Shown here: piece after piece, positions 1 to 64,000 of the stretch
Layout of the letters: each line of letters begins with the position of its first letter
Position numbering within the stretch: the stretch's first letter is position 1
From: Desulfosporosinus sp. Sb-LF
Lineage (GTDB): Bacteria; Bacillota; Desulfitobacteriia; Desulfitobacteriales; Desulfitobacteriaceae
Direction: 5' to 3'
Assembly: GCF_004766055.1 (NCBI RefSeq)
Contig: NZ_SPQR01000007.1
Coordinates: forward strand, 62,001-126,000
Length of the DNA stretch: 64,000 nt
Notes under the pieces: generated by a model
Database searches by the model: none
The model's input: the letters and a program-made list of their open reading frames with translations, nothing else
Told to the model about the DNA's origin: nothing
Position numbers and translations under genes: made by a program

Positions 1-5
1 TGACA

Positions 6-395
6 TTGAATTTACAACTCGGTGTACAGGGCCAGGCTGAAACAATGGTAACTTCATTAAACACGGCTGAAGCAATGGGAAGCGGAACCTTAGAGGTTTT
101 TGCAACACCCGCAATGGTGGCACTTATGGAGCAAGCAGCGGTAAATGCTTTAAACTTGCCAGTTGGGCAATCGAGTGTTGGTACTTCTATGAGTATTGCG
201 CATACTGCAGCGACTCCACTAGGTTCTAAAGTCTCTGCGATCGCTAAACTCGTTGAAATTGATCGCAGGCGGTTAGTTTTTACAGTGGAAGCACATGACG
301 AAGTAGGGCAAATAGGTATCGGCAAACATGAACGGTTTATTATTGATGTTGAATCATTTCTCTCCAAAGCGCAGATGCGAAAACAGGGGATGTAG
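6..395 (+). CDS. FlK-like hotdog thioesterase (5' edge)
   Basis: Small single-domain hotdog-fold protein of the fluoroacetyl-CoA thioesterase (FlK)-like family, expected to hydrolyse an acyl-CoA in the cytoplasm; substrate unknown. The Thr and Glu of the FlK catalytic triad fit T34 and E42 (same spacing of 8), and a His near residue 66 follows in a conserved-looking AHTAATP stretch. The first in-window start is TTG at 6, but the frame is open to the window edge; if the base before position 1 is A, an ATG lies just outside. yigZ follows two bases after the stop, so the two are probably co-transcribed. The family is fairly clear, the substrate is not. Confidence 0.75.
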   Translation: MNLQLGVQGQAETMVTSLNTAEAMGSGTLEVFATPAMVALMEQAAVNALNLPVGQSSVGTSMSIAHTAATPLGSKVSAIAKLVEIDRRRLVFTVEAHDEVGQIGIGKHERFIIDVESFLSKAQMRKQGM

Positions 396-397
396 AT

Positions 398-1012
398 TTG
401 GAAAGCTTTTATACGTTATCTCGAAAGACAACGGGAGAACAAGTCATTGATAAATCACGTTTTATTGGTATTGCAGTTCCTCTCGCAACCCTAGAACAAA
501 TAGATGAGGCTATGCAGAAGATACGTGAAGATTATCCAAATGCGCGTCATTACGTCTATGCGTACCGATTGCACAATGGATTTATTGAGAAGGCCTCTGA
601 TGATGGAGAACCGCAAGGGACTGGTGGACGCCCCATCCTTGATCTTCTACAACATCGTAATGTATGGAATGTTTTGGTTGTTGTTGTGAGGTATTTTGGA
701 GGAATATTGCTTGGAACAGGGGGGCTTTCCAGGGCATATGGTGGAAGTGCTCGACAAGTTATTATTGACTCGGAACTGAAAAAATTAACTATTTTTCAGG
801 TATATATATTGCGCGTACCTTATGAATGGTTTGAGTTGCTCAAATATCAATTTGAACAGCATAAGTGGATGATTCAACAAGAAGAATTTAGTGAAGAGGT
901 AAAGCTACTTGTTCATGTTCCTGAACGAGAAACCGAAACATTTAGAAAGTGGATCAATGATTTTACTCGAAAACAAGTGCATTACGAAGATGTGGGAATG
1001 GCTTGGGGATAA
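398..1012 (+). CDS. yigZ: YigZ / IMPACT family protein (UPF0029)
   Basis: 204-aa cytoplasmic protein of the YigZ/IMPACT family, usual length for the family, whose biochemical role is poorly defined (linked to translation regulation in eukaryotic homologues). The family signature is strong: the SDDGEPQGTGGRPIL stretch around residues 67-81 and VVVVRYFGGILLGTGGL around 93-109, then a C-terminal ferredoxin-like domain (about 135-204). TTG start two bases after the preceding stop, with a GGGG-containing ribosome site inside the upstream gene. It ends at a strong bidirectional terminator. Confidence 0.88.
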   Translation: MESFYTLSRKTTGEQVIDKSRFIGIAVPLATLEQIDEAMQKIREDYPNARHYVYAYRLHNGFIEKASDDGEPQGTGGRPILDLLQHRNVWNVLVVVVRYFGGILLGTGGLSRAYGGSARQVIIDSELKKLTIFQVYILRVPYEWFELLKYQFEQHKWMIQQEEFSEEVKLLVHVPERETETFRKWINDFTRKQVHYEDVGMAWG

Positions 1013-1013
1013 G

Positions 1014-1053
1014 CAAAGAAACACCATTTATTTCTGTAAATGGTGTTTCTTTG
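1014..1053. terminator. Bidirectional terminator between convergent genes
   Basis: Perfect 17-bp inverted repeat (arms 1014-1030 and 1037-1053) with a 6-base loop, directly after the yigZ stop. A- and T-rich arm ends let it serve both yigZ and the convergent diguanylate cyclase gene. Confidence 0.85.
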
Positions 1054-1079
1054 TATAACAGGTCGGTTTCATGAAATTC

Positions 1080-2129
1080 TTATTCATAGACGCTTTGATT
1101 GCGGCCTGTGCATTTGGCTTGGTAGAGTGCATGATCTGCCCTAGAAATCACCGAAGCAGCTGAATCTGCTGGGCGCCAAAGCGTCGCGCCAATACTTACG
1201 GTTACGGATACGTTTTGGTTTGTTTGTGGGTAGTGAACGTGGGTCCTTTCCACGACTTCCCGAATCTTTTCGCTGATAAGTAGGATTATTTTCTCGTTTG
1301 TTTCTGGAACCAAGATGACAAATTCCTCTCCGCCATAACGGGCAATAAGGTCTCCCTCTCTTAAATTGGTTTGAAGTTCTCTCACAATCGTTTGAAGTAC
1401 TGTATCCCCAAATTGATGACCATAGCGGTCGTTAAAACGTTTAAAATTGTCAACATCAATAATAAGTAAGCCAAACGTGACTGAACGCTTACGGCGCTGA
1501 CAGAGTGAGATCTGTTCACGCAACCTTTTTTGGAAGTAACGATGGTTGTAGACGCCTGTTAATCCATCAGTGATTGATTCTCGTTCAACAATGGCATAAA
1601 GAAGAGCATTTTCTAAAGCGGAAGAGGCATGACCTGCAACGGTTTCTAGAAATTCCATCTGCTCAGCCGTGATTTCAGGTTGGCGTATGGCATGAATATT
1701 AATGGTCCCGATTTTGCGCTGTGCATTTTGAAGAGGAAGGCAACAGATCCATTCCCAATCCTGTTGACCTTGAGGAGAGCAGTAGTAGGTAACTCCTTCG
1801 GACAAAACTTGGGCTCCGAACGATAAATTAAGTTGAGGAGGTATCTGAGGTGAGAGCGTGACTGAGTCAAAAACGCCAATAACCTCAAAGTCTTTGGTTT
1901 TTTCTTTATAAAGACAAACACTTGCTTGATTAATACCAATCAGAGAAACAATCGCACTTATAATATTTGCAGCGATAACTCGCGTGTCAAGAGATGCGTT
2001 AAGTGCACGTGCTATGTCTAAAAGAACATGAGTATGTAAACGAATCTCTTCCAGTTGACTTTCTAAGATATCTATCCTTTGTCTCAAACCAGAGATGTCT
2101 TCAGGATCAGCGTGTTGATCTTGTGACAT
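1080..2129 (-). CDS. GAF-GGDEF diguanylate cyclase
   Basis: Makes cyclic di-GMP from two GTP, probably in response to a ligand or redox signal bound by its sensor domain. A short coiled coil (about 12-35) leads into a GAF domain (about 36-180), followed by a GGDEF domain (185-349). The active-site motif is GGEEF at 266-270, and an inhibitory I-site RxxD (R257, D260) sits five residues before it, so product feedback is expected. There is no membrane segment, so it is cytosolic. The ATG has a GGGAGG site just upstream. An HD-GYP protein of the opposing activity class lies 1.2 kb away on the other strand. Confidence 0.9.
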   Translation of the reverse strand: MSQDQHADPEDISGLRQRIDILESQLEEIRLHTHVLLDIARALNASLDTRVIAANIISAIVSLIGINQASVCLYKEKTKDFEVIGVFDSVTLSPQIPPQLNLSFGAQVLSEGVTYYCSPQGQQDWEWICCLPLQNAQRKIGTINIHAIRQPEITAEQMEFLETVAGHASSALENALLYAIVERESITDGLTGVYNHRYFQKRLREQISLCQRRKRSVTFGLLIIDVDNFKRFNDRYGHQFGDTVLQTIVRELQTNLREGDLIARYGGEEFVILVPETNEKIILLISEKIREVVERTHVHYPQTNQNVSVTVSIGATLWRPADSAASVISRADHALYQAKCTGRNQSVYE

Positions 2130-2359
2130 GGCTTAGCCTCCCAAATCTATGATCAAAAACGGAAGAAATCGATGCTTATCGGCTATGAATTAATGTATGT
2201 GTAGCTCGAAAACTTCTATAGTAATATTCTCTTTTAAATCAAATAATCCTTTGTGAAAAATATTTTTTGTGTTTACCTCACGTCTTTGCCAGTAGCATAT
2301 GTAATAAAGGGGAGAAATGCTACAGTGTCATCACGATAGCAGTCTTAGCTTTTGAAATG

Positions 2360-3112
2360 CTAGATAAATTGATATATCAGTTTTAGGGCAACTAATAAAG
2401 ACATCGTGATAAAGATAGGCTTGACGAGTCCTGCACCCCGTTGAATAGCAAGCTTCGTTCCAACGTAAGAGCCTAGAATCATGAATAAGGCCATGGGAAT
2501 GCCATAGGATAAGAGAATTTTTCCATTCCAGGCAAAGAGGACAAGAGCGGCAAAGTTGCTTGCAAAATTCAAAACCTTTGCGTTAGCAGAAGCGACGACG
2601 AAGTCGAAGCCGAAGAAAGCGATAAATGAAAAGATAAGAAAGGACCCTGTTCCTGGACCAAAAAATCCATCATAAAAACCTAAGGCTAGCGCGAAGAGAC
2701 ATCCCACCATTATATGAGAAAGATCTAGCCCCTTAAAGTTATTCTTCATCCCCAAGTTTTTATGTAGCATTGTATAAATTCCTACAACCAAAATCAAGAC
2801 CAAGACAGCTTTGTTTAAGAAAGCAGAGCTGACACCGAGAACGGCCCAAGCCCCCAGGAATGCGCCGATTAAAGCAAAAGGAACTTGCCACTTAACCAAT
2901 TGAACGTTCACTTTCCCAGAGCGAGCGAACGTTATAGAACTGTTTAAAGACGCTAGGGAGGCTGAGAATTTATTGGTTCCAAGGGCTAGATGGGGCGGAA
3001 CACCAACCATCAACAAGGCAGGTAGACTAATGAGTCCTCCTCCTCCAGCAATCGCGTCAACTGCCGCGGCCAAAAAACCTAGAGTGCAAATAATGAAGAG
3101 ATTAAGCCACAT
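2360..3112 (-). CDS. TauE/SafE (TSUP) family anion permease
   Basis: 250-aa integral membrane protein of the sulfite exporter TauE/SafE family, with about eight hydrophobic helices. The N-terminal AAAVDAIAGGGGLISLPALL segment with its glycine run is typical, and a second half-repeat (GFYDGFFGPGTGSFL, near 144-158) gives the usual two-fold organisation. Members export or import sulfite, sulfoacetate or other small organosulfur anions; the substrate cannot be read from sequence. ATG with a GAGGT site. It is monocistronic, divergent from the HD-GYP gene. Confidence 0.87.
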   Translation of the reverse strand: MWLNLFIICTLGFLAAAVDAIAGGGGLISLPALLMVGVPPHLALGTNKFSASLASLNSSITFARSGKVNVQLVKWQVPFALIGAFLGAWAVLGVSSAFLNKAVLVLILVVGIYTMLHKNLGMKNNFKGLDLSHIMVGCLFALALGFYDGFFGPGTGSFLIFSFIAFFGFDFVVASANAKVLNFASNFAALVLFAWNGKILLSYGIPMALFMILGSYVGTKLAIQRGAGLVKPIFITMSLLVALKLIYQFI

Positions 3113-3280
3113 TTGGTTTTTACCTCACTTAGGATAGTTCGCTTTATCAAGTATACCTCCTACTTGCTTATTCGTCATCATTTTTAGGTTTACTATGGGA
3201 AAAGAATGATAAATGGTGTAGGATATGTATCATATCAGGGTATTCAAATGATGCTTCAAGAGAAAGGAGCAAACGATTAA

Positions 3281-4339
3281 GTGCGGCAAGTCGGAGTTAA
3301 TTCGTTAAAAATGGGAGATATTTTAGGTAAAACTATTTTTTCCAGTTCAGGTAGAGTCCTGTTGGGTAAAGGAGTTAAACTCTCCCCCTTATACATAGCT
3401 AAGTTAAAAGACATGGGAATTTCAATTCTCTACATTGAAGATGACCGTTTTAATGATGTTATCGTAGAAGATGTAATCAGTGAAGAACATCGTCGTGAAG
3501 CTATGGAGATCCTCGAGAAAAGCACACGATTTGTACGGTTAGGGAAAGATTTGGATGGTTTTGAATTTAAAAAAATTATCAACAAAATTGTTGAAGAGAT
3601 TTTGTTCAAGAAAGATATTCTGGTAAACATGATGGATATGCGTAGCTTAGACAATCAGATGTTTGCACATTCAGTTAACGTCTGTGTTCTATCAATCGTT
3701 TTAGGGAAGGCTATGTACTTAGATCGGGAGAAACTAGATAACCTGGCCACTGGCGCAATACTCCATGATATTGGTAAAGTAAAAATGGATCCTAAACTGG
3801 TTAGTGGAGCAACTATTTTAACTCCAGAAGAAATAGAACTTCTCAAAACGCACACGATACTCGGTTTTGAGGATCTCCGAAAACGTAAAGATCTTAACTT
3901 AGTCATTGCCCACATTGCTTTTCAGCATCATGAGCATATGAATGGCACAGGATATCCTCGGCAACTTAAAGAAGGGGAAATCAACCCTTTGGCACAGATT
4001 GTTGGCATTGCCGATCTCTATGACAAGTTCACTTCTGACCATAGTGATGTGAAGCGAATCATGCCGCATGAAGCTTGTGAAATTCTGATGGGTTTGGCTG
4101 GGACACTTTATCCCTTCGAAATGGTTCGATTGTTTCTTAGAAATATTGCTGCCTATCCTACAGGGATTACCGTGCGTCTCAATACTGGTGAGATTGGCGT
4201 TGTCGTCGACCAGAATCTAAGCATGCCAGTTCGGCCCGTAGTTCGAGTATTTGACGAATCTGACTTTGGGTCTAATGTGGTGAAAGAGTACAATATGGTG
4301 GAAAAGCGTACTATTTTTATTCAGGAAGTTTTAGGCTAG
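3281..4339 (+). CDS. HD-GYP domain cyclic-di-GMP phosphodiesterase
   Basis: Probable c-di-GMP phosphodiesterase. The N-terminal 110 residues form a small DUF3391-like region; the HD-GYP domain spans about 120-280 with H-S-V-N-V, HDIGK (about 162) and HHEHMNGTGYP (Asn where Asp is more common). A beta-rich tail (about 285-352), found in many clostridial members, follows. GTG start at 3281 with an AAGGAG site at 3264-3269. nth follows after 21 bases, so the two are probably co-transcribed. Metal ligands look complete, so activity is likely though unproven. Confidence 0.86.
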   Translation: MRQVGVNSLKMGDILGKTIFSSSGRVLLGKGVKLSPLYIAKLKDMGISILYIEDDRFNDVIVEDVISEEHRREAMEILEKSTRFVRLGKDLDGFEFKKIINKIVEEILFKKDILVNMMDMRSLDNQMFAHSVNVCVLSIVLGKAMYLDREKLDNLATGAILHDIGKVKMDPKLVSGATILTPEEIELLKTHTILGFEDLRKRKDLNLVIAHIAFQHHEHMNGTGYPRQLKEGEINPLAQIVGIADLYDKFTSDHSDVKRIMPHEACEILMGLAGTLYPFEMVRLFLRNIAAYPTGITVRLNTGEIGVVVDQNLSMPVRPVVRVFDESDFGSNVVKEYNMVEKRTIFIQEVLG

Positions 4340-4360
4340 GCCATGCGGAGGTTTTGAAGC

Positions 4361-5005
4361 ATGATACAGAATTGTTCTCAAGAGTCAATCTCTCAGTTCA
4401 TTTTTGAAACTTTGAGGGGGAAATTCCCAGACGTTCACTGTGAGTTAGAGTTTCACACACCTTTTGAACTATTAATTGCCACGATTTTGTCCGCTCAATG
4501 TACTGATGAGAGGGTAAATCTTGTGACTGCTTCTTTGTTTGCCGTAGCAAATACACCTGAGGCAATCATTGCATTAGGACAACAAGAACTCGAAAACAAA
4601 ATTCGCTCTCTCGGTTTATTCCATAATAAGGCCAAAAACATCCTTGCAGCCTGTAGGGTACTTGTTGAAGACTTCGAAGGACGTGTACCAAACGATATTG
4701 ATTTGCTAAGAAGACTTCCAGGTGTAGGGCGTAAAACTGCCAATGTGGTAGTTAGCAATGCTTTTGGTATTCCGGCAATCGCTGTCGATACGCACGTTTT
4801 TCGTTTGGCTCATCGCTTGGGCATAGCCCAAGGCAAAACACCTGAAAAAGTGGAAAACGAACTAATGCTTCGTTTCCCAAAGGATAATTGGTCACTTATG
4901 CATCATCTTTTGATTTTTCATGGACGACGAGTATGTTTTGCTCGGAAACCCAGTTGTGGAGAGTGTCCACTAACTCCCGTTTGTAAGACATTCCTCAGCA
5001 ATTGA
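4361..5005 (+). CDS. nth: Endonuclease III (DNA glycosylase/AP lyase)
   Basis: Removes oxidised pyrimidines and cleaves the abasic site by beta-elimination in base excision repair. The helix-hairpin-helix LPGVGRKTANVVV carries the catalytic lysine, followed by the essential aspartate in VDTHVFRLAHRLG. The C-terminal [4Fe-4S] ligands are C192, C199, C202 and C208 in the canonical C-x6-C-x2-C-x5-C spacing. Length (214 aa) is standard. ATG with a GGAGG site about ten bases upstream, 21 bases after the HD-GYP gene. Confidence 0.96.
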   Translation: MIQNCSQESISQFIFETLRGKFPDVHCELEFHTPFELLIATILSAQCTDERVNLVTASLFAVANTPEAIIALGQQELENKIRSLGLFHNKAKNILAACRVLVEDFEGRVPNDIDLLRRLPGVGRKTANVVVSNAFGIPAIAVDTHVFRLAHRLGIAQGKTPEKVENELMLRFPKDNWSLMHHLLIFHGRRVCFARKPSCGECPLTPVCKTFLSN

Positions 5006-5165
5006 GTTTGAGGAATTCTATCTTCAAACTTCTTTTTGTCGTCTATTCATGTTAGAATGTACTCCGACATACGAAGAAGGTGTGTAATTTGTCTTACTAT
5101 AACCTGAGGCACTGCATGAGAATAGGACAGATAGTAATAGTAGAAAATAGAAAGGGTTGATTTCT

Positions 5166-5921
5166 ATGAAATATGTTCGCTTTGCGAATCGTAATAACGA
5201 GATTGGCTTTGGTTTCCTCGAAGGGGAGACTGTAAAACTCTTAGATGGAACGTTCCTCAATCCTAATAGCCAACCGACAGGTGCCTCGTTCTCTTTGGAG
5301 GAAGTTACCTTACTTGCTCCGGTAGAACCTAGTAAAGTGGTGTGTGTTGGACTTAATTACGCCTTACATATTAAGGAAATGGAACATTCGTTACCGGAAG
5401 ATCCTATTATTTTTATGAAGCCACAATCCAGTGTCATTGGTCCAAACGATAAAATTATCTATCCTAAGATCAGTCAGCGCGTGGACTATGAAGCGGAGCT
5501 TGCTGTGGTTATCGGGAAACCCGTTAGAGATGTTAATGAAGAAGAAGCTTCGCAGGCTATCTTTGGATTTACTTGTGCTAATGATGTTACTGCTAGGGAT
5601 TTGCAAAAAAAAGATGGGCAATGGACTCGCGGGAAATCATTCGATACGTTTTGCCCAATCGGACCGTGGATCGTAACAGATATCGATCCAAGCCAGTTAG
5701 ACATTCAACTTTTGCTCAATGGTGAGGTTAAACAGTCATCTAACACTCGAAACTTTATTAGTTCAGTGCCAAAACTTGTGAGCTTTATCTCTCAAGTCAT
5801 GACACTTAATCCGGGGGATGTGGTATTGACGGGTACTCCAGAAGGGGTTGGCCCTATGCAACTGGGAGATGAGGTTATTGTCAGGATTCAATCTATTGGG
5901 GAATTACGCAACACCCTATAA
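5166..5921 (+). CDS. Fumarylacetoacetate hydrolase family protein
   Basis: FAH-superfamily enzyme, 251 aa, for C-C bond hydrolysis, hydration or decarboxylation of 2-oxo acids. Visible motifs are GLNYALHIKEM, the metal-binding glutamates in VDYEAELAVVIGK, the ANDVTARDLQ segment, and the C-terminal TGTPEGVGPM. The start is set at ATG 5166 because AAAGGG lies at 5151-5156; an in-frame TTG at 5157 is too close to that site. Possible products include 5-carboxymethyl-2-hydroxymuconate isomerase-type enzymes or acylpyruvases; the sequence does not decide. mqnA follows after 48 bases. Confidence 0.88.
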   Translation: MKYVRFANRNNEIGFGFLEGETVKLLDGTFLNPNSQPTGASFSLEEVTLLAPVEPSKVVCVGLNYALHIKEMEHSLPEDPIIFMKPQSSVIGPNDKIIYPKISQRVDYEAELAVVIGKPVRDVNEEEASQAIFGFTCANDVTARDLQKKDGQWTRGKSFDTFCPIGPWIVTDIDPSQLDIQLLLNGEVKQSSNTRNFISSVPKLVSFISQVMTLNPGDVVLTGTPEGVGPMQLGDEVIVRIQSIGELRNTL

Positions 5922-5969
5922 TAAGAATTTTCGGAAATTCTGGCTAATTGATGATATGGGGGTACGATC

Positions 5970-6788
5970 ATGATTCGCATTGGACATAACCCTAATACCA
6001 ATATGTTGCCCATGTTCCATTTTTTATCAAAAGATCATCCGCTATTAGAGTCGATTAGTGCAGAACCTACAGGGCATAATGCAATGTTGGCTGATGGACG
6101 GATTGATATGGCCCCGATCAGCGCGTTTTCTTTTGGAGAGCATTGGTCGGATTATGCGATCTTACCAAACCTTTCCGTCTCAACTAAAGGAAGGGTAGGA
6201 TCAATACTCTTATTCTCTAAAGTTCCTCTGAAGGATTTGGATGCTTTGACCGTTGCATTGACAGATTCCTCTGCGACTTCGGTGAATCTCACGAAAATTC
6301 TACTCCACCATTTTTACGGGGTAGTGCCTCATTACGTAACCATGTCCTCAGACCTTCAGAAGATGTTTGTTAAGGCAGATGCAGCGCTCCTAATTGGAGA
6401 TGCTGCTATTCAAGCGGCACTTAATAAGCCAGATTGCTATATCTATGATTTGGGGGAAGAATGGTTTCATCACACACACTGTTCCATGACATATGCTGTT
6501 TGGGCATTCCCCAAAAAGTTGATATTGGAGCGCGAGGAAGAAATTAAGACAGTATATCGCTTGCTTCTTGACGCTAAGGCCAAGGCTTTGTCTAACATGG
6601 GAGATATCGTCAAAACTTGTCAAACTATGCTTGGAGGATCGCTAGATTTCTGGAGGGATTATTTTAATCAATTTAATTATGGTTTAGATCATAATCTGCT
6701 CTCCGGACTGAGAAAATATTTAGATTTGTGTTTTGAACAGAATTTGTTGGCAAGTCGTCCTATTCTCCGGTTTTGGCCTGAGGAGTAA
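5970..6788 (+). CDS. mqnA: Chorismate dehydratase MqnA (futalosine menaquinone pathway)
   Basis: Catalyses the first step of the futalosine route to menaquinone, dehydration of chorismate to 3-[(1-carboxyvinyl)oxy]benzoate. It has a periplasmic-binding-protein-like fold without a signal peptide. Typical motifs are the start RIGHNPNTNMLPM, the DIAPIS-like region (DGRIDMAPISAFSF, about 48-61) and LLIGDAA (about 140-146). Length of 272 aa matches the family. ATG with GGGGG 8 to 12 bases upstream. The radical-SAM partner gene mqnE is far away at 30.3 kb; mqnB, mqnC and mqnD are not in the window. Confidence 0.88.
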   Translation: MIRIGHNPNTNMLPMFHFLSKDHPLLESISAEPTGHNAMLADGRIDMAPISAFSFGEHWSDYAILPNLSVSTKGRVGSILLFSKVPLKDLDALTVALTDSSATSVNLTKILLHHFYGVVPHYVTMSSDLQKMFVKADAALLIGDAAIQAALNKPDCYIYDLGEEWFHHTHCSMTYAVWAFPKKLILEREEEIKTVYRLLLDAKAKALSNMGDIVKTCQTMLGGSLDFWRDYFNQFNYGLDHNLLSGLRKYLDLCFEQNLLASRPILRFWPEE

Positions 6789-6791
6789 AGT

Positions 6792-7133
6792 ATGGGCTAT
6801 TGGGTGTACCTTGCTCGATGTGGTGATAATACGATCTATACGGGTGCGACGACGGACCTCAGGCGGAGGATGCTAGAACATAACAGCGAGTTTTCGAAAA
6901 GCCGAGGGGCAAAATATACAGCCGCACATCGCCCTGTGACTTTGGTACAGGCTTGGGAGGTCAATACTTGGAGCGATGCTCTTCGGTTAGAATGTGCTAT
7001 AAAACGATGTTCACGAACGGAAAAGATTCAACTAATCGAACAACCGGACCAAATTAATCGACTTGCAGAGCGGCGTAAGCTTACCTTCTCCATATCAGGA
7101 GCCACTCAAGAAATACCGAAAATAGATGGATGA
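6792..7133 (+). CDS. GIY-YIG nuclease superfamily protein (UPF0213/YhbQ-like)
   Basis: 113-aa protein with a single GIY-YIG fold (residues about 2-80): [20 protein letters not shown] and a downstream RRRMLEHN helix, as in YhbQ/YazA. Such proteins are presumed structure-specific DNA endonucleases, but their cellular role is mostly unknown. It starts three bases after the mqnA stop, and the ATGA-type overlap with the next frame suggests one operon from mqnA to the tautomerase. The C-terminal 30 residues are less conserved. Confidence 0.82.
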
Positions 7134-7159
7134 TCCTGACGATCACAAAAGGAGCTGTT

Positions 7160-7567
7160 GTGTTGAAAATAGCGTTGGTCGCTCATGATGAAAAAAAGCC
7201 TGAAATTATTGAATTCGCGAAAACCCATAAAGATCTCCTGTCACGATGTCAAATAACTGCAACAGGAACAACGGGTAAATTGATTCAAGAACATTCTGGT
7301 TTATCGGTGAATGCACTTTTGTCAGGCCCGCTAGGCGGAGATCAACAGATTGGTAGCTTGGTTGCTACGCAAAATTTAGATATGATTATTTTCTTGCGCG
7401 ATCCCTTAACCGCTCAGGCCCATGAACCCGACATTGCTGCATTGTTGCGTGTTTGTGATGTACATAATATACCCTTGGCAACCAACCGGCAAAGCGCAGA
7501 AATTCTTATGTCTTATGTTAAACAATGTTTGGAGGGGGGTGAAAACAGTGCCAATCGTACAAGTTGA
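7160..7567 (+). CDS. mgsA: Methylglyoxal synthase
   Basis: Converts dihydroxyacetone phosphate to methylglyoxal and phosphate, a bypass of lower glycolysis used under phosphate limitation. MgsA family features are the N-terminal [11 protein letters not shown], the phosphate-binding [18 protein letters not shown] with a catalytic Asp, and [15 protein letters not shown] with the catalytic Asp/His pair. Start chosen as GTG 7160 (or TTG 7163), five to eight bases after AAAAGGAG at 7147-7154; a longer form from 7130 would lack a ribosome site. Overlaps the next gene by 20 bases. Confidence 0.88.
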
Positions 7568-7733
7568 ATTATTAGAAGGCCGTACAGTCGAACAGAAAAG
7601 ATTGATGGTGGAGAAAGTTACCCAGGCTATTGTGGAATCTACTGGGGCGCCTGCTGAAAATGTATCTATTATCATTCGTGACATGTCTAAGGAAAGCTAT
7701 GCTAAAGGTGGAAAACTTGCCTGTGACAAATAA
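7548..7733 (+). CDS. 4-oxalocrotonate tautomerase family enzyme
   Basis: 61-aa tautomerase-superfamily subunit. After removal of the initiator, Pro-1 (from GTG-CCA) is the general base, and the start [12 protein letters not shown] matches the 4-OT/DmpI/YwhB group, with a conserved basic residue in EQKRLM. These enzymes form hexamers of very small subunits. GTG start at 7548 with GGAGGGGGG at 7531-7539, inside the end of mgsA. The natural substrate is unknown, as for most orphan 4-OT homologues. It ends at a strong terminator. Confidence 0.9.
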
Positions 7734-7753
7734 CTCTATGTAAAATATTACTA

Positions 7754-7804
7754 AAAAAGCAAAGCGTGAAGAGGGGTTCCTCTTTGCACTTTGCTTTTTT
7801 TTTT
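7754..7804 (+). terminator. Rho-independent terminator after the tautomerase gene
   Basis: Long hairpin with arms about 7754-7774 and 7779-7799 (AAAAAGCAAAG outer stem, AAGAGG inner stem) and a T-run to 7804. It ends the mqnA-to-tautomerase operon and faces the convergent kinase gene. Confidence 0.85.
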
Positions 7805-7854
7805 AGCCTAACTTTAAGGATGGGCTTGGGTTTAAAGTTGTTTTTATACTTGGT

Positions 7855-9243
7855 TTAAACGTTATAGGTGCTACCTCCCAAAAATTCTCGTAAAATTGAG
7901 TTGAAGGGAACAGTGGAAATGTCCATTGGATTAAAAAACGAGAGTAGAGTTAAGAGATGTACTGCTGTTCGATAATGAGGACTCTCCGGTGTAATGGAGA
8001 TCAACAAATGTTCGGCAAAGGGACGAAGTGCATTGAGTTCGTACAAGAGACTAGAGTTAAACATTACATTGGCTTCTTCCTGATAAGGGAAGATATTGTT
8101 ATTTTCCCCGCGACGAACACTCTCCCATTGTGCTAACGTTCGTTCTGGATCTATCCCTCGGAATTTATCGTCTCTTACCAGGCGGCGGATGAGTCGTACC
8201 TCTGTTGTGGGAACTCGATTATAAGCATCAATATTGAGTTGGAAAAGAGCGCTCACATAAATCTTAAACATTTGGTTCCTGTCTAGTGAAGGCACTAGGC
8301 AGGGATTTAGGGCATGTATTCCTTCAACTACTAAAATCTCGTCGGGACATAGGTGTATGAGTTTACCAGTAGGGGATCGTCGACCGCAGACAAAATCAAA
8401 GAGCGGCGTTTCAACCTCGTCCCCTTTAATCAGGGCATTCAGATGGGAAGCGAGCAGAGGCAAGTCGAGGGCCTCCAAGGATTCGAAATCGTATTGCCCA
8501 TTAGAATCTCGAGGGGTGTCTTCCCGCGCCAGAAAATAATTATCAAGCGATAAGGCAACTGGGCGCATACCATTGACGCGTAGTTGGGTTGACAGTCGCT
8601 GAGCAAACGTCGTTTTACCAGATGAAGAAGGCCCGGATATGAGGATGATGCGGACGTTGCAGCGTTGCTCAAAGATCTGGTCAGCAATTGAGGATACCGT
8701 CTTTTCATGTAAGGCTTCCGCCAAACAAATTAAATCCTGCGAACATTTTGCATTGATGATGGTATTAACGTCTTCAACATTGGCAAGGTGTAGGTTTTCT
8801 AACCAACGTTGGGTTTCTGAAAATGTGGAAGAGAGCTTTTCTGGAGGAACAAATGGAGAAATCAATTCTGGATGATTGGCATTAGGAAAGTGCAGAATAA
8901 AACCAGGTGGGAAATGGATGAGTTGAAAGTATTTTAGTGATCCTGCTCGATCAAGGGGGGGGTAGATCGTTTTAATTTCGTAATTGTCTATTCGGCAATG
9001 ATATAATTGATCTTTCCCAGTCTCATAGGGAATGGCCTGATCTGCAAGCACCCAATTTTGTAAATGATCTTCGATTTTCTGCACTTCTCTCGAAGAAAGT
9101 AATGAGTCCTCAAGCTCACAATAGACACCATCGAGAATTGAGTGAGAAATCTTAAGTTGTTCTTCAGGAAATAGTTTTTTAACCACCCCGATGAGTCCGA
9201 GAACCAGACTCTGGCGATATCGGCGAATTGAGTAATCTGACAT
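7855..9243 (-). CDS. Uridine kinase-like nucleoside kinase
   Basis: 462-aa protein. The C-terminal half (about 195-400) is a uridine kinase/phosphoribulokinase P-loop domain with Walker A GPSSSGKTT, the substrate-binding SLDNYF, DFESLEALDLPLL and the VVEGIHALN strand. The first 190 residues are an extra domain without a motif I can name; this architecture is common in clostridial nucleoside kinases, where the front part resembles a ThrRS-type N-terminal module. It probably phosphorylates uridine/cytidine or another nucleoside. The ATG follows an AAGGCGG-like site; divergent from thrC. Confidence 0.82.
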   Translation of the reverse strand: MSDYSIRRYRQSLVLGLIGVVKKLFPEEQLKISHSILDGVYCELEDSLLSSREVQKIEDHLQNWVLADQAIPYETGKDQLYHCRIDNYEIKTIYPPLDRAGSLKYFQLIHFPPGFILHFPNANHPELISPFVPPEKLSSTFSETQRWLENLHLANVEDVNTIINAKCSQDLICLAEALHEKTVSSIADQIFEQRCNVRIILISGPSSSGKTTFAQRLSTQLRVNGMRPVALSLDNYFLAREDTPRDSNGQYDFESLEALDLPLLASHLNALIKGDEVETPLFDFVCGRRSPTGKLIHLCPDEILVVEGIHALNPCLVPSLDRNQMFKIYVSALFQLNIDAYNRVPTTEVRLIRRLVRDDKFRGIDPERTLAQWESVRRGENNNIFPYQEEANVMFNSSLLYELNALRPFAEHLLISITPESPHYRTAVHLLTLLSFFNPMDISTVPFNSILREFLGGSTYNV

Positions 9244-9478
9244 TCCTGGTCCGCCTTTCGAATTTTCTAGGATTCCTTACAAGATATTCAACACGAGATT
9301 TATTCTTTCCTCTAAACGATCGGAGGAATCAAGCTCAAATTATGAAATCACCTGCACTGTTTGTCTTTATAGGGAGGATTTTTGTCTTATCTCGGCGAAT
9401 ATACAGCGAATAGATTCTTAATGATTAATGGTAAATCCAATAGTTTGCAAACTATGATAACGTAAGGAGGGAAATATA

Positions 9479-10948
9479 ATGTACGAAAGCACGCGGGGTA
9501 ATCTTTCAGGCCAAATAGCATCGCAAGCGATTGCGTTAGGAATGGTACCAAGCGGGGGGCTCTTTGTTCCTTCGAATTTTCCCGCCTTGAATTGGCAGGA
9601 CCTTCAGGGGCTAAACTATCGTGACGTTGCAAAGCGTGTCATGATACCATACTTACCTGATTTTTCAGAGGAGACCCTTTCTGAAATTGTCAACGTTTAT
9701 GCCGATGGAACGTTTGACGGGCCTAACCCAGCACCTCTGGTTCCTGTGGGTAGTTTCGGAGTGTTGGAACTTTGGCATGGGCCCACAGCTGCTTTTAAAG
9801 ATATGGCGTTGCAGGTATTGCCAGACTTATTGAACGTTAGTCTTAAACAGCTTGAGTATGATACTGAGGTTTTAATTCTAGTTGCTACATCCGGTGATAC
9901 AGGAAAGGCCGCTTTGGAAGGATTTAAAAACAGAGCAGGCATGCATATTGTTGTCTTTTATCCGGAGGGAGGCGTGAGCCCTGTTCAAGAACGTCAGATG
10001 ACCACTACCGAAGGGGCGAATACCCATGTTGTGGCTGTTAAGGGGAATTTCGATCAGTGTCAAACTGCGGTAAAGCATATTTTTGCTTCGGAAACTTTGA
10101 AGGCCGAGTTACAGGAGAAGCAGTTGATCTTTTCCTCGGCTAATTCTATCAATTGGGGACGGCTTTTGCCTCAAATCGTTTATTATTTCTGGGCCTACTT
10201 GCAGGCAGTCGAGCAGGGGAAAGTCGCTCCAGGAGGCTCAATGAATGTGGTAGTCCCGACGGGGAATTTTGGGAATTTGCTGGCCGCGTATTATGCTAAG
10301 CGGATGGGGCTTCCAATTGGCCGAATCATTAGTGCTTCCAATCAAAATAATGTCTTGGCTGATTTTTTTGCTACAGGGGTATATCAAAGCAAGCGAGCCT
10401 TTTATCAAACGATCTCCCCCTCTATGGACATCTTAATATCGAGTAATTTTGAGCGTTTTCTATATGAGATGAGTGGGCGAGATGCGGAGGGGATTCAAAC
10501 CTGGTATGATTCGAGTAACCAGGGGACGTTTACTGTCGATCCGGATACCTTAAAACAATGTCAAGATACTGTGTATGCAGGATGGGCAAATGAAGAAGAA
10601 ACCCTCGAGATAATTTCCCGAAGTTACAAAACCTATCAGTATGTTTTTGATCCTCACACAGCTGTAGCAATGAAAGTGTATGAGGATTATCTTTCCACGA
10701 CCAATGATCAAACCTATACAGTGATCGCCTCAACTGCAAGCCCCTTCAAATTTGCGACGAATGTTTTAAAGGGGTTAGAGGAACAGAAGAGTGCGAAGGA
10801 TGAATGGGAAGCACTCAATCGGTTAAGTCAGTTGACAGGTTGGAAAATTCCCTTGGGATTGCAAGGACTAGAGTCCAAGACGGCAAAAAGCGTTGATACG
10901 TGTGAGCCGGAAGAGATCGCTGAATTATTACAGAAAATGTTCACGTAA
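9479..10948 (+). CDS. thrC: Threonine synthase
   Basis: PLP enzyme that converts O-phosphohomoserine to threonine. The fold-type II active-site lysine is K107 in HGPTAAFKDMALQ, and the phosphate-binding loop ATSGDTGKAA follows near residue 140. Length of 489 aa and the long N-terminal region (YESTRGN) match the longer, E. coli/yeast-like class of threonine synthases. ATG with AAGGAGGG seven to nine bases upstream. Monocistronic, with a terminator shared with convergent pheA. The 235-base upstream region shows no recognisable T-box or other leader. Confidence 0.94.
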   Translation: MYESTRGNLSGQIASQAIALGMVPSGGLFVPSNFPALNWQDLQGLNYRDVAKRVMIPYLPDFSEETLSEIVNVYADGTFDGPNPAPLVPVGSFGVLELWHGPTAAFKDMALQVLPDLLNVSLKQLEYDTEVLILVATSGDTGKAALEGFKNRAGMHIVVFYPEGGVSPVQERQMTTTEGANTHVVAVKGNFDQCQTAVKHIFASETLKAELQEKQLIFSSANSINWGRLLPQIVYYFWAYLQAVEQGKVAPGGSMNVVVPTGNFGNLLAAYYAKRMGLPIGRIISASNQNNVLADFFATGVYQSKRAFYQTISPSMDILISSNFERFLYEMSGRDAEGIQTWYDSSNQGTFTVDPDTLKQCQDTVYAGWANEEETLEIISRSYKTYQYVFDPHTAVAMKVYEDYLSTTNDQTYTVIASTASPFKFATNVLKGLEEQKSAKDEWEALNRLSQLTGWKIPLGLQGLESKTAKSVDTCEPEEIAELLQKMFT

Positions 10949-10999
10949 TGGAAATGTTTGCCCCGTTCGTTCAGTCATATGCTTCGTTAGATAAAGTGA

Positions 11000-11027
11000 A
11001 AGGAGAGAGGATTAATCCTCTCTCCTT
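11000..11027. terminator. Bidirectional terminator between thrC and pheA
   Basis: Perfect palindromic hairpin AAGGAGAGAGGATT / AATCCTCTCTCCTT (11000-11027), flanked by A-rich sequence. Its right arm overlaps the pheA stop codon (11026-11028). Confidence 0.8.
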
Positions 11028-11889
11028 AAAATATTCTCTCATCGGGCAGTGCCTTTGGATAGGAACCTAAGAGTTTTACTGAGATGTTTGCTTCTTTTAG
11101 AGCCCACAGGACATCTTGAATGGGGGGGGCAAAGACATAGCCGTCCACATCAACAAAGAAAACGTATTCGCCCAGTTTCCTTTTCGAGGGACGGGATTCG
11201 ATACGGCTTAAATTGATATGCCGTTTAGAAAATTCACCCAAAATGCGGTACAAAGACCCGGGTGTGTTTTCTGCGATAACCAGAAGCGATGTTTTGTCTT
11301 CCCCACCTGACATTTCTGCAAGGCTATGGCTGACAAGGACAAAGCGTGTGTCATTTAGCGTGATATCCTGGATGCGTTCTTTGAGAAGGTGAAGATTATA
11401 GAGTTGGGCAGCTCGACGGGGTCCGATTGCTGCCCAGTTTTCCCGGATAGAGGAAATCTTATGGGCCGCTTCAGCCGTGCTTAAAGAAGTGATCTGTTGA
11501 GCCTGGGGGAGGTGTTTCTCGAGGAAATCGCGACATTGCCCGATCGCCTGTTCATGAGAATAAACTCGCTCTATCTGTTCAAGCGGCATAGGTGCGTGCG
11601 ACAGAAGGCATTGGTCAACGGGATGAACAAATTCATGAGTGATAAAGAGATGTTCAGTTTGGCCGAGGGTATCCATAGTCACGCCGACTTGGCCCTCAGT
11701 GGAATTTTCTAAAGGGACAAAGGCCCAGTCAATTTCCTTATCGTTACAGGCGAATAGTAAGCGTGGTATGGTTGGAAACGGAATGAGCTCAGGGGTTGTT
11801 TCGCTAAATTCAGTACGAGTGGTTAGAAATAAATGGAGTGCCTCCTCGGAAAAACTTCCGTTTGGTCCTAAATAGCCCATCTTTTTCAT
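11026..11889 (-). CDS. pheA: Prephenate dehydratase
   Basis: Converts prephenate to phenylpyruvate in phenylalanine synthesis. The catalytic domain (about 4-185) starts GYLGPNGSFSEEAL and contains the TRFVLV motif (threonine essential for catalysis) near residue 181. A C-terminal ACT domain (about 198-275) carries SLYRILGEFSKRHINLSRIESRPSK, the phenylalanine-binding ESRP signature for feedback inhibition. No chorismate mutase domain is fused. ATG with an AGGAGA site. A T-box-like leader lies upstream, implying control by uncharged tRNA. Confidence 0.95.
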   Translation of the reverse strand: MKKMGYLGPNGSFSEEALHLFLTTRTEFSETTPELIPFPTIPRLLFACNDKEIDWAFVPLENSTEGQVGVTMDTLGQTEHLFITHEFVHPVDQCLLSHAPMPLEQIERVYSHEQAIGQCRDFLEKHLPQAQQITSLSTAEAAHKISSIRENWAAIGPRRAAQLYNLHLLKERIQDITLNDTRFVLVSHSLAEMSGGEDKTSLLVIAENTPGSLYRILGEFSKRHINLSRIESRPSKRKLGEYVFFVDVDGYVFAPPIQDVLWALKEANISVKLLGSYPKALPDERIF

Positions 11890-11904
11890 AGTTTAGTCTC
11901 CTTG

Positions 11905-11992
11905 CAGTAAAATAAAAAGGTCTGACCCATCCACTCCAAGGGATCAGTCAGAACCTCGCGGTACCACCCTCATGGTCGTTCTCGGCTACTTT
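11905..11992 (-). promoter_or_regulatory. T-box leader (apparently lacking Stem I) upstream of pheA
   Basis: On the minus strand the canonical T-box element AGGGTGGTACCGCG lies at 11970-11957. It is followed by a terminator hairpin (arms 11955-11941 and 11932-11919) and a T-rich run down to 11911. ATCCCTT just inside the hairpin can pair back with AGGG of the T-box, forming the alternative antiterminator. No Stem I or specifier loop is recognisable: between the hydrogenase stop and the T-box (12053-11971) no Phe codon (TTC or TTT) occurs in any frame. With the promoter proposed at 12027-11999, the RNA would begin only some 20 nt before the T-box. Confidence 0.8.
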
Positions 11993-11998
11993 CATCCT

Positions 11999-12027
11999 AT
12001 CATAATACAGATAGACATTAACGGCAA
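11999..12027 (-). promoter_or_regulatory. Putative sigma-A promoter of pheA
   Basis: Minus-strand TTGCCG (12027-12022), 17-base spacer, TATGAT (12004-11999). It predicts a transcript starting near 11992. Read-through from the upstream hydrogenase gene is an alternative source of leader RNA. Confidence 0.55.
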
Positions 12028-12053
12028 GTGTTATTGTGATAGGCTACATCAAC

Positions 12054-13310
12054 TCAGAATTCCCGAGTAAACATGGATTCGTCATCAAGAAGGGATTCGA
12101 GAGTTTTATAACCGAGTCGATCTAGTAGTTGTAAAACAAAGGGATTATCAGCGGGAGTCCCATAAGGCGCTTCATTACCATAATTATTCACATGCTCAGT
12201 TGCCTGGTCCACATTAATTAAAGATTTAGGCCCACCGACACATCCGCCAACGCACCCCATTCCCTCTAAAAAATTAGCTTTAATTTCACCATTGATGATG
12301 TCTTTAAGCATTTTTTTGCAGTCAACAATGCCATTTGCTTGTTCTGAGCGTAACGAAATAGTTCGATCTGGGCGAAGTCTTGTCAGGGTGTCAGACACTG
12401 CCATGCTTACGCCACCGGTTCGTGCATAGATTCGCCCTCCCCTTGAGGAGTGATCTCGTTCATCTTCCTCAAGTTCGGGTAGAGAAACTTTTGCGGCATC
12501 AAAAATCTCAGAGATTTCCTGAAAAGTTAGGACATAATCCACGGCATCCCGAATATCGGCTTCTTTCGCTTCGGCCTTTTTGGCAATACAAGGACCGATG
12601 AACACAGTCTTAGCTTCAGGATGCAGGCGTTTTATTACACGGCCGCAGGCAACCATGGGTGAGACAGAGGCAGGCATATGAGGGACTAGAGTGTGATAGG
12701 TTTTGCGAATCATGGCAACCCACATGGGGCAACAGCAACTTGTCAAAAGGAAATCGTGGTCTTCTTGAATAGATCGGTCGAATTCGAACGCTTCTTTTAA
12801 AGTAAGAATGTCGGCAAAGAGGGCCACTTCCATCATGCCATGAAATCCTATCTTTTTAAAAGCGGTACGTAGTTTACCCGTGGTGACATCGGAAGAAAAT
12901 TGGCCCACAAAGGCAGGTGCGATCATGGCATACACAGGATGTTTTCCAGAGGACAGTTCTTCAAAAAGGGGGATGAAATCTTTTCGATCCACTAAATGCC
13001 CACTTTTACAACTTTCAAGACAAAGAGCACATCCCACACATGCCTCGGCAGAGACAATAACATGGCCGTTCGCATCCTTTTCAATGGCTGAGAATAAACA
13101 AGCAACTTCGCAGGGGGTGTGGTCTGAAGAACAAGAACAGTCGTCCTGTTCAAGATGCACTACTGAAGAAAGATTCTCTGGATGGAGCAAAAGTTGGAGC
13201 TTTTCTTCATTGCTCTTACCCGATTGCTGGATTCTTTCAATGGTTTCACTTAAAGTTCCCTGATACGCCGCCTTGACAAGTTGTTGGAAGATATCGTCAT
13301 AGGTTTGCAT
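12054..13310 (-). CDS. [FeFe] hydrogenase, monomeric type with ferredoxin domain
   Basis: 418-aa iron-only hydrogenase-like protein that would reduce protons or oxidise H2. A cysteine-rich N-terminal region (about 57-115) includes a ferredoxin-type CVGCALCLESCK cluster site. The H-cluster domain follows with L1 TSCCCPMW, L2 GPCIAKKAEA and L3 EGMGCVGGCVGG, all with cysteines in place. The L2 and L3 variants (GPC rather than MPC, GMGCVGG rather than the common MACPGG) place it outside classical group A, closer to group B-like anaerobe enzymes. No NAD- or formate-linked partner and no hydEFG maturase is adjacent. ATG with a GGAGG site. Confidence 0.88.
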   Translation of the reverse strand: MQTYDDIFQQLVKAAYQGTLSETIERIQQSGKSNEEKLQLLLHPENLSSVVHLEQDDCSCSSDHTPCEVACLFSAIEKDANGHVIVSAEACVGCALCLESCKSGHLVDRKDFIPLFEELSSGKHPVYAMIAPAFVGQFSSDVTTGKLRTAFKKIGFHGMMEVALFADILTLKEAFEFDRSIQEDHDFLLTSCCCPMWVAMIRKTYHTLVPHMPASVSPMVACGRVIKRLHPEAKTVFIGPCIAKKAEAKEADIRDAVDYVLTFQEISEIFDAAKVSLPELEEDERDHSSRGGRIYARTGGVSMAVSDTLTRLRPDRTISLRSEQANGIVDCKKMLKDIINGEIKANFLEGMGCVGGCVGGPKSLINVDQATEHVNNYGNEAPYGTPADNPFVLQLLDRLGYKTLESLLDDESMFTREF

Positions 13311-13780
13311 AGGTTCCTCCCCGTAAACGTTCTTTGCAAGTTAGTATAAACTGAAACTAATAACTTATTACGGACTGACTAACATACTTGCGAAGGGGGC
13401 TAGGATCGAGTAAAATTAAGCTTGGAAGGTTGGGGAACCTTCCAGGGGGTCGGTGGACAAGGTGGATGAAACAGGCAGTGGAACGTACGCTGCCTGTTTC
13501 GCTATTTTTGTCCTAATAATCGTTGATGAAGGGCATGATACCAAAACTACTACATAAACTTAGGACGAAGGCCCTACTGGAAGTACCACGGAGAGAAGTG
13601 GAGTTTAGGTTGTGGATAAAGGCCTTGACCGTTATCTGAATACTTGATAAACTTAGAAAAATAGCTGTTCGAGGTCCTTTACTTAAAAAGGAGGGAGAGG
13701 TTCTGTAATTTCATGGTAAGAGTCGTGCGGAATTCTTTAGGTATTAGTGCAAACTTTAATTAATGGAGGGAAATGAAATA
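13311..13780 (+). other. Intergenic region with two hairpins, upstream of the nucleoside importer
   Basis: About 470 bases between the divergent hydrogenase and bmpA genes. A perfect GGAAGGTT-GGGG-AACCTTCC hairpin lies at 13424-13443. A terminator-like hairpin at 13468-13500 (11-bp arms GAAACAGGCAG/CTGCCTGTTTC, then GCTATTTTTG) points along the plus strand although no gene precedes it there. This suggests a short untranslated RNA or an attenuated leader for the importer. I searched for purine-riboswitch core sequences and did not find them. The bmpA ribosome site GGAGGG is at 13765-13770. Confidence 0.5.
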
Positions 13781-14827
13781 ATGAGAAAATCATGGTTCAT
13801 TAGTAGCTTGACAATGATACTTATTTTTGCCGTTTCACTAGTCGGATGTAGCAACACCACGACTACGACTCCTAAAGCCTCCGAACCCGCGAAGAAAGAA
13901 TTTAAAGTTGGATTAGTTACTGACGTAGGAGGACTTAATGACCATAGCTTTAACTTCCTCGCAAACAAGGGGTTAGAACAGGCTGTGAAAGACCTCGGTG
14001 TAAAAAAAGGTGTTGTAGAGTCAAAACAAATGACGGACTATGAAACTAACCTCAGCCGATTTGCTCAGGACAAATACAACTTAGTCATTGCTGTTGGCTT
14101 TTTAATGCAAGACGCTGTTGAGAAGGTTTCTAAAGATTTCCCAGACACGAAATTTATGATTATTGACTCCTCTATCACGGATCGCCCGAACGTCGCATCT
14201 GCTATGTTTAAAACTGAACAGTGCGGTTACCTGGTTGGAGTGATGGCTGGTTTATTGGAAAAAGATCCCGCAATCCCGAACGCTTTGAGTAAAAATACAG
14301 TGGGCCTTGTGGGTGGTATGAAGATTCCTCCCGTTGACGATTACATCGCTGGTTTTATTCAAGGAGCTAAGAGTGTTAACTCTGATATTAAGATCAACTT
14401 GAAATATACAAATAAGTTTGACGATCCTGCTCTCGGTAAACAAACAGCACTCTCTCAAATTGCCGCTGGCGCTGATATAGTTTTCCACATTGCCGGTGGA
14501 ACAGGAACAGGCGTTATCGACGCTGCTAAAGAAAAGAAAGTCTATGCAATCGGCGTTGATGCGGATCAAAACTATATGGCTCCGGATACTGTCATCACAA
14601 GCGCCTTGAAGGGTATGGATGTGGCAACTTTTGATATCATTAAGAATGTAATGGATGACAAATTCAAGAGTGGAAACGTGTTCTTCGATTTGAGTAACAA
14701 CGGAGTTGGTTTTGCCAATCCAACGAAGGTTGTGCCTAAAGAGGTTGTAGACAAGGTCAACGATGCTGCGAAGCAAATCAAAGATGGAAAAATAACAGTT
14801 TCTAATATAATTCCTTCAGGGTTCTAA
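13781..14827 (+). CDS. bmpA: BMP family nucleoside-binding lipoprotein
   Basis: Substrate-binding lipoprotein of a nucleoside ABC importer. The signal peptide ends in a lipobox SLVGC with lipidated C23. The mature protein has the BMP/PnrA fold: FKVGLVTDVGGLNDHSFN at its start, ADIVFHIAGGTGTGVIDAA in the middle and a C-terminal DGKI segment. Start chosen as ATG 13781, ten bases after GGAGGG; the in-frame ATG at 13763 overlaps that site. First gene of a four-gene operon with one ATPase and two permeases, equivalent to nupN of the B. subtilis guanosine importer. Confidence 0.9.
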   Translation: MRKSWFISSLTMILIFAVSLVGCSNTTTTTPKASEPAKKEFKVGLVTDVGGLNDHSFNFLANKGLEQAVKDLGVKKGVVESKQMTDYETNLSRFAQDKYNLVIAVGFLMQDAVEKVSKDFPDTKFMIIDSSITDRPNVASAMFKTEQCGYLVGVMAGLLEKDPAIPNALSKNTVGLVGGMKIPPVDDYIAGFIQGAKSVNSDIKINLKYTNKFDDPALGKQTALSQIAAGADIVFHIAGGTGTGVIDAAKEKKVYAIGVDADQNYMAPDTVITSALKGMDVATFDIIKNVMDDKFKSGNVFFDLSNNGVGFANPTKVVPKEVVDKVNDAAKQIKDGKITVSNIIPSGF

Positions 14828-14927
14828 AACAAGGGATCAAGGGTTTGAACGTTTATTGGATGGCGAAATGACATGTGGATTGCTTCATAATCCGTTATGG
14901 GGCAATCCCTTTCTTATGGAGGGGACT

Positions 14928-16442
14928 ATGCGTACCTGTTTAGAAGTTAGAGATATTACGAAATCGTTTCCGGGAGTTCTCGCTAATGATCAAGTGAACC
15001 TTGATGTGCGTGAAGGAGAAATTCATGCAATTTTAGGAGAGAATGGCGCAGGTAAATCCACACTCATGAAAGTCATTTACGGACTATATCGACCTGATTC
15101 AGGGAGTATTCGACTTTATGACCAAGAACTCAACTTTACAAGTCCTCGTCAGGCGATTCAAGCGGGCATAGGAATGGTGCACCAACACTTTATGCTTATA
15201 CCTGCTTTAACGGTTGCGGAAAATATTGTCCTGGGTGGGGAAACGGGGAGAATTCATTATCGACGTAAGAAAAATGAAGAGATTGTCTATCAACTTGCCA
15301 AACAGTACCATATGGAAATTGATCCGAGTGCAAAGGTTGCAAATCTTACGGTAGGACTTCAACAACGTGTTGAAATTTTAAAAGTCTTTTATCGTAAGGC
15401 AAAGTTGCTCATATTGGATGAACCGACAGCAATGCTCACTCCTCAAGAGGTGGAAGAATTGATCATTGTCATGGAGCGTCTTCGCTCACAGGGGATCCCC
15501 ATTATCTTCATCGATCATAAACTTGACGAGGTGAAACGCGTCTCAGATCGTGTCACGGTGATGAGAGCAGGAAAGACGGTTAAGACTCTTGAAACGAACT
15601 CTACAACCTCTCAGGAACTTGCCAATTTGATGGTGGGTCGCGAAGTCGTGCTTCTTGTGTCTAAACCGCCTCAGACGCCGGGTGAACCAGTTTTAGAGGT
15701 CGAAGACCTCGTCGTCTCGTCCGGACGTAACGAAGCGGTCAAAGGGATAAGTTTCCAAGTTCACCGGGGGGAAATCTTTGGACTTGCAGGAATTGATGGG
15801 AATGGTCAGTTTGAACTTGTAGAAGCAATTGCGGGGCTTTTGTCTTGTAAGAGTGGGTGCATTCGATTTCTAGGAAAAGATCTTACGTCCTCAACGGTTA
15901 GACGTAGGACCAAAGCGGGAATTGCATATATTCCTCAAGATCGTCAATTAGATGGCCTAGTATTGGATTTTGAGCTGACGGAAAATTTTGTGCTAAGGGA
16001 TTTTTTCAAAGTGCCTTTTGCACGTTTTGGCCAAATGCAAAAAAAAACCATCGAGGACTACTCGACCCGACTATCAGAAGCCTTCGACGTTCGGCCAAGG
16101 CAGATTCACGCCCAGGCACGCAATCTTTCGGGAGGTAATCAACAAAAAGTAATTTTGGCCCGCGAAGTTTCTCGTGACCCTGAGTTATTGATTGCTGCTC
16201 AACCGACAAGGGGCTTAGATGTCGGTGCGATTCAGTTTATCCATAACAAACTCTTGGAGTTACGTGCCAATGGAAAGGCAGTACTCTTGGTTTCATTGGA
16301 ATTAGATGAGATCATGTCTATGTCAGATCGGATTGGTGTTATTCATGCTGGCCGACTGATGGCGATCCTACCAGGCGGACAAGCAACACGCGAGCAGCTA
16401 GGTTTACTCATGACGGGTGTGGACGTAGAGAAGGAGGGGTAA
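14928..16442 (+). CDS. Duplicated ABC ATPase of nucleoside importer (NupO-like)
   Basis: Fused two-domain ATPase energising the importer. Domain 1 (about 5-230) has GENGAGKST, an LTVGLQQRVEILK signature in place of canonical LSGGQ, and LILDEPTA. Domain 2 (about 250-490) has the degenerate Walker A GIDGNGQFEL, LSGGNQQKVILAREV, and LLIAAQPTRGLDVG in which the usual Walker B Asp-Glu pair is replaced. This asymmetry is typical of the sugar/nucleoside (RbsA, NupO, YufO) class. Start set at ATG 14928 with GGAGGGG at 14918-14924; upstream in-frame ATGs lack a site. The permease follows after two bases. Confidence 0.92.
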   Translation: MRTCLEVRDITKSFPGVLANDQVNLDVREGEIHAILGENGAGKSTLMKVIYGLYRPDSGSIRLYDQELNFTSPRQAIQAGIGMVHQHFMLIPALTVAENIVLGGETGRIHYRRKKNEEIVYQLAKQYHMEIDPSAKVANLTVGLQQRVEILKVFYRKAKLLILDEPTAMLTPQEVEELIIVMERLRSQGIPIIFIDHKLDEVKRVSDRVTVMRAGKTVKTLETNSTTSQELANLMVGREVVLLVSKPPQTPGEPVLEVEDLVVSSGRNEAVKGISFQVHRGEIFGLAGIDGNGQFELVEAIAGLLSCKSGCIRFLGKDLTSSTVRRRTKAGIAYIPQDRQLDGLVLDFELTENFVLRDFFKVPFARFGQMQKKTIEDYSTRLSEAFDVRPRQIHAQARNLSGGNQQKVILAREVSRDPELLIAAQPTRGLDVGAIQFIHNKLLELRANGKAVLLVSLELDEIMSMSDRIGVIHAGRLMAILPGGQATREQLGLLMTGVDVEKEG

Positions 16443-16444
16443 AC

Positions 16445-17506
16445 ATGCAAAAGACCATTGAAGGATTGGTTACCCCTTTTGTAGCGATTGTGATTGCAGT
16501 CCTGATCGGTGCAGGGGTTATGCTCATAACAGGTCATGATCCATTTACAGCATATGGATCCCTCATTTCAGGAGCGTTTGGCTCTACCGTAAACGTTTCG
16601 AATACAATGGCAAATGCTATTCCCTTAGTCCTATCGGGGTTAGGTGTAGCTATTGCTTTTAAGGCTGGATTGTTTAACATTGGAGCAGAGGGTCAATATT
16701 GGATCGGGAGTATGGCTTCCGTCTGGATTGGCTATTCCGTTCATGGGCTTCCCCCTATCTTACATATTGTTCTTTCTATTCTAGTGGCCATGCTGGCGGC
16801 CGGACTTTGGGCGGGAATTGTCCCTGGGTTGGCTAAGGCTTTCGTGGGTGCGCATGAAGTCATCACGACCATGATGATGAGTTATATTGGTATTTTCTTA
16901 AGCCACTATATGCTGGAAAATGGCCCTATGATGCAACCCGGCTTCACTCCTCAATCTCCGGTGATTCTTCCAACTGCAATGTTAGGGAAGCTCGTGGAGC
17001 GGACGCAATTGTCTTGGGGTGTCGTAATCGCCTTTATAGCATGTGTTATTGTTTATTGGTTACTTTATAGGACAACCTTGGGTTATCGATTGAGGGCAGT
17101 TGGGTTAAATTCACGGGCCGCCAACTACGCTGGAATTAACGTCCCCTTTCATTTGGTTTTAGCCTTATTTATAAGTGGAACTTTAGCCGGTTTAGCGGGT
17201 GCAGTCCAAATGCTGGGGGTTCAACATCGTCTCTATGATAGCTTTTCATCTGGATACGGATTTACAGCCATCGTGGTCGCCTTGCTTGCCAATAATAATC
17301 CTTTTGGCGTAATTCTGACATCGATCTTCTTTGCAGCTTTGTCAACTGGAGGACAGTCAATGCAATTGGTTTCAGGAGTGCCAGCACATCTGACCGATGT
17401 CATTTCAGGGATCATCATCTTCTTAGTCGCGACGAAGGATATCGTGCAGATGGTTCAAAAACGCTGGCGCAGAAATCGAACCCTAGCGCACGTCAAGGAG
17501 GCTTAA
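16445..17506 (+). CDS. Nucleoside ABC importer permease (NupP-like)
   Basis: 353-aa inner-membrane permease of the BPD_transp_2 family (branched-chain amino acid/ribose/nucleoside type) with around nine predicted membrane helices. Characteristic segments are AFKAGLFNIGAEGQYWIG (about 75-92) and YRLRAVGLNSRAANYAGINV (about 214-233), the cytoplasmic loop that contacts the ATPase. ATG two bases after the ATPase gene and two bases before the next permease, so the three are tightly coupled in translation. It pairs with the smaller permease downstream as a heterodimer. Confidence 0.92.
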   Translation: MQKTIEGLVTPFVAIVIAVLIGAGVMLITGHDPFTAYGSLISGAFGSTVNVSNTMANAIPLVLSGLGVAIAFKAGLFNIGAEGQYWIGSMASVWIGYSVHGLPPILHIVLSILVAMLAAGLWAGIVPGLAKAFVGAHEVITTMMMSYIGIFLSHYMLENGPMMQPGFTPQSPVILPTAMLGKLVERTQLSWGVVIAFIACVIVYWLLYRTTLGYRLRAVGLNSRAANYAGINVPFHLVLALFISGTLAGLAGAVQMLGVQHRLYDSFSSGYGFTAIVVALLANNNPFGVILTSIFFAALSTGGQSMQLVSGVPAHLTDVISGIIIFLVATKDIVQMVQKRWRRNRTLAHVKEA

Positions 17507-17508
17507 GT

Positions 17509-18435
17509 ATGGTTTTGGATGCATTAATGAGACCTGATTTGTGGGCGGCTACACTGGCAATGGCCACTCCGATTGCGCTTCCTGCTTTGGGGGGAACCTT
17601 TTCCGAGCGCAGTGGAGTTGTCAACATTGCCATGGAAGGAATAATGTTAATTGGAGCTTTCTTCGGGGTTTTGTTTTCCTACTATACCCATAGCGCTTGG
17701 CTAGGCATGCTGGGGGCATTATTTATGGGAGCGTTTATCTCGGCGCTATTTGCTTATGTAACGGTGAATCTCGGGGGGGATCAAGTGATTGTAGGAATGG
17801 GCGTAAATATTTTCGCAGCTGGGCTGACAGCATTTCTGTTAAATACCATCTTTGGGTACGGCGGAACTCCTCGAGATACACTGGCTCTTCCCAATATTAC
17901 TATTCCAGGAATTAGTGAGATTCCCTTTGTGGGGGCAATTATAGGGTCTCAGAATGTGGTGGTCTATTTAATGCTGATCTTGGTAATCACTTCTCATTAT
18001 TTCCTATTTCATACTAATTTGGGACTGAGGCTCAGAGCGGTTGGAGAAAATCCTCAGGCTGCAGATACAGCGGGGCTTAATGTTAAGGGCCTGCGTTATT
18101 TGGGAGTTATTATCGGGGGCATGTTTTCTAGCTTAGGAGGGGTCTATCTGGCCTTAGGGCTGTTAAATAGTTTCGAAGTGAATATGAGCGGGGGGCGAGG
18201 GTATATCGCCTTAGCGGCCATGATCTTTGGTAAGTGGACACCGTTTGGGTCGTTGGGTGCTGCCCTACTGTTCGGATTCGCTACGGCTTTAAGCATGGTT
18301 TTGCAAGGTGGAGGAGTATCCTCGAATATTATTCAAATGCTGCCGTATGCCTTGACCATTTTAGCTTTAACGGGGTTAGTAGGAAGAAGTACTGCACCTG
18401 CGGCAGATGGTATTCCGTATAATCCGAATAAATAA
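17509..18435 (+). CDS. Nucleoside ABC importer permease (NupQ-like)
   Basis: 308-aa permease, the second transmembrane subunit of the importer. It begins ALMRPDLWAATLAMATPIALPALGGTFSERSGVVNIAMEGIMLIGAF, the signature of the shorter permease in BMP-type systems, and has the ATPase-contact loop LRLRAVGENPQAADTAGLNV near 190-209. Around eight helices are visible. ATG two bases after the first permease, last gene of the operon, ending at a terminator 22 bases on. Guanosine, inosine or other nucleosides are the likely cargo by family analogy. Confidence 0.92.
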   Translation: MVLDALMRPDLWAATLAMATPIALPALGGTFSERSGVVNIAMEGIMLIGAFFGVLFSYYTHSAWLGMLGALFMGAFISALFAYVTVNLGGDQVIVGMGVNIFAAGLTAFLLNTIFGYGGTPRDTLALPNITIPGISEIPFVGAIIGSQNVVVYLMLILVITSHYFLFHTNLGLRLRAVGENPQAADTAGLNVKGLRYLGVIIGGMFSSLGGVYLALGLLNSFEVNMSGGRGYIALAAMIFGKWTPFGSLGAALLFGFATALSMVLQGGGVSSNIIQMLPYALTILALTGLVGRSTAPAADGIPYNPNK

Positions 18436-18456
18436 GCGAATGAGGTGGGGTGAGCT

Positions 18457-18484
18457 GAGGATCCTAAGTTGGGTCCTCTTTTTC
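18457..18484 (+). terminator. Terminator of the nucleoside importer operon
   Basis: GAGGATCC (18457-18464), six-base loop, GGGTCCTC (18471-18478), then a T-run, placed 22 bases after the last permease stop. Confidence 0.85.
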
Positions 18485-18621
18485 CATGCTCACTGGAGTT
18501 TTAAGATCATTCAACGATTCTTCAGAGTATAAAGTTTAGAAACGTTAGTTTCCGAGAATTAGTAATTTTCATTCCGCGTGTATATAATAAAAGAGATTAT
18601 ATTGCTTAGGAGGGTAAAATT

Positions 18622-20424
18622 GTGGAACAACAACGCCTGAAGTCAAGGGCAGAAATTCCGGAGACCACGAAGTGGCAGTTGGAAGACATTTTTTCCGATA
18701 ACGATCAGTGGGAAAAAGAGTTTGCTCACACGGAGAAGCTCTTAGGGGAAGGTGAAAAATTTGAAGGGCATTTAGCAGATAGTCCTGAGACTCTTATCAC
18801 GTGCTTCGAATGGATGGATGATTTAAGTTTGAGTATTGAAGAAGTATACTCTTATGCTCGAATGCGGAGAGATGAGGATAATCGCAAGGCAAACTATCAG
18901 GCTTTGACTGAACGCGCAGGAATGCTCGCCGTTAAAGTAAGTAGCGCAGCGGCTTTCGTGGTCCCGGAATTGTTAGCGATGTCTGAAGAGAAGTTGCAGG
19001 AATTCCGCGCGTCGTCTCCCAAAATGGAACATTACAACCAAGCCTTGGAGGATATTCTACGCAAGAAAAAGCACATTCTCAGTTCAATGGAAGAAAAATT
19101 GTTAGCCCAAATGGGTGAATTGGCAGAAGCTCCAGGAGCAATCTTCTCTATGGCTAATAATGCAGACCTAAAATTCCCGAGTATTGACGATGAATTGGGC
19201 CAATCAGTAGAATTGACCAAAGGGAATTTTATCCAGTTCATGGAAAGCCCTAAGCAGAGCGTGAGAAAGGCAGCCTTTGAGACACTCTATCGTACCTATG
19301 AGAAGCAAAGGAATACGTGGGCAGCGACTTTAAATGCTAGTATTAAATCGGACGTCTTTTTTGCCAAGGCGCGGAACTATCCTTCAGCTATTGAAGCTTC
19401 CCTAGATGATGACCGTGTCCCCATTAAGGTCTATGATTCTCTAATTGATACGGTCCACGAATTTTTGCCTCAAATGCATCGATATGTTCAACTGCGTAAA
19501 AAAGCCCTGAAGCTCGATGAATTACATATGTATGATATCTACGTTCCCATTGTTCCGGAAACAACCATGACGATTACTTATGAAGAAGCAAAAAACATGG
19601 TGATTGAAGGCTTGCGGCCTCTAGGAGAAGACTATATTAAGATCCTACAGGAAGGTCTCGAGAAGAAATGGATTGATGTGTATGAAAATGAAGGAAAGAC
19701 GAGCGGAGCTTATTCTTGGGGCACGTATCGCTCACATCCGTATGTCTTATTAAACCATCAAGACACTCTGGATTCAATGTTTACCCTCGCTCACGAGATG
19801 GGTCACTCGTTACATACCTATTTTTCTAACCGTAAACAACCCCACCTCTATGCCGGCTACAAAATTTTTGTAGCAGAAGTTGCTTCAACGTTGAATGAAG
19901 CCTTGATTATGGAGCATCTCTTAGAAACTACAAAGGATCCTAAAACTTTGGCCTATTTGATTAATCATTATCTTGAACAGTTTCGTGGCACTATTTTTAG
20001 GCAAACTATGTTTGCTGAATTTGAAAAGAAGATTCACTCTGTGGTAGAAGAAGGGGGGGCTTTAACAGCTGACAATTTCTCTGAGATTTATCGTGATTTA
20101 AATGCAGTTTATTATGGACCAGATGTTATTCTCGATCCTGAGATTGCTCTAGAATGGGCACGAATACCACATTTTTATAATGCTTTTTATGTTTACAAAT
20201 ATGCTACGGGATTCTCAGCGGCAACAGCCTTTGCGCGGGCGATTTTAGATGAAGGTGAGCCAGCTGTTGCGAGGTATTTGGAATTTCTGAGTGGAGGAAG
20301 TTCAGATTATCCCATCGAATTATTGCGTAAAGCGGGCGTTGATATGGAAACTCCTGTTCCGGTACGGAATGCTCTACAAGTCTTTACAGGACTTGTAGAA
20401 CGATTGGAAACTCTCTTAACGTAA
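18622..20424 (+). CDS. pepF: Oligoendopeptidase F (M3 zinc metallopeptidase)
   Basis: Cytoplasmic zinc peptidase that degrades short peptides, 600 aa as is usual. The HExxH motif is HEMGH at 391-395, with the third ligand glutamate expected in AEVASTLNEALIMEHLL about 25 residues on. The N-terminal helical half begins RAEIPETTKWQLEDIFSD, characteristic of M3B PepF. GTG start at 18622 with AGGAGGG at 18608-18614. Monocistronic. With the two peptide-transporter loci at 50-59 kb it would serve peptide use, but it is not linked to them. Confidence 0.95.
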   Translation: MEQQRLKSRAEIPETTKWQLEDIFSDNDQWEKEFAHTEKLLGEGEKFEGHLADSPETLITCFEWMDDLSLSIEEVYSYARMRRDEDNRKANYQALTERAGMLAVKVSSAAAFVVPELLAMSEEKLQEFRASSPKMEHYNQALEDILRKKKHILSSMEEKLLAQMGELAEAPGAIFSMANNADLKFPSIDDELGQSVELTKGNFIQFMESPKQSVRKAAFETLYRTYEKQRNTWAATLNASIKSDVFFAKARNYPSAIEASLDDDRVPIKVYDSLIDTVHEFLPQMHRYVQLRKKALKLDELHMYDIYVPIVPETTMTITYEEAKNMVIEGLRPLGEDYIKILQEGLEKKWIDVYENEGKTSGAYSWGTYRSHPYVLLNHQDTLDSMFTLAHEMGHSLHTYFSNRKQPHLYAGYKIFVAEVASTLNEALIMEHLLETTKDPKTLAYLINHYLEQFRGTIFRQTMFAEFEKKIHSVVEEGGALTADNFSEIYRDLNAVYYGPDVILDPEIALEWARIPHFYNAFYVYKYATGFSAATAFARAILDEGEPAVARYLEFLSGGSSDYPIELLRKAGVDMETPVPVRNALQVFTGLVERLETLLT

Positions 20425-20433
20425 TGAATTTAG

Positions 20434-21117
20434 CTAGGGTTTGACTAAGGCCTGGAAACGTGGATCCTCGCGAACGGGGGCGAAATCATGTTCACCACGA
20501 GCGACTTCCTTAACATCGGGGTCGAGGGCGATTGCTGGTTGTAGATATTCTAAGACTTTGTCAATCTTACCAAGTCGGCCATATATACTCGCAATGCCGT
20601 AATAGCTCCACGTATCTCGATTGTCAAGTTGTAAGGCCTTTTGGTATGCTGAAACCGCCGCATCCCATCGTCCAGCTAGTTCATTAACCAATCCTAAATT
20701 AAAATTGCCATACACAAAGGATGGATTGAGGTTGAGGGCTTGCTGAATAAGAGCAAGCCCTTGATCATAATTTCCCTGAAAAGCGAGTGTCGCGCCTTTG
20801 GCGTTTAGTGCTTCATAACATTGAGGATCGATTACCAGTGCTTGATTCAAAAGCCTCAGAGCTTCAGGAAATTGGCGTTGATAATAAAGTTTAAGCCCTT
20901 GTTCATAGTGAGCTAGTGCTTGGGAATCTGAGACATGGATGGGCTTGGGCGGAGAAGAAGAGAGGCGTTCAGTTGTCTGAGGCGGAGTTGTAGAAACTGC
21001 GCTTGACTCTGTGGGGAGTCTAGAGGACAAGGTTGGATTGTCGACGGCGTTCAAAATGCCTATCGCAAGGATAATGCATGCTATGAGAATAAATACGGAT
21101 AAATAATGTTTAATCAT
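20434..21117 (-). CDS. Membrane-anchored TPR protein
   Basis: 227-aa protein with an N-terminal signal-anchor (about 5-25), a Ser/Pro/Thr-rich linker (about 30-65) and three to four tetratricopeptide repeats (about 68-205). Repeats are visible as ALAHYEQGLKLYYQRQFPEAL, ALNAKGATLAFQGNYDQGL, VYGNFNLGLVNELAGRWDAAV and TWSYYGIASIYGRLGKIDKVL. It probably faces the outside of the cell as a scaffold; no partner is suggested by its neighbours. ATG with an AAGGAGAG site; it ends convergently with pepF, nine bases away. Confidence 0.8.
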   Translation of the reverse strand: MIKHYLSVFILIACIILAIGILNAVDNPTLSSRLPTESSAVSTTPPQTTERLSSSPPKPIHVSDSQALAHYEQGLKLYYQRQFPEALRLLNQALVIDPQCYEALNAKGATLAFQGNYDQGLALIQQALNLNPSFVYGNFNLGLVNELAGRWDAAVSAYQKALQLDNRDTWSYYGIASIYGRLGKIDKVLEYLQPAIALDPDVKEVARGEHDFAPVREDPRFQALVKP

Positions 21118-21340
21118 AAACTCTCCTTCACTAGCTGAATAGTCCTTGAAGCATTGAGGTTATATGTTTTATTATAGCAGCTAACCCCCAGATTCAAAGC
21201 CGTAAAAACCTTCTTTGGGTACGATGTTTGAGGAACTTTATTGCAGAATAGTAACCTTGACAAGGCAAGAATTAGGGTAGTAAGATAAATTAGGATTATT
21301 CGATTTAAGGCCCATGATGCACCAGAGTGGAGGTGTGAAT

Positions 21341-21973
21341 ATGGATAATGTTGCAAATCAAGATCGTGTACAACAAGTTATACTGGCAGCTCAGGGGTTT
21401 TACGCTCGAAAAGATCGTGCACATGATCTAGAACACGCTTTAAGAGTTAGGGAATGGGGTAAAAGATTGGCTGAGGAAGAAGGTGCGGACGTAATAGTCA
21501 TAGAGTTGGCCGCGCTTCTTCATGACATCGGTCGATCCGGGACGGTAGAAAAAACGCATGCGGAAAGTAGTGCCGGACTTGCTGTCAATATTCTGCATAA
21601 AACTGGGTATCCTGAGGATATTGTTGGGAGAGTTAAAGAGGCAATCGTGTCCCATTCCCGTGAAGGAGGACACGAACCGAATACACTTGAGGCAAAAATT
21701 CTGTACGATGCAGACAAATTGGATTTTGCGGGAGCAATTGGCTTAGGGCGTTTGTTTACTATGGCCGGGGTTCAAGGTTGGCCATTGGTTGGTGAAAATT
21801 CTTGTGAGACGTTTTACCAAGAAAAAATTCGTGGTTATCACGAACATTTATTTACGAAGGCCGCTATAACATATTTTGAGCCAATGTTTCTTTACATGGA
21901 AGGTTTTTGGCAAGAGTTACATGCTGAACAACGACTCAAAACATCGTTTTCTGGACAAGCTACTTCTGTATAA
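21341..21973 (+). CDS. HD domain phosphohydrolase (YedJ/YpgQ-like)
   Basis: 210-aa metal-dependent phosphohydrolase. HD-fold ligands are visible in order: H-D-L-E-H near residue 26-30, the HD pair in LLHDIGR (about 64), a histidine in IVSHSREGGHE (about 107), and D in ILYDADKLDFAGAIGLGR (about 125). This last motif and the length fit the YedJ/YpgQ group, of which some members hydrolyse nucleotides; the substrate is unknown. Start at ATG 21341 with GGAGGTG about seven bases upstream. The 84-aa gene follows after 23 bases. Confidence 0.83.
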   Translation: MDNVANQDRVQQVILAAQGFYARKDRAHDLEHALRVREWGKRLAEEEGADVIVIELAALLHDIGRSGTVEKTHAESSAGLAVNILHKTGYPEDIVGRVKEAIVSHSREGGHEPNTLEAKILYDADKLDFAGAIGLGRLFTMAGVQGWPLVGENSCETFYQEKIRGYHEHLFTKAAITYFEPMFLYMEGFWQELHAEQRLKTSFSGQATSV

Positions 21974-21996
21974 TTTAGTGGCTCAATTCGGAAAGG

Positions 21997-22251
21997 ATGA
22001 ATCGAAAAATGCGTTGGCTTTGGCGTTTTTTAACAATTTTAGTCTTCTTAGGGCTTATTCATACCCTGTTTATTCCTCCACAAACAAAGGCTTTTATTTC
22101 GTGGTCGGAAGACCAAACGTGGGTACGAAAATTACAAGGAGAAATGAAACAATGGCAAAGATTATCGCAAGATCTCCCTTCTAGTATTGAAGTAGAAGTT
22201 CGTCGCCTGTGGAAGGATTTTAGACCAAATGGAGACGGTAAAGAAGTTTAA
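21997..22251 (+). CDS. Small membrane-anchored protein, unknown function
   Basis: 84-aa protein with a basic start (MNRKMRWLWR), a membrane helix (about 9-27) and a 55-residue outside or inside tail rich in Trp, Lys and Glu (WSEDQTWVRKLQGEMKQW). I do not recognise a family. ATG at 21997 preceded by GGAAAGGA about seven bases upstream. It sits between the HD-domain gene and the HesB selenoprotein gene; 100 bases separate it from the latter. Confidence 0.6.
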   Translation: MNRKMRWLWRFLTILVFLGLIHTLFIPPQTKAFISWSEDQTWVRKLQGEMKQWQRLSQDLPSSIEVEVRRLWKDFRPNGDGKEV

Positions 22252-22351
22252 TTTTGAATCGTCATTGTGATGTTGTTTTTACGAGTTTGTCTTGCGAAAA
22301 ACTAAAAGTGTGGTATATTTAAGATTAATGTTAGTAGAAGGAGGATGAAAA

Positions 22352-22684
22352 ATGGTTGCTATTACTGAAATTGCTGCCCAGAAAGTTAAAGAAGTACTTA
22401 AAAATCAAAACAAAGAAAACGCTTTTCTTCGTCTCTATCTTGTAGGAGTTGGCTGAGGTGGGCCGAATTTCGGCATGACTCTGGATGAGTCAAAGACAGA
22501 TGAGGATATTCTTGATGTAGAATACGGTGTATCAATGGTAACGGACAAAAAACTTACTTCCTATTTAGAGGGAGCGACCGTTGATTTCATTGAATCCGCA
22601 CACGGCGGAGGATTTGAAATACGTACAGCGAAGAGCGCTGGTGGCGATAGCGGTTGCGGTGGAAGCTGCGGCGGTAGTTGTTAA
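22352..22684 (+). CDS. HesB/IscA-like selenoprotein (in-frame TGA = Sec35)
   Basis: 110-aa HesB/IscA-family protein interrupted by TGA at 22454-22456 (codon 35). The frame continues through it with unbroken family sequence: LRLYLVGVG-U-GGPNFGMTLDE, where homologues have GVGCGG. Sec therefore replaces the first conserved metal- or cluster-binding cysteine; the C-terminal cysteines are in a Gly-rich tail (SGCGGSCGGSC). A SECIS-like hairpin follows the TGA, with stem GACTC/GAGTC (22477-22491), loop TGGAT, some 20 bases downstream, and a smaller GCCG/CGGC hairpin before it. ATG with AAGGAGG upstream. Its role is probably Fe-S carrier or redox. A sequencing error is unlikely because the cysteine codon TGC/TGT differs from TGA at exactly the conserved site. 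Confidence 0.88.
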
Positions 22685-22690
22685 TAATAA

Positions 22691-22718
22691 AGAGAGCTCA
22701 ATTATGGGCTCTCTTTTA
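22691..22718 (+). terminator. Terminator of the HesB selenoprotein gene
   Basis: AGAGAGC (22691-22697), 10-base loop, GCTCTCT (22708-22714) followed by TTTT, seven bases after the stop. Confidence 0.85.
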
Positions 22719-22848
22719 CTTATGTTAGAATTCAATCCCATCTTAAAAAGCGACTAAATAGCAATAAAAGGACTTGAGTATATTTTGCAAATGTGTTAGT
22801 CTAATGTCCATATTAGGAATACATTCGTCTATAAAGGGAGGAAATGTC

Positions 22849-23142
22849 ATGACATTACCACGGGAAGAATCTAACCGTGCTATTATCACAGTTTTGGGTC
22901 GCGATCAAATCGGGATTATTGCTTGGGTTTCTGGACGGTTAGCGGAATATAGCGTTAACATACTTGATATTAGTCAAACGATTGTGAGCGAATTTTTCAC
23001 GATGATCATGGTGGTAGATTTAAATCCAGCCGTTTTGGAGCTCGTAGAACTAGCACGCTCCTTGGAAAATGAGGGAAATGATAAAGGACTACAAGTAAAG
23101 GTTCAACACGAAGATATTTTTACATTTATGCATCGCATCTGA
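22849..23142 (+). CDS. ACT domain protein (UPF0237)
   Basis: 97-aa stand-alone ACT domain, the regulatory ligand-binding fold seen in amino-acid enzymes: AIITVLGRDQIGIIAWVSGRLAEYSVNILDISQTIVSEFFTMIMVVDL. In Gram-positives this protein is regularly the partner of the PFL-family protein encoded next, and together they probably form a ligand-controlled unit of unknown function. Start at ATG 22849 with GGGAGG at 22836-22841; an earlier in-frame start at 22774 has no site. The PFL gene follows after 44 bases. Confidence 0.9.
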   Translation: MTLPREESNRAIITVLGRDQIGIIAWVSGRLAEYSVNILDISQTIVSEFFTMIMVVDLNPAVLELVELARSLENEGNDKGLQVKVQHEDIFTFMHRI

Positions 23143-23186
23143 TTGATGCACTATGAGATACTTAAGTTAGGTAGTGGAGGGAAATC

Positions 23187-24554
23187 ATGACAATCACATT
23201 CGCACGAGAAGAGATTCAGCAAACGATCAAAATGATTCATGAAGAGAATTTGGATATAAGAACCATTACCATGGGGATTAGCCTTCTTGATTGTGGTTCC
23301 GAAGATATTAGTCGGATGGAAACGAAGATTTATGATAAAGTTACAAAGATTGCTGAACGATTAGTGACAGTTGGCGAACAAATTTCGGCGCGTTATGGGA
23401 TTCCTATTATCAATAAGCGGGTATCTGTTACGCCCATCGCGATTGCGGCCGCTCACTTAAATACAGAAGAAATGGTGCGGATTGCCAAAGTATTAGATCG
23501 TGCGGCTAGAGAAATTGGAGTTAATTTTATCGGCGGCTTTTCTGCCTTGGTTCAGAAGGGCTTTACCGCGGGGGATTTAGCGCTTATTGACGCCATCCCA
23601 CAAGCACTTAGTGAGACTGAATTTATTTGTTCCTCAGTGAATATCGGAACGACTAAAACGGGGATTAACATGGATGCAGTACTAAAAATGGGTCAAGTGA
23701 TCTTGAATTGCGCTCAACTGACTGCAGACAGAGATGGTATTGCAGCAGCAAAATTAGTCGTATTCTGCAATGCACCAGAGGATAATCCGTTCATGGCTGG
23801 TGCTTTCCACGGAGTGGGAGAACCAGAATGTGTTATAAACGTAGGAGTCAGTGGCCCAGGGGTTGTGGCTAAGGTTGTTAAAGAATACCCTGAAGCGGAT
23901 TTCAGTGAACTATCCAATTTAATTAAACAAACATCCTTTAAGATCACTCGTATGGGTGAGCTGATTGGACGAGCAACCTCGAAGGCTTTAAATGTTCCTT
24001 TCGGGATCGTAGATCTTTCTTTAGCACCCACCCCAGCAATAGGAGACAGTGTGGCAGAAATCCTTGAAAATATGGGTCTAGAACGATGTGGAACACATGG
24101 AACAACAGCCGCCTTGGCATTGCTTAATGATGCGGTTAAAAAGGGTGGTGCAATGGCTTCTTCCCATGTTGGGGGGTTAAGCGGAGCGTTTATTCCTGTC
24201 TCTGAGGATGCGGGAATGGTTAAGGCTGTGGAAGTAGGTGCTTTGACCTTAGATAAGTTGGAAGCAATGACCTGTGTCTGTTCCGTCGGGCTCGATATGA
24301 TTGCATTACCGGGAGATGTTAGTGCAGAAACGATTTCTGCAATTATCGCAGATGAAGCAGCTATCGGGATGATTAATAAAAAGACAACAGCGGTACGGGT
24401 TATTCCGGCAATCGGGAAGAAGGCGGGCGAACGGGTGGAATTTGGCGGGTTGTTAGGTGGAGCACCGATCATGGCCATACATCCTTTTTCTTCAAGTATG
24501 TTTGTGAAACGTGGAGGCCGTATTCCAGCTCCTCTCATAAGCTTATCAAACTAA
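23187..24554 (+). CDS. PFL family protein (DUF711/UPF0210)
   Basis: 455-aa cytoplasmic protein of the DUF711 family, which is distantly related to pyruvate formate-lyase by fold but lacks an activating partner here. Family hallmarks are [14 protein letters not shown] near the N-terminus, [15 protein letters not shown] (about 73-87), [12 protein letters not shown] and [23 protein letters not shown] (about 273-295). Biochemical function is unknown. ATG with GGAGGGAAA. The preceding ACT gene is its conserved partner. A 274-codon open frame on the opposite strand here is a codon-usage shadow. Confidence 0.92.
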
Positions 24555-24647
24555 GTTTTTGTTTAGGAAAATCCCTAAAATGAATCTCTATCGAATGTAT
24601 AAATGTCTATTCTCGTTAATTTAAGCGTATAGAAGCCTAAAGGAGTT

Positions 24648-24676
24648 TTTACAAATCAACGGAAATCAGGTAAAAT
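24648..24676 (+). promoter_or_regulatory. Putative sigma-A promoter of the OLE-like RNA
   Basis: TTTACA (24648-24653), 17-base spacer, TAAAAT (24671-24676). Predicted start near 24683 gives a transcript of about 625 nt ending at the terminator at 25307. Confidence 0.6.
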
Positions 24677-24682
24677 GATGGT

Positions 24683-25307
24683 TGACGTTTGATTTCTTTG
24701 GGCTATGGAACGTTATTCTAGTGCATGAGTTGGCAATCGAAGGCGGGCCTAATAATCCGCCGAGGGCATACCGATGAAGTTCCTGGTGGTGGCTTTCGAC
24801 GCCCAGTCGAGGGTTGCTGCTGGGAGTTAAGGTTGAGGGGGATCTGCAATGGCATGCGGGCGTGACCCTTTTCCGTGGAGGCCTAAGTGCGTGGCTTCTA
24901 AAGGGGCTACGGCTTAGGGTAGAACCTGCATTAGGAAGGAACTTAGTGCAGTGTAGCCTGCCTTGAGGTGGGAAAGTTGGGAAGGTTTAAAGGATCTTGA
25001 TTGTGTTGGCCGATGCATTCCAGATTGCCGGAAATGCTTTTCTGCAAAAGAGGCTAGATTGTCGAGGAGTGTGAAGGAAACTTCTAGAGCGTGTACCAAC
25101 GAGGATTGAAGTGCGGACTCAGTGGTGATCAAGTTCTGAGTGATGGTGACACCTCAGGCTGAGACTAAGGAGAAATCGCCTTGCGGGAAACCGAAGGAAC
25201 TCAGTGGGAAAACCTACTTGACCTAAGCCTCAATATTGACTCGTTGGCCTCCTAACGCCCCATAAAAAACAACACTTCTTTTAATAAGAGGTGTTGTTTT
25301 TTATGGG
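24683..25307 (+). ncRNA. ole: Probable OLE RNA (ornate large extremophilic RNA)
   Basis: A 1.25-kb stretch holds no credible protein gene, but about 620 nt from a good promoter to a strong terminator are G-rich on one strand and dense with small hairpins. Examples are GGCGG/CCGCC (near 24743-24761), TCGAC/GTCGA (near 24797-24810), GAAGGAAACTTC (25073-25084) and CGGGAAACCG (25184-25193). Size, architecture, GNRA-like loops and the anaerobic Firmicute background fit OLE RNA, a membrane-associated ribonucleoprotein component. I base the name on overall resemblance, not an alignment. Neither oapA nor isoprenoid genes, the usual neighbours, lie in this window. RNase P, tmRNA, group I and group II introns were considered and do not fit. 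Confidence 0.7.
25259..25307 (+). terminator. Terminator of the OLE-like RNA
   Basis: 22-bp arms (25259-25280 and 25286-25307, one G-T pair) with a TTAAT loop. A TTTTTT run is inside the right arm, so termination would occur within the hairpin end. Confidence 0.8.
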
Positions 25308-25683
25308 ACGGGTTAGTATTAATTGGCATTTCTCGTTGAATTTGTTGAGAAGGGAGGCCTAAGGAGTTACTAAGTGTTGAAAGATATATTAACATGAGGA
25401 TACCTTTCGGAAGGAATTTTCCCAGGGTAACTGTTTTAGGAGAGTGTGAGTAAAATAATTGATCTAAGGGCAATGTATTATATGGTGGGATGATAGCGTT
25501 TGGAAGTTTTAGAGCTCCAAAAATTTGTTGATGGGTTTTTAATAGAAGGGCGTGATAATTACCGAAAACAATAAGGATAAGAGGGTTACATATCTAATAA
25601 TAAGATTCTTTACAAAAAGATCTAATTTCTTTTGATATTTTGCAGGATTTTCTGAGTTTCTACCGAATATATATAAGACCATT
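25308..25683. other. Gene-free spacer between OLE-like RNA and riboswitch
   Basis: About 375 AT-rich bases. No open frame with a ribosome site, no strong hairpin and no repeat was seen. The promoter for the downstream riboswitch must lie in its last 100 bases (AT-rich, TTTACA at 25610 is one possible -35 element), but no confident -35/-10 pair could be assigned. Confidence 0.4.
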
Positions 25684-25804
25684 AAAAAAGCTGAATCCAA
25701 GCTTAATGTACTTGGAATGGGGGATTATTTTGGGGTGAATCACGTGCCGTAACGTGTAGGGCTTTCACCTTCTGCCCGAATCCGTCAACTAACCTCGTAA
25801 GCTT
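25684..25804 (+). promoter_or_regulatory. c-di-AMP riboswitch (ydaO/yuaA class)
   Basis: The 3' half matches the conserved ydaO core: GGGGTGAATCACG, then AGGGCTTTCACCTTCTGCCCGAATCCG (in pieces from 25775) and CTAACCTCGTAAGC at the end. The 5' half starts near GCTGAATCC (25691). ydaO-class switches sense cyclic di-AMP and typically sit before cell-wall hydrolase and ion-transport genes, as here. It ends only a few bases before the ribosome site of the NlpC/P60 gene, leaving no room for a separate terminator, so control at translation or through the P1 helix is likely. Confidence 0.88.
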
Positions 25805-25822
25805 ATGAAAGGTGGAAATTTT

Positions 25823-26557
25823 TTGCTTATCTCCTCATCTGTACGGATGTGGCTGGGAAGCTCAACTTTGGCAGGCTTGCTTTTAGTAAGTAGCCTACCT
25901 GCGTTGGCCTTAACACAACCCGCGACTATCCTTACACCCATGAAACCGACGCTCTTAGCGTCAACTGTCGAACCAACCGGAACCTATGCTAAAGCTGTGC
26001 GAAAGCAATTGCAATGGACTGGGAGTCCTGTGATGACCAATGTCAGGACCGTTACCGCGGGAATGTCGGTATCAGTCAAACCAGTTGAAGTCGCGGCTCA
26101 ACCCACAAAAACTGTGCAAACTACAAAAACCACTAAAAACGACTCACGACCCGTTCAAGTAGCAGCAGTCGCTAAGAAACAAGTTTCTCGATCCGACGGA
26201 ACAGGGCTTGTGAATAATGCTCTGAGCTTACAGGGCGTGCCTTACGTCTTTGGAGGAACTAGCCGAAGTGGCTTTGACTGTTCGGGATATACTCAATATG
26301 TTTTTAATGGTTCTGGCACTTCCTTGCCGAGGACGGCAGGAGAACAATTCAACGTGGGTTCTTCAGTAAATCGTAATGAACTCCAAGCAGGGGATCTTGT
26401 ATTCTTTACGACTTATGCTCCAGGAGCTTCCCATGTCGGTATTTATATCGGTGGAGGACGTTTTGTTCATGCGTCTAATAGTGGCGTGCGCACTACGAGC
26501 CTTGGGGACAGCTATTATGCCGGCCGGTATCTTGGTGCTCGACGGGTTGCTCAGTAA
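25823..26557 (+). CDS. Secreted NlpC/P60 peptidoglycan endopeptidase
   Basis: 244-aa cell-wall hydrolase. A signal peptide (about 1-32, ending near LPALA) is followed by a Thr/Lys-rich linker (about 33-125) and a C-terminal NlpC/P60 domain (about 128-244). The catalytic Cys is C153 in FDCSGYTQYVF, and the His is in SHVGIYIGGGRFVHAS. It would cleave D-gamma-Glu to diamino-acid bonds in stem peptides. Start set at TTG 25823 with AAAGGTGG at 25808-25815; the ATG at 25805 lies upstream of that site. It is directly behind a c-di-AMP riboswitch, linking wall hydrolysis to c-di-AMP level. Confidence 0.9.
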   Translation: MLISSSVRMWLGSSTLAGLLLVSSLPALALTQPATILTPMKPTLLASTVEPTGTYAKAVRKQLQWTGSPVMTNVRTVTAGMSVSVKPVEVAAQPTKTVQTTKTTKNDSRPVQVAAVAKKQVSRSDGTGLVNNALSLQGVPYVFGGTSRSGFDCSGYTQYVFNGSGTSLPRTAGEQFNVGSSVNRNELQAGDLVFFTTYAPGASHVGIYIGGGRFVHASNSGVRTTSLGDSYYAGRYLGARRVAQ

Positions 26558-26567
26558 TCACCCAATC

Positions 26568-26608
26568 AAAAGTACAACAGTAACTTGCAGTTACTGTTGT
26601 ACTTTTTT
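26568..26608 (+). terminator. Terminator of the NlpC/P60 gene
   Basis: 18-bp perfect arms AAAAGTACAACAGTAACT / AGTTACTGTTGTACTTTT with a three-base loop and a T-run, ten bases after the stop. Confidence 0.88.
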
Positions 26609-26817
26609 GCTATGAACCTCTAACATCGGAGATGTGGAAGCCATGGAATTGGTGTAAATTTTGTACATTCCCCACCTGGCCTGGCTAAGGTAAATGAAGC
26701 ATTTTGAATGTAGGAATCCGAAACTTTGCAACTGTGAGTTCGTTTAAAGTAACATTTCCGACACAACTCAACTCGGTAGTTTAAGATCATGGAATAATCT
26801 CCTTTTTAGACTAGTGC

Positions 26818-28578
26818 TTATAAGGGTGTATCCTGAAAATATTGATAGATTATTGTTGCGGCATTTTTTGGGAGCCCGGCCGCTTGGATCTCCTCGATGC
26901 TTGCGCGCTGAATGTCTTCAAGAGATGAAAAGTGACGCAGCAGGCATTGTTTGCGTTTTGGCCCGATACCGGCAATGTTGTCCAGAGCAGAAAGTGTCAT
27001 ATTTTTTGCGCGTTGTTGACGGTGAAACGTGATAGCGAAACGATGGACCTCATCTTGGATCCTTCCAAGTAAATGAAATGTGGAGTGGTTTTTGGGTAAT
27101 AGGACGGGGTTGCCAGTTTGATCTAGAAGCCCGTGGGTTTGATGACGATCATTTTTAACTATCCCTGCGACAGGAATAGCCAAGTTAAGTTCATTTAGAA
27201 CCTTTAAAGCCGCATTAATTTGTCCTTTACCCCCATCAACTAAGATTAAGTTTGGCAAAAGGCCATTTTCTGAAATCAATCGTGTATACCTGCGTAGAAC
27301 GACCTGCCCCATGGCAGCTGTATCATCGGACGTCTCCATGGGTTGGATTTTATATTTTCGGTATCCTCTGCGCTGGGGTTTACCCTCGATGAATTGAACC
27401 ATGCCAGCAACAGTGTTTGTTCCAGCCGTATTTGAGATGTCAAAAGCTTCAATTCGGTTGGGAGACGGGATATTCAATAGTTCGCCAAGTGTGGCCAACG
27501 CCAGTTGTGTTTCAGATTGTTGGTTCATTTCTAGTGTGATTTGCTCATGAAGAGTGGTCTGTGCATTGGACATCGCCATCTGAATTAGTTCCCGTTTTTT
27601 TCCTTTTTGAGGAACAGTTATGGGAAATAGGTTTGATAAAACCAGAGAGTCGATCGAAGGGAGTAAGATTTCCTGAGGCCATACCGCACGCTCAATGTAG
27701 AACTGAGCGACAAAAGAGGTGAACGCTTCTTCGGGGTCTTCATAATAGGGAAAGATAAAACTATCTCGTGCCAACAATTTACCTTGACGTAAGTAAAAAA
27801 CCTGAATGCACATTTGATCGGTGGTAAGTGCGTACCCAAGAACATCCCGATCAATAAAATCATTGAGAGTAATGTTTTGTTTTTCTCCCAGTTGTTTTAG
27901 ATCTTCAATAAGGTCCCGATATTCTTTTGCACGTTCAAAATGTAGAGCCTCAGAGGACTCTTGCATTTTACCCTCTAAAAGCGCAAGAATTCCGCTTTGA
28001 TCCCCCTTCAGAAAGGATGAAACCTCTTTGCGCATTCCCACGTAAACATCAAGGGAGACGTCATCGACGCAAGGGGCAAGGCATTGGTCTAAATGGTAAT
28101 AAAGACAAGCCCGTGAGGGGATTTGGCGACATTTTCGAAAAGGAAAAAGCCGATTGAGTAGACGAGCAGCTTCTTTGGCGGCAGTTGCATTCGGATAAGG
28201 TCCGAAGTATTTGCCGTTTCCTTTTTTTATTTTCCGTGTGACGAGAATTCGTGGGTGTTTTTCCTCTGTAATCACTAAATAGGGGTAGGTTTTATCATCT
28301 CTTAAGAGGATATTGTACTTTGGGTTATGCTTCTTGATGAGATTGCATTCCAAGACTAGAGCCTCAACTTCAGACTCTGTTATGATATATTCAAAATCGA
28401 CGATCTGACTTACTAGTCGACCGGTTTTTCCGTCGTGTGATCCAGTAAAATAGGACTTTACCCGGTTTTTTAGTATCTTAGCTTTACCGACATAGATAAT
28501 TTGTCCCTGGGTATCTTTCATCAAATACACGCCCGGTTTTCCTGGCAACAATGTCAGTTTTTGTCGAAGTAGATCCAT
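26818..28578 (-). CDS. uvrC: Excinuclease ABC subunit C
   Basis: Dual-incision nuclease subunit of nucleotide excision repair. An N-terminal GIY-YIG domain (about 12-92: PGVYLMKDTQGQIIYVGKAK) makes the 3' incision. A Cys-containing central region, the UVR helix pair for UvrB contact (about 195-230), an RNase-H-like 5'-incision domain with the DISNTAGTNTVAGMV and LILVDGGKGQ motifs, and a C-terminal helix-hairpin-helix pair (about 535-575) follow. Start set at ATG 28578 with GAGGTGGGG just upstream, giving 586 aa; a 20-residue longer frame lacks a site. No uvrA or uvrB is adjacent. Confidence 0.96.
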   Translation of the reverse strand: MDLLRQKLTLLPGKPGVYLMKDTQGQIIYVGKAKILKNRVKSYFTGSHDGKTGRLVSQIVDFEYIITESEVEALVLECNLIKKHNPKYNILLRDDKTYPYLVITEEKHPRILVTRKIKKGNGKYFGPYPNATAAKEAARLLNRLFPFRKCRQIPSRACLYYHLDQCLAPCVDDVSLDVYVGMRKEVSSFLKGDQSGILALLEGKMQESSEALHFERAKEYRDLIEDLKQLGEKQNITLNDFIDRDVLGYALTTDQMCIQVFYLRQGKLLARDSFIFPYYEDPEEAFTSFVAQFYIERAVWPQEILLPSIDSLVLSNLFPITVPQKGKKRELIQMAMSNAQTTLHEQITLEMNQQSETQLALATLGELLNIPSPNRIEAFDISNTAGTNTVAGMVQFIEGKPQRRGYRKYKIQPMETSDDTAAMGQVVLRRYTRLISENGLLPNLILVDGGKGQINAALKVLNELNLAIPVAGIVKNDRHQTHGLLDQTGNPVLLPKNHSTFHLLGRIQDEVHRFAITFHRQQRAKNMTLSALDNIAGIGPKRKQCLLRHFSSLEDIQRASIEEIQAAGLPKNAATIIYQYFQDTPL

Positions 28579-28730
28579 ATTCCCCACCTCACTTCTTATT
28601 CTAGAGTGTAGATTTGTGAGATGCAAGTTTTTATACATAACTATATTAAGACGAACGTATACATGGTTTAAGGACCTAGTTGTTAGTTATCTATAAACCA
28701 GACTATATGGGGTTAATGGGGGGTTAAGGT

Positions 28731-29255
28731 ATGCCAAATAGCTGGGGGCGACGTCCACGTAACGAACTATGGCAGGATTTACAAGCCTTGGCCCTTTGGA
28801 TCTTAATTATCGGGGTTGTTGGGTTTGTTTTGTTTCCGAACTTTTTTAAGAATATATACTCACGCCTATCTGATCCAGTGACCCAAACAAGTACAGTAAA
28901 TGACCAATATACACTGAATAACTCGACAGGCACAGACCCTTCTGTGATAGATCCCCAGACGTTACTTGGTCAAGATTTCTCGAATGTATCCAATGCTTTA
29001 TATAATAATGGAAAAAACGAAGTGTCTTCGGGTTATTGGGTTATATTTGTCGCTGAAGGTGAGTTCAAACAGCTTGCCGTAAGTAGCGATGCATACACCT
29101 TTTTACTTAAACTTATTCAAAGTGATCAAAACAATTCGGGTGGTAATTCGATCATCTTGACTGCTAACGGTCAAATTCGAAAATATACGGTCAGTGCAGA
29201 AATTTATGACATTATCAATAAGATGGCTGTCATTGTGGACCGTAATAATAAATAA
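28731..29255 (+). CDS. Membrane-anchored protein, unknown function
   Basis: 174-aa protein with a basic N-terminus, one membrane helix (about 18-38: ALALWILIIGVVGFVLFPNFF), an Asn/Thr/Ser-rich linker and a compact C-terminal domain (about 100-172) with regular alternating beta/alpha character. I do not recognise a family. ATG at 28731 with GGGGGGTTAAGGT upstream. Divergent from uvrC and convergent with the DMT gene. Confidence 0.6.
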   Translation: MPNSWGRRPRNELWQDLQALALWILIIGVVGFVLFPNFFKNIYSRLSDPVTQTSTVNDQYTLNNSTGTDPSVIDPQTLLGQDFSNVSNALYNNGKNEVSSGYWVIFVAEGEFKQLAVSSDAYTFLLKLIQSDQNNSGGNSIILTANGQIRKYTVSAEIYDIINKMAVIVDRNNK

Positions 29256-29267
29256 ACAGACGATTGA

Positions 29268-29711
29268 CTAACGGAAAAGAAGTTTGGCCCCTGCAGCAAA
29301 AAATCCAATTCCTACGATTTGCCATGGATTCCAAGGCATACGACTTACCCCAAAACATCCAAAATGGTCGATAAGTACAGCCGTACTAACCTGCCCGATG
29401 ATAATTGCCGTGGTCGCATTACAGACGCCAATTTTTGGGATGCTTAGAGCAACAAGTCCTACAATGATGACACTGAGTACACCTCCAAGGTAAAGATACC
29501 ATGGCACAGCCCCCCAATTGTGTTTTGAAAGAGGGTCTCGCCAAGCTATTACTGCAATCAAAGCAATAAGAGAGCCAATGATGTGGACAAGGAATGTTGC
29601 AGAAATCAAGGATGTTTTTTGACTTAAGCACGAATTTATAGTCCCTTGTATTGCCATCGCAATTCCCGAGATAGCCGCAATCAAAAATGGAAAATTGAGT
29701 AGTTTTAACAT
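29268..29711 (-). CDS. DMT superfamily membrane protein (YdcZ/DUF606)
   Basis: 147-aa protein with five hydrophobic helices and the DUF606 (YdcZ) pattern: AISGIAMAIQGTINSCLSQ at the start, PWYLYLGGVLSVIIVGLVALSIPKIGV in the middle and NPWQIVGIGFFAAGAKLL at the end. These small five-helix units belong to the drug/metabolite transporter superfamily and usually work as dimers; the substrate is unknown. ATG with AAGGAGG six bases upstream. It ends 12 bases from the convergent gene. Confidence 0.85.
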   Translation of the reverse strand: MLKLLNFPFLIAAISGIAMAIQGTINSCLSQKTSLISATFLVHIIGSLIALIAVIAWRDPLSKHNWGAVPWYLYLGGVLSVIIVGLVALSIPKIGVCNATTAIIIGQVSTAVLIDHFGCFGVSRMPWNPWQIVGIGFFAAGAKLLFR

Positions 29712-29846
29712 AATTTCCTCCTTAGATCAATTTTAACAACGTGGAAAAGATGACCATGTTCGTCAAGATATATCAGTATTCATTAGAAAGGTTAAGGGAA
29801 AAATGAAAACGTAGAAACAGTAAAAATAAGAAAAAGAGGTGGCGTC

Positions 29847-30221
29847 ATGGACATCGATTATAATTTAGTGCAACGCGCCCAGATGCTGCTCACGTTAGAA
29901 CATCCCTTGAATCAAGTGCGAGAAATTCTAATACGAGAAGGATATCCGCAAGAACAGGTTGTAGAACTAATGAATGCAACTGAAGAAGTCTTAAATTATC
30001 TTGTTCCTCCTCAATATGATGAACATAAAATTGGAATTGATATCTTACACCCAGGAGAAAAAGTGGAGGGGAGAAAACCAACTGTTGATATTTTAATTGA
30101 TAAACGATCTGGACGGTTAGAATTAATCACACCTCATCAACCCGAAACGTGGCGAGTTGCCAATGAAGTACGTAAAGCGATTAAGCGGCAGCGTCAAAGT
30201 GGTATGAAACATTTTCATTAA
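29847..30221 (+). CDS. Conserved small protein, unknown function
   Basis: 124-aa soluble, acidic/basic-mixed protein without signal or membrane segment. The N-terminal 55 residues look helical (QRAQMLLTLEHPLNQVREIL), the centre is beta-rich (DILIDKRSGRLELIT) and the end is basic (RKAIKRQRQSGMKHFH). No family recognised. ATG with an AAGAGGTGG-type site; a likely terminator follows the stop and separates it from mqnE. Confidence 0.6.
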   Translation: MDIDYNLVQRAQMLLTLEHPLNQVREILIREGYPQEQVVELMNATEEVLNYLVPPQYDEHKIGIDILHPGEKVEGRKPTVDILIDKRSGRLELITPHQPETWRVANEVRKAIKRQRQSGMKHFH

Positions 30222-30228
30222 AAGGTAC

Positions 30229-30263
30229 AAGGGCTCTTAGCGAAAGCTTAGGGTCCTTCTCTT
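30229..30263 (+). terminator. Probable terminator upstream of mqnE
   Basis: Imperfect hairpin AAGGGCTCTTAGC, GAAA tetraloop, GCTTAGGGTCCTT (30229-30258) and then CTCTTT. Mismatches make it weaker than the others in the window. Confidence 0.55.
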
Positions 30264-30346
30264 TACTGTTTTATATCTTTTCTCGTATTTCAATAATTAT
30301 GTTATAATTAAAAATAAGTAACAATTTCAGGAAAGAAGGGCCCAAA

Positions 30347-31456
30347 GTGGAATTTGCTCCAGTATTCAATGGATTAGAAGACGTATATAAAAAAATGTTG
30401 ACTAAACAACGACTTGATCGTCAGGATGGCCTAAATCTTTTGCAAACGACCAATATCCTGGGTCTGGGTTACCTGGCGAACGAGCGGAGACGCTCTATCT
30501 GTGGTGATCAGGTGTTTTTCAATAATAACGCCCATATTAACTATAGTAATGTATGCAAAGTACGATGCGGGCTTTGTGCTTTTGGTAAAGACCAAGGAGA
30601 AAAAGGATCTTATACAATGTCTATAGAAGAAGTAGTTCAAAAAGCAGGACAATTTGGAGACCAAGGAGTGACCGAAATTCATATCGTTGGGGGGATACAT
30701 CCTGATTTACCATTTACGTATTACCTAGATATGATCCGAAAAATCAAAGAACGTGTTCCACAGGTAAGTTTGAAGGCTTTCACGGCTGCTGAATATGATT
30801 ATTTTGCCCAGATTGAGAACGTGCCAGTAATCGAAATACTTAAAACTCTGAAGGAAGCTGGCCTTAGCTTTATAACGGGTGGGGGAGCAGAAAACTTCAG
30901 TCCAAGGGTTCGGGAGATTATTTGCCCAGGCAAACTAAGTGGTGAGCGATGGTTAGAGATTCATCGTATTGCCCATCAATTAGGAATTCCCACCAATGCT
31001 AATATGCTTTATGGCCTGATTGAGACTGATGAAGAGCTTATTGATCATTTGTTAGCCTTACGTGCTTTACAAGATGAAACACAAGGTTTTTACGCACTGA
31101 TTCCCACTGCTTTCCATCCAAAAAATACTAAATTCGAAGATGTACCTCAGGCGAGCGCACTGCGTACGTTAAAAGTAATCGCAGTAGCGAGGCTGATTTT
31201 GGATAATTTTCGTTATATTAAAGCTTATTGGGTGTCATCAAGTCCTCAGGTGGCCCAGATGGCACTTTCGTTCGGAGCAAACGATCTCGATGGGGTAGTC
31301 CGGGAGGAAAAAATTTATCATACTGCCGGTGCAACCAGCCCACAAATGCAAACCGAACAGCAGTTGATTCGTATGATTCATGAAGCTGGTTTAGAGGCTG
31401 TCGAAAGGGATACGTATTACCACGTTATTAGACGTATCGCTCCTAATAATGAGTGA
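30347..31456 (+). CDS. mqnE: Aminodeoxyfutalosine synthase MqnE (radical SAM)
   Basis: Radical-SAM enzyme joining 3-[(1-carboxyvinyl)oxy]benzoate and SAM into 6-amino-6-deoxyfutalosine, the step after MqnA. The [4Fe-4S] motif is C70-x3-C74-x2-C77 within YSNVCKVRCGLCAF. MqnE-type features are VGGIHPDLPFTYYLDMIR, TGGGAENFSPRVREIICPGK and TNANMLYGLIETDEE. Length (369 aa) fits MqnE better than MqnC. GTG start at 30347, eight bases after AGAAGGG. It is not linked to mqnA, which lies 24 kb away. Confidence 0.9.
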   Translation: MEFAPVFNGLEDVYKKMLTKQRLDRQDGLNLLQTTNILGLGYLANERRRSICGDQVFFNNNAHINYSNVCKVRCGLCAFGKDQGEKGSYTMSIEEVVQKAGQFGDQGVTEIHIVGGIHPDLPFTYYLDMIRKIKERVPQVSLKAFTAAEYDYFAQIENVPVIEILKTLKEAGLSFITGGGAENFSPRVREIICPGKLSGERWLEIHRIAHQLGIPTNANMLYGLIETDEELIDHLLALRALQDETQGFYALIPTAFHPKNTKFEDVPQASALRTLKVIAVARLILDNFRYIKAYWVSSSPQVAQMALSFGANDLDGVVREEKIYHTAGATSPQMQTEQQLIRMIHEAGLEAVERDTYYHVIRRIAPNNE

Positions 31457-31501
31457 GAGTCCTTGATGTCTGGTGGATTAAGTTGTTAAGAGGTGAATCA
31501 A

Positions 31502-31984
31502 ATGCGTATCGCCGTATTGTCAGACACTCATTTGCGAGAGGGGAGATCTCTTCCTCGCATTGTCTGGGAACACTTAACTCAGATTGAGATGATTCTTCAT
31601 GCGGGTGACTTGACTAATATGAGCTTGTTGGAGGAACTGGCCAGTATTGCTCCTGTCCGGGCGGTAAGAGGCAACTGTGATGGCTGGGATGTTTCTCTGC
31701 CTGAGCGTGACATTGTGGAATGTGAATCTTTGAGAATAGGTCTTATTCACGGTTCAGCAGGAAAGGGAAAAAACGTCCCGGAACGGGCCTATCTTGCATT
31801 TGCGGATTCTCCGGTTGATATCATTATTTTCGGGCATAGTCATTCCCCATTTATGGAATGGCGGAATGGCATTTTGATGTTCAATCCAGGTTCCCCCACG
31901 GATAAAAGGCGTGAACCCCAATATTCAATTGGAGTATTAGACCTTCAACGGGGCCAGGTTAAAGCGAATCATCTGTATTTTTGA
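31502..31984 (+). CDS. YfcE/MJ0936-type metallophosphoesterase
   Basis: 160-aa calcineurin-like phosphoesterase. Metal ligands are evident: SDTH (about 8-11), HAGDLTN (about 38), RGNCDGWD (about 60, with N-C-D in place of N-H-D), HGSAG (about 86), and the GHSHSPFM box (about 117). This is the YfcE/MJ0936 group, acting on phosphodiesters in vitro; the physiological substrate is unknown. Start at ATG 31502 preceded by AAGAGGTG. The next gene starts 15 bases downstream, so the pair is co-transcribed. Confidence 0.88.
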   Translation: MRIAVLSDTHLREGRSLPRIVWEHLTQIEMILHAGDLTNMSLLEELASIAPVRAVRGNCDGWDVSLPERDIVECESLRIGLIHGSAGKGKNVPERAYLAFADSPVDIIIFGHSHSPFMEWRNGILMFNPGSPTDKRREPQYSIGVLDLQRGQVKANHLYF

Positions 31985-31999
31985 AATCTGGAGGAACTC

Positions 32000-32602
32000 A
32001 TGAAATATCGCAGAAATAAGGTGAAACGCGAACATGGCATCATACAAAATGCTTTGCAATGGCTTGAAAACTTAAGTACCCTTACTGAAGTGACTGACAT
32101 TATTCCCGGTGTTATTGATGTCAATCATTCTTCTGAACGGGGTATTGTCTATAAATATGCAACCCAAACGGGGTGCAAACTTTTACTTAAAAGTAATGGT
32201 TCCATTCAAGAGGCCTTTGTGGTTACTAAAAACCCGGAATGTATTAAGAAATGGGTTGAAAAGAAATTCCCTCCAAATCCGCCAGCGAATGAATCAGAGG
32301 GTATAACTCAAAATAGCCTGCGAGAACGATCTAGTGAGAAGTTGACGAGCACTTCTGCACCCGTTCCTTCAAATCAGAGACTCATCTCAGAGAATAAGCC
32401 TGCTACTAGGCCTTGTAGGCATCGATCGAAGAAGAATTCCTCCAGAAACGTGACGGATTTTGAATCGAGAAAAGAAGATGGTTCAAATATCTCGGATCGA
32501 TTAGATCGTTCTACTCTGAAAGCCCTGAAACATTTAAGGGAGTCACTTCACAACGCCAAAATTCAAAATGCTAAAACGAAAACGAAGAAACTATGGCAAT
32601 AA
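32000..32602 (+). CDS. DUF2103-like metal-binding protein with long basic tail
   Basis: 200-aa protein. The first 90 residues (MKYRRNKVKREHGIIQNALQ onward, with VIDVNHSSERGIVYKYATQTGCKLLLKS) resemble DUF2103, annotated elsewhere as predicted metal-binding. The remaining 110 residues are low-complexity, rich in Ser, Lys, Arg and Asn, and probably disordered. Such small basic domains are often nucleic-acid binding, but that is a guess. ATG with a GGAGGA site, 15 bases after the phosphoesterase. A terminator follows. Confidence 0.55.
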   Translation: MKYRRNKVKREHGIIQNALQWLENLSTLTEVTDIIPGVIDVNHSSERGIVYKYATQTGCKLLLKSNGSIQEAFVVTKNPECIKKWVEKKFPPNPPANESEGITQNSLRERSSEKLTSTSAPVPSNQRLISENKPATRPCRHRSKKNSSRNVTDFESRKEDGSNISDRLDRSTLKALKHLRESLHNAKIQNAKTKTKKLWQ

Positions 32603-32604
32603 AT

Positions 32605-32642
32605 AAACAGCTTAAGACAAATATGTCCTAAGCTGTTTTTCC
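32605..32642 (+). terminator. Terminator after the DUF2103-like gene
   Basis: AACAGCTTAAGACA / TGTCCTAAGCTGTT hairpin (32606-32637) followed by TTTTT, a few bases after the stop. Confidence 0.85.
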
Positions 32643-32690
32643 AAGTAAAGGAGCGAGTGCGTGCGTGCTTAAGTAAGGGGGTCTTTTTGT

Positions 32691-33794
32691 ATGGAAGTTG
32701 GTCGTATATTAGCACCTGGGTCGATCGATAGCAACCTACTAAAACAATTGCGCCCTGGAGATCGGCTCTTGGTGGAAGTCATTCAAAAAACGGGGGAACG
32801 TGAAGGAACCATAAGGGTAAATGGGCAGGATGTTTTTGCTCTATTAGAAACTTCTACAGAATTAGGGGAAAAGTTCTGGGTTAAAGTAGCCAATGCCAAT
32901 CAGGGCAACTTACTACTAGTACGAGAGCCAATAGTTGAAAAGCAAGGGGATATTCACGAGCTTTCTCAACAGCTACAACAAATTAGAGAAAGAGGATTTC
33001 CCATTCATCCAGAAATAATTGCCCTACTAAGAGAATTTCCTAAAGAGAATCCAGGCTTTCTGAGTTCTTTGTCGGAGATTATTCAAGGGAAGATGACGGA
33101 TGAATTCTTGGCGAACTTGCGAAAATCAATCCCAGAGTGGGCTAATTTATCGGAAGAAAACGGAGCGGAAGAGCTTGTGGAGTGCTTAAGAAAACTAGGC
33201 CTCAATTATGAGCAACGCATACAACAAATGCTAAAATTAGAGTCTCATGCCAGGGAAACTGAGAAAAATAGCCTTAAAGACACATTTAAATTTGCTCTGC
33301 TCGAAGCCATTCAGAAGCAAGCAGGACGAGACCATGATTCCAAAGGGCCTTTGGCTCAATTACTTCAAAAACTTACAGGTCAACAACTGTGGTTTAAGAC
33401 AGGAACCTTAGACAATGCCTATATGTTACTTCATCTTCCATTATTAAATCAGGGTCAACCTATTCCAGTTCAAATAGCGATAGAAAGTGCTCGTAAAGGG
33501 TCTAAAATGGATGCGCATCATTGTCGTGTGGCTATCCAGATAGAAACTCTGGAATTTGGAGAGATTGGAATTGATGCCTTTTTTGATCAAGATTCACTCG
33601 CTTTGCGTGTTCTTACCCGTGAGCAGCAAGTTCTACCTGAACTCATAGAGGAGGTTATGGATGAAACAAGGGCAAAATTCTCCAAACTAGGTTTTAATAT
33701 CGTGAACGTTGAGACTGGGAATTTGGATAAGGCGATAGAATTCCAAAATTTCCTTAAAGGATTAAGGCGAAGTGGAGTTGATATTAAGAGATGA
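32691..33794 (+). CDS. YlqG-like protein upstream of an FlhB-C homologue
   Basis: 367-aa soluble protein. A small beta-rich N-terminal region (about 18-85: LRPGDRLLVEVIQKTGEREGTIRVNG) precedes a helical, charged middle (95-235) and a C-terminal domain (about 240-365) rich in alternating strands. The C-terminal layout resembles FliK/flagellar hook-length control proteins. Gene order with the FlhB-like gene corresponds to ylqG-ylqH of Bacillus. Role unknown, possibly in a secretion-linked process. ATG at 32691 with AAGGGGG about ten bases upstream; the stop overlaps the next start. Confidence 0.65.
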   Translation: MEVGRILAPGSIDSNLLKQLRPGDRLLVEVIQKTGEREGTIRVNGQDVFALLETSTELGEKFWVKVANANQGNLLLVREPIVEKQGDIHELSQQLQQIRERGFPIHPEIIALLREFPKENPGFLSSLSEIIQGKMTDEFLANLRKSIPEWANLSEENGAEELVECLRKLGLNYEQRIQQMLKLESHARETEKNSLKDTFKFALLEAIQKQAGRDHDSKGPLAQLLQKLTGQQLWFKTGTLDNAYMLLHLPLLNQGQPIPVQIAIESARKGSKMDAHHCRVAIQIETLEFGEIGIDAFFDQDSLALRVLTREQQVLPELIEEVMDETRAKFSKLGFNIVNVETGNLDKAIEFQNFLKGLRRSGVDIKR

Positions 33795-34066
33795 AAGAAA
33801 AGGCAGCAGCTTTGGTTTATGATCAATCAGGGGCACCTAGAATTGTGGCTAAAGGAGCAGGCGAAGTTGCTCGAAAAATAATAGATTCTGCAAAAGCAGA
33901 GGGCATCCCTATTCAGAAGAATGAAGTACTTATTGAAGCCCTGCTGCAGGTGGAGCTAACAAAAGAAATTCCACCTCAGCTCTATCGAGCAGTGGCGGAA
34001 ATTCTCGCCTTTGTTTATAGGCTGGAAAAAGCAAAATCACACGCAAGCTCGTTATTACATACATAA
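33791..34066 (+). CDS. FlhB C-terminal-domain homologue (EscU/YscU family, YlqH/FlhX)
   Basis: 91-aa protein equivalent to the cytoplasmic C-terminal part of FlhB/YscU: AAALVYDQSGAPRIVAKGAGEVARKIIDSAKAEGIPIQKNEVLIEALL. It lacks the membrane part and has no NPTH autocleavage motif. In Bacillus such FlhB2/FlhX-type proteins can partly replace the FlhB C-terminus in flagellar export. ATG overlaps the stop of the preceding gene by four bases (ATGA), so the two are translationally coupled. No other flagellar gene is in the window. Confidence 0.82.
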   Translation: MKEKAAALVYDQSGAPRIVAKGAGEVARKIIDSAKAEGIPIQKNEVLIEALLQVELTKEIPPQLYRAVAEILAFVYRLEKAKSHASSLLHT

Positions 34067-34116
34067 TTTTTCGAAGCTTTCACAAACTATTCATAGTAAA
34101 AAGGCAGGAGGTCACT

Positions 34117-34560
34117 ATGGATATATCATTTGAAGTTTTGAACAAGATCCTTAAAGGCGAGCATATGGCAATCGAACAATATCAGGCGTATATTGATGCA
34201 CTGACGGACGGTCCACTGCGTACTCATTTAACCGCTATTCTCACAGATCATAAAGAGCATGCAACTCGGATCGCCTATTACATTCAAACTAATGGGGGAC
34301 AGGCCGAAGAAGGTGCAGGGGTTGTGGGGCTAGTGGCTGATTGGAAAACCCGTCTCAGTAATTTAGGAGAACTCAAACCAATGGAAATGCTTGAACAACT
34401 TTATTCCGGAGAAGATAAAGGTCTTGCTCGTGCTGTGCAGTATTCTGAACGGTTGTTAAGTAGTGCGGAAAAGGAGGTTTTAGCCCCGATATTTTCAAAT
34501 GAACATGATCATCTAAAACAACTTCAAGGCCTGAGAGAAGGTCTTTATAGTAATATATAA
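34117..34560 (+). CDS. Ferritin-like four-helix protein (DUF2383-like)
   Basis: 147-aa protein predicted to be an all-helical ferritin-like bundle. Glutamate and histidine pairs suited to metal binding recur: GEHMAIEQYQAYIDAL (14-29), DHKEHATRI (48-56), and NEHDHLKQL near the end. This resembles the PA2169/DUF2383 group, whose function is not settled but may be stress- or metal-related. ATG with AGGAGGT site. It stands alone and shares a bidirectional terminator with the convergent gene. Confidence 0.72.
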   Translation: MDISFEVLNKILKGEHMAIEQYQAYIDALTDGPLRTHLTAILTDHKEHATRIAYYIQTNGGQAEEGAGVVGLVADWKTRLSNLGELKPMEMLEQLYSGEDKGLARAVQYSERLLSSAEKEVLAPIFSNEHDHLKQLQGLREGLYSNI

Positions 34561-34608
34561 GCGGATTAAATGTGAATGAAATAGTCTCGTGCAGAACCGT
34601 ACAAAATT

Positions 34609-34634
34609 AAAAGCGGCAATCGCCGCTTTTAAAA
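34609..34634. terminator. Bidirectional terminator
   Basis: AAAAGCGGC, AATC loop, GCCGCTTTT (34609-34630) with A-tract before and AAAA after; serves the ferritin-like gene and the convergent 109-aa gene. Confidence 0.82.
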
Positions 34635-34637
34635 CTA

Positions 34638-34967
34638 TTAGGCAGTGGGTTCTTCCTTATCTCGGTGCTTCCTCGACAAGCATAAGCGCTTCTTCGCTAA
34701 CATTCCTGCCACTTTCCCATTGTCACCGAGAAGGATACCTTGTAATCTCCATTCGCGGAAAGTCTGCCAAAATTGTTGTTCAGAGATTCTCCGAGTATAT
34801 CCTTCAGATTCTTCATCATAGGGCCAAAAAACATCAACCCACAAGGTTCCCTTGTTGCTTAAAACCAATACAAAATGAACAAGTTCTGGGTTAGGAGATT
34901 CAGAGTCACGCATTAGTATGTGTGAACGGCCGTTAGGGAAATCTGTTCGAATGTAAGTAAACTTCAT
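34638..34967 (-). CDS. Hypothetical protein
   Basis: 109-aa soluble protein of unknown function. Aromatic-rich strands (ELVHFVLVLSNKGTLWVDVFWPYDEE) suggest a beta-sheet core, followed by a helical part and a basic C-terminal tail (KKRLCLSRKHRDKEEPTA). Start set at ATG 34967 with GAGGGGG seven bases upstream; a TTG immediately before it is the alternative. No family recognised. Confidence 0.5.
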   Translation of the reverse strand: MKFTYIRTDFPNGRSHILMRDSESPNPELVHFVLVLSNKGTLWVDVFWPYDEESEGYTRRISEQQFWQTFREWRLQGILLGDNGKVAGMLAKKRLCLSRKHRDKEEPTA

Positions 34968-35196
34968 CAATAATCCCCCTCAGTGCAATTCCAAATGAGA
35001 CCTGACGTGGCAATTCAAGTATAGCATGAAACATTGAATAAGACGATGGGCTCTATGAGCCTGATACACACTGCTCATAGTAAAAGGCTATGGTTAATGC
35101 TGAGAGTAAAAATGCCTATGGTTTAACGTATGCAATAACTGTGTTTAGGATACAATACGCTAGAAATAAAAGATTGTGATAGGGAGTGTGTAGGAT

Positions 35197-35460
35197 ATGC
35201 TTACGGTTATTCACACGTTTAACGGTCCAGATCCAGATCGTATTTTAGGAGAACTGCGGACAGGGATTCAATCGGTCGAAAGTATTGAAGGTTTTAAATT
35301 TGCTTCGGTCAATAAACAAGAAAATACGTCAGACATTATGCTTTTTTCAAAATGGGAAAACCATTCGGCGTATCAAAATTGGGCGTCTACGGTAGGCGAA
35401 AATAAGGCATTTAAGTCCGCAACACCGCAAATGTTTGAGGTTCTAGAAGAAAAATACTAA
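35197..35460 (+). CDS. Antibiotic biosynthesis monooxygenase (ABM)-like small protein
   Basis: 87-aa dimeric alpha-beta barrel type protein: MLTVIHTFNGPDPDRILGELRTGIQSVESIEGFKFASVN, with FSKWENHSAYQNWAST matching the W-x-(S/D)-x2-A-(F/Y)-x2-W pattern of ABM/YgiN domains. Members act as heme- or quinol-related monooxygenases or as sensors; no function is proven for this type. GTG-rich leader TAGGGAGTGTG precedes ATG 35197. Ends at a strong terminator shared with convergent pabC. Confidence 0.7.
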   Translation: MLTVIHTFNGPDPDRILGELRTGIQSVESIEGFKFASVNKQENTSDIMLFSKWENHSAYQNWASTVGENKAFKSATPQMFEVLEEKY

Positions 35461-35510
35461 AGAAAAAGGGTTGCCGGGGGTTATGCCCCCTAGGGCATCC
35501 CTTTTTCTTT
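35459..35510. terminator. Bidirectional terminator between ABM-like gene and pabC
   Basis: Long nested hairpin: AAAGAAAAAGGG (35459-35470) pairs with CCCTTTTTCTTT (35499-35510) around an inner GGGG/CCCC stem. It overlaps the ABM stop codon and reaches the pabC stop codon. Confidence 0.85.
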
Positions 35511-36357
35511 AGACATGGAAATCATTCGAAGAAGAGAATGATTTCATCATTAAATTCTTATAAGCTAAATTAAGAACCTGCATTCTTGACTTCGTAGAAC
35601 CAAGTGATTCGATATGAAACGGAAAATCGTTAATTTGGCGAACCGGCATTACGCCCATAAGGGCATTTGTCATAAATATTTCTTCTGACGATAATAGGTC
35701 TGATAAAGGGTACAGACCCTCTTGAGTTGGAATTTCCAGGGATTGAGCTAATTCTAAAATGAGTTGACGACGCGTTCCAGGTAAACATCCGCTCGAAAGT
35801 GATGGGGTAAAAAGTACTCCATCCTTAATAAAAAAGAGATTGCTCATGGTACCTTCGCAAACAAATCCCTGGGTATTAAGCCATAGGCCCTCATCTGCAT
35901 TGTTTAGTTTAGCCGCTTCTTTAGCTAAGATATTTTCTACATAATTCGTGGATTTAATCGAAACTAAGGGTGATTGCTCATTGCGAGGGCAGGGTAAGAG
36001 ATGGAGTCGGATTCCCAAGGTGTATTGAACAGTGGTGTAGGGAATTAGGCGTTTGTGCAACAAAAACTGAGAAGGTAGCTGAGTTTCTGGCGCTCCACCA
36101 CTGAAGGTTACGCGAAGTGCATAGGGGAATGTTGTGGGAGTTTGGCTAGTAATTTGGTTGACGAAATTTAATACTTGCCGCGACCATGAACTTTCATCCG
36201 GTAGCTTGAGACCGAGTAGATTAGCTCCCTTATTCATGCGCTGCCAGTGAAGATCCATAAAAAGCGGCCCTTTTTCTGTGATTAAAAGGGTTTCAAAAAG
36301 TCCAAATCCAAATAATGCCAATCTATCATGAGAAAATAATGTTTCGTTGGAAATCAT
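35509..36357 (-). CDS. pabC: 4-amino-4-deoxychorismate lyase
   Basis: PLP-dependent class IV enzyme that releases p-aminobenzoate and pyruvate from aminodeoxychorismate, for folate synthesis. Typical class-IV signatures are [23 protein letters not shown] at the N-terminus, the lysine in [18 protein letters not shown] (about 138-155) as Schiff-base residue, and [37 protein letters not shown]. Length of 282 aa is standard. Start ATG overlaps the pabAB stop by four bases, so pabAB-pabC form a translationally coupled operon. A D-amino acid or branched-chain aminotransferase is excluded by the context. Confidence 0.9.
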
Positions 36358-38375
36358 TCTAAGTGTCCTTTCAAAACCCTAAATAGGGCCCTTGCTTTAT
36401 CAAGCGTCTCATTGTACTCATCTTCAGGTATTGAGTCAGCAACAATGCCGCCCCCTACATGAATATAGGCCTTCCCATCCTTTAATAGAATCGTGCGAAT
36501 GACAATATTAAAGTCCCATGCTCCATCGAAACCCATATAACCGATGCTTCCGGTGTATATACCTCTCTTGAAGGGTTCTAGCTCTTCAAGAATTTCCATG
36601 GACCTAATTTTGGGCGCTCCCGTGATTGATCCGCCTGGAAAAACAGCCTGTAAAATATCACTGGGCTTGAGTCCCTGTAAAAGTTGCCCGGTAATCGTCG
36701 AGGCAAGATGCCAAACGGTAGGGTATTTCTCCAGTGTTATTAAATCTGGGACTTTAACGGTTCCAAATTCACAAATACGTCCAAGATCGTTTCGCTCTAA
36801 ATCAATAATCATGGTTAATTCGGCACGATCCTTTAGACTGTTTTGAAGTTCTAGAGCGAGTCGCTGATCTTCTGAAGGCGAATTTCCACGGGGTCGAGTC
36901 CCTTTGATCGGACGAGTTTCGATGAGCCCGTCCGATTTTATTCGTATAAATCGCTCGGGAGAACTACAGAGTATTTGAAAATCCTGGTAGGGCAAAAAAA
37001 CAGCAAATGGAGCAGGATTTTGTCTATGAAGCTGTGAATACAGATTCCAGGCATCCCCTTCCCAGTCTAAGGAAAAACGTTGGGTAAGATTGGCCTGGTA
37101 AATGTCTCCAGCATAGATGTAGTCAATTACGCGTTTTAAGTCAGATATATATTGTTCGCGGGAAACGCTGGGGTCTATTAAGTGGGAATCGGTCGTCGGA
37201 TTGCCAAGGTCTTCTAGTTCTGAAGGTTTCTCAGATACAAATTTGTAGAGGATTTGCTCTAAGCTTTCGATACGAACATGGGCTAAATCAGCATGACATG
37301 TTCCAGTTTCATCGATACCGCAGGCTACAATCCAATACTTCTCACAATGATGATCATACACAACGATTCCATCATACCACGCAAAACGCCATAAAGGTAA
37401 GTTTAAGTCATCTTCGGCGCAGTCTGGAAGAGATTCAATAACATTCTTAAGATCATAGCTTAAAAAGCCTACAGCACCACCCGAGAAAGGGAAAGGGGCA
37501 TGAAGCACTTGATATTTACTACTTGCTTCGTTTAGGAAGTGCAAACTTTCTGTTTTTGGAAGAGGAATCATTTCCTCACGTAAACGGTTTGGCCAAAAAA
37601 GGTTAAGCTGATCTGAATACGCTGTTGCCTCTAAAAAAGGGGATGATCCCATATAAGAATAACAGCCAAGTTCCTTGTAATCCTTTCCACTATCTAAGAA
37701 AAATGGAGAGGGCTTTTCTTTAAACGCTTGAAATAATAGGTGTGGAGAAACAGGAGCGGAGAGTGGTTTAACGACCCAGGGAGAGGGAGAATTTCGAATT
37801 TGCCATTTCTTGGCGTTTTGAAGGGCGTTCTTTAATAGTTGATGTCCTGACTGAGTTAAAATAGCTTCAGGATGAAATTGAATTCCCTCAAGAGGAAGTG
37901 CAATGTGACGAATGCCCATAATTTCACCATCGTCTGTCTCGGCAGTAATTAGAAATTCAGCTGGGAGGGAAGAACGTTCTATGATCAAAGAGTGATAACG
38001 AGTTACTTCCAAAGGGTTAACTAGGTTACTGAAGACGCCCTGCTGATCATGACGTATGAGCACTGTTTTACCGTGAACTGGTCGGTTCGCTCGGACTATG
38101 TTTCCACCAAAAAATTGTCCAATAGCTTGATGCCCGAGGCACACACCCAATATCGGTATTTTTCCTCGAAAGTATTCTATAACGGCTAATGACAAGGGGG
38201 CTTCATTCGGGGTACAGGGTCCAGGTGAGATGACGATTAGGTCAGGATGCATTTCATCGATTTCTACTAAAGAACAGGCATCTTGACGTTTGACAATGAT
38301 GTCCTCTCCAAGCTCCCCAAAATATTGGTAGAGGTTATAGGTGAAAGAATCGTAATTGTCGAGCAAAAAAATCAT
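36354..38375 (-). CDS. pabAB: Fused aminodeoxychorismate synthase PabA-PabB
   Basis: Makes 4-amino-4-deoxychorismate from chorismate and glutamine. Residues about 1-190 are a class I glutamine amidotransferase, with nucleophile C79 in GVCLGHQ and the His-Glu pair in FHPEA. Residues about 220-673 are the chorismate-binding component I domain. The motif PIKGTRPRG carries the Lys diagnostic of PabB (anthranilate synthases have Ala there), which settles the pathway choice. Two genes are fused in the order A-B in one 673-aa chain. ATG with AAAGGGG upstream; pabC follows with a 4-base overlap. Confidence 0.94.
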
Positions 38376-38476
38376 AAATATTGCCCCTTTATGTTGGGTA
38401 GTTTATTTACTGATACATAATAATTGGTTACATTTCAGGAATAGTTGGCAAAAAGAAAAGCTGCTTTATGCAACTT

Positions 38477-38983
38477 CTATTTTTGTTTTGTATTATGCAG
38501 CATTTCATTTAAAGCTTCAAATGCGGGTTGGAGGTTAGGATTATTGATTCCCTGCAATATTATCGTGCGATTGAGGGTAACCTGCCCTACATTAGATCCT
38601 TCAACTTCGATTTGAAGAGACTGAACATCAAGGGTATGAACATGCTGATCTACGACAAAGGTCATGCGTTTTGGTTCAGGAAAATTGGCAAGTAGGCTCG
38701 TCGTTTTAAGATGGGCTTGATCAGAGGGTTCAAGGGCAATCGAGGTGTGCAAATCACTAAGGACAAACGAAGACTCTATAAGCAACTTCTGCATAATGGC
38801 GGTATTCGTATTCCAAGGCAACTTGATGAGTTCAGACTGTGTTTCTCCTGTGGGGGAAACTGATACAATGACGTACGAACCGTCTTGTGTTAAAAAAGGT
38901 TTTTCAGAGCATCCGCTAAGGAACAGACTAGACAATAAAATTCCAAGACTGAGTACAAAGGTTGAAATTTTCCGTTTGAACAA
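38477..38983 (-). CDS. Putative lipoprotein, unknown function
   Basis: 168-aa lipoprotein. From the chosen TTG start at 38983 the signal peptide is short and ideal, MFKRKISTFVLSLGILLSSLFLSGC, with C25 as the lipidated residue (two segments, FKRKISTFVL and SSLFLSGC). AAGAAGGA lies about eight bases upstream. A longer frame from 39034 would put 17 charged residues before the signal. The mature part (about 30-168) has a beta-strand pattern resembling GerMN-type domains (TAIMQKLLIESSF, TLDVQSLQIEVEG), which is only a hint. It is divergent from dinG. Confidence 0.65.
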   Translation of the reverse strand: MFKRKISTFVLSLGILLSSLFLSGCSEKPFLTQDGSYVIVSVSPTGETQSELIKLPWNTNTAIMQKLLIESSFVLSDLHTSIALEPSDQAHLKTTSLLANFPEPKRMTFVVDQHVHTLDVQSLQIEVEGSNVGQVTLNRTIILQGINNPNLQPAFEALNEMLHNTKQK

Positions 38984-39075
38984 TGGAGTATCCTTCTTCC
39001 TAAGCAAGATTGTCGACATAATTAAATGATCCAACGTAAGCTATTCGCTATAGAATTCTAAAATCCTGCTTTTCG

Positions 39076-39105
39076 TTGATTCCTTTCATGAAAATGGTGT
39101 ACAAT
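39076..39105 (+). promoter_or_regulatory. Putative sigma-A promoter of dinG
   Basis: TTGATT (39076-39081), 18-base spacer, TACAAT (39100-39105). Its position rules out the in-frame starts upstream of 39130. Confidence 0.55.
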
Positions 39106-39129
39106 GGCACCAAGAGAGGGGTCAACATT

Positions 39130-41922
39130 GTGGGCAAAGATATCGTGGTTTTTGATGTGGAGACAACGGGCTTAGAAGGTGAACAGGATGAAATTGTTGA
39201 ATTCGCTGCACTTCGAATCCATGATGGAGAGATTCAAGAATCATGTCATTTTCTGATTCGGCCAAATCAACGAATAACAAGTAAGATTATAGCGCTAACC
39301 GGTATACAAGAGAAAGATTTCAACGGTTCGTCTCCTCTTTGCGAACACCGCCAAGAGATTTTGGATTTTTTCAAGGATTCAGTGCTTGTTGGTCACCAGA
39401 CTTCATTTGCCCTCTCAAATTTAGAGAGAAAATTAAACGTTCGTTTTGAGCAGCCCTTATGGGATACGTCTGAATTCTCCCGAATCTTCTTCCCAACCGC
39501 GCATCAATATCAATTAGCTTATTTAGCGGAGAAACTTTCATTATCTCCACTGGACGCCTCGGGGCTTCAACGATCGGAAATGAACGTATTGCTGATTTGG
39601 AAAATATTGGAATGCTGTAAGAAAAAAGTTCTGGAATTTGATCTTAGCTTCTTTGATCAAGCGCAGAGCTTTCTCGAAGGTTGGGCGGGGAGAGGTTTTA
39701 TAGATGAATTACATAAAGAAATAACACGTCTCTTTCCTGACCGTCCGATCCGAACGGCTCTTGTGTTGGCACCTATTCAGGAGGGGTTATTTGCCAATGG
39801 GCAAACATCGTCGGTACGTATTCCCGATACCATAGATTGGGTTGTTAATAGTTTCTCGCCAGGAGGAATTCTTGAGCAGAGTTTACCTGGTTATGAAAGT
39901 CGCAGTGGCCAGGTAAAGATGGCAAAACTAATCGCTGAAGCTCTTACCTCTTCACAACACGTTGTCGTTGAAGCTGGAACAGGGACGGGGAAGTCGTTCG
40001 CTTATCTAATTCCAAGCATATGGTCGGCAAAAAATACTGGTCAAAAAGTCGTGGTCGCGACTCATACTATTCCCCTTCAAGAGCAACTTCTAAAAAAGGA
40101 TATTCCGATACTGGAAACTGTGTTACCGTTTCAATTCCGTGCTTCTGTGTTAAAAGGTAAAGGGAACTATTGTTGTCTAAAGAAATGGCAGGCATGCTTG
40201 GTTAATCCCCGAGAAATTTCAGGTATGGACCAAAACCTTGCGATATTAAGTATCCTTGTTTGGTTAAGAGAAACACAAGCAGGGGACATCCAGGAACTCT
40301 CAAACGTACCCGGACTCAAGCAAATTTGGTCCAGCTTGGGTGCTGATAATGAAACCTGTTTCCCGGGAAGGTGTTCAGAAGCTGGTGTTTGCTTTTTGTT
40401 AAGAGCTCGCAAAAAAGCAGAAGAGGCGGATGTTTTAATAGTAAATCATTCGCTACTTTTCTCCGATCTAAAGACAGATTACAATGTTTTGCCAGAATAT
40501 CATCAGTTAGTAATAGATGAAGCTCATCAGATTTATCAGACAGCATTGCAACATCTAGGCTCAGATCTTAGTCTAGAAAGTATCGAACGTATTGTCGATA
40601 ACATAGGTAGACCAACGGGTCCGAATTTTTATGGAACTGTTAAACAACGGTTGGGATCTCTAACACATCTCGTTCCGTCTGTTCCTTGGGATGTATTTAC
40701 TAAGCGGTTGGAGGGTATTCCTGATAGCTGTCCAACCATTTTGGAACAGGCTGAAGAATTATTTGAGTTGTTATCAATGCTTTTAGGAACGGAGCGTACG
40801 TTCCGATTTGTGGAAAGTCATACGACCAAACCGTGGTGGGAAGGTCTAAATGTCCAAATTGAGAATTTGGTGGGACGAATTAAATCGTTGGTCACTATCC
40901 TCGAAAGTTTGGGAAGTATACTAATCGGTGAAGACGCAGATGAGGCCGAAGAGTTAAGATACATTTTGGCCGGACATCAGAGGGAGTTAAATGCCCTTGT
41001 GGAGACACTGACACAAGTGATCAACCCACATAACCCGAAACAAGTGACGTGGTTGGAACAAAGTTCAAGACTTTATTTAAAAACTTCCCCAATTGAAGTT
41101 AGTGATATACTCGAGGAGAAAATCTTTTCTCGTCTGGATGCTGTTGTTTTAACCTCCGCAACGTTGAGCATATCCGATTCATTTGAGCATTTTCTAAATG
41201 ATATCGGACTCCCTCAAGAGACAATCACTGCACGAGTAGATTCACCCTTTGATTATGAACGCCAGATGCGTTTTTTTGTGGTAAAGAAGGGGACGAATTC
41301 CCTGAATTCAGACGAGGAAAAGGCCTTAGAACTTTCAGAGTTTATCGCTGAAGTTGCGGAACGTATGAATGGTCGAACGATGGTTCTTTTCACAGCTCAT
41401 AAATTACTTCGTGAAACCTACGTCTCGTTAGGTTCCAAATTAGCACGCATTGGTATCGAAACACTTGCACAGGGAGTCCATGGTGAACGAAGCACTCTGT
41501 TGGAAGCCTTCAAGAGAAATCCGAAAAGTGTCTTGTTAGGTGCGAATAGTTTTTGGGAGGGCATTGATATTCCAGGAGAAACCCTATCATGTGTCATCTT
41601 GATCAAGCTCCCGTTTTGGCCACCTACGTTGCCTTTGATTGAGGCTCGTTCAGAGTTTCTAAAGTCTCAAGGCAGAAATCCCTTTCAGGAACTCTTGTTG
41701 CCTGAAGCTGTCATTCGGTTTAAGCAAGGGTTTGGGCGTCTCATTCGTTCCAAGGGGGACCGTGGGGTTGTCATTTTGCTGGATGATCGTATTATACAAA
41801 AATATTACGGGCGGTTCTTTTTGAACTCTTTACCGATTCGAACCCACATGCGAGGAGAAAACAACCTCATTCTTCGAAAGCTTGAGGAGTGGAATACCAG
41901 AGGTTTGGACGAAGAGCTTTAA
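39130..41922 (+). CDS. dinG: DinG-family helicase with N-terminal 3'-5' exonuclease domain
   Basis: 930-aa DNA-repair helicase-nuclease. Residues about 1-175 form a DnaQ-type exonuclease with ExoI motif DVETTG. The XPD/DinG-type helicase follows, with Walker A EAGTGTGKSFAYLIP (about 275-289) and the DEAH box VIDEAHQIY (about 457). Four cysteine-containing spots in between (GNYCC, WQAC, CFPGRCSEAGVC) could hold a [4Fe-4S] cluster, as in E. coli DinG; Bacillus DinG lacks it. The late helicase motif FGRLIRSKGDRGVVILLDDR is intact. GTG start at 39130 eight bases after GAGAGGGG; no later gene is co-transcribed. Confidence 0.9.
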   Translation: MGKDIVVFDVETTGLEGEQDEIVEFAALRIHDGEIQESCHFLIRPNQRITSKIIALTGIQEKDFNGSSPLCEHRQEILDFFKDSVLVGHQTSFALSNLERKLNVRFEQPLWDTSEFSRIFFPTAHQYQLAYLAEKLSLSPLDASGLQRSEMNVLLIWKILECCKKKVLEFDLSFFDQAQSFLEGWAGRGFIDELHKEITRLFPDRPIRTALVLAPIQEGLFANGQTSSVRIPDTIDWVVNSFSPGGILEQSLPGYESRSGQVKMAKLIAEALTSSQHVVVEAGTGTGKSFAYLIPSIWSAKNTGQKVVVATHTIPLQEQLLKKDIPILETVLPFQFRASVLKGKGNYCCLKKWQACLVNPREISGMDQNLAILSILVWLRETQAGDIQELSNVPGLKQIWSSLGADNETCFPGRCSEAGVCFLLRARKKAEEADVLIVNHSLLFSDLKTDYNVLPEYHQLVIDEAHQIYQTALQHLGSDLSLESIERIVDNIGRPTGPNFYGTVKQRLGSLTHLVPSVPWDVFTKRLEGIPDSCPTILEQAEELFELLSMLLGTERTFRFVESHTTKPWWEGLNVQIENLVGRIKSLVTILESLGSILIGEDADEAEELRYILAGHQRELNALVETLTQVINPHNPKQVTWLEQSSRLYLKTSPIEVSDILEEKIFSRLDAVVLTSATLSISDSFEHFLNDIGLPQETITARVDSPFDYERQMRFFVVKKGTNSLNSDEEKALELSEFIAEVAERMNGRTMVLFTAHKLLRETYVSLGSKLARIGIETLAQGVHGERSTLLEAFKRNPKSVLLGANSFWEGIDIPGETLSCVILIKLPFWPPTLPLIEARSEFLKSQGRNPFQELLLPEAVIRFKQGFGRLIRSKGDRGVVILLDDRIIQKYYGRFFLNSLPIRTHMRGENNLILRKLEEWNTRGLDEEL

Positions 41923-41979
41923 TAATCGTCATAAAAATGGTAAACTAAAGAAAATCAAGAGGAGGAGGTCAATTTTTAG

Positions 41980-42615
41980 GTGATACAATATCCCGTTTCT
42001 CGTGACGGTTGGTTTTATCTGGCGATATTAACTGTTCTATCAGTTTTTGCTTATTGGATTTGGCCATGGTTTGTAATTTTACCAGGGATCCTGTTCTTGT
42101 TTATATTGTTTTTCTTTCGTAACCCCCAGAGAATTATTCCGGCGGATGAACATACGTTAGTTTCTCCGGCTGATGGTGTTGTCATGGATGTGGAAAGGGT
42201 CTTTGAAGACCAGTTTCTCGCGACCGAAAGCATACGTATACGTATTTTTTTGAGCGTGTTCAATGTACATGTTAATCGCAGCCCAATGGCAGGCAAGGTT
42301 GTATTTCGTGCCTATCGACCGGGAAAAATGATTCCGGCCTTTAAAAGCCATGCTTCAGAGTTGAATGAGAAGAATTATGTGGGTATCCAAAATAACCATC
42401 TACAAATTTTAGTGACGCAAATAACTGGATTTATTGCTCGTAGGATTGTATGTTGGATTAATCAAGGAGACAACCTTGCTAAAGGGGAGAGGTTTGGTCT
42501 GATCAAGTTTGGTTCATGTGCAGAGCTTTTTGTGCCGACAAATGTGGAGATGATGGTTGGTCCTGGGGATAAGGTGCGTGGGGGAGTAAGTATAATAGGG
42601 AGAGTGAGTGTCTAA
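41980..42615 (+). CDS. psd: Phosphatidylserine decarboxylase (short form)
   Basis: Converts phosphatidylserine to phosphatidylethanolamine at the membrane. The N-terminus has two membrane-associated helices (about 13-45), then LVSPADGVV and FLSVFNVHVNRSP, a core PSD motif. The autocleavage site is FGS in LIKFGSCAELFVP; S179 would become the pyruvoyl group, leaving an alpha chain of about 33 residues. The 211-aa length fits the short archaeal/Gram-positive-type Psd. GTG start at 41980 with GGAGGAGG eleven bases before. It overlaps pssA by one base (TAATG). Confidence 0.92.
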   Translation: MIQYPVSRDGWFYLAILTVLSVFAYWIWPWFVILPGILFLFILFFFRNPQRIIPADEHTLVSPADGVVMDVERVFEDQFLATESIRIRIFLSVFNVHVNRSPMAGKVVFRAYRPGKMIPAFKSHASELNEKNYVGIQNNHLQILVTQITGFIARRIVCWINQGDNLAKGERFGLIKFGSCAELFVPTNVEMMVGPGDKVRGGVSIIGRVSV

Positions 42616-43154
42616 TGAGAGGAAACCCGATTCCTGCTCGCATGATCCCGAGCATCTTTACTTTGGCTAATTTACTTTTTGGTTTTCTAGCCTTGATCTG
42701 GGTCATTGAAGGGGATTTCACATTAGCTGCGGCGATGATTTTGATGTCTGTGCTTATGGACAGTTTGGACGGCAAGGTGGCGCGTCGACTTTCAGTAAGC
42801 TCAGACTTTGGCAAGGAACTAGATTCTTTGAGTGACTTGGTCTCTTTTGGGGTGGCGCCCGCTATTTTAACGTACCAGGCTATTTTACAGCCTCATCAAT
42901 TGGGGGCTGTGAGGTATGTTGGTTTAGGGATCGCGGTAGGGTTTGCGTTATGTGGTGCAATCCGCTTGGCGCGTTTCAACATGCTCAACATTACGACTCA
43001 TTTTGTAGGCGTTCCCATTACCTTTGCTGGCGGCCTAATGGCCTTACTAATGTTCTTGCGAACGATGTTGCCTTGGTATACCTATCCTGTAAGTATGGTG
43101 ATTTTAGCTTTTTTAATGGTGTCAACGTATAAGGTGCCGAAACTGGGAAAGTAA
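42615..43154 (+). CDS. pssA: CDP-diacylglycerol-serine O-phosphatidyltransferase
   Basis: Makes phosphatidylserine from CDP-diacylglycerol and serine; its product is the Psd substrate. The CDP-alcohol phosphotransferase motif is intact: DG-x2-AR-x8-G-x3-D-x3-D in DGKVARRLSVSSDFGKELDSLSD (about 54-76). Around six hydrophobic helices span the 179-aa chain. Start ATG overlaps the psd stop by one base (TAATG), so the two are coupled; gene order psd-pssA. A perfect 17-bp hairpin terminator follows 40 bases on. Confidence 0.93.
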   Translation: MRGNPIPARMIPSIFTLANLLFGFLALIWVIEGDFTLAAAMILMSVLMDSLDGKVARRLSVSSDFGKELDSLSDLVSFGVAPAILTYQAILQPHQLGAVRYVGLGIAVGFALCGAIRLARFNMLNITTHFVGVPITFAGGLMALLMFLRTMLPWYTYPVSMVILAFLMVSTYKVPKLGK

Positions 43155-43194
43155 ATCTTATTAATCACCAAAGTATCATCATGAGTCGCGCACT

Positions 43195-43234
43195 GCAAAA
43201 GAGCAGGGAAGAATTACCTTCCCTGCTCTTTTGC
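43195..43234 (+). terminator. Terminator of psd-pssA
   Basis: Perfect 17-bp arms (43195-43211 and 43218-43234: GCAAAAGAGCAGGGAAG and its complement) with a six-base loop. CTTTT sits at the right-arm end. Confidence 0.85.
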
Positions 43235-43415
43235 ATGTGTACGTATAATTCAGTATTCGTGTCTCAACACCGCAGTACTTTCTACCTTAGCGACGCTCTC
43301 CCCTCAAACGTCGTGTTTGAGTCATACTTGGGCGTATCAGTTTTTTCTTATCACCCTTGGAACGAATGAGGCATATAGTATGGCACGGGAACTGAATGTT
43401 TAGGGGGGACACTTG

Positions 43416-43766
43416 ATGGATAATCAACAAGTTAGTTGGAACAGTGTGGGGTTGCGTATGGTTCAGGGTTTAACGACAACGATCGATGCAGTTCGACAAT
43501 TAGATGTTCAGGAAGCCTCTTTGGTAATGCGTTTGTTAGGCAAAAGCTGTACTCGCATGATGAAGGATGGGGTAGGCCACCAATTTGGAATTGCTTTGAT
43601 CGAAACGAGTGGTCAATTGGCAATGAAAGAGTCCTTGGTTTTGGAAGATGTTCTTAAAGTAATTACGGGAATTATTGGTCGACTTTATTTTACGGCAAAT
43701 ACCGAGGAAGAGCGCCAATTTGTCGCTCAACTTGAGGAAGCAGTAAAGAATTACCATATGGCTTAA
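43416..43766 (+). CDS. Conserved hypothetical protein
   Basis: 116-aa soluble, mainly helical protein, unknown function. Its composition (VGLRMVQGLTTTIDAVRQLDVQEASLVMRLLGKSC) is regular, without Cys clusters apart from one Cys near residue 44. Start ATG 43416 with GGGGGG about eight bases upstream; a TTG at 43413 is possible. It lies between the phospholipid genes and spoVM and has its own likely promoter in the 180-base spacer. Its job cannot be read from sequence. Confidence 0.55.
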   Translation: MDNQQVSWNSVGLRMVQGLTTTIDAVRQLDVQEASLVMRLLGKSCTRMMKDGVGHQFGIALIETSGQLAMKESLVLEDVLKVITGIIGRLYFTANTEEERQFVAQLEEAVKNYHMA

Positions 43767-43787
43767 ACAAATTCGAGATTTTGGCTG

Positions 43788-43795
43788 CATACAAT
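43788..43795 (+). promoter_or_regulatory. Putative sigma-E type -10 element before spoVM
   Basis: CATACAAT at 43788-43795 matches the sigma-E -10 consensus (CATACA-T). An AT-rich CAAAT about 14 bases upstream is a weak -35 candidate. Bacillus spoVM is transcribed by sigma-E, which makes the match suggestive only. Confidence 0.4.
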
Positions 43796-43838
43796 ACTAC
43801 TGAGCGAAGTTTAACAGGTAAAGGAGGAAACGTTCTAT

Positions 43839-43904
43839 ATGCGTATTTATTACGTTCGGTTACCTGAGTTTGTACTTAATGTTTTGAGAAAATTTTTTGG
43901 ATAA
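43839..43904 (+). CDS. spoVM: SpoVM, spore coat-targeting micro-protein (21 aa)
   Basis: Very short sporulation protein. Its 21 residues align without gaps with the first part of Bacillus SpoVM (26 aa): start M-R/K-aromatic-Y, basic residue 7, LP at 8-9 (Pro9 bends the peptide and is required for curvature sensing), F11, R17 and G21. The amphipathic helix from about 10 to 20 would dock on the curved forespore membrane and recruit SpoIVA. ATG at 43839 eleven bases after AAGGAGG at 43821-43827. It lacks the charged SFRKD-like tail of the Bacillus form. Confidence 0.85.
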   Translation: MRIYYVRLPEFVLNVLRKFFG

Positions 43905-43967
43905 AGAGGCATGAAAGACGCTGTTCCCTCCTAGAATGATAGTAGAGACAAGCAAGGGAGGGAAAGT

Positions 43968-44414
43968 ATGCGTCAGAGTCGTTACGTATGGTTACTTGGG
44001 ATATCACTTTTTTGTCTAATCTCTATAATTGCCTTGAAAACGCCTCAAACAGTGATATCGACAATGGCAGATCCTCAGTATGGGAATTCTACACGGACGA
44101 CAGTCCAACATTTCTGGAAGCTTATGGATCTCCGCCAAACAGATCTCGCCCGAGATTTATTAAAATTACCAGAGGGATCTTTGGACGAATCAGAGTTCAA
44201 AGCTTGGGAAACTAGGTTGAATAAAAATCCCATGCTATCGCTGCAAAAAGTGGAGTTTATGACCTCGGATTTGGGCATTTCTCAAGGAGTGGTTGTACGC
44301 GTTTTTTGGACATCACCTGATCAAGGAGTACAGCATGTAACGTTTTCTAATGATCTAATACAGACTGAAAAGGGTTGGCGTATTCAACGAATCAAGCGAA
44401 TCAACGACCTCTAG
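43968..44414 (+). CDS. Membrane-anchored or secreted protein, unknown
   Basis: 148-aa protein with an N-terminal signal-anchor (about 6-24) and a C-terminal extracytoplasmic domain of alternating strands and helices (about 40-148), whose size and layout recall small NTF2/DUF4878-like lipoprotein domains (HFWKLMDLRQTDLARDLLKLPEG, RVFWTSPDQ, EKGWRIQRIKRI). This is a guess only. ATG with GGGAGGG six to eight bases upstream. A 45-codon membrane-peptide gene follows 19 bases on. Confidence 0.55.
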   Translation: MRQSRYVWLLGISLFCLISIIALKTPQTVISTMADPQYGNSTRTTVQHFWKLMDLRQTDLARDLLKLPEGSLDESEFKAWETRLNKNPMLSLQKVEFMTSDLGISQGVVVRVFWTSPDQGVQHVTFSNDLIQTEKGWRIQRIKRINDL

Positions 44415-44433
44415 TTTAGAGGGGGAAATCACA

Positions 44434-44571
44434 GTGGAAAGTTACCCCAGGAATAACACGAATGTGCTTTTTGCAAAAATGCAGAAGACAGAAACGGCCC
44501 TGCCAATTCGTTTATATGTGGGTGTGATTTACCTAGTCGTTGGGTTAATCTTGTATCTTTGCACCAGCTAA
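44434..44571 (+). CDS. 45-aa single-pass membrane peptide
   Basis: A short gene of 45 codons. GTG start with GAGGGGG nine bases upstream; a soluble 26-residue front with KMQKTETALPIR precedes a C-terminal membrane helix (about 28-43: VGVIYLVVGLILYL). It is probably translated with the preceding gene and ends before a strong terminator. No family recognised; its shape suggests a small membrane-bound accessory or sporulation peptide. Confidence 0.5.
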   Translation: MESYPRNNTNVLFAKMQKTETALPIRLYVGVIYLVVGLILYLCTS

Positions 44572-44597
44572 GATTTTGAGAAATTAGCTATATTATT

Positions 44598-44640
44598 ATT
44601 ACACGGTTCCGCCATACTTGGCGAACTGTGTAATTTTTTT
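44598..44640 (+). terminator. Terminator after the 45-aa gene
   Basis: ATTACACGGTTCCGCC (44598-44613) pairs with GGCGAACTGTGTAAT (44620-44634) with one bulge; T-run to 44640. Confidence 0.88.
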
Positions 44641-44798
44641 TATCAAGAGTTTTGGACGAACCAACGTTAGTTCGTTCATTGTATAGATTCTTGACTAATC
44701 GTTTAAACTGAGGCAAGAATCAATTTTTAGGTGCCTGTCAAAAAATCTATAATAGTTGTGTGAGAAACTTTGGCGTGCGGAATTGCACACTGATGTGT

Positions 44799-44812
44799 GT
44801 GTGAAGTCACAC
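44799..44812 (+). promoter_or_regulatory. Palindrome GTGTGA-AG-TCACAC upstream of redox cluster
   Basis: Perfect 14-bp palindrome 50 bases before the 48-aa protein gene, and 50 bases after a possible -10 TATAAT (44750-44755). It could be an operator. The spacing (two bases, not six) does not match a CRP/FNR site. A second hairpin GATTCTTG/CAAGAATC (about 44688-44722) followed by AATTTTT may terminate RNA entering the region. Confidence 0.4.
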
Positions 44813-44864
44813 CACACCTGAGGCTACCGTGTTACATTATAAACATAAGAAGGAGGTCATTAAA

Positions 44865-45011
44865 ATGGCTGACGTAAAAAAAGAGGCTCCTGAGTTTGAA
44901 TGTGATCATTGTGGAACCACCAGTGAACTAACACCTGTACTGACGTATGTCCACCAAGGTGAAGAGAAACATGTATGTACGCATTGTTTACCAATGCTCA
45001 TTCATGGTTAG
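44865..45011 (+). CDS. Small CxxC protein (putative zinc ribbon), 48 aa
   Basis: 48-aa protein with two CxxC pairs, ECDHCGTTSELTPVLTYV and HVCTHCLPMLIHG, likely binding one Zn or Fe. The start is ATG 44865 with AAGGAGGT at 44850-44857. It sits 11 bases ahead of the DUF1858-sulfite reductase gene and is clearly co-transcribed with it. Function unknown; a redox or metal carrier for the reductase is an inference from context. Confidence 0.8.
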   Translation: MADVKKEAPEFECDHCGTTSELTPVLTYVHQGEEKHVCTHCLPMLIHG

Positions 45012-45022
45012 GAGGATTACTT

Positions 45023-45904
45023 ATGCGTTTTACACTGGATATGAAATTAAAAGATATAATGTCGTCAAACCCTAAGACTGCGGAAGCTATGCAGGAACTG
45101 GGATTACATTGCCTGGGATGTGCGTTCTCTGTTAATGAAACACTAGCCAATGCGGCTCAAATGCATAATCTCGATCCAAATGTTTTACTAGAAAAGGTAA
45201 ACTCTGTAGAACAGGGAGAAATGTCTTCGGAGGCAGCGGCAAAGGCACAACCAGCCGGGGGCATCTTACAAATGGATAAAAAGACCTATTCGATTGCGCC
45301 GCACATTCCGGCAGGAGTAGTAACCCCCGAAATCTTACGTAAGATTGCAGATGTTTCGGAGAAATATCATGCCCAAGCAATCAAAGTGACATCTGCTCAG
45401 CGAATTGCCATCGTTGGATTACAACCACAAGACGTTCCGAAGATTTGGGAAGATCTGGGCATGGATCCTGGGCATGCGATTGGATTGTGTGTACGTAGTG
45501 TGAAAGTTTGCCCAGGTGACACATTTTGTAAGAGAGGATTGCAAGAAACGTTAGCATTAGGTATGGAAATCGACAAACGCTATCATGGGATGCAATTACC
45601 TTCGAAATTTAAGATTGGGGTCGCAGGTTGTCCAAATAAATGTACTGACGCTGCATCCGTCGACTTAGGTTTGATGGGTACTAGCAAGGGATATCATCTG
45701 TATGTTGGTGGAAATGGTGGAGTCAAGCCTAGGCAAGGGAATATCCTTTTAGAAAATCTTCAAAAGGAACAAGTCTTACCCGTGATTGATGCTGTAGTTT
45801 CCTACTACAAAGAAAACGCAAAACCCCAAGAACGGCTTGGACGTCTTATCGATCGAATTGGAATAGAAGGACTTCATGAATTTGCGGAAAAAGCAATACA
45901 TTAA
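45023..45904 (+). CDS. DUF1858-fused low-molecular-weight siroheme sulfite/nitrite reductase
   Basis: 293-aa fusion. Residues about 1-60 are DUF1858 (LDMKLKDIMSSNPKTAEAMQELGLHCLGCAFSVNETL), the ScdA-N-like module with a CLGC motif. Residues about 75-293 are a single-copy nitrite/sulfite reductase unit: a ferredoxin-like half domain, then the siroheme-[4Fe-4S] ligands CPGDTFC (C-x5-C) and GCPNKC (C-x3-C). Length and ligand spacing match the small assimilatory-type sulfite reductases of Desulfovibrio and Methanosarcina. Electron source is unknown; a ferredoxin gene lies convergent 60 bases away. ATG with AGGAGG. Its stop lies in a 48-bp palindrome. Confidence 0.85.
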   Translation: MRFTLDMKLKDIMSSNPKTAEAMQELGLHCLGCAFSVNETLANAAQMHNLDPNVLLEKVNSVEQGEMSSEAAAKAQPAGGILQMDKKTYSIAPHIPAGVVTPEILRKIADVSEKYHAQAIKVTSAQRIAIVGLQPQDVPKIWEDLGMDPGHAIGLCVRSVKVCPGDTFCKRGLQETLALGMEIDKRYHGMQLPSKFKIGVAGCPNKCTDAASVDLGLMGTSKGYHLYVGGNGGVKPRQGNILLENLQKEQVLPVIDAVVSYYKENAKPQERLGRLIDRIGIEGLHEFAEKAIH

Positions 45905-45949
45905 GACAGTAAAAAGCGGATGATTAATCATCCGCTTTTTACTGTCTTA
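45902..45949. terminator. 48-bp perfect palindrome, bidirectional terminator
   Basis: Arms of 24 bp (45902-45925, 45926-45949), beginning exactly at the reductase stop codon. An AAAAAGCGG/CCGCTTTTT core gives U-tracts on either strand, ending both the reductase and ferredoxin genes. Confidence 0.85.
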
Positions 45950-45962
45950 TAACGGCTAATAC

Positions 45963-46154
45963 TTAACCATTAACATGAATGGCATCCACGGGGCATCCAT
46001 CGGCAGCATCTTTGGCCGCTGCCTCAACATCACTAGGAATTGGGTTTGTATAGGCTACTGCCAACCCGTCATCCTCCATTTTAAAGACCTCAGGACAGAA
46101 TTCTGGGCAGGCTCCGCATCCAATGCAAGTATCTTTGTCAACAGCAGCAATCAT
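45963..46154 (-). CDS. Single-cluster [4Fe-4S] ferredoxin
   Basis: 63-aa ferredoxin. Ligand candidates are C10, C13, C16 and C54 (CIGCGACPEFCP and GCPVDAI), the one-cluster pattern; C20 is an additional cysteine, as in ferredoxins that lost the second cluster. It would carry low-potential electrons in the cytoplasm. ATG with AAAGGAGGG. It is convergent with the siroheme reductase gene, and a role as its electron donor is plausible. Confidence 0.93.
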   Translation of the reverse strand: MIAAVDKDTCIGCGACPEFCPEVFKMEDDGLAVAYTNPIPSDVEAAAKDAADGCPVDAIHVNG

Positions 46155-46290
46155 TTTGTACCCTCCTTTACTAATCTAAGATTATTCTCCCCTTGTCAAA
46201 GCCAACTATTCACGATAAGTTTATCATAAGAGTGATTTCTTTAAAGTTTAAGAGATAATAATGTAATGAACGGAATAGGAGCGGTGATCT

Positions 46291-46800
46291 ATGTCTTTGG
46301 AAAAGCGGATTCGTTTAGCTGAGAGAAGGGACTTACAGCGACTAAATGAGATTTACAATTGGGCAGTTCTTAATACGGTAGCTACATTTGATCTGGAGGA
46401 ACGTTCATCGGAACAAAGCGAACAATGGTTTGTTTCTCATCAGAATCCTTTTTATCCCTTATACGTTGTTGAGACTGCAGGAAATGTGTCTGGGTGGGGG
46501 AGTTTATCCCCTTTTCATCCGAGAGCGGCTTATCGTCTGACTGGAGAATTCTCCATTTACCTGTCACCAGAATATCAGGGAGAGGGGATCGGGAGCTTTC
46601 TTTTGCAGCATCTTTGTCAATGTGCAGAGGCGCTTGGATATCACTCCTTAATTGGCCTGATCACAGCGACAAATTCTGCTAGCCTTGGACTAGCACAAAA
46701 ACATGGTTTTTTACGGGTGGGACATTATCACGAAGTGGGTCAGAAATTTGGAAAATGGCTAGATGTCATTGCGGTACAAAGAACAATCTTAGAAAATTAA
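46291..46800 (+). CDS. GNAT acetyltransferase (phosphinothricin acetyltransferase-like)
   Basis: 169-aa N-acetyltransferase of the PAT/Bar-like GNAT group. The acetyl-CoA-binding motif is near LSPEYQGEGIGSFLLQHL (about 90-107); the N-terminal IRLAERRDLQRLNEIYNWAV and C-terminal KHGFLRVGHYHEVGQKFGKWLDVIAVQ are typical. These enzymes acetylate small amines or herbicide-like substrates, so function is uncertain. ATG with AGGAGCGG upstream. Its 3' neighbour is the spo0A control region. Confidence 0.85.
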   Translation: MSLEKRIRLAERRDLQRLNEIYNWAVLNTVATFDLEERSSEQSEQWFVSHQNPFYPLYVVETAGNVSGWGSLSPFHPRAAYRLTGEFSIYLSPEYQGEGIGSFLLQHLCQCAEALGYHSLIGLITATNSASLGLAQKHGFLRVGHYHEVGQKFGKWLDVIAVQRTILEN

Positions 46801-47189
46801 TCAGGAAACTGTTAATTTTTAATTATTATTCCCTAATCATTCAAAAAACTATTACATAATTTCACAATACTATCTTTTAAAATCTCTTTATCGGACGGAT
46901 ATGTTCTGATTAAACTCGATCATGTTCTCGTTGATTCGCAGTTTTCGTGTTGCCTTGTGATAAAGTGGAAAATAAAGGTACAAATTGCGTTAAAAATTAA
47001 ATCCCAATAATATCCATAAATCCTTTGCTCATGAGCTTTTCAAGATAATTTAGCCACTTCTCACTGTTGCCTTATTATTTGCGATTTCGACATAGTCCTT
47101 AACGTATAATAAGAATACCGGCGAGATACAAACAATTAATAAGGCACAAAGTGTGAACCGGAATACAGTTGAGGCGGGATGAAGGCAAA
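46801..47189 (+). other. Spo0A promoter region
   Basis: AT-rich 389-base spacer. A TTCGACA box (47086-47092), the reverse of the Spo0A consensus TGTCGAA, lies 12 bases before TATAAT (47105-47110). This is the arrangement of a Spo0A-activated sigma-A promoter and suggests autoregulation. Nothing else was recognised in the first 280 bases. In many clostridia spoIVB precedes spo0A; here it does not. Confidence 0.55.
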
Positions 47190-47987
47190 ATGGAAAAGAA
47201 AATTAAGATAGTTATTGCGGACGACAACCGTAATTTATGTCAAATGCTACAGAATTATCTCCAAGGTCAAGAAGATTTAATAATAGTGGGAGTTGCTAAT
47301 AATGGGTTAGAAACTTGGGAACTCATTCAAACTCAGGAGCCAGACTTGATTATTCTTGACTTAGTGATGCCAAATTTGGATGGTTTAGGGGTATTGGAGC
47401 GAATTAATGCTCGGACATCGGCGACACGTCCCAAAATTATTATGTTGACGGCATTTGGACAGGAATCTCTCACACATCAAGCAATGGTACTCGGTGTTGA
47501 CTATTTTATTCTAAAACCTTTCGACTTGGATATTCTCAGCAAACGAATTCGTTCTTTAACGCAGGATATACCGTCGTCAGCACCCGCTCAGTTTTCTTCC
47601 ACTGCCCCAATGGTAACGACAGTGGGGAATGGGCTCAATCTTTGCGTTGAAGTGACGACGATGATGCATCAAATTGGAATTCCCGCACATGTAAAAGGAT
47701 ATCAATATATCCGAGACGCAATATTGATGGTAGTAGAAGATGTATCGTTGTTAGGAGCAGTAACTAAAGAACTTTACCCTGGCATCGCCAAGAAATTTGA
47801 TACTGCACCCAGTAGGGTAGAACGCGGAATTCGTCATGCAATCGAGCTGGCATGGGAACGAGGACATACAGATACACTTAAACGAATTTTCGGATATTCT
47901 ATGAATATTGAACGACAAAAACCCACGAACTCAGAATTTATAGCACTTCTTGCCGATAAATTGCGAGTGATGAGTAAAGTGAGTTAA
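47190..47987 (+). CDS. spo0A: Sporulation master regulator Spo0A
   Basis: Response regulator that commits the cell to sporulation. The receiver domain (about 5-125) has acidic pocket D11-D12, phospho-acceptor D57 in LIILDLVMPNLDG, and the switch lysine in FILKPFD. The Spo0A-specific DNA-binding domain (about 150-265) includes GIPAHVKGYQYIRDAI, the SRVERGIRHAIELAWERG recognition helix and NSEFIALLADKLR. Start at ATG 47190; an upstream in-frame GTG/ATG-less extension has no site. The last residues (MSKVS) and stop lie in a direct repeat found again at 49852. spo0F is 1.2 kb downstream. Confidence 0.97.
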   Translation: MEKKIKIVIADDNRNLCQMLQNYLQGQEDLIIVGVANNGLETWELIQTQEPDLIILDLVMPNLDGLGVLERINARTSATRPKIIMLTAFGQESLTHQAMVLGVDYFILKPFDLDILSKRIRSLTQDIPSSAPAQFSSTAPMVTTVGNGLNLCVEVTTMMHQIGIPAHVKGYQYIRDAILMVVEDVSLLGAVTKELYPGIAKKFDTAPSRVERGIRHAIELAWERGHTDTLKRIFGYSMNIERQKPTNSEFIALLADKLRVMSKVS

Positions 47988-47988
47988 G
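47969..47988. repeat. 20-bp direct repeat, copy 1 (spo0A 3' end)
   Basis: GATGAGTAAAGTGAGTTAAG, spanning the last codons and stop of spo0A. An identical copy lies at 49852-49871, 1883 bases downstream; a decayed tyrosine recombinase lies between. Confidence 0.9.
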
Positions 47989-48152
47989 CAGTGATACTAA
48001 GGGATTCGGCGTTTTAAAGTGCTATAAACTTTTAAAAATAGACATGAAAATTGGCTTTTGTGCAATAAACTATGTACATTCAAAGCAACAAACTTTTGTT
48101 CGCTAAATACTTTCCTTCATACTTTATGGGTATGATAGGGGAGAAGATTATT

Positions 48153-48786
48153 ATGAAGTATCAATTTTGACCCGAGAATTGAAGAGTTTATGCTGTAAAC
48201 TGCTAAAAGGATTTGAACGCATCAAACCTATGATCAGTGAGCAACAGATTAATCCAATTTTAAATTCCTTTGACAAAACTAAATTTAACGATTATAGGTA
48301 CTATATATCATGACTTTGCTTTTTCTAGAAACAGGCCGCCGAATTTCAGAGTGTTTGGAGATTAAAGTCGATGACTTGAATTTAAGCAATCAAGTGATCA
48401 TATTACGATATACGAAAAACAAAAAGGAACGTCTCGTTTTCTTTTCTACTAAATTTAAAAAGAATTGAAACACGGATTCAATATAAAATTGCTACATGAC
48501 GAACGAATTGCTTTTCCCGTAAAATAGAGGGAATTTATTACTACCTAATCTCTATGAAAGGACATTAAGGAAAATTGGCAAGAAGTTAGCCATCGATTTA
48601 TACCCTCATTGCCTTCGTGCCAATTTTGCTATGTATTACCTTCTGAATGGTGGAAATATCTATACCCTCTCTCGAATCTTGGGTCATTCAAGTTTAGAAG
48701 TCACAAAGGTTTATCTTCAACTGGATGAGCAAACTTTTTCCCTAACAATATCAAAAATTCAGTCCTTTGAATGGCTTCCATCTTAA
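48153..48786 (+). pseudogene. Degraded tyrosine recombinase/integrase
   Basis: Remnant of a phage-type integrase, broken by frameshifts, stops and an internal deletion. Segment 1 (from ATG 48153; one extra T near 48165) reads FDPRIEEFML before a stop. Segment 2 (from about 48220) reads GFERIKPMISEQQINPIL and DKTKFNDYRYYI. Segment 3 (48310-48468) has LLFLETGRRISECLEIKVDDL with the first catalytic Arg. Segment 4 (from about 48560) has the HCLR box, LGHSSLEVTKVYLQLDE with the nucleophile Tyr, and ends at 48786. All catalytic residues are visible but in different frames. It starts 165 bases after the spo0A stop. Confidence 0.85.
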
Positions 48787-48798
48787 AAAATAGAATTA

Positions 48799-48836
48799 AC
48801 CCTCACGGTGTTAATAAGACACAAGTGAGGGTTTTG
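48799..48836 (+). terminator. Terminator after the integrase remnant
   Basis: AACCCTCAC and GTGAGGGTT arms, with a nested GTGTTAATAAGACAC hairpin, and then TTGTTTATTT. Confidence 0.75.
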
Positions 48837-49152
48837 TTTATTTAAAGTGAATCGGATCACAGAAATCAGTAAATAACTTTCTTATAAACCTGAATAATTA
48901 ATGACTCTGGTGCTATGTAAAGGGGAAAGCCTTTATAATGCTACGTTTTATTGAACAGCACACGGTGAGTGTATTTGTCCATAAATCATACCTATTTAAC
49001 CCAATAACAATCGCAAGAATTGATTGTTTACTTAATCTGAAAAATAAGATTATTAGCACCTTGACCCCCTCAAAATTGAAAAGGATCGCGTACTTATTCT
49101 ATATTGGGCTATGAAATAATTAATAATACATATACGAAGAGGGGGTGTAAAA
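48837..49152 (+). other. Spacer before spo0F with a doubtful 58-codon frame
   Basis: AT-rich. A frame of 58 codons at 48938-49114 (start MLRFIEQHTVSVFVHKSYL) follows AAAGGGGAAAGCCTTTATA, but its codon use is unlike the genes and no family is recognised. It may be chance or a relict of the same decayed element. No Spo0A box was found here. Confidence 0.35.
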
Positions 49153-49557
49153 ATGGCTAGGATTCTTGTAGTAGATGATCAATTTGGTTTGCGGCGACTG
49201 CTCTTTGAAGTATTCAGAGAGGATCAACATGAGGTCCAAATGGCAGAGAACGGAGCGGAAGCACTTAGGTTATTTATCTCCTTTGAGCCTGATCTCATAT
49301 TGATGGATATGAAAATGCCAGGAATGAACGGGATAGAAACATTAATACAAATTCGTGCCTTAAACTGTCGAGCGTCTGTGATTATGATGACAGCCTATGG
49401 AGATCCTAAGAATATGGAGAAAGCAAAAAACCTCGGGATTCTCTGTTATATTACTAAGCCATTTGACCTGTTTGAGCTGAGAGAACTGGTGAGTAAGGTA
49501 TTAAATAATTCTGGATCATTACATAAAAGCAAGAGTCTAGGGGTTATGACTAAATAA
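49153..49557 (+). CDS. spo0F: Spo0F-like sporulation response regulator
   Basis: Single receiver domain protein, the relay intermediate that passes phosphate between sporulation kinases and Spo0A via Spo0B. Starting ARILVVDDQFGLRRLLFEVF, it matches Bacillus Spo0F (KILIVDDQYGIRILLNEVF) closely, with D8/D9, the phospho-acceptor D52 in LILMDMKMPGMNGIE, T83-type threonine in MMTAYGD and Lys in ITKPFD. There is no output domain. ATG with AGAGGGGG. A terminator follows. Its closeness to spo0A suggests linkage of the phosphorelay genes. Confidence 0.9.
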   Translation: MARILVVDDQFGLRRLLFEVFREDQHEVQMAENGAEALRLFISFEPDLILMDMKMPGMNGIETLIQIRALNCRASVIMMTAYGDPKNMEKAKNLGILCYITKPFDLFELRELVSKVLNNSGSLHKSKSLGVMTK

Positions 49558-49643
49558 GGTGCACATGCGATGCGGTCTTAAGTGGTTATTATCAAGGGTT
49601 TTATCAGATACAATCTGTGTGTTGATTAGATGATTCATTTTGT

Positions 49644-49672
49644 GCCCAACACCTTTGAAGTGTAGGGCGTTT
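49644..49672 (+). terminator. Terminator of spo0F
   Basis: GCCC-a-ACAC / GTGT-a-GGGC hairpin followed by GTTTT, about 90 bases after the spo0F stop. Confidence 0.6.
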
Positions 49673-49851
49673 TCCGAGAAAATTATTGAGTCATTTTTAA
49701 GCAATGACTATCCGAGAAGCGAAGATACAAATGCCATCGAAGAAACAAAAAACAGATTGAAGTTTTTCAAACATAGAATCGGAGATAGCAATGCTTATAA
49801 AAATTTTTATGAGATGAGTTAGTTTCATAATTTGAATCCATTGGTATCACA

Positions 49852-49871
49852 GATGAGTAAAGTGAGTTAAG
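49852..49871. repeat. 20-bp direct repeat, copy 2
   Basis: Exact copy of the 47969-47988 sequence, including the in-frame MSKVS-stop codons. The surrounding sequence differs from that around copy 1. Confidence 0.9.
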
Positions 49872-49879
49872 AAATATAT

Positions 49880-49914
49880 GACATAGCTGACATAGCTGAC
49901 ATAGCTGACATAGT
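49880..49914. repeat. Short tandem repeat TGACATAGC x3.9
   Basis: Four head-to-tail copies of a 9-bp unit, starting nine bases after repeat copy 2. Three copies are exact and the last ends in T. Confidence 0.9.
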
Positions 49915-50187
49915 TCTCTCATGATTAGTAACCTCTCAGAATGCAGAAATAGCTTTCTGAGGGGTTTGGTATGTCATAAAGTTAATGTTTTTCAGTTTAG
50001 AAAAGGAGCACAATATGCTTGTATAGGTTCGTCCTTAAGTGAGCAAATTAAAGGGACGGTGAAAAAGAGGCTTAAAAGATCACTGGTAAGTTGTTGTAGA
50101 TTGTATTCTTTATTAAAAAAACAATTAAAATAATATTTTGTATAACAAGAAGGAGGAATGAAAGAGTTTGCCGAATACTACAACCAA

Positions 50188-50207
50188 ACATACTTTTAAA
50201 AGTATGT
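50188..50207. promoter_or_regulatory. 20-bp perfect palindrome before oppA
   Basis: ACATACTTTT/AAAAGTATGT, six bases before the AGAAAGGA ribosome site of oppA. As DNA it could be an operator; as RNA a weak hairpin next to the ribosome site. Confidence 0.4.
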
Positions 50208-50227
50208 AAAGAGAAAGGAATGAGCAC

Positions 50228-51853
50228 ATGTTTAGAAAGAACAAACTAGGAGTGATGATCCTGGCAGCTACATTGATGTTAAGCATTACTGTAACTGGCT
50301 GTGGAACAGGAGGAAGCGCAACCCCCACTCCCGCTAAAGAAATGAAAACGAGTTATAATTCTGGGGCTGAGCCAAAAACATTAGATCCTCAAATGTCCAA
50401 TGGTATTCCGGAAGCAATCGACGAAATGAACTTGTTTGAAGGTCTAACACGTTTAGACAAGAACAACGTTGCTCAACCTGCAATTGCGGAGAAAATCGAC
50501 GTATCGTCAGATGGTTTGAAATATACGTTCCATTTGCGTGACTCCAAATTTAGTAATGGGGATCCTCTAACAGCGGAAGATTTCAAATTTTCATGGATGC
50601 ATGCTATGGATCCTGCCAGTGCCGCAGAATATGCCTACCAGGTAGCCGACTATATTAAGGGGGGTGCTGCCTACAACGCCAAAACAGGAAAGGCGGAAGA
50701 TGTTGGCATTAAAGTCATTGACCCCAAGACATTAGAAGTAACCTTGGAAAACCCTACCCCGTACTTCATGGCTTTAACGGCATTCCCAACGTATTATCCA
50801 GTTGATAAAAAGGTAGTTGAAGCGAATAAGGATTGGAACCTTAAAGCGGAGACGTTCGTCTCTAACGGGCCCTTTAAAATGAAATCATGGGCTCATAATG
50901 ACAAAATTGTCTTAGTAAAGAACGATAATTACTGGGATGCAAAATCGGTTAAACTTACAGAACTTACGCTTAGCCTGATTGAAGATCGTAAAGCTGCTCT
51001 GACTGCCTATGAAGCTGGTCAAATCGATGGTGTGGACAACGGAGTTCCTGCAGACGATGTTGACCGCCTGGTGAAGTCTGGAGATTTAAAAGTTGAACCG
51101 CAAATTGGCACCTATTACTATCGTTTTAATGTTACTAAGAAGCCTTATGACGATCCTAGAGTCCGCCAAGCCTTGGCAATGGCGATTGATCGTAAGAAAA
51201 TTGTTGATACGGTACAAAAAACAGGTGAAAAGAGCGCGTTTGCCTTTACTCCTTATGGTATCAATGATGCTGACACCAGTAAACAATTTCGTGATGTTGG
51301 CGGGGATTATTTCAAAGAAGATCTATCCAAAGCTAAGCAGCTCTTAGCTGATGCTGGGTTCCCAGATGGAAAAGGGTTCCCAGAAATCAAAATTCTATTT
51401 AACTCCGATCCCAATCATGAAAAAATTGCAACCATTATCCAAGATATGTGGAGCAAAAATCTCGGAATTAAAGCTACCCTTCGCCCAGAGGAATGGAAAG
51501 TTTATCAGGAATCTGAACAAAAACTCAATTATGACGTAGCTCGTGCTGCATGGGTTGGCGACTATTTGGATCCAATGACTTTCTTAGATATGTTTGTCAA
51601 AAATGGTGGCAACAACCAAACTGGGTGGGCTAATCCACAATATGATAGTCTTATTGCTGCTGCTAAGAAAAATGCTGATTCCAAGACTCGTATGCAACAA
51701 TTACATGATGCAGAAAAGATCCTAATGACTGAAATGCCTGTAATGCCAATTAATTTCTATTTAAGCAAATACACTGCTAAATCATATGTCAAAGGTGTCA
51801 TTCACTCTCCCCTTGGTATGGTAGACTTTAAAACAGCAACTGTAGAGAAATAA
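50228..51853 (+). CDS. oppA: Peptide ABC importer substrate-binding lipoprotein
   Basis: 541-aa family 5 solute-binding lipoprotein for oligopeptides. The signal peptide ends in lipobox VTGC with C25, followed by TYNSGAEPKTLDPQMSNGIPEAIDEMNLFEGL, the SBP_bac_5 hallmark. Internal FHLRDSKFSNGDPLTAEDFKFSW and the C-terminal EKILMTEMPVMPIN are typical OppA features. ATG with AGAAAGGA. First gene of oppABCDF; a perfect 18-bp hairpin separates it from oppB and may allow extra oppA mRNA. Substrate length is unknown. Confidence 0.93.
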   Translation: MFRKNKLGVMILAATLMLSITVTGCGTGGSATPTPAKEMKTSYNSGAEPKTLDPQMSNGIPEAIDEMNLFEGLTRLDKNNVAQPAIAEKIDVSSDGLKYTFHLRDSKFSNGDPLTAEDFKFSWMHAMDPASAAEYAYQVADYIKGGAAYNAKTGKAEDVGIKVIDPKTLEVTLENPTPYFMALTAFPTYYPVDKKVVEANKDWNLKAETFVSNGPFKMKSWAHNDKIVLVKNDNYWDAKSVKLTELTLSLIEDRKAALTAYEAGQIDGVDNGVPADDVDRLVKSGDLKVEPQIGTYYYRFNVTKKPYDDPRVRQALAMAIDRKKIVDTVQKTGEKSAFAFTPYGINDADTSKQFRDVGGDYFKEDLSKAKQLLADAGFPDGKGFPEIKILFNSDPNHEKIATIIQDMWSKNLGIKATLRPEEWKVYQESEQKLNYDVARAAWVGDYLDPMTFLDMFVKNGGNNQTGWANPQYDSLIAAAKKNADSKTRMQQLHDAEKILMTEMPVMPINFYLSKYTAKSYVKGVIHSPLGMVDFKTATVEK

Positions 51854-51876
51854 GACAAACTAAGGATGCCCTACGA

Positions 51877-51927
51877 AAATACCGGTAATAGAGGCGGCCG
51901 TTGAGTCCTCCTCTATTACCGGTATTT
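51877..51927 (+). terminator. Intercistronic hairpin between oppA and oppB
   Basis: 18-bp perfect arms (AAATACCGGTAATAGAGG, 51877-51894; 51910-51927) without a T-run. It fits an RNA-stabilising or partial-termination element, common after binding-protein genes. Confidence 0.6.
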
Positions 51928-52027
51928 GGCATTTAGAACTAATAATCCATTTTGCCTATTTTTTTACAGTGGACAGAAACATGTCTAACAATTAAAATAA
52001 GACTGTCATATAAGGGGGGGATGAAAA

Positions 52028-52960
52028 TTGGTAAAATACTTAATTCAACGTATAGCCTCAGCTTTTTTGGTGCTTTTTCTAGTTATTAGCCTGACGTTCG
52101 TTTTAATGCATGCAATTCCCGGGGGCCCTTTCTCATCCGAGAAGGTCTTACCAGATGCGGTTAAGGCTAATATTGAAGAACGATATCATCTTAATGATCC
52201 GCTCTCAAAGCAGTACGTAGATTACCTAGTTAATATTTCTCATTTCAATTTGGGTCCGACGTTTCGTTATGCTGGAAGAACCGTTAATGATCTCATTAAG
52301 GACGGCATGCCGAAAACAGCGGCAGTCGGACTATTGGCGACTATATTTGGCATTGGAGGAGGCCTCATTTTAGGAACGATAGCAGCCTTAGGTCAGAATA
52401 AAACCCCTGATATTATAGCAACTGTGTTTTCTACAATCGGCATCTCAGTACCGAGTTTCGTCCTTGCAACGTTGTTTCAATATTATTTAGGTTTTAAAAC
52501 CGGTTGGTTTCCCCCGGTAGGCTGGGGTGAATTGAAACAGCTTGTGCTTCCTTCACTCGCCTTAAGTGCCTACCCCATTGCCCAAGTAACACGTTTGATG
52601 CGGACAAGCATGTTGGATGTTTTAAGTCAAGATTATATCCGCACTGCTCGTGCCAAAGGTTTATCCGGTTATCTAATTATTACACGACATGCCATGCGCA
52701 ATGCGCTTTTGCCAGTTATTACGTATTTAGGGCCGTTCTTTGCCTATATTCTAACTGGCAATTTCGTGGTTGAATATGTCTTTAACATACCGGGTATTGG
52801 TCAGTTCTTCGTAACCGGTATCAATAATCGTGATTATCCCACAATCATGGGGATTACTATTCTCTTTTGCACACTCTTAGTGGTATTCAATTTGCTGGTG
52901 GATATTGCCTATACGTTGGTAGATCCGCGAATCAAACTGACCACGCAGAAGGGGGCGTAA
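52028..52960 (+). CDS. oppB: Peptide ABC importer permease OppB
   Basis: 310-aa DppB/OppB-type permease with about six helices, starting MVKYLIQRIASAFLVLFLVISLTF. The HAIPGGPF motif, the cytoplasmic EAA loop (YIRTARAKGLSGYLIITRHAMRNALLPVITYLG, about 215-247) and the C-terminal YPTIMGITILF are standard. TTG start at 52028 with AAGGGGGG just upstream. Its stop is two bases before the oppC start. Confidence 0.93.
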   Translation: MVKYLIQRIASAFLVLFLVISLTFVLMHAIPGGPFSSEKVLPDAVKANIEERYHLNDPLSKQYVDYLVNISHFNLGPTFRYAGRTVNDLIKDGMPKTAAVGLLATIFGIGGGLILGTIAALGQNKTPDIIATVFSTIGISVPSFVLATLFQYYLGFKTGWFPPVGWGELKQLVLPSLALSAYPIAQVTRLMRTSMLDVLSQDYIRTARAKGLSGYLIITRHAMRNALLPVITYLGPFFAYILTGNFVVEYVFNIPGIGQFFVTGINNRDYPTIMGITILFCTLLVVFNLLVDIAYTLVDPRIKLTTQKGA

Positions 52961-52962
52961 TC

Positions 52963-53877
52963 ATGAGCTTATCACCAAGTATGTTTGAACCCGTGAAATC
53001 TCAAATTTCTTCGGATGCTATCGCTCGTCCAAGTACGACCCTTTGGCAAGATGCGTGGCGACGTTTTAAGAAAAATTATCTTGCAATGATCGGTCTGGTA
53101 GTTCTTGGCCTCCTCGTGCTTTTTTCATTCGGTGGACCATTTTTTTCACAGTTTAATTTCTTTACAAATGACCTCGATAATCTTTTTGCCTCTCCTTCGT
53201 GGATCCATCCTTTTGGTACAGATGATCTAGGCAGGGATATAATGACACGGATTATGTATGGGGGAAGAATTTCCTTGGAAATTGGTTTAGTATCAGTCAT
53301 GATTAATCTGGTACTAGGTGTTTTTTACGGCGGAATTTCTGGTTATTTTGGCGGTAGAGTTGACAACATTATGATGCGTATCATTGATATCATTTATAGT
53401 GTCCCAGACTTGCTCTACGTCATATTACTTATGGTAGTTTTGGGGCAAGGCGGCTTGATTAATATCATGATCGTCTTAGGTATTGTTAACTGGATGGCGA
53501 TGGCTAGAATTGTTCGAGGCCAAATTCTAGCATTGCGTGAACAGGAATATGTTTTGGCTGCCCGTACGCTCGGTGCAAATACCAAGCGTCTGTTGTTAAA
53601 ACACCTCATCCCGAATACGATTGGTCCAATTATCGTAACAGTTGCTTTGCAAATTCCTGCAGCCATCTTTATGGAGGCATTCCTTAGCTTTATCGGAATA
53701 GGTATAATGCCTCCTTTAGCGAGCTGGGGTTCTATGGCGTCTGCGGGTAGGTTAAGTATTCCAGCACATCCCAACGCCTTACTGTTTCCTTCGCTGGCTA
53801 TTGCCATCACAATGTTAGCTTTTAACTTTGTCGGAGACGGCCTAAGGGACGCCTTTGACCCTAAAATGCGAAAGTAG
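52963..53877 (+). CDS. oppC: Peptide ABC importer permease OppC
   Basis: 304-aa DppC/OppC-type permease. A 50-residue hydrophilic N-terminus precedes the first helix (about 42-64) and the conserved HPFGTDDLGRDIMTRIMYGGRISLEIG (about 85-111). The EAA loop is EYVLAARTLGANTKRLLLKHLIPNTIGPI. Start at ATG 52963 (not the 32-residue longer frame) with AGGGGGC nearby. It makes a heterodimer with OppB. Confidence 0.93.
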   Translation: MSLSPSMFEPVKSQISSDAIARPSTTLWQDAWRRFKKNYLAMIGLVVLGLLVLFSFGGPFFSQFNFFTNDLDNLFASPSWIHPFGTDDLGRDIMTRIMYGGRISLEIGLVSVMINLVLGVFYGGISGYFGGRVDNIMMRIIDIIYSVPDLLYVILLMVVLGQGGLINIMIVLGIVNWMAMARIVRGQILALREQEYVLAARTLGANTKRLLLKHLIPNTIGPIIVTVALQIPAAIFMEAFLSFIGIGIMPPLASWGSMASAGRLSIPAHPNALLFPSLAIAITMLAFNFVGDGLRDAFDPKMRK

Positions 53878-53890
53878 AGGAGGATGAGAT

Positions 53891-54898
53891 ATGGGACATT
53901 TGCTAGAAGTAAAAGACTTATGTACCTCCTTCTTTACCTATGCTGGTGAAGTTAAGGCTGTGGATGGTGTAAGCTTCTACTTAGACCAAGGAGAGGCTAT
54001 AGGTATTGTAGGAGAATCTGGCTGTGGTAAGAGTATTACTGTCCAATCCATAATGCGTTTAATTCCTAACCCTCCCGGTAAAATTATTGGGGGCAGTGTT
54101 AATTTTATAGGAGTGGACCTATTAAAGAAAAGTGAGAAACAAATGGAGTCTATCCGTGGAAAAGACATTAGTATGATTTTCCAGGATCCTATGACCTCCC
54201 TGAATCCAGTGCTCACGGTTGGGTTACAACTGACGGAGGTTCTTAAACGACATGAAGGGTTAACTGGTAAGGTAGCAAAAGATCGTGCAGTTGAGCTTTT
54301 AGAACTCGTGGGAATATCAAATCCCGAAAGCCGTTTAAAACAGTATCCTCATCAGTTTTCCGGTGGTATGCGTCAACGGGTTATGATTGCTCTGGCCTTG
54401 GCTTGTAACCCCAAATTGCTCATTGCAGATGAGCCCACGACCGCTTTGGACGTGACGATCCAGGCTCAGATTTTAGAGTTGATGCAAGACCTTAAGAGTA
54501 AGATTAATACCTCTATTATCATGATTACCCATGATTTAGGGGTTGTAGCTGGGCTTTGCAGCAGGGTAATTGTTATGTACGGCGGAAAAATAGTTGAAAG
54601 TGGCAGCACAAATGATATTTACTATAATCCAAAACATCCCTATACTTGGGGCCTTTTAAAATCAGTCCCTCGCTTGGATGCAGATAAGAACACAAAACTT
54701 ATCCCTATCCCAGGAACACCTATCGATCTTCTTAATTCTCCAAAAGGATGTAGATTTGCACCTCGTTGTTCTCACTGTATGCGGATTTGCACAGAACAAA
54801 CACCAGAATATACTCAACTCGGCGAAGGTCACCAAGTGGCTTGTTGGCTACAACATCCTCAGGCTCCTAAAGTAGCTGAGCTGGAAGGGAGAGTGTAG
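53891..54898 (+). CDS. oppD: Peptide ABC importer ATPase OppD
   Basis: 335-aa ATPase with Walker A GESGCGKS, signature [15 protein letters not shown], Walker [13 protein letters not shown] and H-loop ITHDLG. The C-terminal extension (about 270-320) has the oligopeptide-type [21 protein letters not shown] cysteine cluster, which holds a [4Fe-4S] cluster in a Thermoanaerobacter DppD. ATG with AGGAGGA, 13 bases after oppC. Nearly the same domain order as the dppD copy at 57.1 kb. Confidence 0.94.
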
Positions 54899-54901
54899 AC
54901 C

Positions 54902-55882
54902 ATGTCAGTACGTGAAGAATATATCTTAGAAATCAATAATTTGGTCAAACACTTCCCCTTAGATGGCGGTTTGTTTTCCAAGAAACAACAAGTAGTACAG
55001 GCTGTTAATGGAATTAGCTTCAAGGTAAAAAGAGGGGAAACCCTAGGGATAGTTGGGGAAAGTGGCTGTGGTAAATCAACGGCCGGAAGGTCAATTATTC
55101 GCCTTTATGAACCTACTGCTGGTCAAATCATCTTTGAAGGTAAGGACGTGACTAAGGCTAAAGGGAATGACTTGATGGAGCTTCGTCGCAATATGCAAAT
55201 GATTTTTCAAGATCCCTATGCTTCGCTAAATCCTCGAATGACTGTGGGGGATATTGTGGCGGAAGCCTTGGATATTCATAAATTAGCTAAAGGGCAGCAA
55301 CGCACAAATCGGATTTTTGAATTGCTTAAAATTGTAGGGTTAAATCCAGAACATGCCAACCGGTTCCCCCATGAGTTTTCGGGAGGACAACGGCAGAGAA
55401 TAGGTATTGCTAGAGCTCTGGCAGTTAACCCAAGTTTGATAATTTGCGATGAGCCTATCTCTGCGCTGGATGTATCTATCCAGGCTCAAGTTGTAAATAT
55501 GTTAGAGGAATTACAAGAAAAGTTGGGGTTAACATATTTGTTTATTGCTCATGACTTATCAATGGTTAAGTATATTTCGCACCGCATTGCGGTCATGTAT
55601 TTGGGTCGAATTGTTGAGCTTACTAGCAGTAACGATCTTTATATAAATCCAATGCATCCGTATACTCAAGGATTGCTAAGTGCTATTCCTATTCCTGATC
55701 CAATTGTAGAAGGAAAACGACAGCGCATTGTACCTACTGGAAGTGTGCCGAGTCCGATCGACCCTCCTTCGGGTTGTTATTTCCGTACCCGATGTCCACA
55801 TGCTATAGCGGTTTGTGCTGAGGAAGCGCCAGTCTTAAAAGATATGGGTAATAATCACTTAGTTGCGTGTCACCTAGTTTAG
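54902..55882 (+). CDS. oppF: Peptide ABC importer ATPase OppF
   Basis: 326-aa partner ATPase. Walker [10 protein letters not shown], signature [15 protein letters not shown], Walker B LIICDEPISALD and C-terminal PSGCYFRTRCPHAIAVCAEEAPVL are typical OppF/DppF. ATG two bases after oppD. It completes the importer and is followed by a terminator 15 bases on. Confidence 0.94.
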   Translation: MSVREEYILEINNLVKHFPLDGGLFSKKQQVVQAVNGISFKVKRGETLGIVGESGCGKSTAGRSIIRLYEPTAGQIIFEGKDVTKAKGNDLMELRRNMQMIFQDPYASLNPRMTVGDIVAEALDIHKLAKGQQRTNRIFELLKIVGLNPEHANRFPHEFSGGQRQRIGIARALAVNPSLIICDEPISALDVSIQAQVVNMLEELQEKLGLTYLFIAHDLSMVKYISHRIAVMYLGRIVELTSSNDLYINPMHPYTQGLLSAIPIPDPIVEGKRQRIVPTGSVPSPIDPPSGCYFRTRCPHAIAVCAEEAPVLKDMGNNHLVACHLV

Positions 55883-55899
55883 GATGAGATATCTATTTC

Positions 55900-55959
55900 C
55901 GAGAAAGATGTCGGCTACGCTCCCGATAAAATGGGTGAGCATAGTCGACGTCTTTCTTT
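55900..55959 (+). terminator. Terminator of oppABCDF
   Basis: Long hairpin with arms GAAAGATGTCG-GCTACGCTC-C and GGG-TGAGCATAG-TCGACGTCTTTC (about 55902-55924 and 55933-55956) with minor mismatches, then TTTA. Confidence 0.75.
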
Positions 55960-56190
55960 ATATGGCTGTGTGTGTTTGCTATATGTAGACAAGAAATGTT
56001 ACAATTATTTTTGTTAAATAGGTTCCTGATCTAAAGCACTGCCGTCCATTTGATCATTCGACCCTAGGACTTCCTAGGCAGCGTCTATGTTTACTTAAGT
56101 TATTTCGCTAACTTGCTTTCTTAGCGATGGAGCTTTTTACATTTAAATTATGAATGAGAATGTGGCAAAATAACGTGATGGGGGAGTTAG
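55960..56190 (+). other. Gene-free spacer before the thymidylate kinase-like gene
   Basis: About 230 AT-rich bases. CTAGGACTTCCTAG is a small inverted repeat (56074-56087). A TTAGCGATGGAGC stretch at 56122 is not followed by a gene. No promoter pair was assigned. Confidence 0.35.
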
Positions 56191-56880
56191 ATGAAAGGTA
56201 AGCTCATTATCATCGAGGCGGGTGATGGAAGTGGAAAGGCTACGCAGACTGAGGAATTATACCGAAGATTAGTATTAGAAAAGTTTCTTGTAAAGAAGAT
56301 AGAGTTTCCGAATTATACAAGTGAATCTGCCGCTTTAGTTAAGATGTATCTTAAGGGGGAATTTGGTACTAGCCCAGATGAGATAAGTCCGTATGTCGCA
56401 TCTACATTTTATACTGTAGATCGCTACGCTTCTTTTAAGAAAGAATGGGAAGAGTTTTATAATAGCGGTGGCATTATACTCAGCGATCGCTATACAACCT
56501 CTAATATGGTTCATCAAGCTGCAAAAATAGCGGATGAAGCTGAAAGAAATAAATACTTAGACTGGTTATATGATTTTGAATATCGTAAGTTTAGGTTGCC
56601 TATTCCAGATTGTGTAATTTTTCTTGACATGCCTCCAGAGGTTAGTTTTGGTCTTATCTCTAAGAGGGCTAATAAATCTTCTGATATTCAGAGAGATATT
56701 CATGAGGCTGATGAACAATATCTTATCAAATCGTACAATAACGCAAATTGGATTGCGAGTAAGTATCATTGGCATAAAGTAGAGTGTGTAAGTAATAGCC
56801 GCCTTAAAACGATCCAGGAAATTCATGATGAAGTTTACAGGCTGGTCAGTGCCGAGTTGTTAAGGCCGCAAGAATATTAA
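56191..56880 (+). CDS. tmk: Thymidylate kinase-like protein
   Basis: 229-aa P-loop kinase of the dTMP kinase family; would phosphorylate dTMP to dTDP. Start KGKLIIIEAGDGSGKATQTEELYRRL: the canonical Walker A S/T after GK is alanine (GKATQ), with Thr next. DRYTTSNMVHQ is the DR(Y/H) substrate box, and LDMPPEV with SKRANKSSDIQRDIHE is the lid. The alanine variant occurs in a group of clostridial paralogues, so a standard or secondary Tmk role is open. ATG with GGGGGAG. It lies isolated between two peptide-transporter loci and ends at its own terminator. Confidence 0.85.
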   Translation: MKGKLIIIEAGDGSGKATQTEELYRRLVLEKFLVKKIEFPNYTSESAALVKMYLKGEFGTSPDEISPYVASTFYTVDRYASFKKEWEEFYNSGGIILSDRYTTSNMVHQAAKIADEAERNKYLDWLYDFEYRKFRLPIPDCVIFLDMPPEVSFGLISKRANKSSDIQRDIHEADEQYLIKSYNNANWIASKYHWHKVECVSNSRLKTIQEIHDEVYRLVSAELLRPQEY

Positions 56881-56888
56881 ATTGATTT

Positions 56889-56922
56889 AACGGGAGTCCT
56901 ATTGAGGGGTACTCCCGTTTTT
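56889..56922 (+). terminator. Terminator of the tmk-like gene
   Basis: AACGGGAGT (56889-56897) and ACTCCCGTT (56911-56919) with TTTTT next. It shows that a 65-codon frame starting at 56902 is spurious. Confidence 0.85.
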
Positions 56923-56988
56923 AAATATTATAAACATGGTAAGAAACGTGATATCATTATGACGTATTCACAAGCTATTAAATTACCA

Positions 56989-57017
56989 TTGACGAAAAGA
57001 TACTTAAATTGTAGAAT
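56989..57017 (+). promoter_or_regulatory. Putative sigma-A promoter of dppDF
   Basis: TTGACG (56989-56994), 17-base spacer, TAGAAT (57012-57017); start near 57024, about 90 bases before dppD. Confidence 0.6.
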
Positions 57018-57114
57018 TGTACGTACTGTGGGTATCGTGAAAGAAAAAGTGTCTAGCCTCTATACAGGCAGATTATATATTGGGGCAGAAGCTTATTGAT
57101 GAGGGGGAAAAGTG

Positions 57115-58110
57115 ATGAGTCAAGAACTCTTACTTCAAGTAAAGGATCTTAGAACTCACTTCTACACAGAAGCTGGCGTTGTAAAGGCGGTCGACGGAGT
57201 TAATCTCGAGATCAATAAAGGGGAAACTCTCGGTGTTGTAGGAGAATCTGGGTCAGGAAAAAGTATTACAGCCATGTCGATTATGCGTCTCATTCCTGTA
57301 CCTCCCGGGAAAATTGTAAGCGGGGAAATAATCTTTAATGGTAAAGATCTGCTCAAAACGTCAGAATCTGAAATGATGAAGATCCGCGGTAATGAAATTG
57401 CTATGATTTTTCAGGATCCGATGACTTCCTTGAATCCCGTGCTTACGGTTGGGGATCAAATCATGGAAGCTATAGTACTTCATCAGAATGTCGGACGCTC
57501 AGAGGCTAAGAAAAAGGCCATTGAGATGTTGAAAAAGGTAGGTATTCCTGAGGCTGAAAGTCGCGTCAAGAATTACCCCCACCAATTTAGTGGTGGTATG
57601 AGGCAACGTGTCATGATCGCCATGGCTTTGTCATGCAATCCGAAACTACTCGTGGCTGACGAGCCAACCACTGCACTTGATGTGACGATACAAGCACAGA
57701 TTTTAGACTTAATGAACAACCTGAAAAAGGATTTTGGTACGGCAATAATGTTGATTACCCACGATCTAGGGGTTGTCGCTGAATTATGTCAAAAGGTTTT
57801 AGTTATGTATGCTGGAAACACGGTTGAATACACGGACGCTAAGTCATTGTTTGCAATGCCCAAACATCCGTATACTTGGGGTTTGCTAGGGTCGTTACCT
57901 AAACTTGAAGAGTCTGAAAAACAACGTCTAGAACCGATTGAAGGGCAGCCACCTGATTTGCGCCATTTACCACAGGGCTGTAATTTCGCACCGCGGTGTA
58001 AACACAAGAAGCCCCTTTGCGAACAGCAAAAACCAGCCCTGCATGAGATTGAACCTGGCCATTTCGTCAGTTGCCTCTTATATGGAGAAGGGGGTAACAG
58101 GAATGACTGA
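57115..58110 (+). CDS. dppD: Peptide ABC importer ATPase DppD
   Basis: 331-aa ATPase of the oligopeptide/dipeptide type: [36 protein letters not shown], then a C-terminal [23 protein letters not shown] cysteine region. Start at ATG 57115 with GAGGGGG at 57101-57107; GTG 57112 is the alternative. It resembles oppD of the neighbouring operon (IMRLIPxPPGKI, [11 protein letters not shown]) and overlaps dppF by eight bases. No binding protein or permease follows in this locus. Confidence 0.93.
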
Positions 58111-59092
58111 AACTAAAAGCAAGACGGAAACGTTATTAAAAGTAGAAAATCTGCAAAAGTATTTCCCGATTCGAAAGGGAATTGTTGTTCAAAAGCACGT
58201 AGGGGATGTTAAAGCTGTTGATCGGGTATCCTTCGATATTCGACGTGGGGAGACGCTCGGCATGGTTGGGGAAAGTGGGTGTGGAAAATCAACGATTGGT
58301 CGAACGATCTTAAGATTACTTGAACCAACTGCTGGAAAAGTAATCTTTGAAGGAAAGGTTCTTAATGATCTGTCTGGTGAAGAAATGCGCAAAATGCGTA
58401 GTCAAATGCAAATGATTTTCCAAGACCCCTATGCCTCTTTGAATCCTCGAATGAGGGTCGGGGACATCATTGGAGAACCCATTCTGATCCATGGGACTTC
58501 CAATCGTGCTGAACGTGAGAAAAGGGTTCGTAAACTTTTAGATGTTGTTGGCTTAAGTCCTTACCATGGAGCACGCTACCCGCACGAATTCTCGGGTGGC
58601 CAACGTCAACGGATTGGAATTGCCAGGGCCTTGTCTGTTAACCCAAAGCTCATAGTTTGCGATGAACCTGTGTCTGCCTTGGACGTGTCGATCCAAGCTC
58701 AGGTTATTAACTTATTGGAAGATTTGCAGCGTGAGTTTGATTTGACATATCTATTTATTGCTCATGATTTATCAGTAGTTAAACATATAAGTAATCGGAT
58801 TGTGGTTATGTACTTGGGTAAAATGGTAGAACTCACAGATTCTGATGAACTTTACAATAATCCACAACATCCTTATACGATAGCACTGTTATCAGCAATC
58901 CCAGTTCCGGATCCGACGGTTAAGAAAGATCGCATTATCCTGAAGGGGGATGTTCCAAGCCCAGTTAATCCCCCTTCAGGTTGCCGTTTTCATACTCGTT
59001 GCCCAAAAGCGCAAGGGATTTGCAAGGAGCAGGATCCAGAGTTTAGAGATATAGGTGCTGGTCATTTCGTGGCCTGTCACTTGGTAAAGTAA
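58103..59092 (+). CDS. dppF: Peptide ABC importer ATPase DppF
   Basis: 329-aa ATPase: [37 protein letters not shown] and [24 protein letters not shown]. Start at ATG 58103, inside the end of dppD, with AAGGGGG at 58088-58094. The pair dppD-dppF lacks its own membrane subunits; it may power permeases encoded elsewhere or be a spare duplicate of oppDF. Its stop codon is the first base pair region of a 36-bp perfect hairpin. Confidence 0.93.
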
Positions 59093-59166
59093 TCTAAAGT
59101 AATATAATATAAGAGGATTGGTAAATAGGCTTTACCAATCCTCTTATATTATATTACTTTAGATTA
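59090..59166. terminator. Very long perfect hairpin at the dppF end
   Basis: 36-bp perfectly complementary arms (59090-59125 and 59131-59166) with a 5-base loop (TAGGC), starting at the dppF stop codon. There is no T-run afterwards. It exceeds normal terminators (5 to 15 bp) in length. Confidence 0.8.
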
Positions 59167-59277
59167 TACCCATAAAAAAGCAATTTCCAAGATTGTGTTT
59201 GTACTCAAGTTTGTGTAATGCGTGAGTGATTTTATAACAATAAAAACCACAACATAGTGTGGTTTAAAACTTCGTTA

Positions 59278-59353
59278 TGGTGCGCCCGGCGGGATTTGAA
59301 CCTGCGACCTCCGGCTTCGGAAACCGTCACTCTATCCACTGAGCTACGAGCGC
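59278..59353 (-). tRNA. tRNA-Arg (anticodon CCG)
   Basis: 76-nt tRNA on the minus strand with encoded CCA. Acceptor stem GCGCTCG/CGGGCGC, D-loop AGCTCAGTGGATAGAG, anticodon loop TTCCGAA giving CCG (reads CGG arginine codons), and T-loop GGTTCAAATCC. Stem pairing is complete apart from GU pairs. It is monocistronic. Confidence 0.95.
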
Positions 59354-59477
59354 ATATCTTATTAAGAACACTTCAATACTTTACTCAAAAAAGTCAACTT
59401 TGTCAAGCTTTATCCTCCGACGCCATCCACCACCCTTCATTCTGGCTAGTAAGATTAACGAAACTAAGTCCATAAAG

Positions 59478-59506
59478 TTGTCTCTTTGATATCTCTGCAG
59501 TATAAT
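59478..59506 (+). promoter_or_regulatory. Putative sigma-A promoter of yitT-like gene
   Basis: TTGTCT (59478-59483), 17-base spacer, TATAAT (59501-59506). Its position confirms that translation begins downstream, at TTG 59555. Confidence 0.6.
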
Positions 59507-59554
59507 TCAACAAGGATAACCAACCGACATAATAATTTTGAACGGGGGATTTTA

Positions 59555-60424
59555 TTGCGCTGGAGACGTTTTCGTGAATATTTTACGTGGCAATTACTGA
59601 AGCATTTTATGGGGATTATTATAGGTGCTACTATCGTGAGCACTAGTATTAATACTCTAATTATTCCGAATCAAATCGCTGATGGCGGGGTCACAGGAAT
59701 CGCTATTATTTTGCATTATTTATTTCATTGGCCAGTGAGTTGGGCTGTCTTTCTGTTGAACCTACCGCTCTTTATCTTGGGACTTCGATTGGTAGGACGA
59801 AATTTCTTAATTCTAAGTGTCGTTGGTGTTGGCGTGCTCTCAGCCACCCTTACCCTAACAACGCATCTTCCGGTTTTGACCCATGATACGTTACTGGCGG
59901 CAATATCTGGAGGGGTCTTGTCAGGAATTGGCATGGGTATTATTTTTCGTTCTAGGGGTTCGCTTGGTGGCACAGATATTTTAGCTGTCTTGTTTGCTAG
60001 AACAACTCCTTTCAGTGTAGGACAAATATTATTGGGAATTGACGGGATTATTTTTCTAGTGGTTGCCGTTTTGTTTCGACCTGAAATGGCTATGTACGCC
60101 ATGATTTATATGTTTATTGCTACCCGTGTTGTAGATCTTGTACAGGAAGGTCTTAGTCACTCGAAGTCAGTTATGGTGGTTACCACCCAGCCCCAGGGAA
60201 TTGCTGAGGAGATTATGGCAAAGCTTGAAAGAGGGGTTACACTTTTTCAAGCAACCGGGGCTTTCTCGGGTGAGGCTAAACAAGTTGTTTATTGCGTCAT
60301 AAACCGTACGGAGCTGTCCCAATTCAAAGAAATTGTTCGTGATCAAGATCCTAAGGCCTTTGTTGCTATTTCTGAGGTGCCAGAAGTGGTGGGAGAAGGA
60401 TTCTCATCCTGGAAAGGTCATTGA
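59555..60424 (+). CDS. YitT family membrane protein
   Basis: 289-aa YitT-family protein: six or so hydrophobic helices at about 20-190 (IIIGATIVSTSINTLIIPNQIADGGVTGIAIIL is the signature start; then LGGTDILAVLF) and a C-terminal DUF2179 soluble domain (about 195-285: ITYG-like MVVTTQPQGIAEEIMAKLERGVTLFQATGAFSGEAKQVVYCVINRTELSQ). Function is unknown. TTG start at 59555 with GGGGG seven bases upstream; the frame reading in from 59486 runs across the promoter and is not used. Confidence 0.88.
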   Translation: MRWRRFREYFTWQLLKHFMGIIIGATIVSTSINTLIIPNQIADGGVTGIAIILHYLFHWPVSWAVFLLNLPLFILGLRLVGRNFLILSVVGVGVLSATLTLTTHLPVLTHDTLLAAISGGVLSGIGMGIIFRSRGSLGGTDILAVLFARTTPFSVGQILLGIDGIIFLVVAVLFRPEMAMYAMIYMFIATRVVDLVQEGLSHSKSVMVVTTQPQGIAEEIMAKLERGVTLFQATGAFSGEAKQVVYCVINRTELSQFKEIVRDQDPKAFVAISEVPEVVGEGFSSWKGH

Positions 60425-60519
60425 AAAACTCCTAATCACATCAAAAAGGAAGAGGCTGACTTTAGGCCAGATGCTTTTGGGGAAAATGCTTCTAGAGCCA
60501 ACGGGAACGAGGGATAGAA

Positions 60520-61524
60520 TTGTCAAAACGGAGCAAGCTCAGTCAAAAAAGACGTAGGAAGATTACACTTTTGATCTTATCATCAATTATTTTAATCCTT
60601 GCCGCGGGACCATTCATCTTGCGCATGGGGAGTTTGTATCAAGCAGAAAGTGTCTATGATGTGCAGACGGTAAAAGAGGAATTACAATGGTTGGAAGTGC
60701 ATGCAGGTATATTAAACAAACTTGGAATGGTCAGGGATACGGAATTATGGCTTGCACTCAACCTTGGAAAGCAGGATTTAGAGTCTAGACTGGTATATGA
60801 AGACGAAAAGCATCGCTTTTGGTTGTTTTTGCTCAAATTGCAAGAGGGAAAAACGACAGAAGCTCAAAAAATTATAGATTCGCTAGGTAATACACCACTA
60901 AGTTACTTGGAGCAAGCGTTAATGTCATTGTCTAAGGGAGATGCAGTTGAATCCCGCCGTTTATTGACAAAGACAGACGTGAAATGGGAAACACTACGAC
61001 GCCAGGAGCAGACTCTAAGGCATTTGACACTGGCTCAAGCGGCAATGATCACGGGTGATTATCAGTCAACACAGCTTGAGCTTGAAATGGCGCAAAGCAT
61101 GGAACCCAATAACCCAGCTTGCCTTTCGGTATCCTTTGATTTAGCCATCGGGGAAGGGAAATGGGCAAAAGCGATAGAATTAAGTCATTCTATCGCTAGT
61201 CAATCTTGGCGGCCAAAGAATGTTTTGTTTGAAACGCAAAAAGCTATTCTTGCGATTCATGAAGGTAACATTAAGGAGTTGTCAGATAGCCTAGTCTCTC
61301 TCAAAGAATTTCCTCGAGGAGAGGCCTATATCAATTATGTGAACGGAATACAAGCTCTAAAGAAAGGTCAGTTAGAAGAGGGTAAAAGTTCCCTTGATCG
61401 TGCACTAAAAGGTGGGTTTGACGGAGGAATAAAAGCGGATGCTCAAAAAGCACTGGAGCAGATCAAAGAACGACAAAATGCGGATAATGGCTTACGTGCG
61501 CTTGCGGCCGCGAACGTTGAATAG
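60520..61524 (+). CDS. Membrane-anchored TPR-like protein, unknown
   Basis: 334-aa protein with a strongly basic N-terminus (SKRSKLSQKRRRK), a membrane anchor (about 14-34) and an outer region of helical repeats (about 60-325) in TPR-like spacing: AQAAMITGDYQSTQLELEMAQSMEPNNP and YINYVNGIQALKKGQLEEGKSSLDRAL. Individual repeats are degenerate. TTG start at 60520 with GGAACGAGGGA-type site. Role unknown, a scaffold or envelope assembly factor by analogy. It ends convergently with the deacetylase gene. Confidence 0.65.
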   Translation: MSKRSKLSQKRRRKITLLILSSIILILAAGPFILRMGSLYQAESVYDVQTVKEELQWLEVHAGILNKLGMVRDTELWLALNLGKQDLESRLVYEDEKHRFWLFLLKLQEGKTTEAQKIIDSLGNTPLSYLEQALMSLSKGDAVESRRLLTKTDVKWETLRRQEQTLRHLTLAQAAMITGDYQSTQLELEMAQSMEPNNPACLSVSFDLAIGEGKWAKAIELSHSIASQSWRPKNVLFETQKAILAIHEGNIKELSDSLVSLKEFPRGEAYINYVNGIQALKKGQLEEGKSSLDRALKGGFDGGIKADAQKALEQIKERQNADNGLRALAAANVE

Positions 61525-61531
61525 TTGTTGG

Positions 61532-62323
61532 TTATTGAGCAGGGGCGAGAGGCTTTTCAGTTAGGTTACTTTCAGGTGGCCATGTACTACTTGCCTGAGA
61601 GAGTAATTGTCCGACCGGAATTAGGGTGTGTCCCTTGGTTTTAAGGTTTTGAATGACGGTGGGCAAGGCCTGAACGGTATCTGGGGCTGAATCAGACGCG
61701 TGAAACAAAATTATGTCTCCAGATTTTGCACCACCACCGGAGCGGATACCGTTAATTACATTATTTATGACAGCACTAGAGCCTGGTCTTTTCCAGTCGA
61801 GAGAATCCACACTCCATTGGATGACACGGTAACCGAGCTTATTAGCTGTGGCGATAACCTTATTATCATAAGCCCCATTGGGTGCACGGATTAACCTTAC
61901 TTTCTGACCTGTGATTTTTTCGAGGACTTGTTGGGCAGTGGAGATTTCGTGCTCTATTTCGCTTGCCGCCAAAGTATTGAGATCGATATGACGGTTTCCG
62001 TGCGATCCAATTTCATGCCCTTCAGTCACCATTCTTTGCACCAAAGTTTGATGTTTGTCTGCCCAAGGACTCGAGAGGAAAAATGTGGCATGAATCCCTT
62101 CCTTCTTAAGAATATCCAGTATGGGTTCTGCGGTCTTTTCTCCCCAACTGATATCAAAGGTCAGTCCGATTGCTTGCGTATTGACGGTAGCAGAGTAAAT
62201 TGGTTTTAATTTTCCAGAAAATACAGAGGTAACATTTTCACGGTAAGCAATTAAAACGAACAACAGGATTCCCCAGAGGGCAATATTACGCCATGATGGA
62301 CGTTTGAAAATAATAATTCGCAT
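61532..62323 (-). CDS. Polysaccharide deacetylase, PdaB-like
   Basis: 263-aa CE4 deacetylase with an N-terminal membrane anchor (about 12-30). NodB-domain motifs: TFDISWGE (motif 1; the ISWG variant is typical of PdaB/YbaN), HGNRHIDLNTL (H-x3-H metal ligands), RAPNGAYDNKV (motif 3) and LFHASDSAPDT (motif 5). PdaB acts on peptidoglycan in late sporulation of Bacillus, and this is consistent with other spo genes in the window. Start at ATG 62323, set by AAGGAGGA upstream; the frame start at 62359 has none. Confidence 0.85.
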   Translation of the reverse strand: MRIIIFKRPSWRNIALWGILLFVLIAYRENVTSVFSGKLKPIYSATVNTQAIGLTFDISWGEKTAEPILDILKKEGIHATFFLSSPWADKHQTLVQRMVTEGHEIGSHGNRHIDLNTLAASEIEHEISTAQQVLEKITGQKVRLIRAPNGAYDNKVIATANKLGYRVIQWSVDSLDWKRPGSSAVINNVINGIRSGGGAKSGDIILFHASDSAPDTVQALPTVIQNLKTKGHTLIPVGQLLSQASSTWPPESNLTEKPLAPAQ

Positions 62324-62381
62324 TTGGCATTCCTCCTTGAATAAAAGATATTCGATCAATTGCTAGATCATGAAAGTAAAA

Positions 62382-62407
62382 CAAAAAAACGCCTCTTTTA
62401 AGGCGTT
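62382..62407 (-). terminator. Terminator of the 87-aa membrane gene
   Basis: AACGCC/GGCGTT hairpin (62388-62407) followed on the minus strand by a seven-base T-run (62387-62381 region). Confidence 0.8.
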
Positions 62408-62510
62408 GAATTAAATCGTGATTATATCGACTTGATTTGGTAAGAAAATTGCATTTATTAAGTCGGTTCGTACCTCATAGGGATACGAGAAGAGGTATTT
62501 GGGAAATTTA

Positions 62511-62774
62511 CTAACGAGAAGTGAAGCGTTTTCCCATCACTAACTGAAACAAATCAATTTTAAATAGTAATTTTAGGAAAAAATGCAGAACAATAAAAGA
62601 GACACCGACAAATACGATGAAGCGAATCAAAAAGAAGGCAATGGCAAACACCCACGTGAAAACTTTACCTAAGACTAAGGCAGAGAGATACAGACCCAGA
62701 ACGAGTATGAGAAGTTTGAGCGCAACCATCCAATAACTTGAAGATTGGGTTGGACGATAAGTATTCAAGGTCAA
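62511..62774 (-). CDS. Small membrane protein, unknown
   Basis: 87-aa protein with two hydrophobic segments (about 16-35 and 38-63) and a short basic tail. No family recognised. TTG start at 62774 with GAAGGGGG upstream. It is followed by a hairpin-plus-T-run terminator in its own orientation and precedes the deacetylase gene by 188 bases. Confidence 0.55.
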   Translation of the reverse strand: MTLNTYRPTQSSSYWMVALKLLILVLGLYLSALVLGKVFTWVFAIAFFLIRFIVFVGVSFIVLHFFLKLLFKIDLFQLVMGKRFTSR

Positions 62775-62985
62775 AACACCCCCTTCTTAAATTTAGATTA
62801 TCATATTTCGACTTTTATGTCTAGGTTACAAGCTAGTTCGGCCTAAAGTTCTTGTATGCACCATTTGGCGCCTTGTCCCATCATCATTACACCTTCAATT
62901 GAATTATGCGCCTCAAAGTTATACTTTCTTATATGCCCAATAAACCAATTCGTGCATATGATGGAGCAGACACGGAGGCGATAAT

Positions 62986-64000
62986 ATGTATGATGAGGAA
63001 TTATCCGCTTGGCGGAACCTTATGGAGAGTGGAACACAGTGTCTTGGAGAAGAACAGTATCTTAAAGCAGAAAAATATTATATGCTAGGCGTTTTAAAGG
63101 CGTATCAATTATCCGTTCCGGAAATCATTGCATTTACGTTACGGCTATTAGCTACAGTAAGAGTACGCTTAGGAAATCTGGAGTTTGCTAAAGAGGGTTT
63201 TAAAGAAGCGTTAAGTATTTGCGAAGAAATCCAGAATACTAAAGGGATGGCAGAAGCATGGGCGGGGTTAGCAAGTGTTTCGGTTAAAAAAGGAATGTTT
63301 AAGGATGCGAGCTGGGAGTATGAACGGTCGATTTCTGTTTATCCGAGCTCATCTCCACAGCTAAGGCTGAGTATGCTCTATGCAGATCTCGGTCAGGTTT
63401 ATGCAGCTCTTAAAGATTGGACTTCAGCCAAGAGTGCCTATATAAAAGCCCGTGAACTTTGTCGTTTACACGGGTTCCCAAAAGGTGAAGGAGAGTTAGA
63501 CGTTCTTCTAGGAGAATTGTGCTTTCGCCAAGGGGAAGAAACGGATGCACTTATTAATTTGAAGCATGCTTGTCAGGTTTTTGCACAAATTAATGATATG
63601 ATCTCTTTGTCAAATACGTTACAATACTTGGCGTTACTCTACTTTGATCAGGATGAAATACAGTTGGCTTTTAATTGTCAACAAAGGGCGGTTGCACTAT
63701 GCATAAAGTTTAATACTATTAATGTATTTAGTGAAAGCTGCTATTTTTTGGGTAAAATTGAGCAGTTTCTAGAGAACTATGAAGAGGCAAAATATTATCT
63801 CGGGTTGTCAATACGGTTTTACCCCGAATACGATTTAGACCTTGCTTTGCGTTATCAAAGCTTAGCGGGTATTTTCTTTCTCTGTATGGATTTAGACAAG
63901 GCTGAAACCAATTATTTAATTGCCCTAGATTTCTATGAGAAAGTAGGGGATGACTTGCGAGCTGGAGAGGTATTTGAAGCTTTGGCAGCTCTTAGAGAAA
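62986..64000 (+). CDS. TPR-repeat protein, 3' partial
   Basis: Starts at ATG 62986 with GGAGG seven bases before and stays open to the window end (338 codons). It is cytosolic (no signal or membrane segment) and built of tetratricopeptide repeats of about 36-40 residues: recurring A-x3-Y-A/L patterns such as LSMLYADLGQVYAALKDWTSAKSAYIKARELC and GDVLLGELCFRQGEET. Its spacing resembles Rap-like or NPH-type TPR clusters without an evident N-terminal effector domain. The remainder of the gene is outside the window. Confidence 0.75.
   Translation, partial: MYDEELSAWRNLMESGTQCLGEEQYLKAEKYYMLGVLKAYQLSVPEIIAFTLRLLATVRVRLGNLEFAKEGFKEALSICEEIQNTKGMAEAWAGLASVSVKKGMFKDASWEYERSISVYPSSSPQLRLSMLYADLGQVYAALKDWTSAKSAYIKARELCRLHGFPKGEGELDVLLGELCFRQGEETDALINLKHACQVFAQINDMISLSNTLQYLALLYFDQDEIQLAFNCQQRAVALCIKFNTINVFSESCYFLGKIEQFLENYEEAKYYLGLSIRFYPEYDLDLALRYQSLAGIFFLCMDLDKAETNYLIALDFYEKVGDDLRAGEVFEALAALRE

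Follow-up and report, generated by a model that had tools for sequence, protein, structure and literature searches.

A divergent member of the HesB-like selenoprotein family in Desulfosporosinus, with probable selenocysteine at the first conserved cysteine of an IscA-type domain

Within a 64,000-nucleotide stretch of the Desulfosporosinus sp. Sb-LF genome (hereafter the window), we identified a gene that belongs to the HesB-like selenoprotein family and whose in-frame TGA at codon 35 is, on comparative evidence, almost certainly read as selenocysteine (Sec). The initial annotation of this DNA had proposed a selenoprotein here, and that proposal is supported by Sec machinery in the genome, a TGA kept throughout the genus, a freeze of synonymous codon choice behind the TGA and covariation in the RNA stem that follows it.

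The gene is a 110-codon ORF on the forward strand (22352-22684), which is in frame on either side of the TGA at 22454-22456 and ends with a TAA at 22682-22684. Open frames on both sides and a good ribosome site had been described previously; the frame and its coordinates are borne out, with GGAGG 7 nt before the ATG. Gene callers had also been expected to miss roughly the first 40 codons, and the standard code indeed calls only a 69-aa ORF at 22475-22684. The gene is thus confirmed to be cut short by standard calling, and it is a core, syntenic gene of the whole genus. Three tail Cys residues in a Gly-rich context, likewise described before, are present in the translation. The features of the locus are as follows.

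22292..22319, + strand: promoter-like site TTGCGA-16 nt-TATATT (9/12 consensus match, TG before the second hexamer; by itself no evidence of function)
22340..22344, + strand: ribosome binding site GGAGG, 7 nt 5' of the ATG at 22352 (from the sequence; relatives likewise have AGGAG(G) ahead of the ATG)
22352..22684, + strand: HesB/IscA-like selenoprotein gene, 110 residues, Sec predicted at 35 (translation, PF01521 and TIGR00049 above cut-off, conservation in the genus)
22454..22456, + strand: TGA, codon 35, almost certainly read as Sec in the motif U-G-G-P (TGA at the same codon in 33 distinct genes; in alignments it falls on the first Cys that IscA-fold proteins conserve)
22462..22474, + strand: lower hairpin GCCGA-ATT-TCGGC (folds; conserved in the genus; 71% of cells paired across the phylum)
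22476..22492, + strand: predicted SECIS apical hairpin TGACTC-TGGAT-GAGTCA (synonymous freeze in TGA genes only; 98.7% of cells paired; fits the bacterial SECIS model)
22653..22681, + strand: Cys-rich tail codons, GCGGSCGGSC, replacing the CGC motif of A-type carriers (translation, tail statistics)
22689..22716, + strand: intrinsic-terminator-like hairpin 3' of the gene (12 pairs, then a short T-rich tail)

A hairpin with stem GACTC/GAGTC and loop TGGAT, annotated initially at about 20 nt after the TGA, was recovered with a stem one pair longer (TGACTC at 22476-22481, TGGAT at 22482-22486, GAGTCA at 22487-22492); the stem starts 19 nt and the loop 25 nt after the TGA. Its assignment to the range of bacterial SECIS elements holds against the published limits (a loop of 3-9 nt, an upper stem of 4-16 bp, a G within the first two nucleotides of the loop, a distance of 16-37 nt to the UGA and an MFE <= -7.5): the loop has 5 nt, the stem 6 bp, G occupies loop position 2, the distance is 25 nt and the MFE, computed for the 51 nt spanning both hairpins, is -14.9 kcal/mol. 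Folding of this single sequence is nevertheless weak evidence, since dinucleotide shuffles give a z of only -1.7 (9 of 200 as good). Rfam matches are weak, lie below gathering scores and were taken as chance.

Comparison among homologues places the structure well beyond what chance would give. Where the amino acid is identical between sequences, codons of 33 distinct TGA genes have a synonymous difference of 0.054 at positions 36-47 versus 0.45 outside (permutation p = 5e-5, the minimum attainable with 20,000 permutations and not a strict probability because the rows are related), whereas nine Cys homologues give 0.48 versus 0.476 (p = 0.52). Synonymous variation in the approximately 36 nt after the TGA is therefore 8-fold below that elsewhere in the TGA genes, but not in the Cys homologues, which are fewer and more divergent and have similar variation outside the region (0.476 vs 0.45). 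Most of the nine code for an almost identical peptide without the freeze, and for this reason we reject the idea that the hairpin is a mere by-product of protein coding. Across 25 divergent Bacillota Sec genes, 98.7% of cells in the apical stem are paired and compensatory changes affect both partners in three of its six pairs, with slid controls below 50%; the lower hairpin is looser (71% of cells paired in the 25 sequences). The case is carried by the phylum-wide covariation and by the difference between TGA genes and Cys homologues; sequence comparison thus shows RNA structure in the next ~36 nt to be under selection only when a UGA is present.

A check of the genome for sel genes had been suggested, with their absence to count against a selenoprotein. 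They are present: the genome has selA, selB, selD and a tRNA-Sec (selC) with anticodon TCA. Its selD contains an in-frame TGA of its own, in G-U-G-C-K, matching the UxxK motif listed for Sec-SelD (PMC13188914). By established bacterial Sec decoding, SelA and selenophosphate from SelD would produce Sec-tRNA-Sec, and SelB carrying this tRNA would bind the hairpin and allow Sec to be inserted at codon 35. The predicted product has an IscA-type fold in which Sec replaces the first conserved Cys, and it ends in a flexible tail rich in Cys. The genome also contains a second selD-like gene (L058:1420-2445; G000:C4:32862-33701), whose frame begins beyond the N-terminal part and so does not include the U/C region of the active site; an in-frame TAA lies upstream, and the gene may be a remnant.

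Conservation of the gene is nearly complete in the genus. We found a homologue in 29 of 30 Desulfosporosinus genomes, the exception being a 67% complete assembly, and all 29 have a TGA copy; the nearest named relatives are all Desulfosporosinus. Homologous sequence flanks the in-frame UGA on both sides, as expected of a selenoprotein. Close relatives with an ordinary stop and no conserved downstream sequence had been named as the pattern that would argue against Sec, and what relatives have instead is the TGA together with its downstream sequence. The suggested alignment for U/C alternation gave 33 distinct genes with TGA versus nine with Cys at the same position. Under the standard code the TGA is a stop, and codon 35 could on that basis be an ordinary stop or a nonsense mutation in a decaying gene whose remnant is the 69-aa ORF. 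This seems to us extremely unlikely given the same TGA in 33 distinct genes, intact frames on both sides, synteny, an RNA constraint linked to the TGA and Sec machinery in the genome. A pseudogene is rejected on the conservation pattern.

The TGA copies of Desulfosporosinus sit at one locus, in which an HD protein, an 84-aa ORF, the selenoprotein gene, an ACT protein and DUF711 follow one another, with small losses in some genomes; the Cys copies are located elsewhere. Neighbours in the window are syntenic and comprise an M3-type peptidase, TPR, an HD domain, the conserved 84-aa ORF, an ACT domain and DUF711. No functional operon with these neighbours is indicated, and a terminator-like site follows the selenoprotein gene. 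The 84-aa ORF (window 21997-22251) is without a Pfam match and lies directly upstream of the selenoprotein gene across the genus; it is also directly upstream in more distant TGA relatives (L047, L049, L051, L052, L053), with 45-51% identity. Elsewhere in the window, ATPase genes of oligopeptide-type ABC transporters form two pairs in succession (53891-55882 and 57112-59092) that look duplicated by eye, and a thymidylate-kinase-like gene, also read by eye, lies between them (56191-56880).

In a 71-row tree, many branches of which are weak, the Desulfosporosinus Cys forms are placed among the Sec forms, which fits duplication followed by a Sec-to-Cys change. Sec forms and Cys paralogues occur together in several Desulfosporosinus genomes. 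Such coexisting forms are naturally paired material for a question that the literature still describes as open: what an IscA-fold protein gains from selenium. One Desulfosporosinus paralogue (L050:3001-3366) lacks both Sec and Cys at position 35; it reads GESSDGP there, with Ser encoded by AGT, and it retains the Cys-rich tail.

The HesB/IscA-like assignment made initially is supported by family models and structure matches. With the TGA residue set as Cys, the protein matches PF01521 at 36.6 bits (cut-off 26.3) and TIGR00049 at 68.7 bits (cut-off 58.8), and among solved structures its matches include HI1723, AQ_1857, IscA and SufA. Three alignments (HI1723, AQ_1857, IscA/yfhF) put residue 35 opposite the first conserved Cys, in agreement with the earlier placement of the TGA at the site of the first invariant Cys. 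An AlphaFold model has a mean pLDDT of 81.5, with the tail mostly below 50; its nine PDB matches at E <= 0.001 are all IscA-fold entries, one of them a structure with a [2Fe-2S] cluster. Both sequence and model thus assign the IscA fold of A-type Fe-S carriers to the protein. A PF01521 search of the organism's own genome found nothing, the window gene included, probably because the TGA lowers the score (the Cys-substituted protein passes the cut-off); a TIGR00049 search recovered the gene. It is the only IscA-fold gene detected in this genome, and since PF01521 missed even this one, the absence of others is not firm.

Narrower models place the protein less readily. Its scores fall far short of the equivalog cut-offs for ErpA, SufA and IscA, and it reaches the cut-off of neither HesB_rel_seleno TIGR01911 (50.9 vs 66.35 bits) nor IscA_HesB_Se NF038090 (69.4 vs 85 bits). 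Its UGGP fits the published UxGP motif at the first HesB Cys. No match in 299 genomes of the phylum reaches the TIGR01911 cut-off, though at E <= 1e-5 the model matches 60 of the genomes and 52 of the 68 matches contain TGA, which suggests that the cut-off is tight for this phylum. We therefore claim membership by motif and by homology with the published HesB-like selenoprotein family rather than by an NCBIfam model. In a subgroup of TGA relatives from another family of the phylum (L104, L112, L115) the motif at the Sec position is UGGM instead of UxGP; some HesB-like selenoproteins may therefore fall outside the published motif.

What residue 35 does is less certain. Our reading of the literature turned up no member of the HesB-like selenoprotein family with an established function. 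The initial annotation went from the position of Sec to a role, a selenium ligand that would change the redox behaviour of an A-type Fe-S carrier, and this step is not supported. The A-type carriers IscA, SufA and ErpA use the first Cys and a C-terminal CGC as ligands; the window protein has a different set, in which the first position is Sec and CGC is absent. CGC occurs in none of 59 Sec forms, of which 42 have three Cys in the last 24 residues, eight have two, eight have one and one has none. Our best guess is that Sec35 and the tail thiols would form a soft-ligand site, making this an A-type-like protein that handles Fe-S or metal in an anaerobe. Ligation of a metal or Fe-S by Sec35 is our first choice, an uncertain inference to which we give about an even chance; fold and position make a Se-ligated Fe-S cluster plausible, on evidence that is incomplete. 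Were selenium to ligate a cluster, this would be a Fe-S protein of an unusual kind.

The same tail statistics can be read differently. Since CGC is missing from all 59 Sec forms and most keep at least one tail Cys, Sec35 might instead be a redox thiol-selenol that forms a selenenylsulfide with a tail Cys and is no ligand for metal or Fe-S, and a 2026 review anticipates that most selenoproteins still to be characterised have redox roles (PMC13188914). We rank this second, as a tentative alternative with clearly lower probability, because the protein shares the fold of IscA, for which one matching structure holds a [2Fe-2S] cluster, and because the tail of at least one Sec form offers no Cys for pairing. 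A role in selenium metabolism, such as carrying or delivering selenium, is suggested by a Cys paralogue of Desulfosporosinus sp. BG (L043:976-3339) right behind ORFs that we take to be a class V aminotransferase, SelD and YedF, with a small ORF resembling DUF3343. That neighbourhood was seen at this one locus and was not repeated at the other Cys loci examined, where the neighbours are gltX or genes of modA-like, radA-like or Mo-enzyme-like type. Within the window, no sel genes adjoin the Sec form; we regard such a role as improbable. Returning to ligation by Sec35, a bolder version would make the Sec form, as the only IscA-fold protein detected in the genome, the cell's A-type carrier: a natural selenolate-ligated Fe-S transfer protein that holds a cluster or iron via selenium and a rebuilt CxxxCxxxC tail. 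This is a rather unlikely proposal.

Comparison with known systems places the gene in an established family. The initial annotation had implied novelty, which does not stand: HesB-like selenoproteins were counted as known in 2005 (PMC1242214), formed one of the 25 families in a 2006 analysis of bacterial selenoproteins (PMC1794560) and are listed in the 2026 review with the motif UxGP and the model TIGR01911 (PMC13188914). To this family the window gene adds a new and divergent member, from a branch below the NCBIfam cut-offs. It shares with the family (TIGR01911, NF038090) an IscA-type domain with Sec at the first conserved Cys, the UxGP motif (here UGGP), small size, a SECIS within the coding region and occurrence in anaerobic Bacillota; it differs in lying outside the curated score range and in its CxxxCxxxC tail, which is common to its Desulfosporosinus relatives. 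With the A-type carriers IscA, SufA and ErpA it has in common the fold, the position of residue 35 and a TIGR00049 score above cut-off, whereas Sec in place of Cys, the UGGP motif and the lack of a CGC tail in Sec forms set it apart.

For the HesB-like selenoprotein MMJJ_08070 of Methanococcus maripaludis, mutagenesis and 75Se labelling demonstrated the Sec according to work cited in PMC11097638, and an unpublished observation quoted there has the disruption mutant still fixing nitrogen. As far as that description goes, the two are alike as HesB-like selenoproteins distantly related to IscA; MMJJ_08070 differs in being archaeal, and archaeal SECIS elements are usually in the 3' UTR. Closer at hand is the HesB-like protein of Desulfitobacterium hafniense, a related organism in the same lineage, which has undergone a Sec-to-Cys change and has a remnant SECIS (PMC1794560, Fig. 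4). The window gene, in contrast to that Cys form, appears to keep both Sec and an intact SECIS.

Follow-up and report, generated by a model that had tools for sequence, protein, structure and literature searches.

In Desulfosporosinus and its relatives, the gene for OLE RNA, which is a large stress RNA that associates with the membrane in Gram-positive bacteria, stands far from the operon that contains oapA. Our preferred reading, to which we assign a probability of about 0.88, is that ole was relocated in a common ancestor of two families and became a single-gene unit, and that its RNA forms a ribonucleoprotein (RNP) with OapA and OapC in trans, OapB having apparently been lost. Throughout, f1 denotes the family of the source genome, f2 a sister family in the same order and f3 another family; the OLE RNAs of f1 and f3 are referred to as moved.

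An ole gene between pepF and uvrC

We analysed a 64-kb window, that is, the whole stretch of 64,000 nucleotides, from the genome of Desulfosporosinus sp. Sb-LF (4.27 Mb, 30 contigs). A search of this window with Rfam cmscan returned three matches: OLE, a c-di-AMP riboswitch and a tRNA. The OLE match (RF01071; 24689-25271, + strand) covers the full model, positions 1-616, with 397.6 bits (E 2.6e-113) against a gathering threshold of 50, and it is the single copy in the source genome. The initial annotation had named OLE from the letters alone, with the Rfam model as the check and another known RNA family across the region as the counter-evidence to look for. The end-to-end, high-scoring match bears out this identity, and no second RNA family was matched in the region by cmscan of the whole window.

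The expected signals flank the gene. A promoter (24648-24676, +) with a -35 box TTTACA (24648-24653), a 17-nt spacer and a -10 box TAAAAT (24671-24676) places the probable transcription start near 24683, which is where the initial annotation had begun the transcript. A promoter scan on its own does not exceed the chance expectation, with 1 found against 2.2 expected; equivalent boxes lie upstream of ole in the f1 relatives at about the same distance. At the other end, an intrinsic terminator (25259-25307, +) with the anticipated 22-bp stem has a folding energy of -33 kcal/mol and a z score of -12, and hairpins likewise lie 3' of ole in relatives. GNRA-type loops, also foreseen, were found in P12.2 (GGUGAC with GUGA, 25145-25150, +) and in P13 (GGAAAC with a GAAA tetraloop, 25186-25191, +). 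The gene would be transcribed alone, from its own promoter to its own terminator.

Both neighbours were identified correctly from the letters: upstream lies a DUF711/PRK05313 gene of the PFL family (UPF0210; 23187-24554, +), and downstream an NlpC/P60 cell-wall hydrolase gene (25805-26557, +) led by a c-di-AMP riboswitch (RF00379; 25679-25819, +), a separate unit. In a wider frame, a pepF-like Peptidase M3 gene (18622-20424, +) and uvrC (26818-28638, -) bracket a site that is common to f1 and f3, with pepF upstream and uvrC and the same subsequent genes downstream (compared at loci of G007, G004 and G001 in f1, and of G050, G054 and G055 in f3). Most f1 loci have ole directly upstream of the riboswitch and hydrolase, and a connection between OLE and c-di-AMP is a published speculation (PMC11332333). 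A functional coupling of the ole site to these two elements is nevertheless very unlikely: the terminator stands between ole and them, both persist in relatives that have no ole, and in f3 different genes adjoin ole within the shared pepF-uvrC site. The riboswitch and hydrolase beside ole look incidental.

Elsewhere in the window, the reading frame of an IscA/HesB-like gene (22349-22684, +) continues across an in-frame TGA codon, 22454-22456 (VGVG-U-GGPNFGM). The gene matches the HesB-like selenoprotein models IscA_HesB_Se and HesB_rel_seleno below their cut-offs, and ordinary gene calling starts it after this TGA.

Separation of ole from the oapA operon

The OapA gene of the source genome was found on another contig than ole (G000:C1:110859-111434) with the OapA that adjoins the linked f2 ole L003 as protein query (52% identity). 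It is surrounded by xseA, xseB, ispA, a divergent-PAP2 gene (DUF212), oapA itself, dxs, tlyA, nadK, argR, recN, spoIVB and spo0A, names that were mostly assigned by inspection of the proteins. It thus still belongs to the classical ispA-DUF212-oapA-dxs operon, with 9 bases between the DUF212 and oapA reading frames and no OLE between them; in f2, ole occupies exactly this gap. The DxxxD motif, described as distinctive of OapA (PMC11332333), is invariant in our OapA alignment (D101 and D105 in A2). The source OapA matches CNNM weakly, and an AlphaFold model of it had too low a mean pLDDT (57.6) for use. A CNNM Pfam search for OapA retrieved as its sole match one MpfA-like gene, which is not OapA. 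This one MpfA-like CNNM gene lies outside the window at G000:C1:578323-578907; an anticorrelation between MpfA and OLE has been reported, and species with OLE typically carry at most one such gene (PMC11332333).

The initial annotation had described an orphan, unlinked ole away from oapA and the isoprenoid operon. The gene does stand alone at its site and is unlinked, but it is not partnerless, since oapA and an oapC (ybxF) homologue lie elsewhere in the genome, nor is its position a one-off, being common to all scored members of f1 and f3.

Linkage was quantified in 398 genomes of the phylum, nearly all at least 90% complete. OLE was present in 290 and OapA in 290, with few genomes differing between the two lists. 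Among genomes in which the places of both genes were listed, ole adjoins oapA on the same strand in all 98 outside f1 and f3 (median gap 59 bases), while the two are apart in all 37 scored within f1 and f3. When both lie on one contig in these families, the distance ranges from 61 kb to 1.04 Mb, and such cases are stronger proof of separation than different contigs in fragmented assemblies. The two genes 'almost always reside in tandem' (PMC9723947), an adjacency that is usual rather than defining and that the source genome lacks. In Desulfosporosinus and its relatives, the split of ole from oapA is therefore both old and conserved. One possible exception was considered and rejected: a second OLE in the metagenome bin G040, which has an f1-type ole of its own beside uvrC, at the usual site. 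This second copy (L004, or L233; G040:C349) is of the ordinary type, and oapA does not adjoin it on its 3.8-kb contig. It is probably a contaminant, possibly another unlinked ole.

In the RNA tree, the moved OLE RNAs of f1 and f3 form one clade with 100/100 support. Given this single clade and the shared pepF-uvrC site, a single ancient relocation is the likeliest history. Read from synteny and the tree of the RNAs, ole would have left an ispA-DUF212-ole-oapA-dxs operon in the f1/f3 common ancestor and settled between pepF and uvrC as a single-gene unit. The same clade, with its several private features, could also be expected if that ancestor had gained a divergent ole at pepF-uvrC by horizontal transfer and lost its native operon copy. 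We consider such an arrival unlikely, as no donor-like OLE was present among the compared sequences, oapA did not leave its operon, and private features can arise by divergence after a single move. We infer that ole was relocated under vertical descent in the f1/f3 ancestor.

Protein partners and remodelling of the moved RNA

A homologue of OapC/YbxF (L7Ae family) lies between rpoC and rpsL in the source genome and scores above the Pfam cut-off and below the NCBIfam equivalog cut-offs. The initial annotation had proposed a genome search for oapA and oapB; oapA was found as described above, while an OapB profile had no match in the source genome. This profile was built from five sequences, the homologues being validated against the solved OapB structure PDB 7k9b, and a strongly diverged OapB could escape it. 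It gave no credible match in f1 or f3; among the 73 genomes in the order, only G047, which belongs to f2, matched clearly. Nor is OapB found in the source genome between map and infA, its place in other members of the phylum, where one phylum homologue matches 7k9b with E 4e-11. A KOW Pfam search for OapB brought up just two KOW genes of other kinds, in positions that resemble those of rplX and nusG. About 60% of species with OLE have OapB (PMC11332333).

The structure of the moved RNA was examined in an alignment of 27 OLE RNAs of the moved clade, onto which the Rfam structure was transferred from the window's own match. Overall, 88.8% of the cells pair, a percentage biased towards this structure because one of the aligned sequences was its source; when the partners are shifted by 1-3 columns, pairing falls to 38-47%. 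Changes on both sides of a pair are the stronger evidence: 58 pairs showed them, compared with a mean of 38 after shuffling, and none of 500 shuffles reached as high. Judged by this covariation, the secondary structure of OLE is conserved and maintained under selection. The central stems are present in the window's copy, some of them short, and a minimum-free-energy fold of the whole RNA added little beyond covariation.

Several elements changed in the moved clade, as seen by comparing 28 moved OLEs with 33 others. The P13 loop is GAAA in 28 of 28 moved OLEs and in none of the 33 others, which have GCGA (24), GUGA (5), GUAA (2) or GCAA (2). As far as sequences can tell, this loop, which in other species contributes to the OapB site, has become an invariant GAAA in the moved clade. 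The P1 helix is also remodelled. In the window its 5' strand (24700-24708, +) combines a GGGC helix with UAUGG, and its 3' strand (25251-25260, +) reads CCUAAC followed by GCCC, a pairing proposed by inspection. In moved OLEs the 5' strand is mostly (U/C)A(U/G/C)GG and faces a 3' strand of the CCUA type, whereas most others have a GUGG/CCAC-type helix. Furthermore, the hairpin at about model positions 424-435 is absent from the moved OLEs, and the hairpin CUGCAUUAGGAAGGAACUUAGUGCAG (24926-24951, +), which varies in other OLEs, is near-invariant in them, a constancy that suggests a new contact.

The pair UAUGG/CCUAAG is the classical 11-nt receptor of GAAA loops. Exact copies occur in six of the 27 moved OLEs and also in G040's own copy, with variants in the rest; the window has UAUGG/CCUAAC. 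It is conceivable, though unlikely, that RNA replaced OapB here, the P13 GAAA loop docking into the receptor-like P1 element to give an OapB-independent OLE particle. We regard the P13-P1 contact as a lead and not a result, because the receptor variants do not covary cleanly. In the relocation scenario, the clade apparently lost OapB, and the OapB-binding region of the RNA was rebuilt.

Compared with OLE of Halalkalibacterium halodurans and other Bacillota, the window's RNA has the same full-length model match at about 580 nt, with most helices and conserved positions, and it co-occurs with homologues of OapA and OapC. It differs in its place outside the oapA/isoprenoid operon with its own promoter and terminator, in the lack of a recognisable OapB gene in the genome, and in its GAAA P13, rebuilt P1, one lost hairpin and a near-invariant form in place of another hairpin. 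By analogy with the known class, the RNA would meet OapC/YbxF and OapA, the latter made from the old operon, in trans, and the RNP would most likely be a membrane-bound stress-response particle as in H. halodurans. OLE variants 1 (TANB77) and 2 (RF39) of Fernando and Breaker 2024 (PMC11332333) likewise combine an altered RNA with lineages largely without OapB. In those variants, however, P7-P9 are shortened or missing and the reduced genomes also lack OapC, unlike the near full-length RNA and the 4.3-Mb genome with an OapC homologue described here; their cut-offs use another model, whereas the window's 397.6 is an Rfam score. The closest linked counterparts are those of f2 (L002, L003), which share the order, the OapA family and the DUF212 and dxs neighbours. 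There, ole lies between DUF212 and oapA with no terminator seen before oapA, the RNA is about 63% identical to the window's, the P13 loop is GUGA or GUAA, and OapB is present in G047. The OLE class is known; an unlinked, apparently OapB-free and remodelled clade appears to be new so far as our literature search reached.

Joint retention and loss of ole and oapA

Of the 29 genomes recorded under the name Desulfosporosinus, 11 carry ole together with oapA, and the other 18 lack both. Across the whole order (73 genomes), both were found in 39, OLE only in two, OapA only in two and neither in 30, and of the four assemblies with only one of the two genes, at least three are less than 90% complete. 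Relatives without ole have kept DUF711 and mostly also the c-di-AMP riboswitch and the NlpC/P60 gene, with no ole relic at the site by blastn or cmscan (E<=0.05). Relatives without oapA have kept DUF212-dxs, in some cases with a scar of the oapA 3' end (L134, L128, L132). These remnants lie just upstream of dxs, at L134:4458-4574 and in the DUF212-dxs gaps of L128 and L132, and were retained probably because the translation signals of dxs lie there. The presence/absence pattern requires two to three changes on single-gene trees, of which well-supported branches force two in the dxs tree. The oapA scars and the presence of the genes in outgroups give the direction as loss, and at least two losses in the genus are read from these trees. 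Where OapA was lost, ole was lost too although unlinked, so selection would keep the partnership and not the operon position.

These losses, together with the scores of the f1/f3 OLEs (380-439 bits), which are below those of the nearby linked f2 OLEs (520-525), might be taken to mean that the window's ole is a decaying or non-functional relic left after its exit from the operon. Such decay is extremely improbable in view of the strong covariation with hundreds of invariant positions across the moved clade, the conserved promoter and terminator, and the strict co-retention with oapA.

Much reasoning on OLE function leans on gene neighbourhood. In the moved clade the RNA left that neighbourhood and OapA stayed, and both have been kept or lost together, which separates the partnership from operon linkage. 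The apparent loss of OapB in parallel with the changed P13 and P1 is a natural test of the role of OapB, and within Desulfosporosinus, species that have the OLE complex can be compared with close relatives that lack it.
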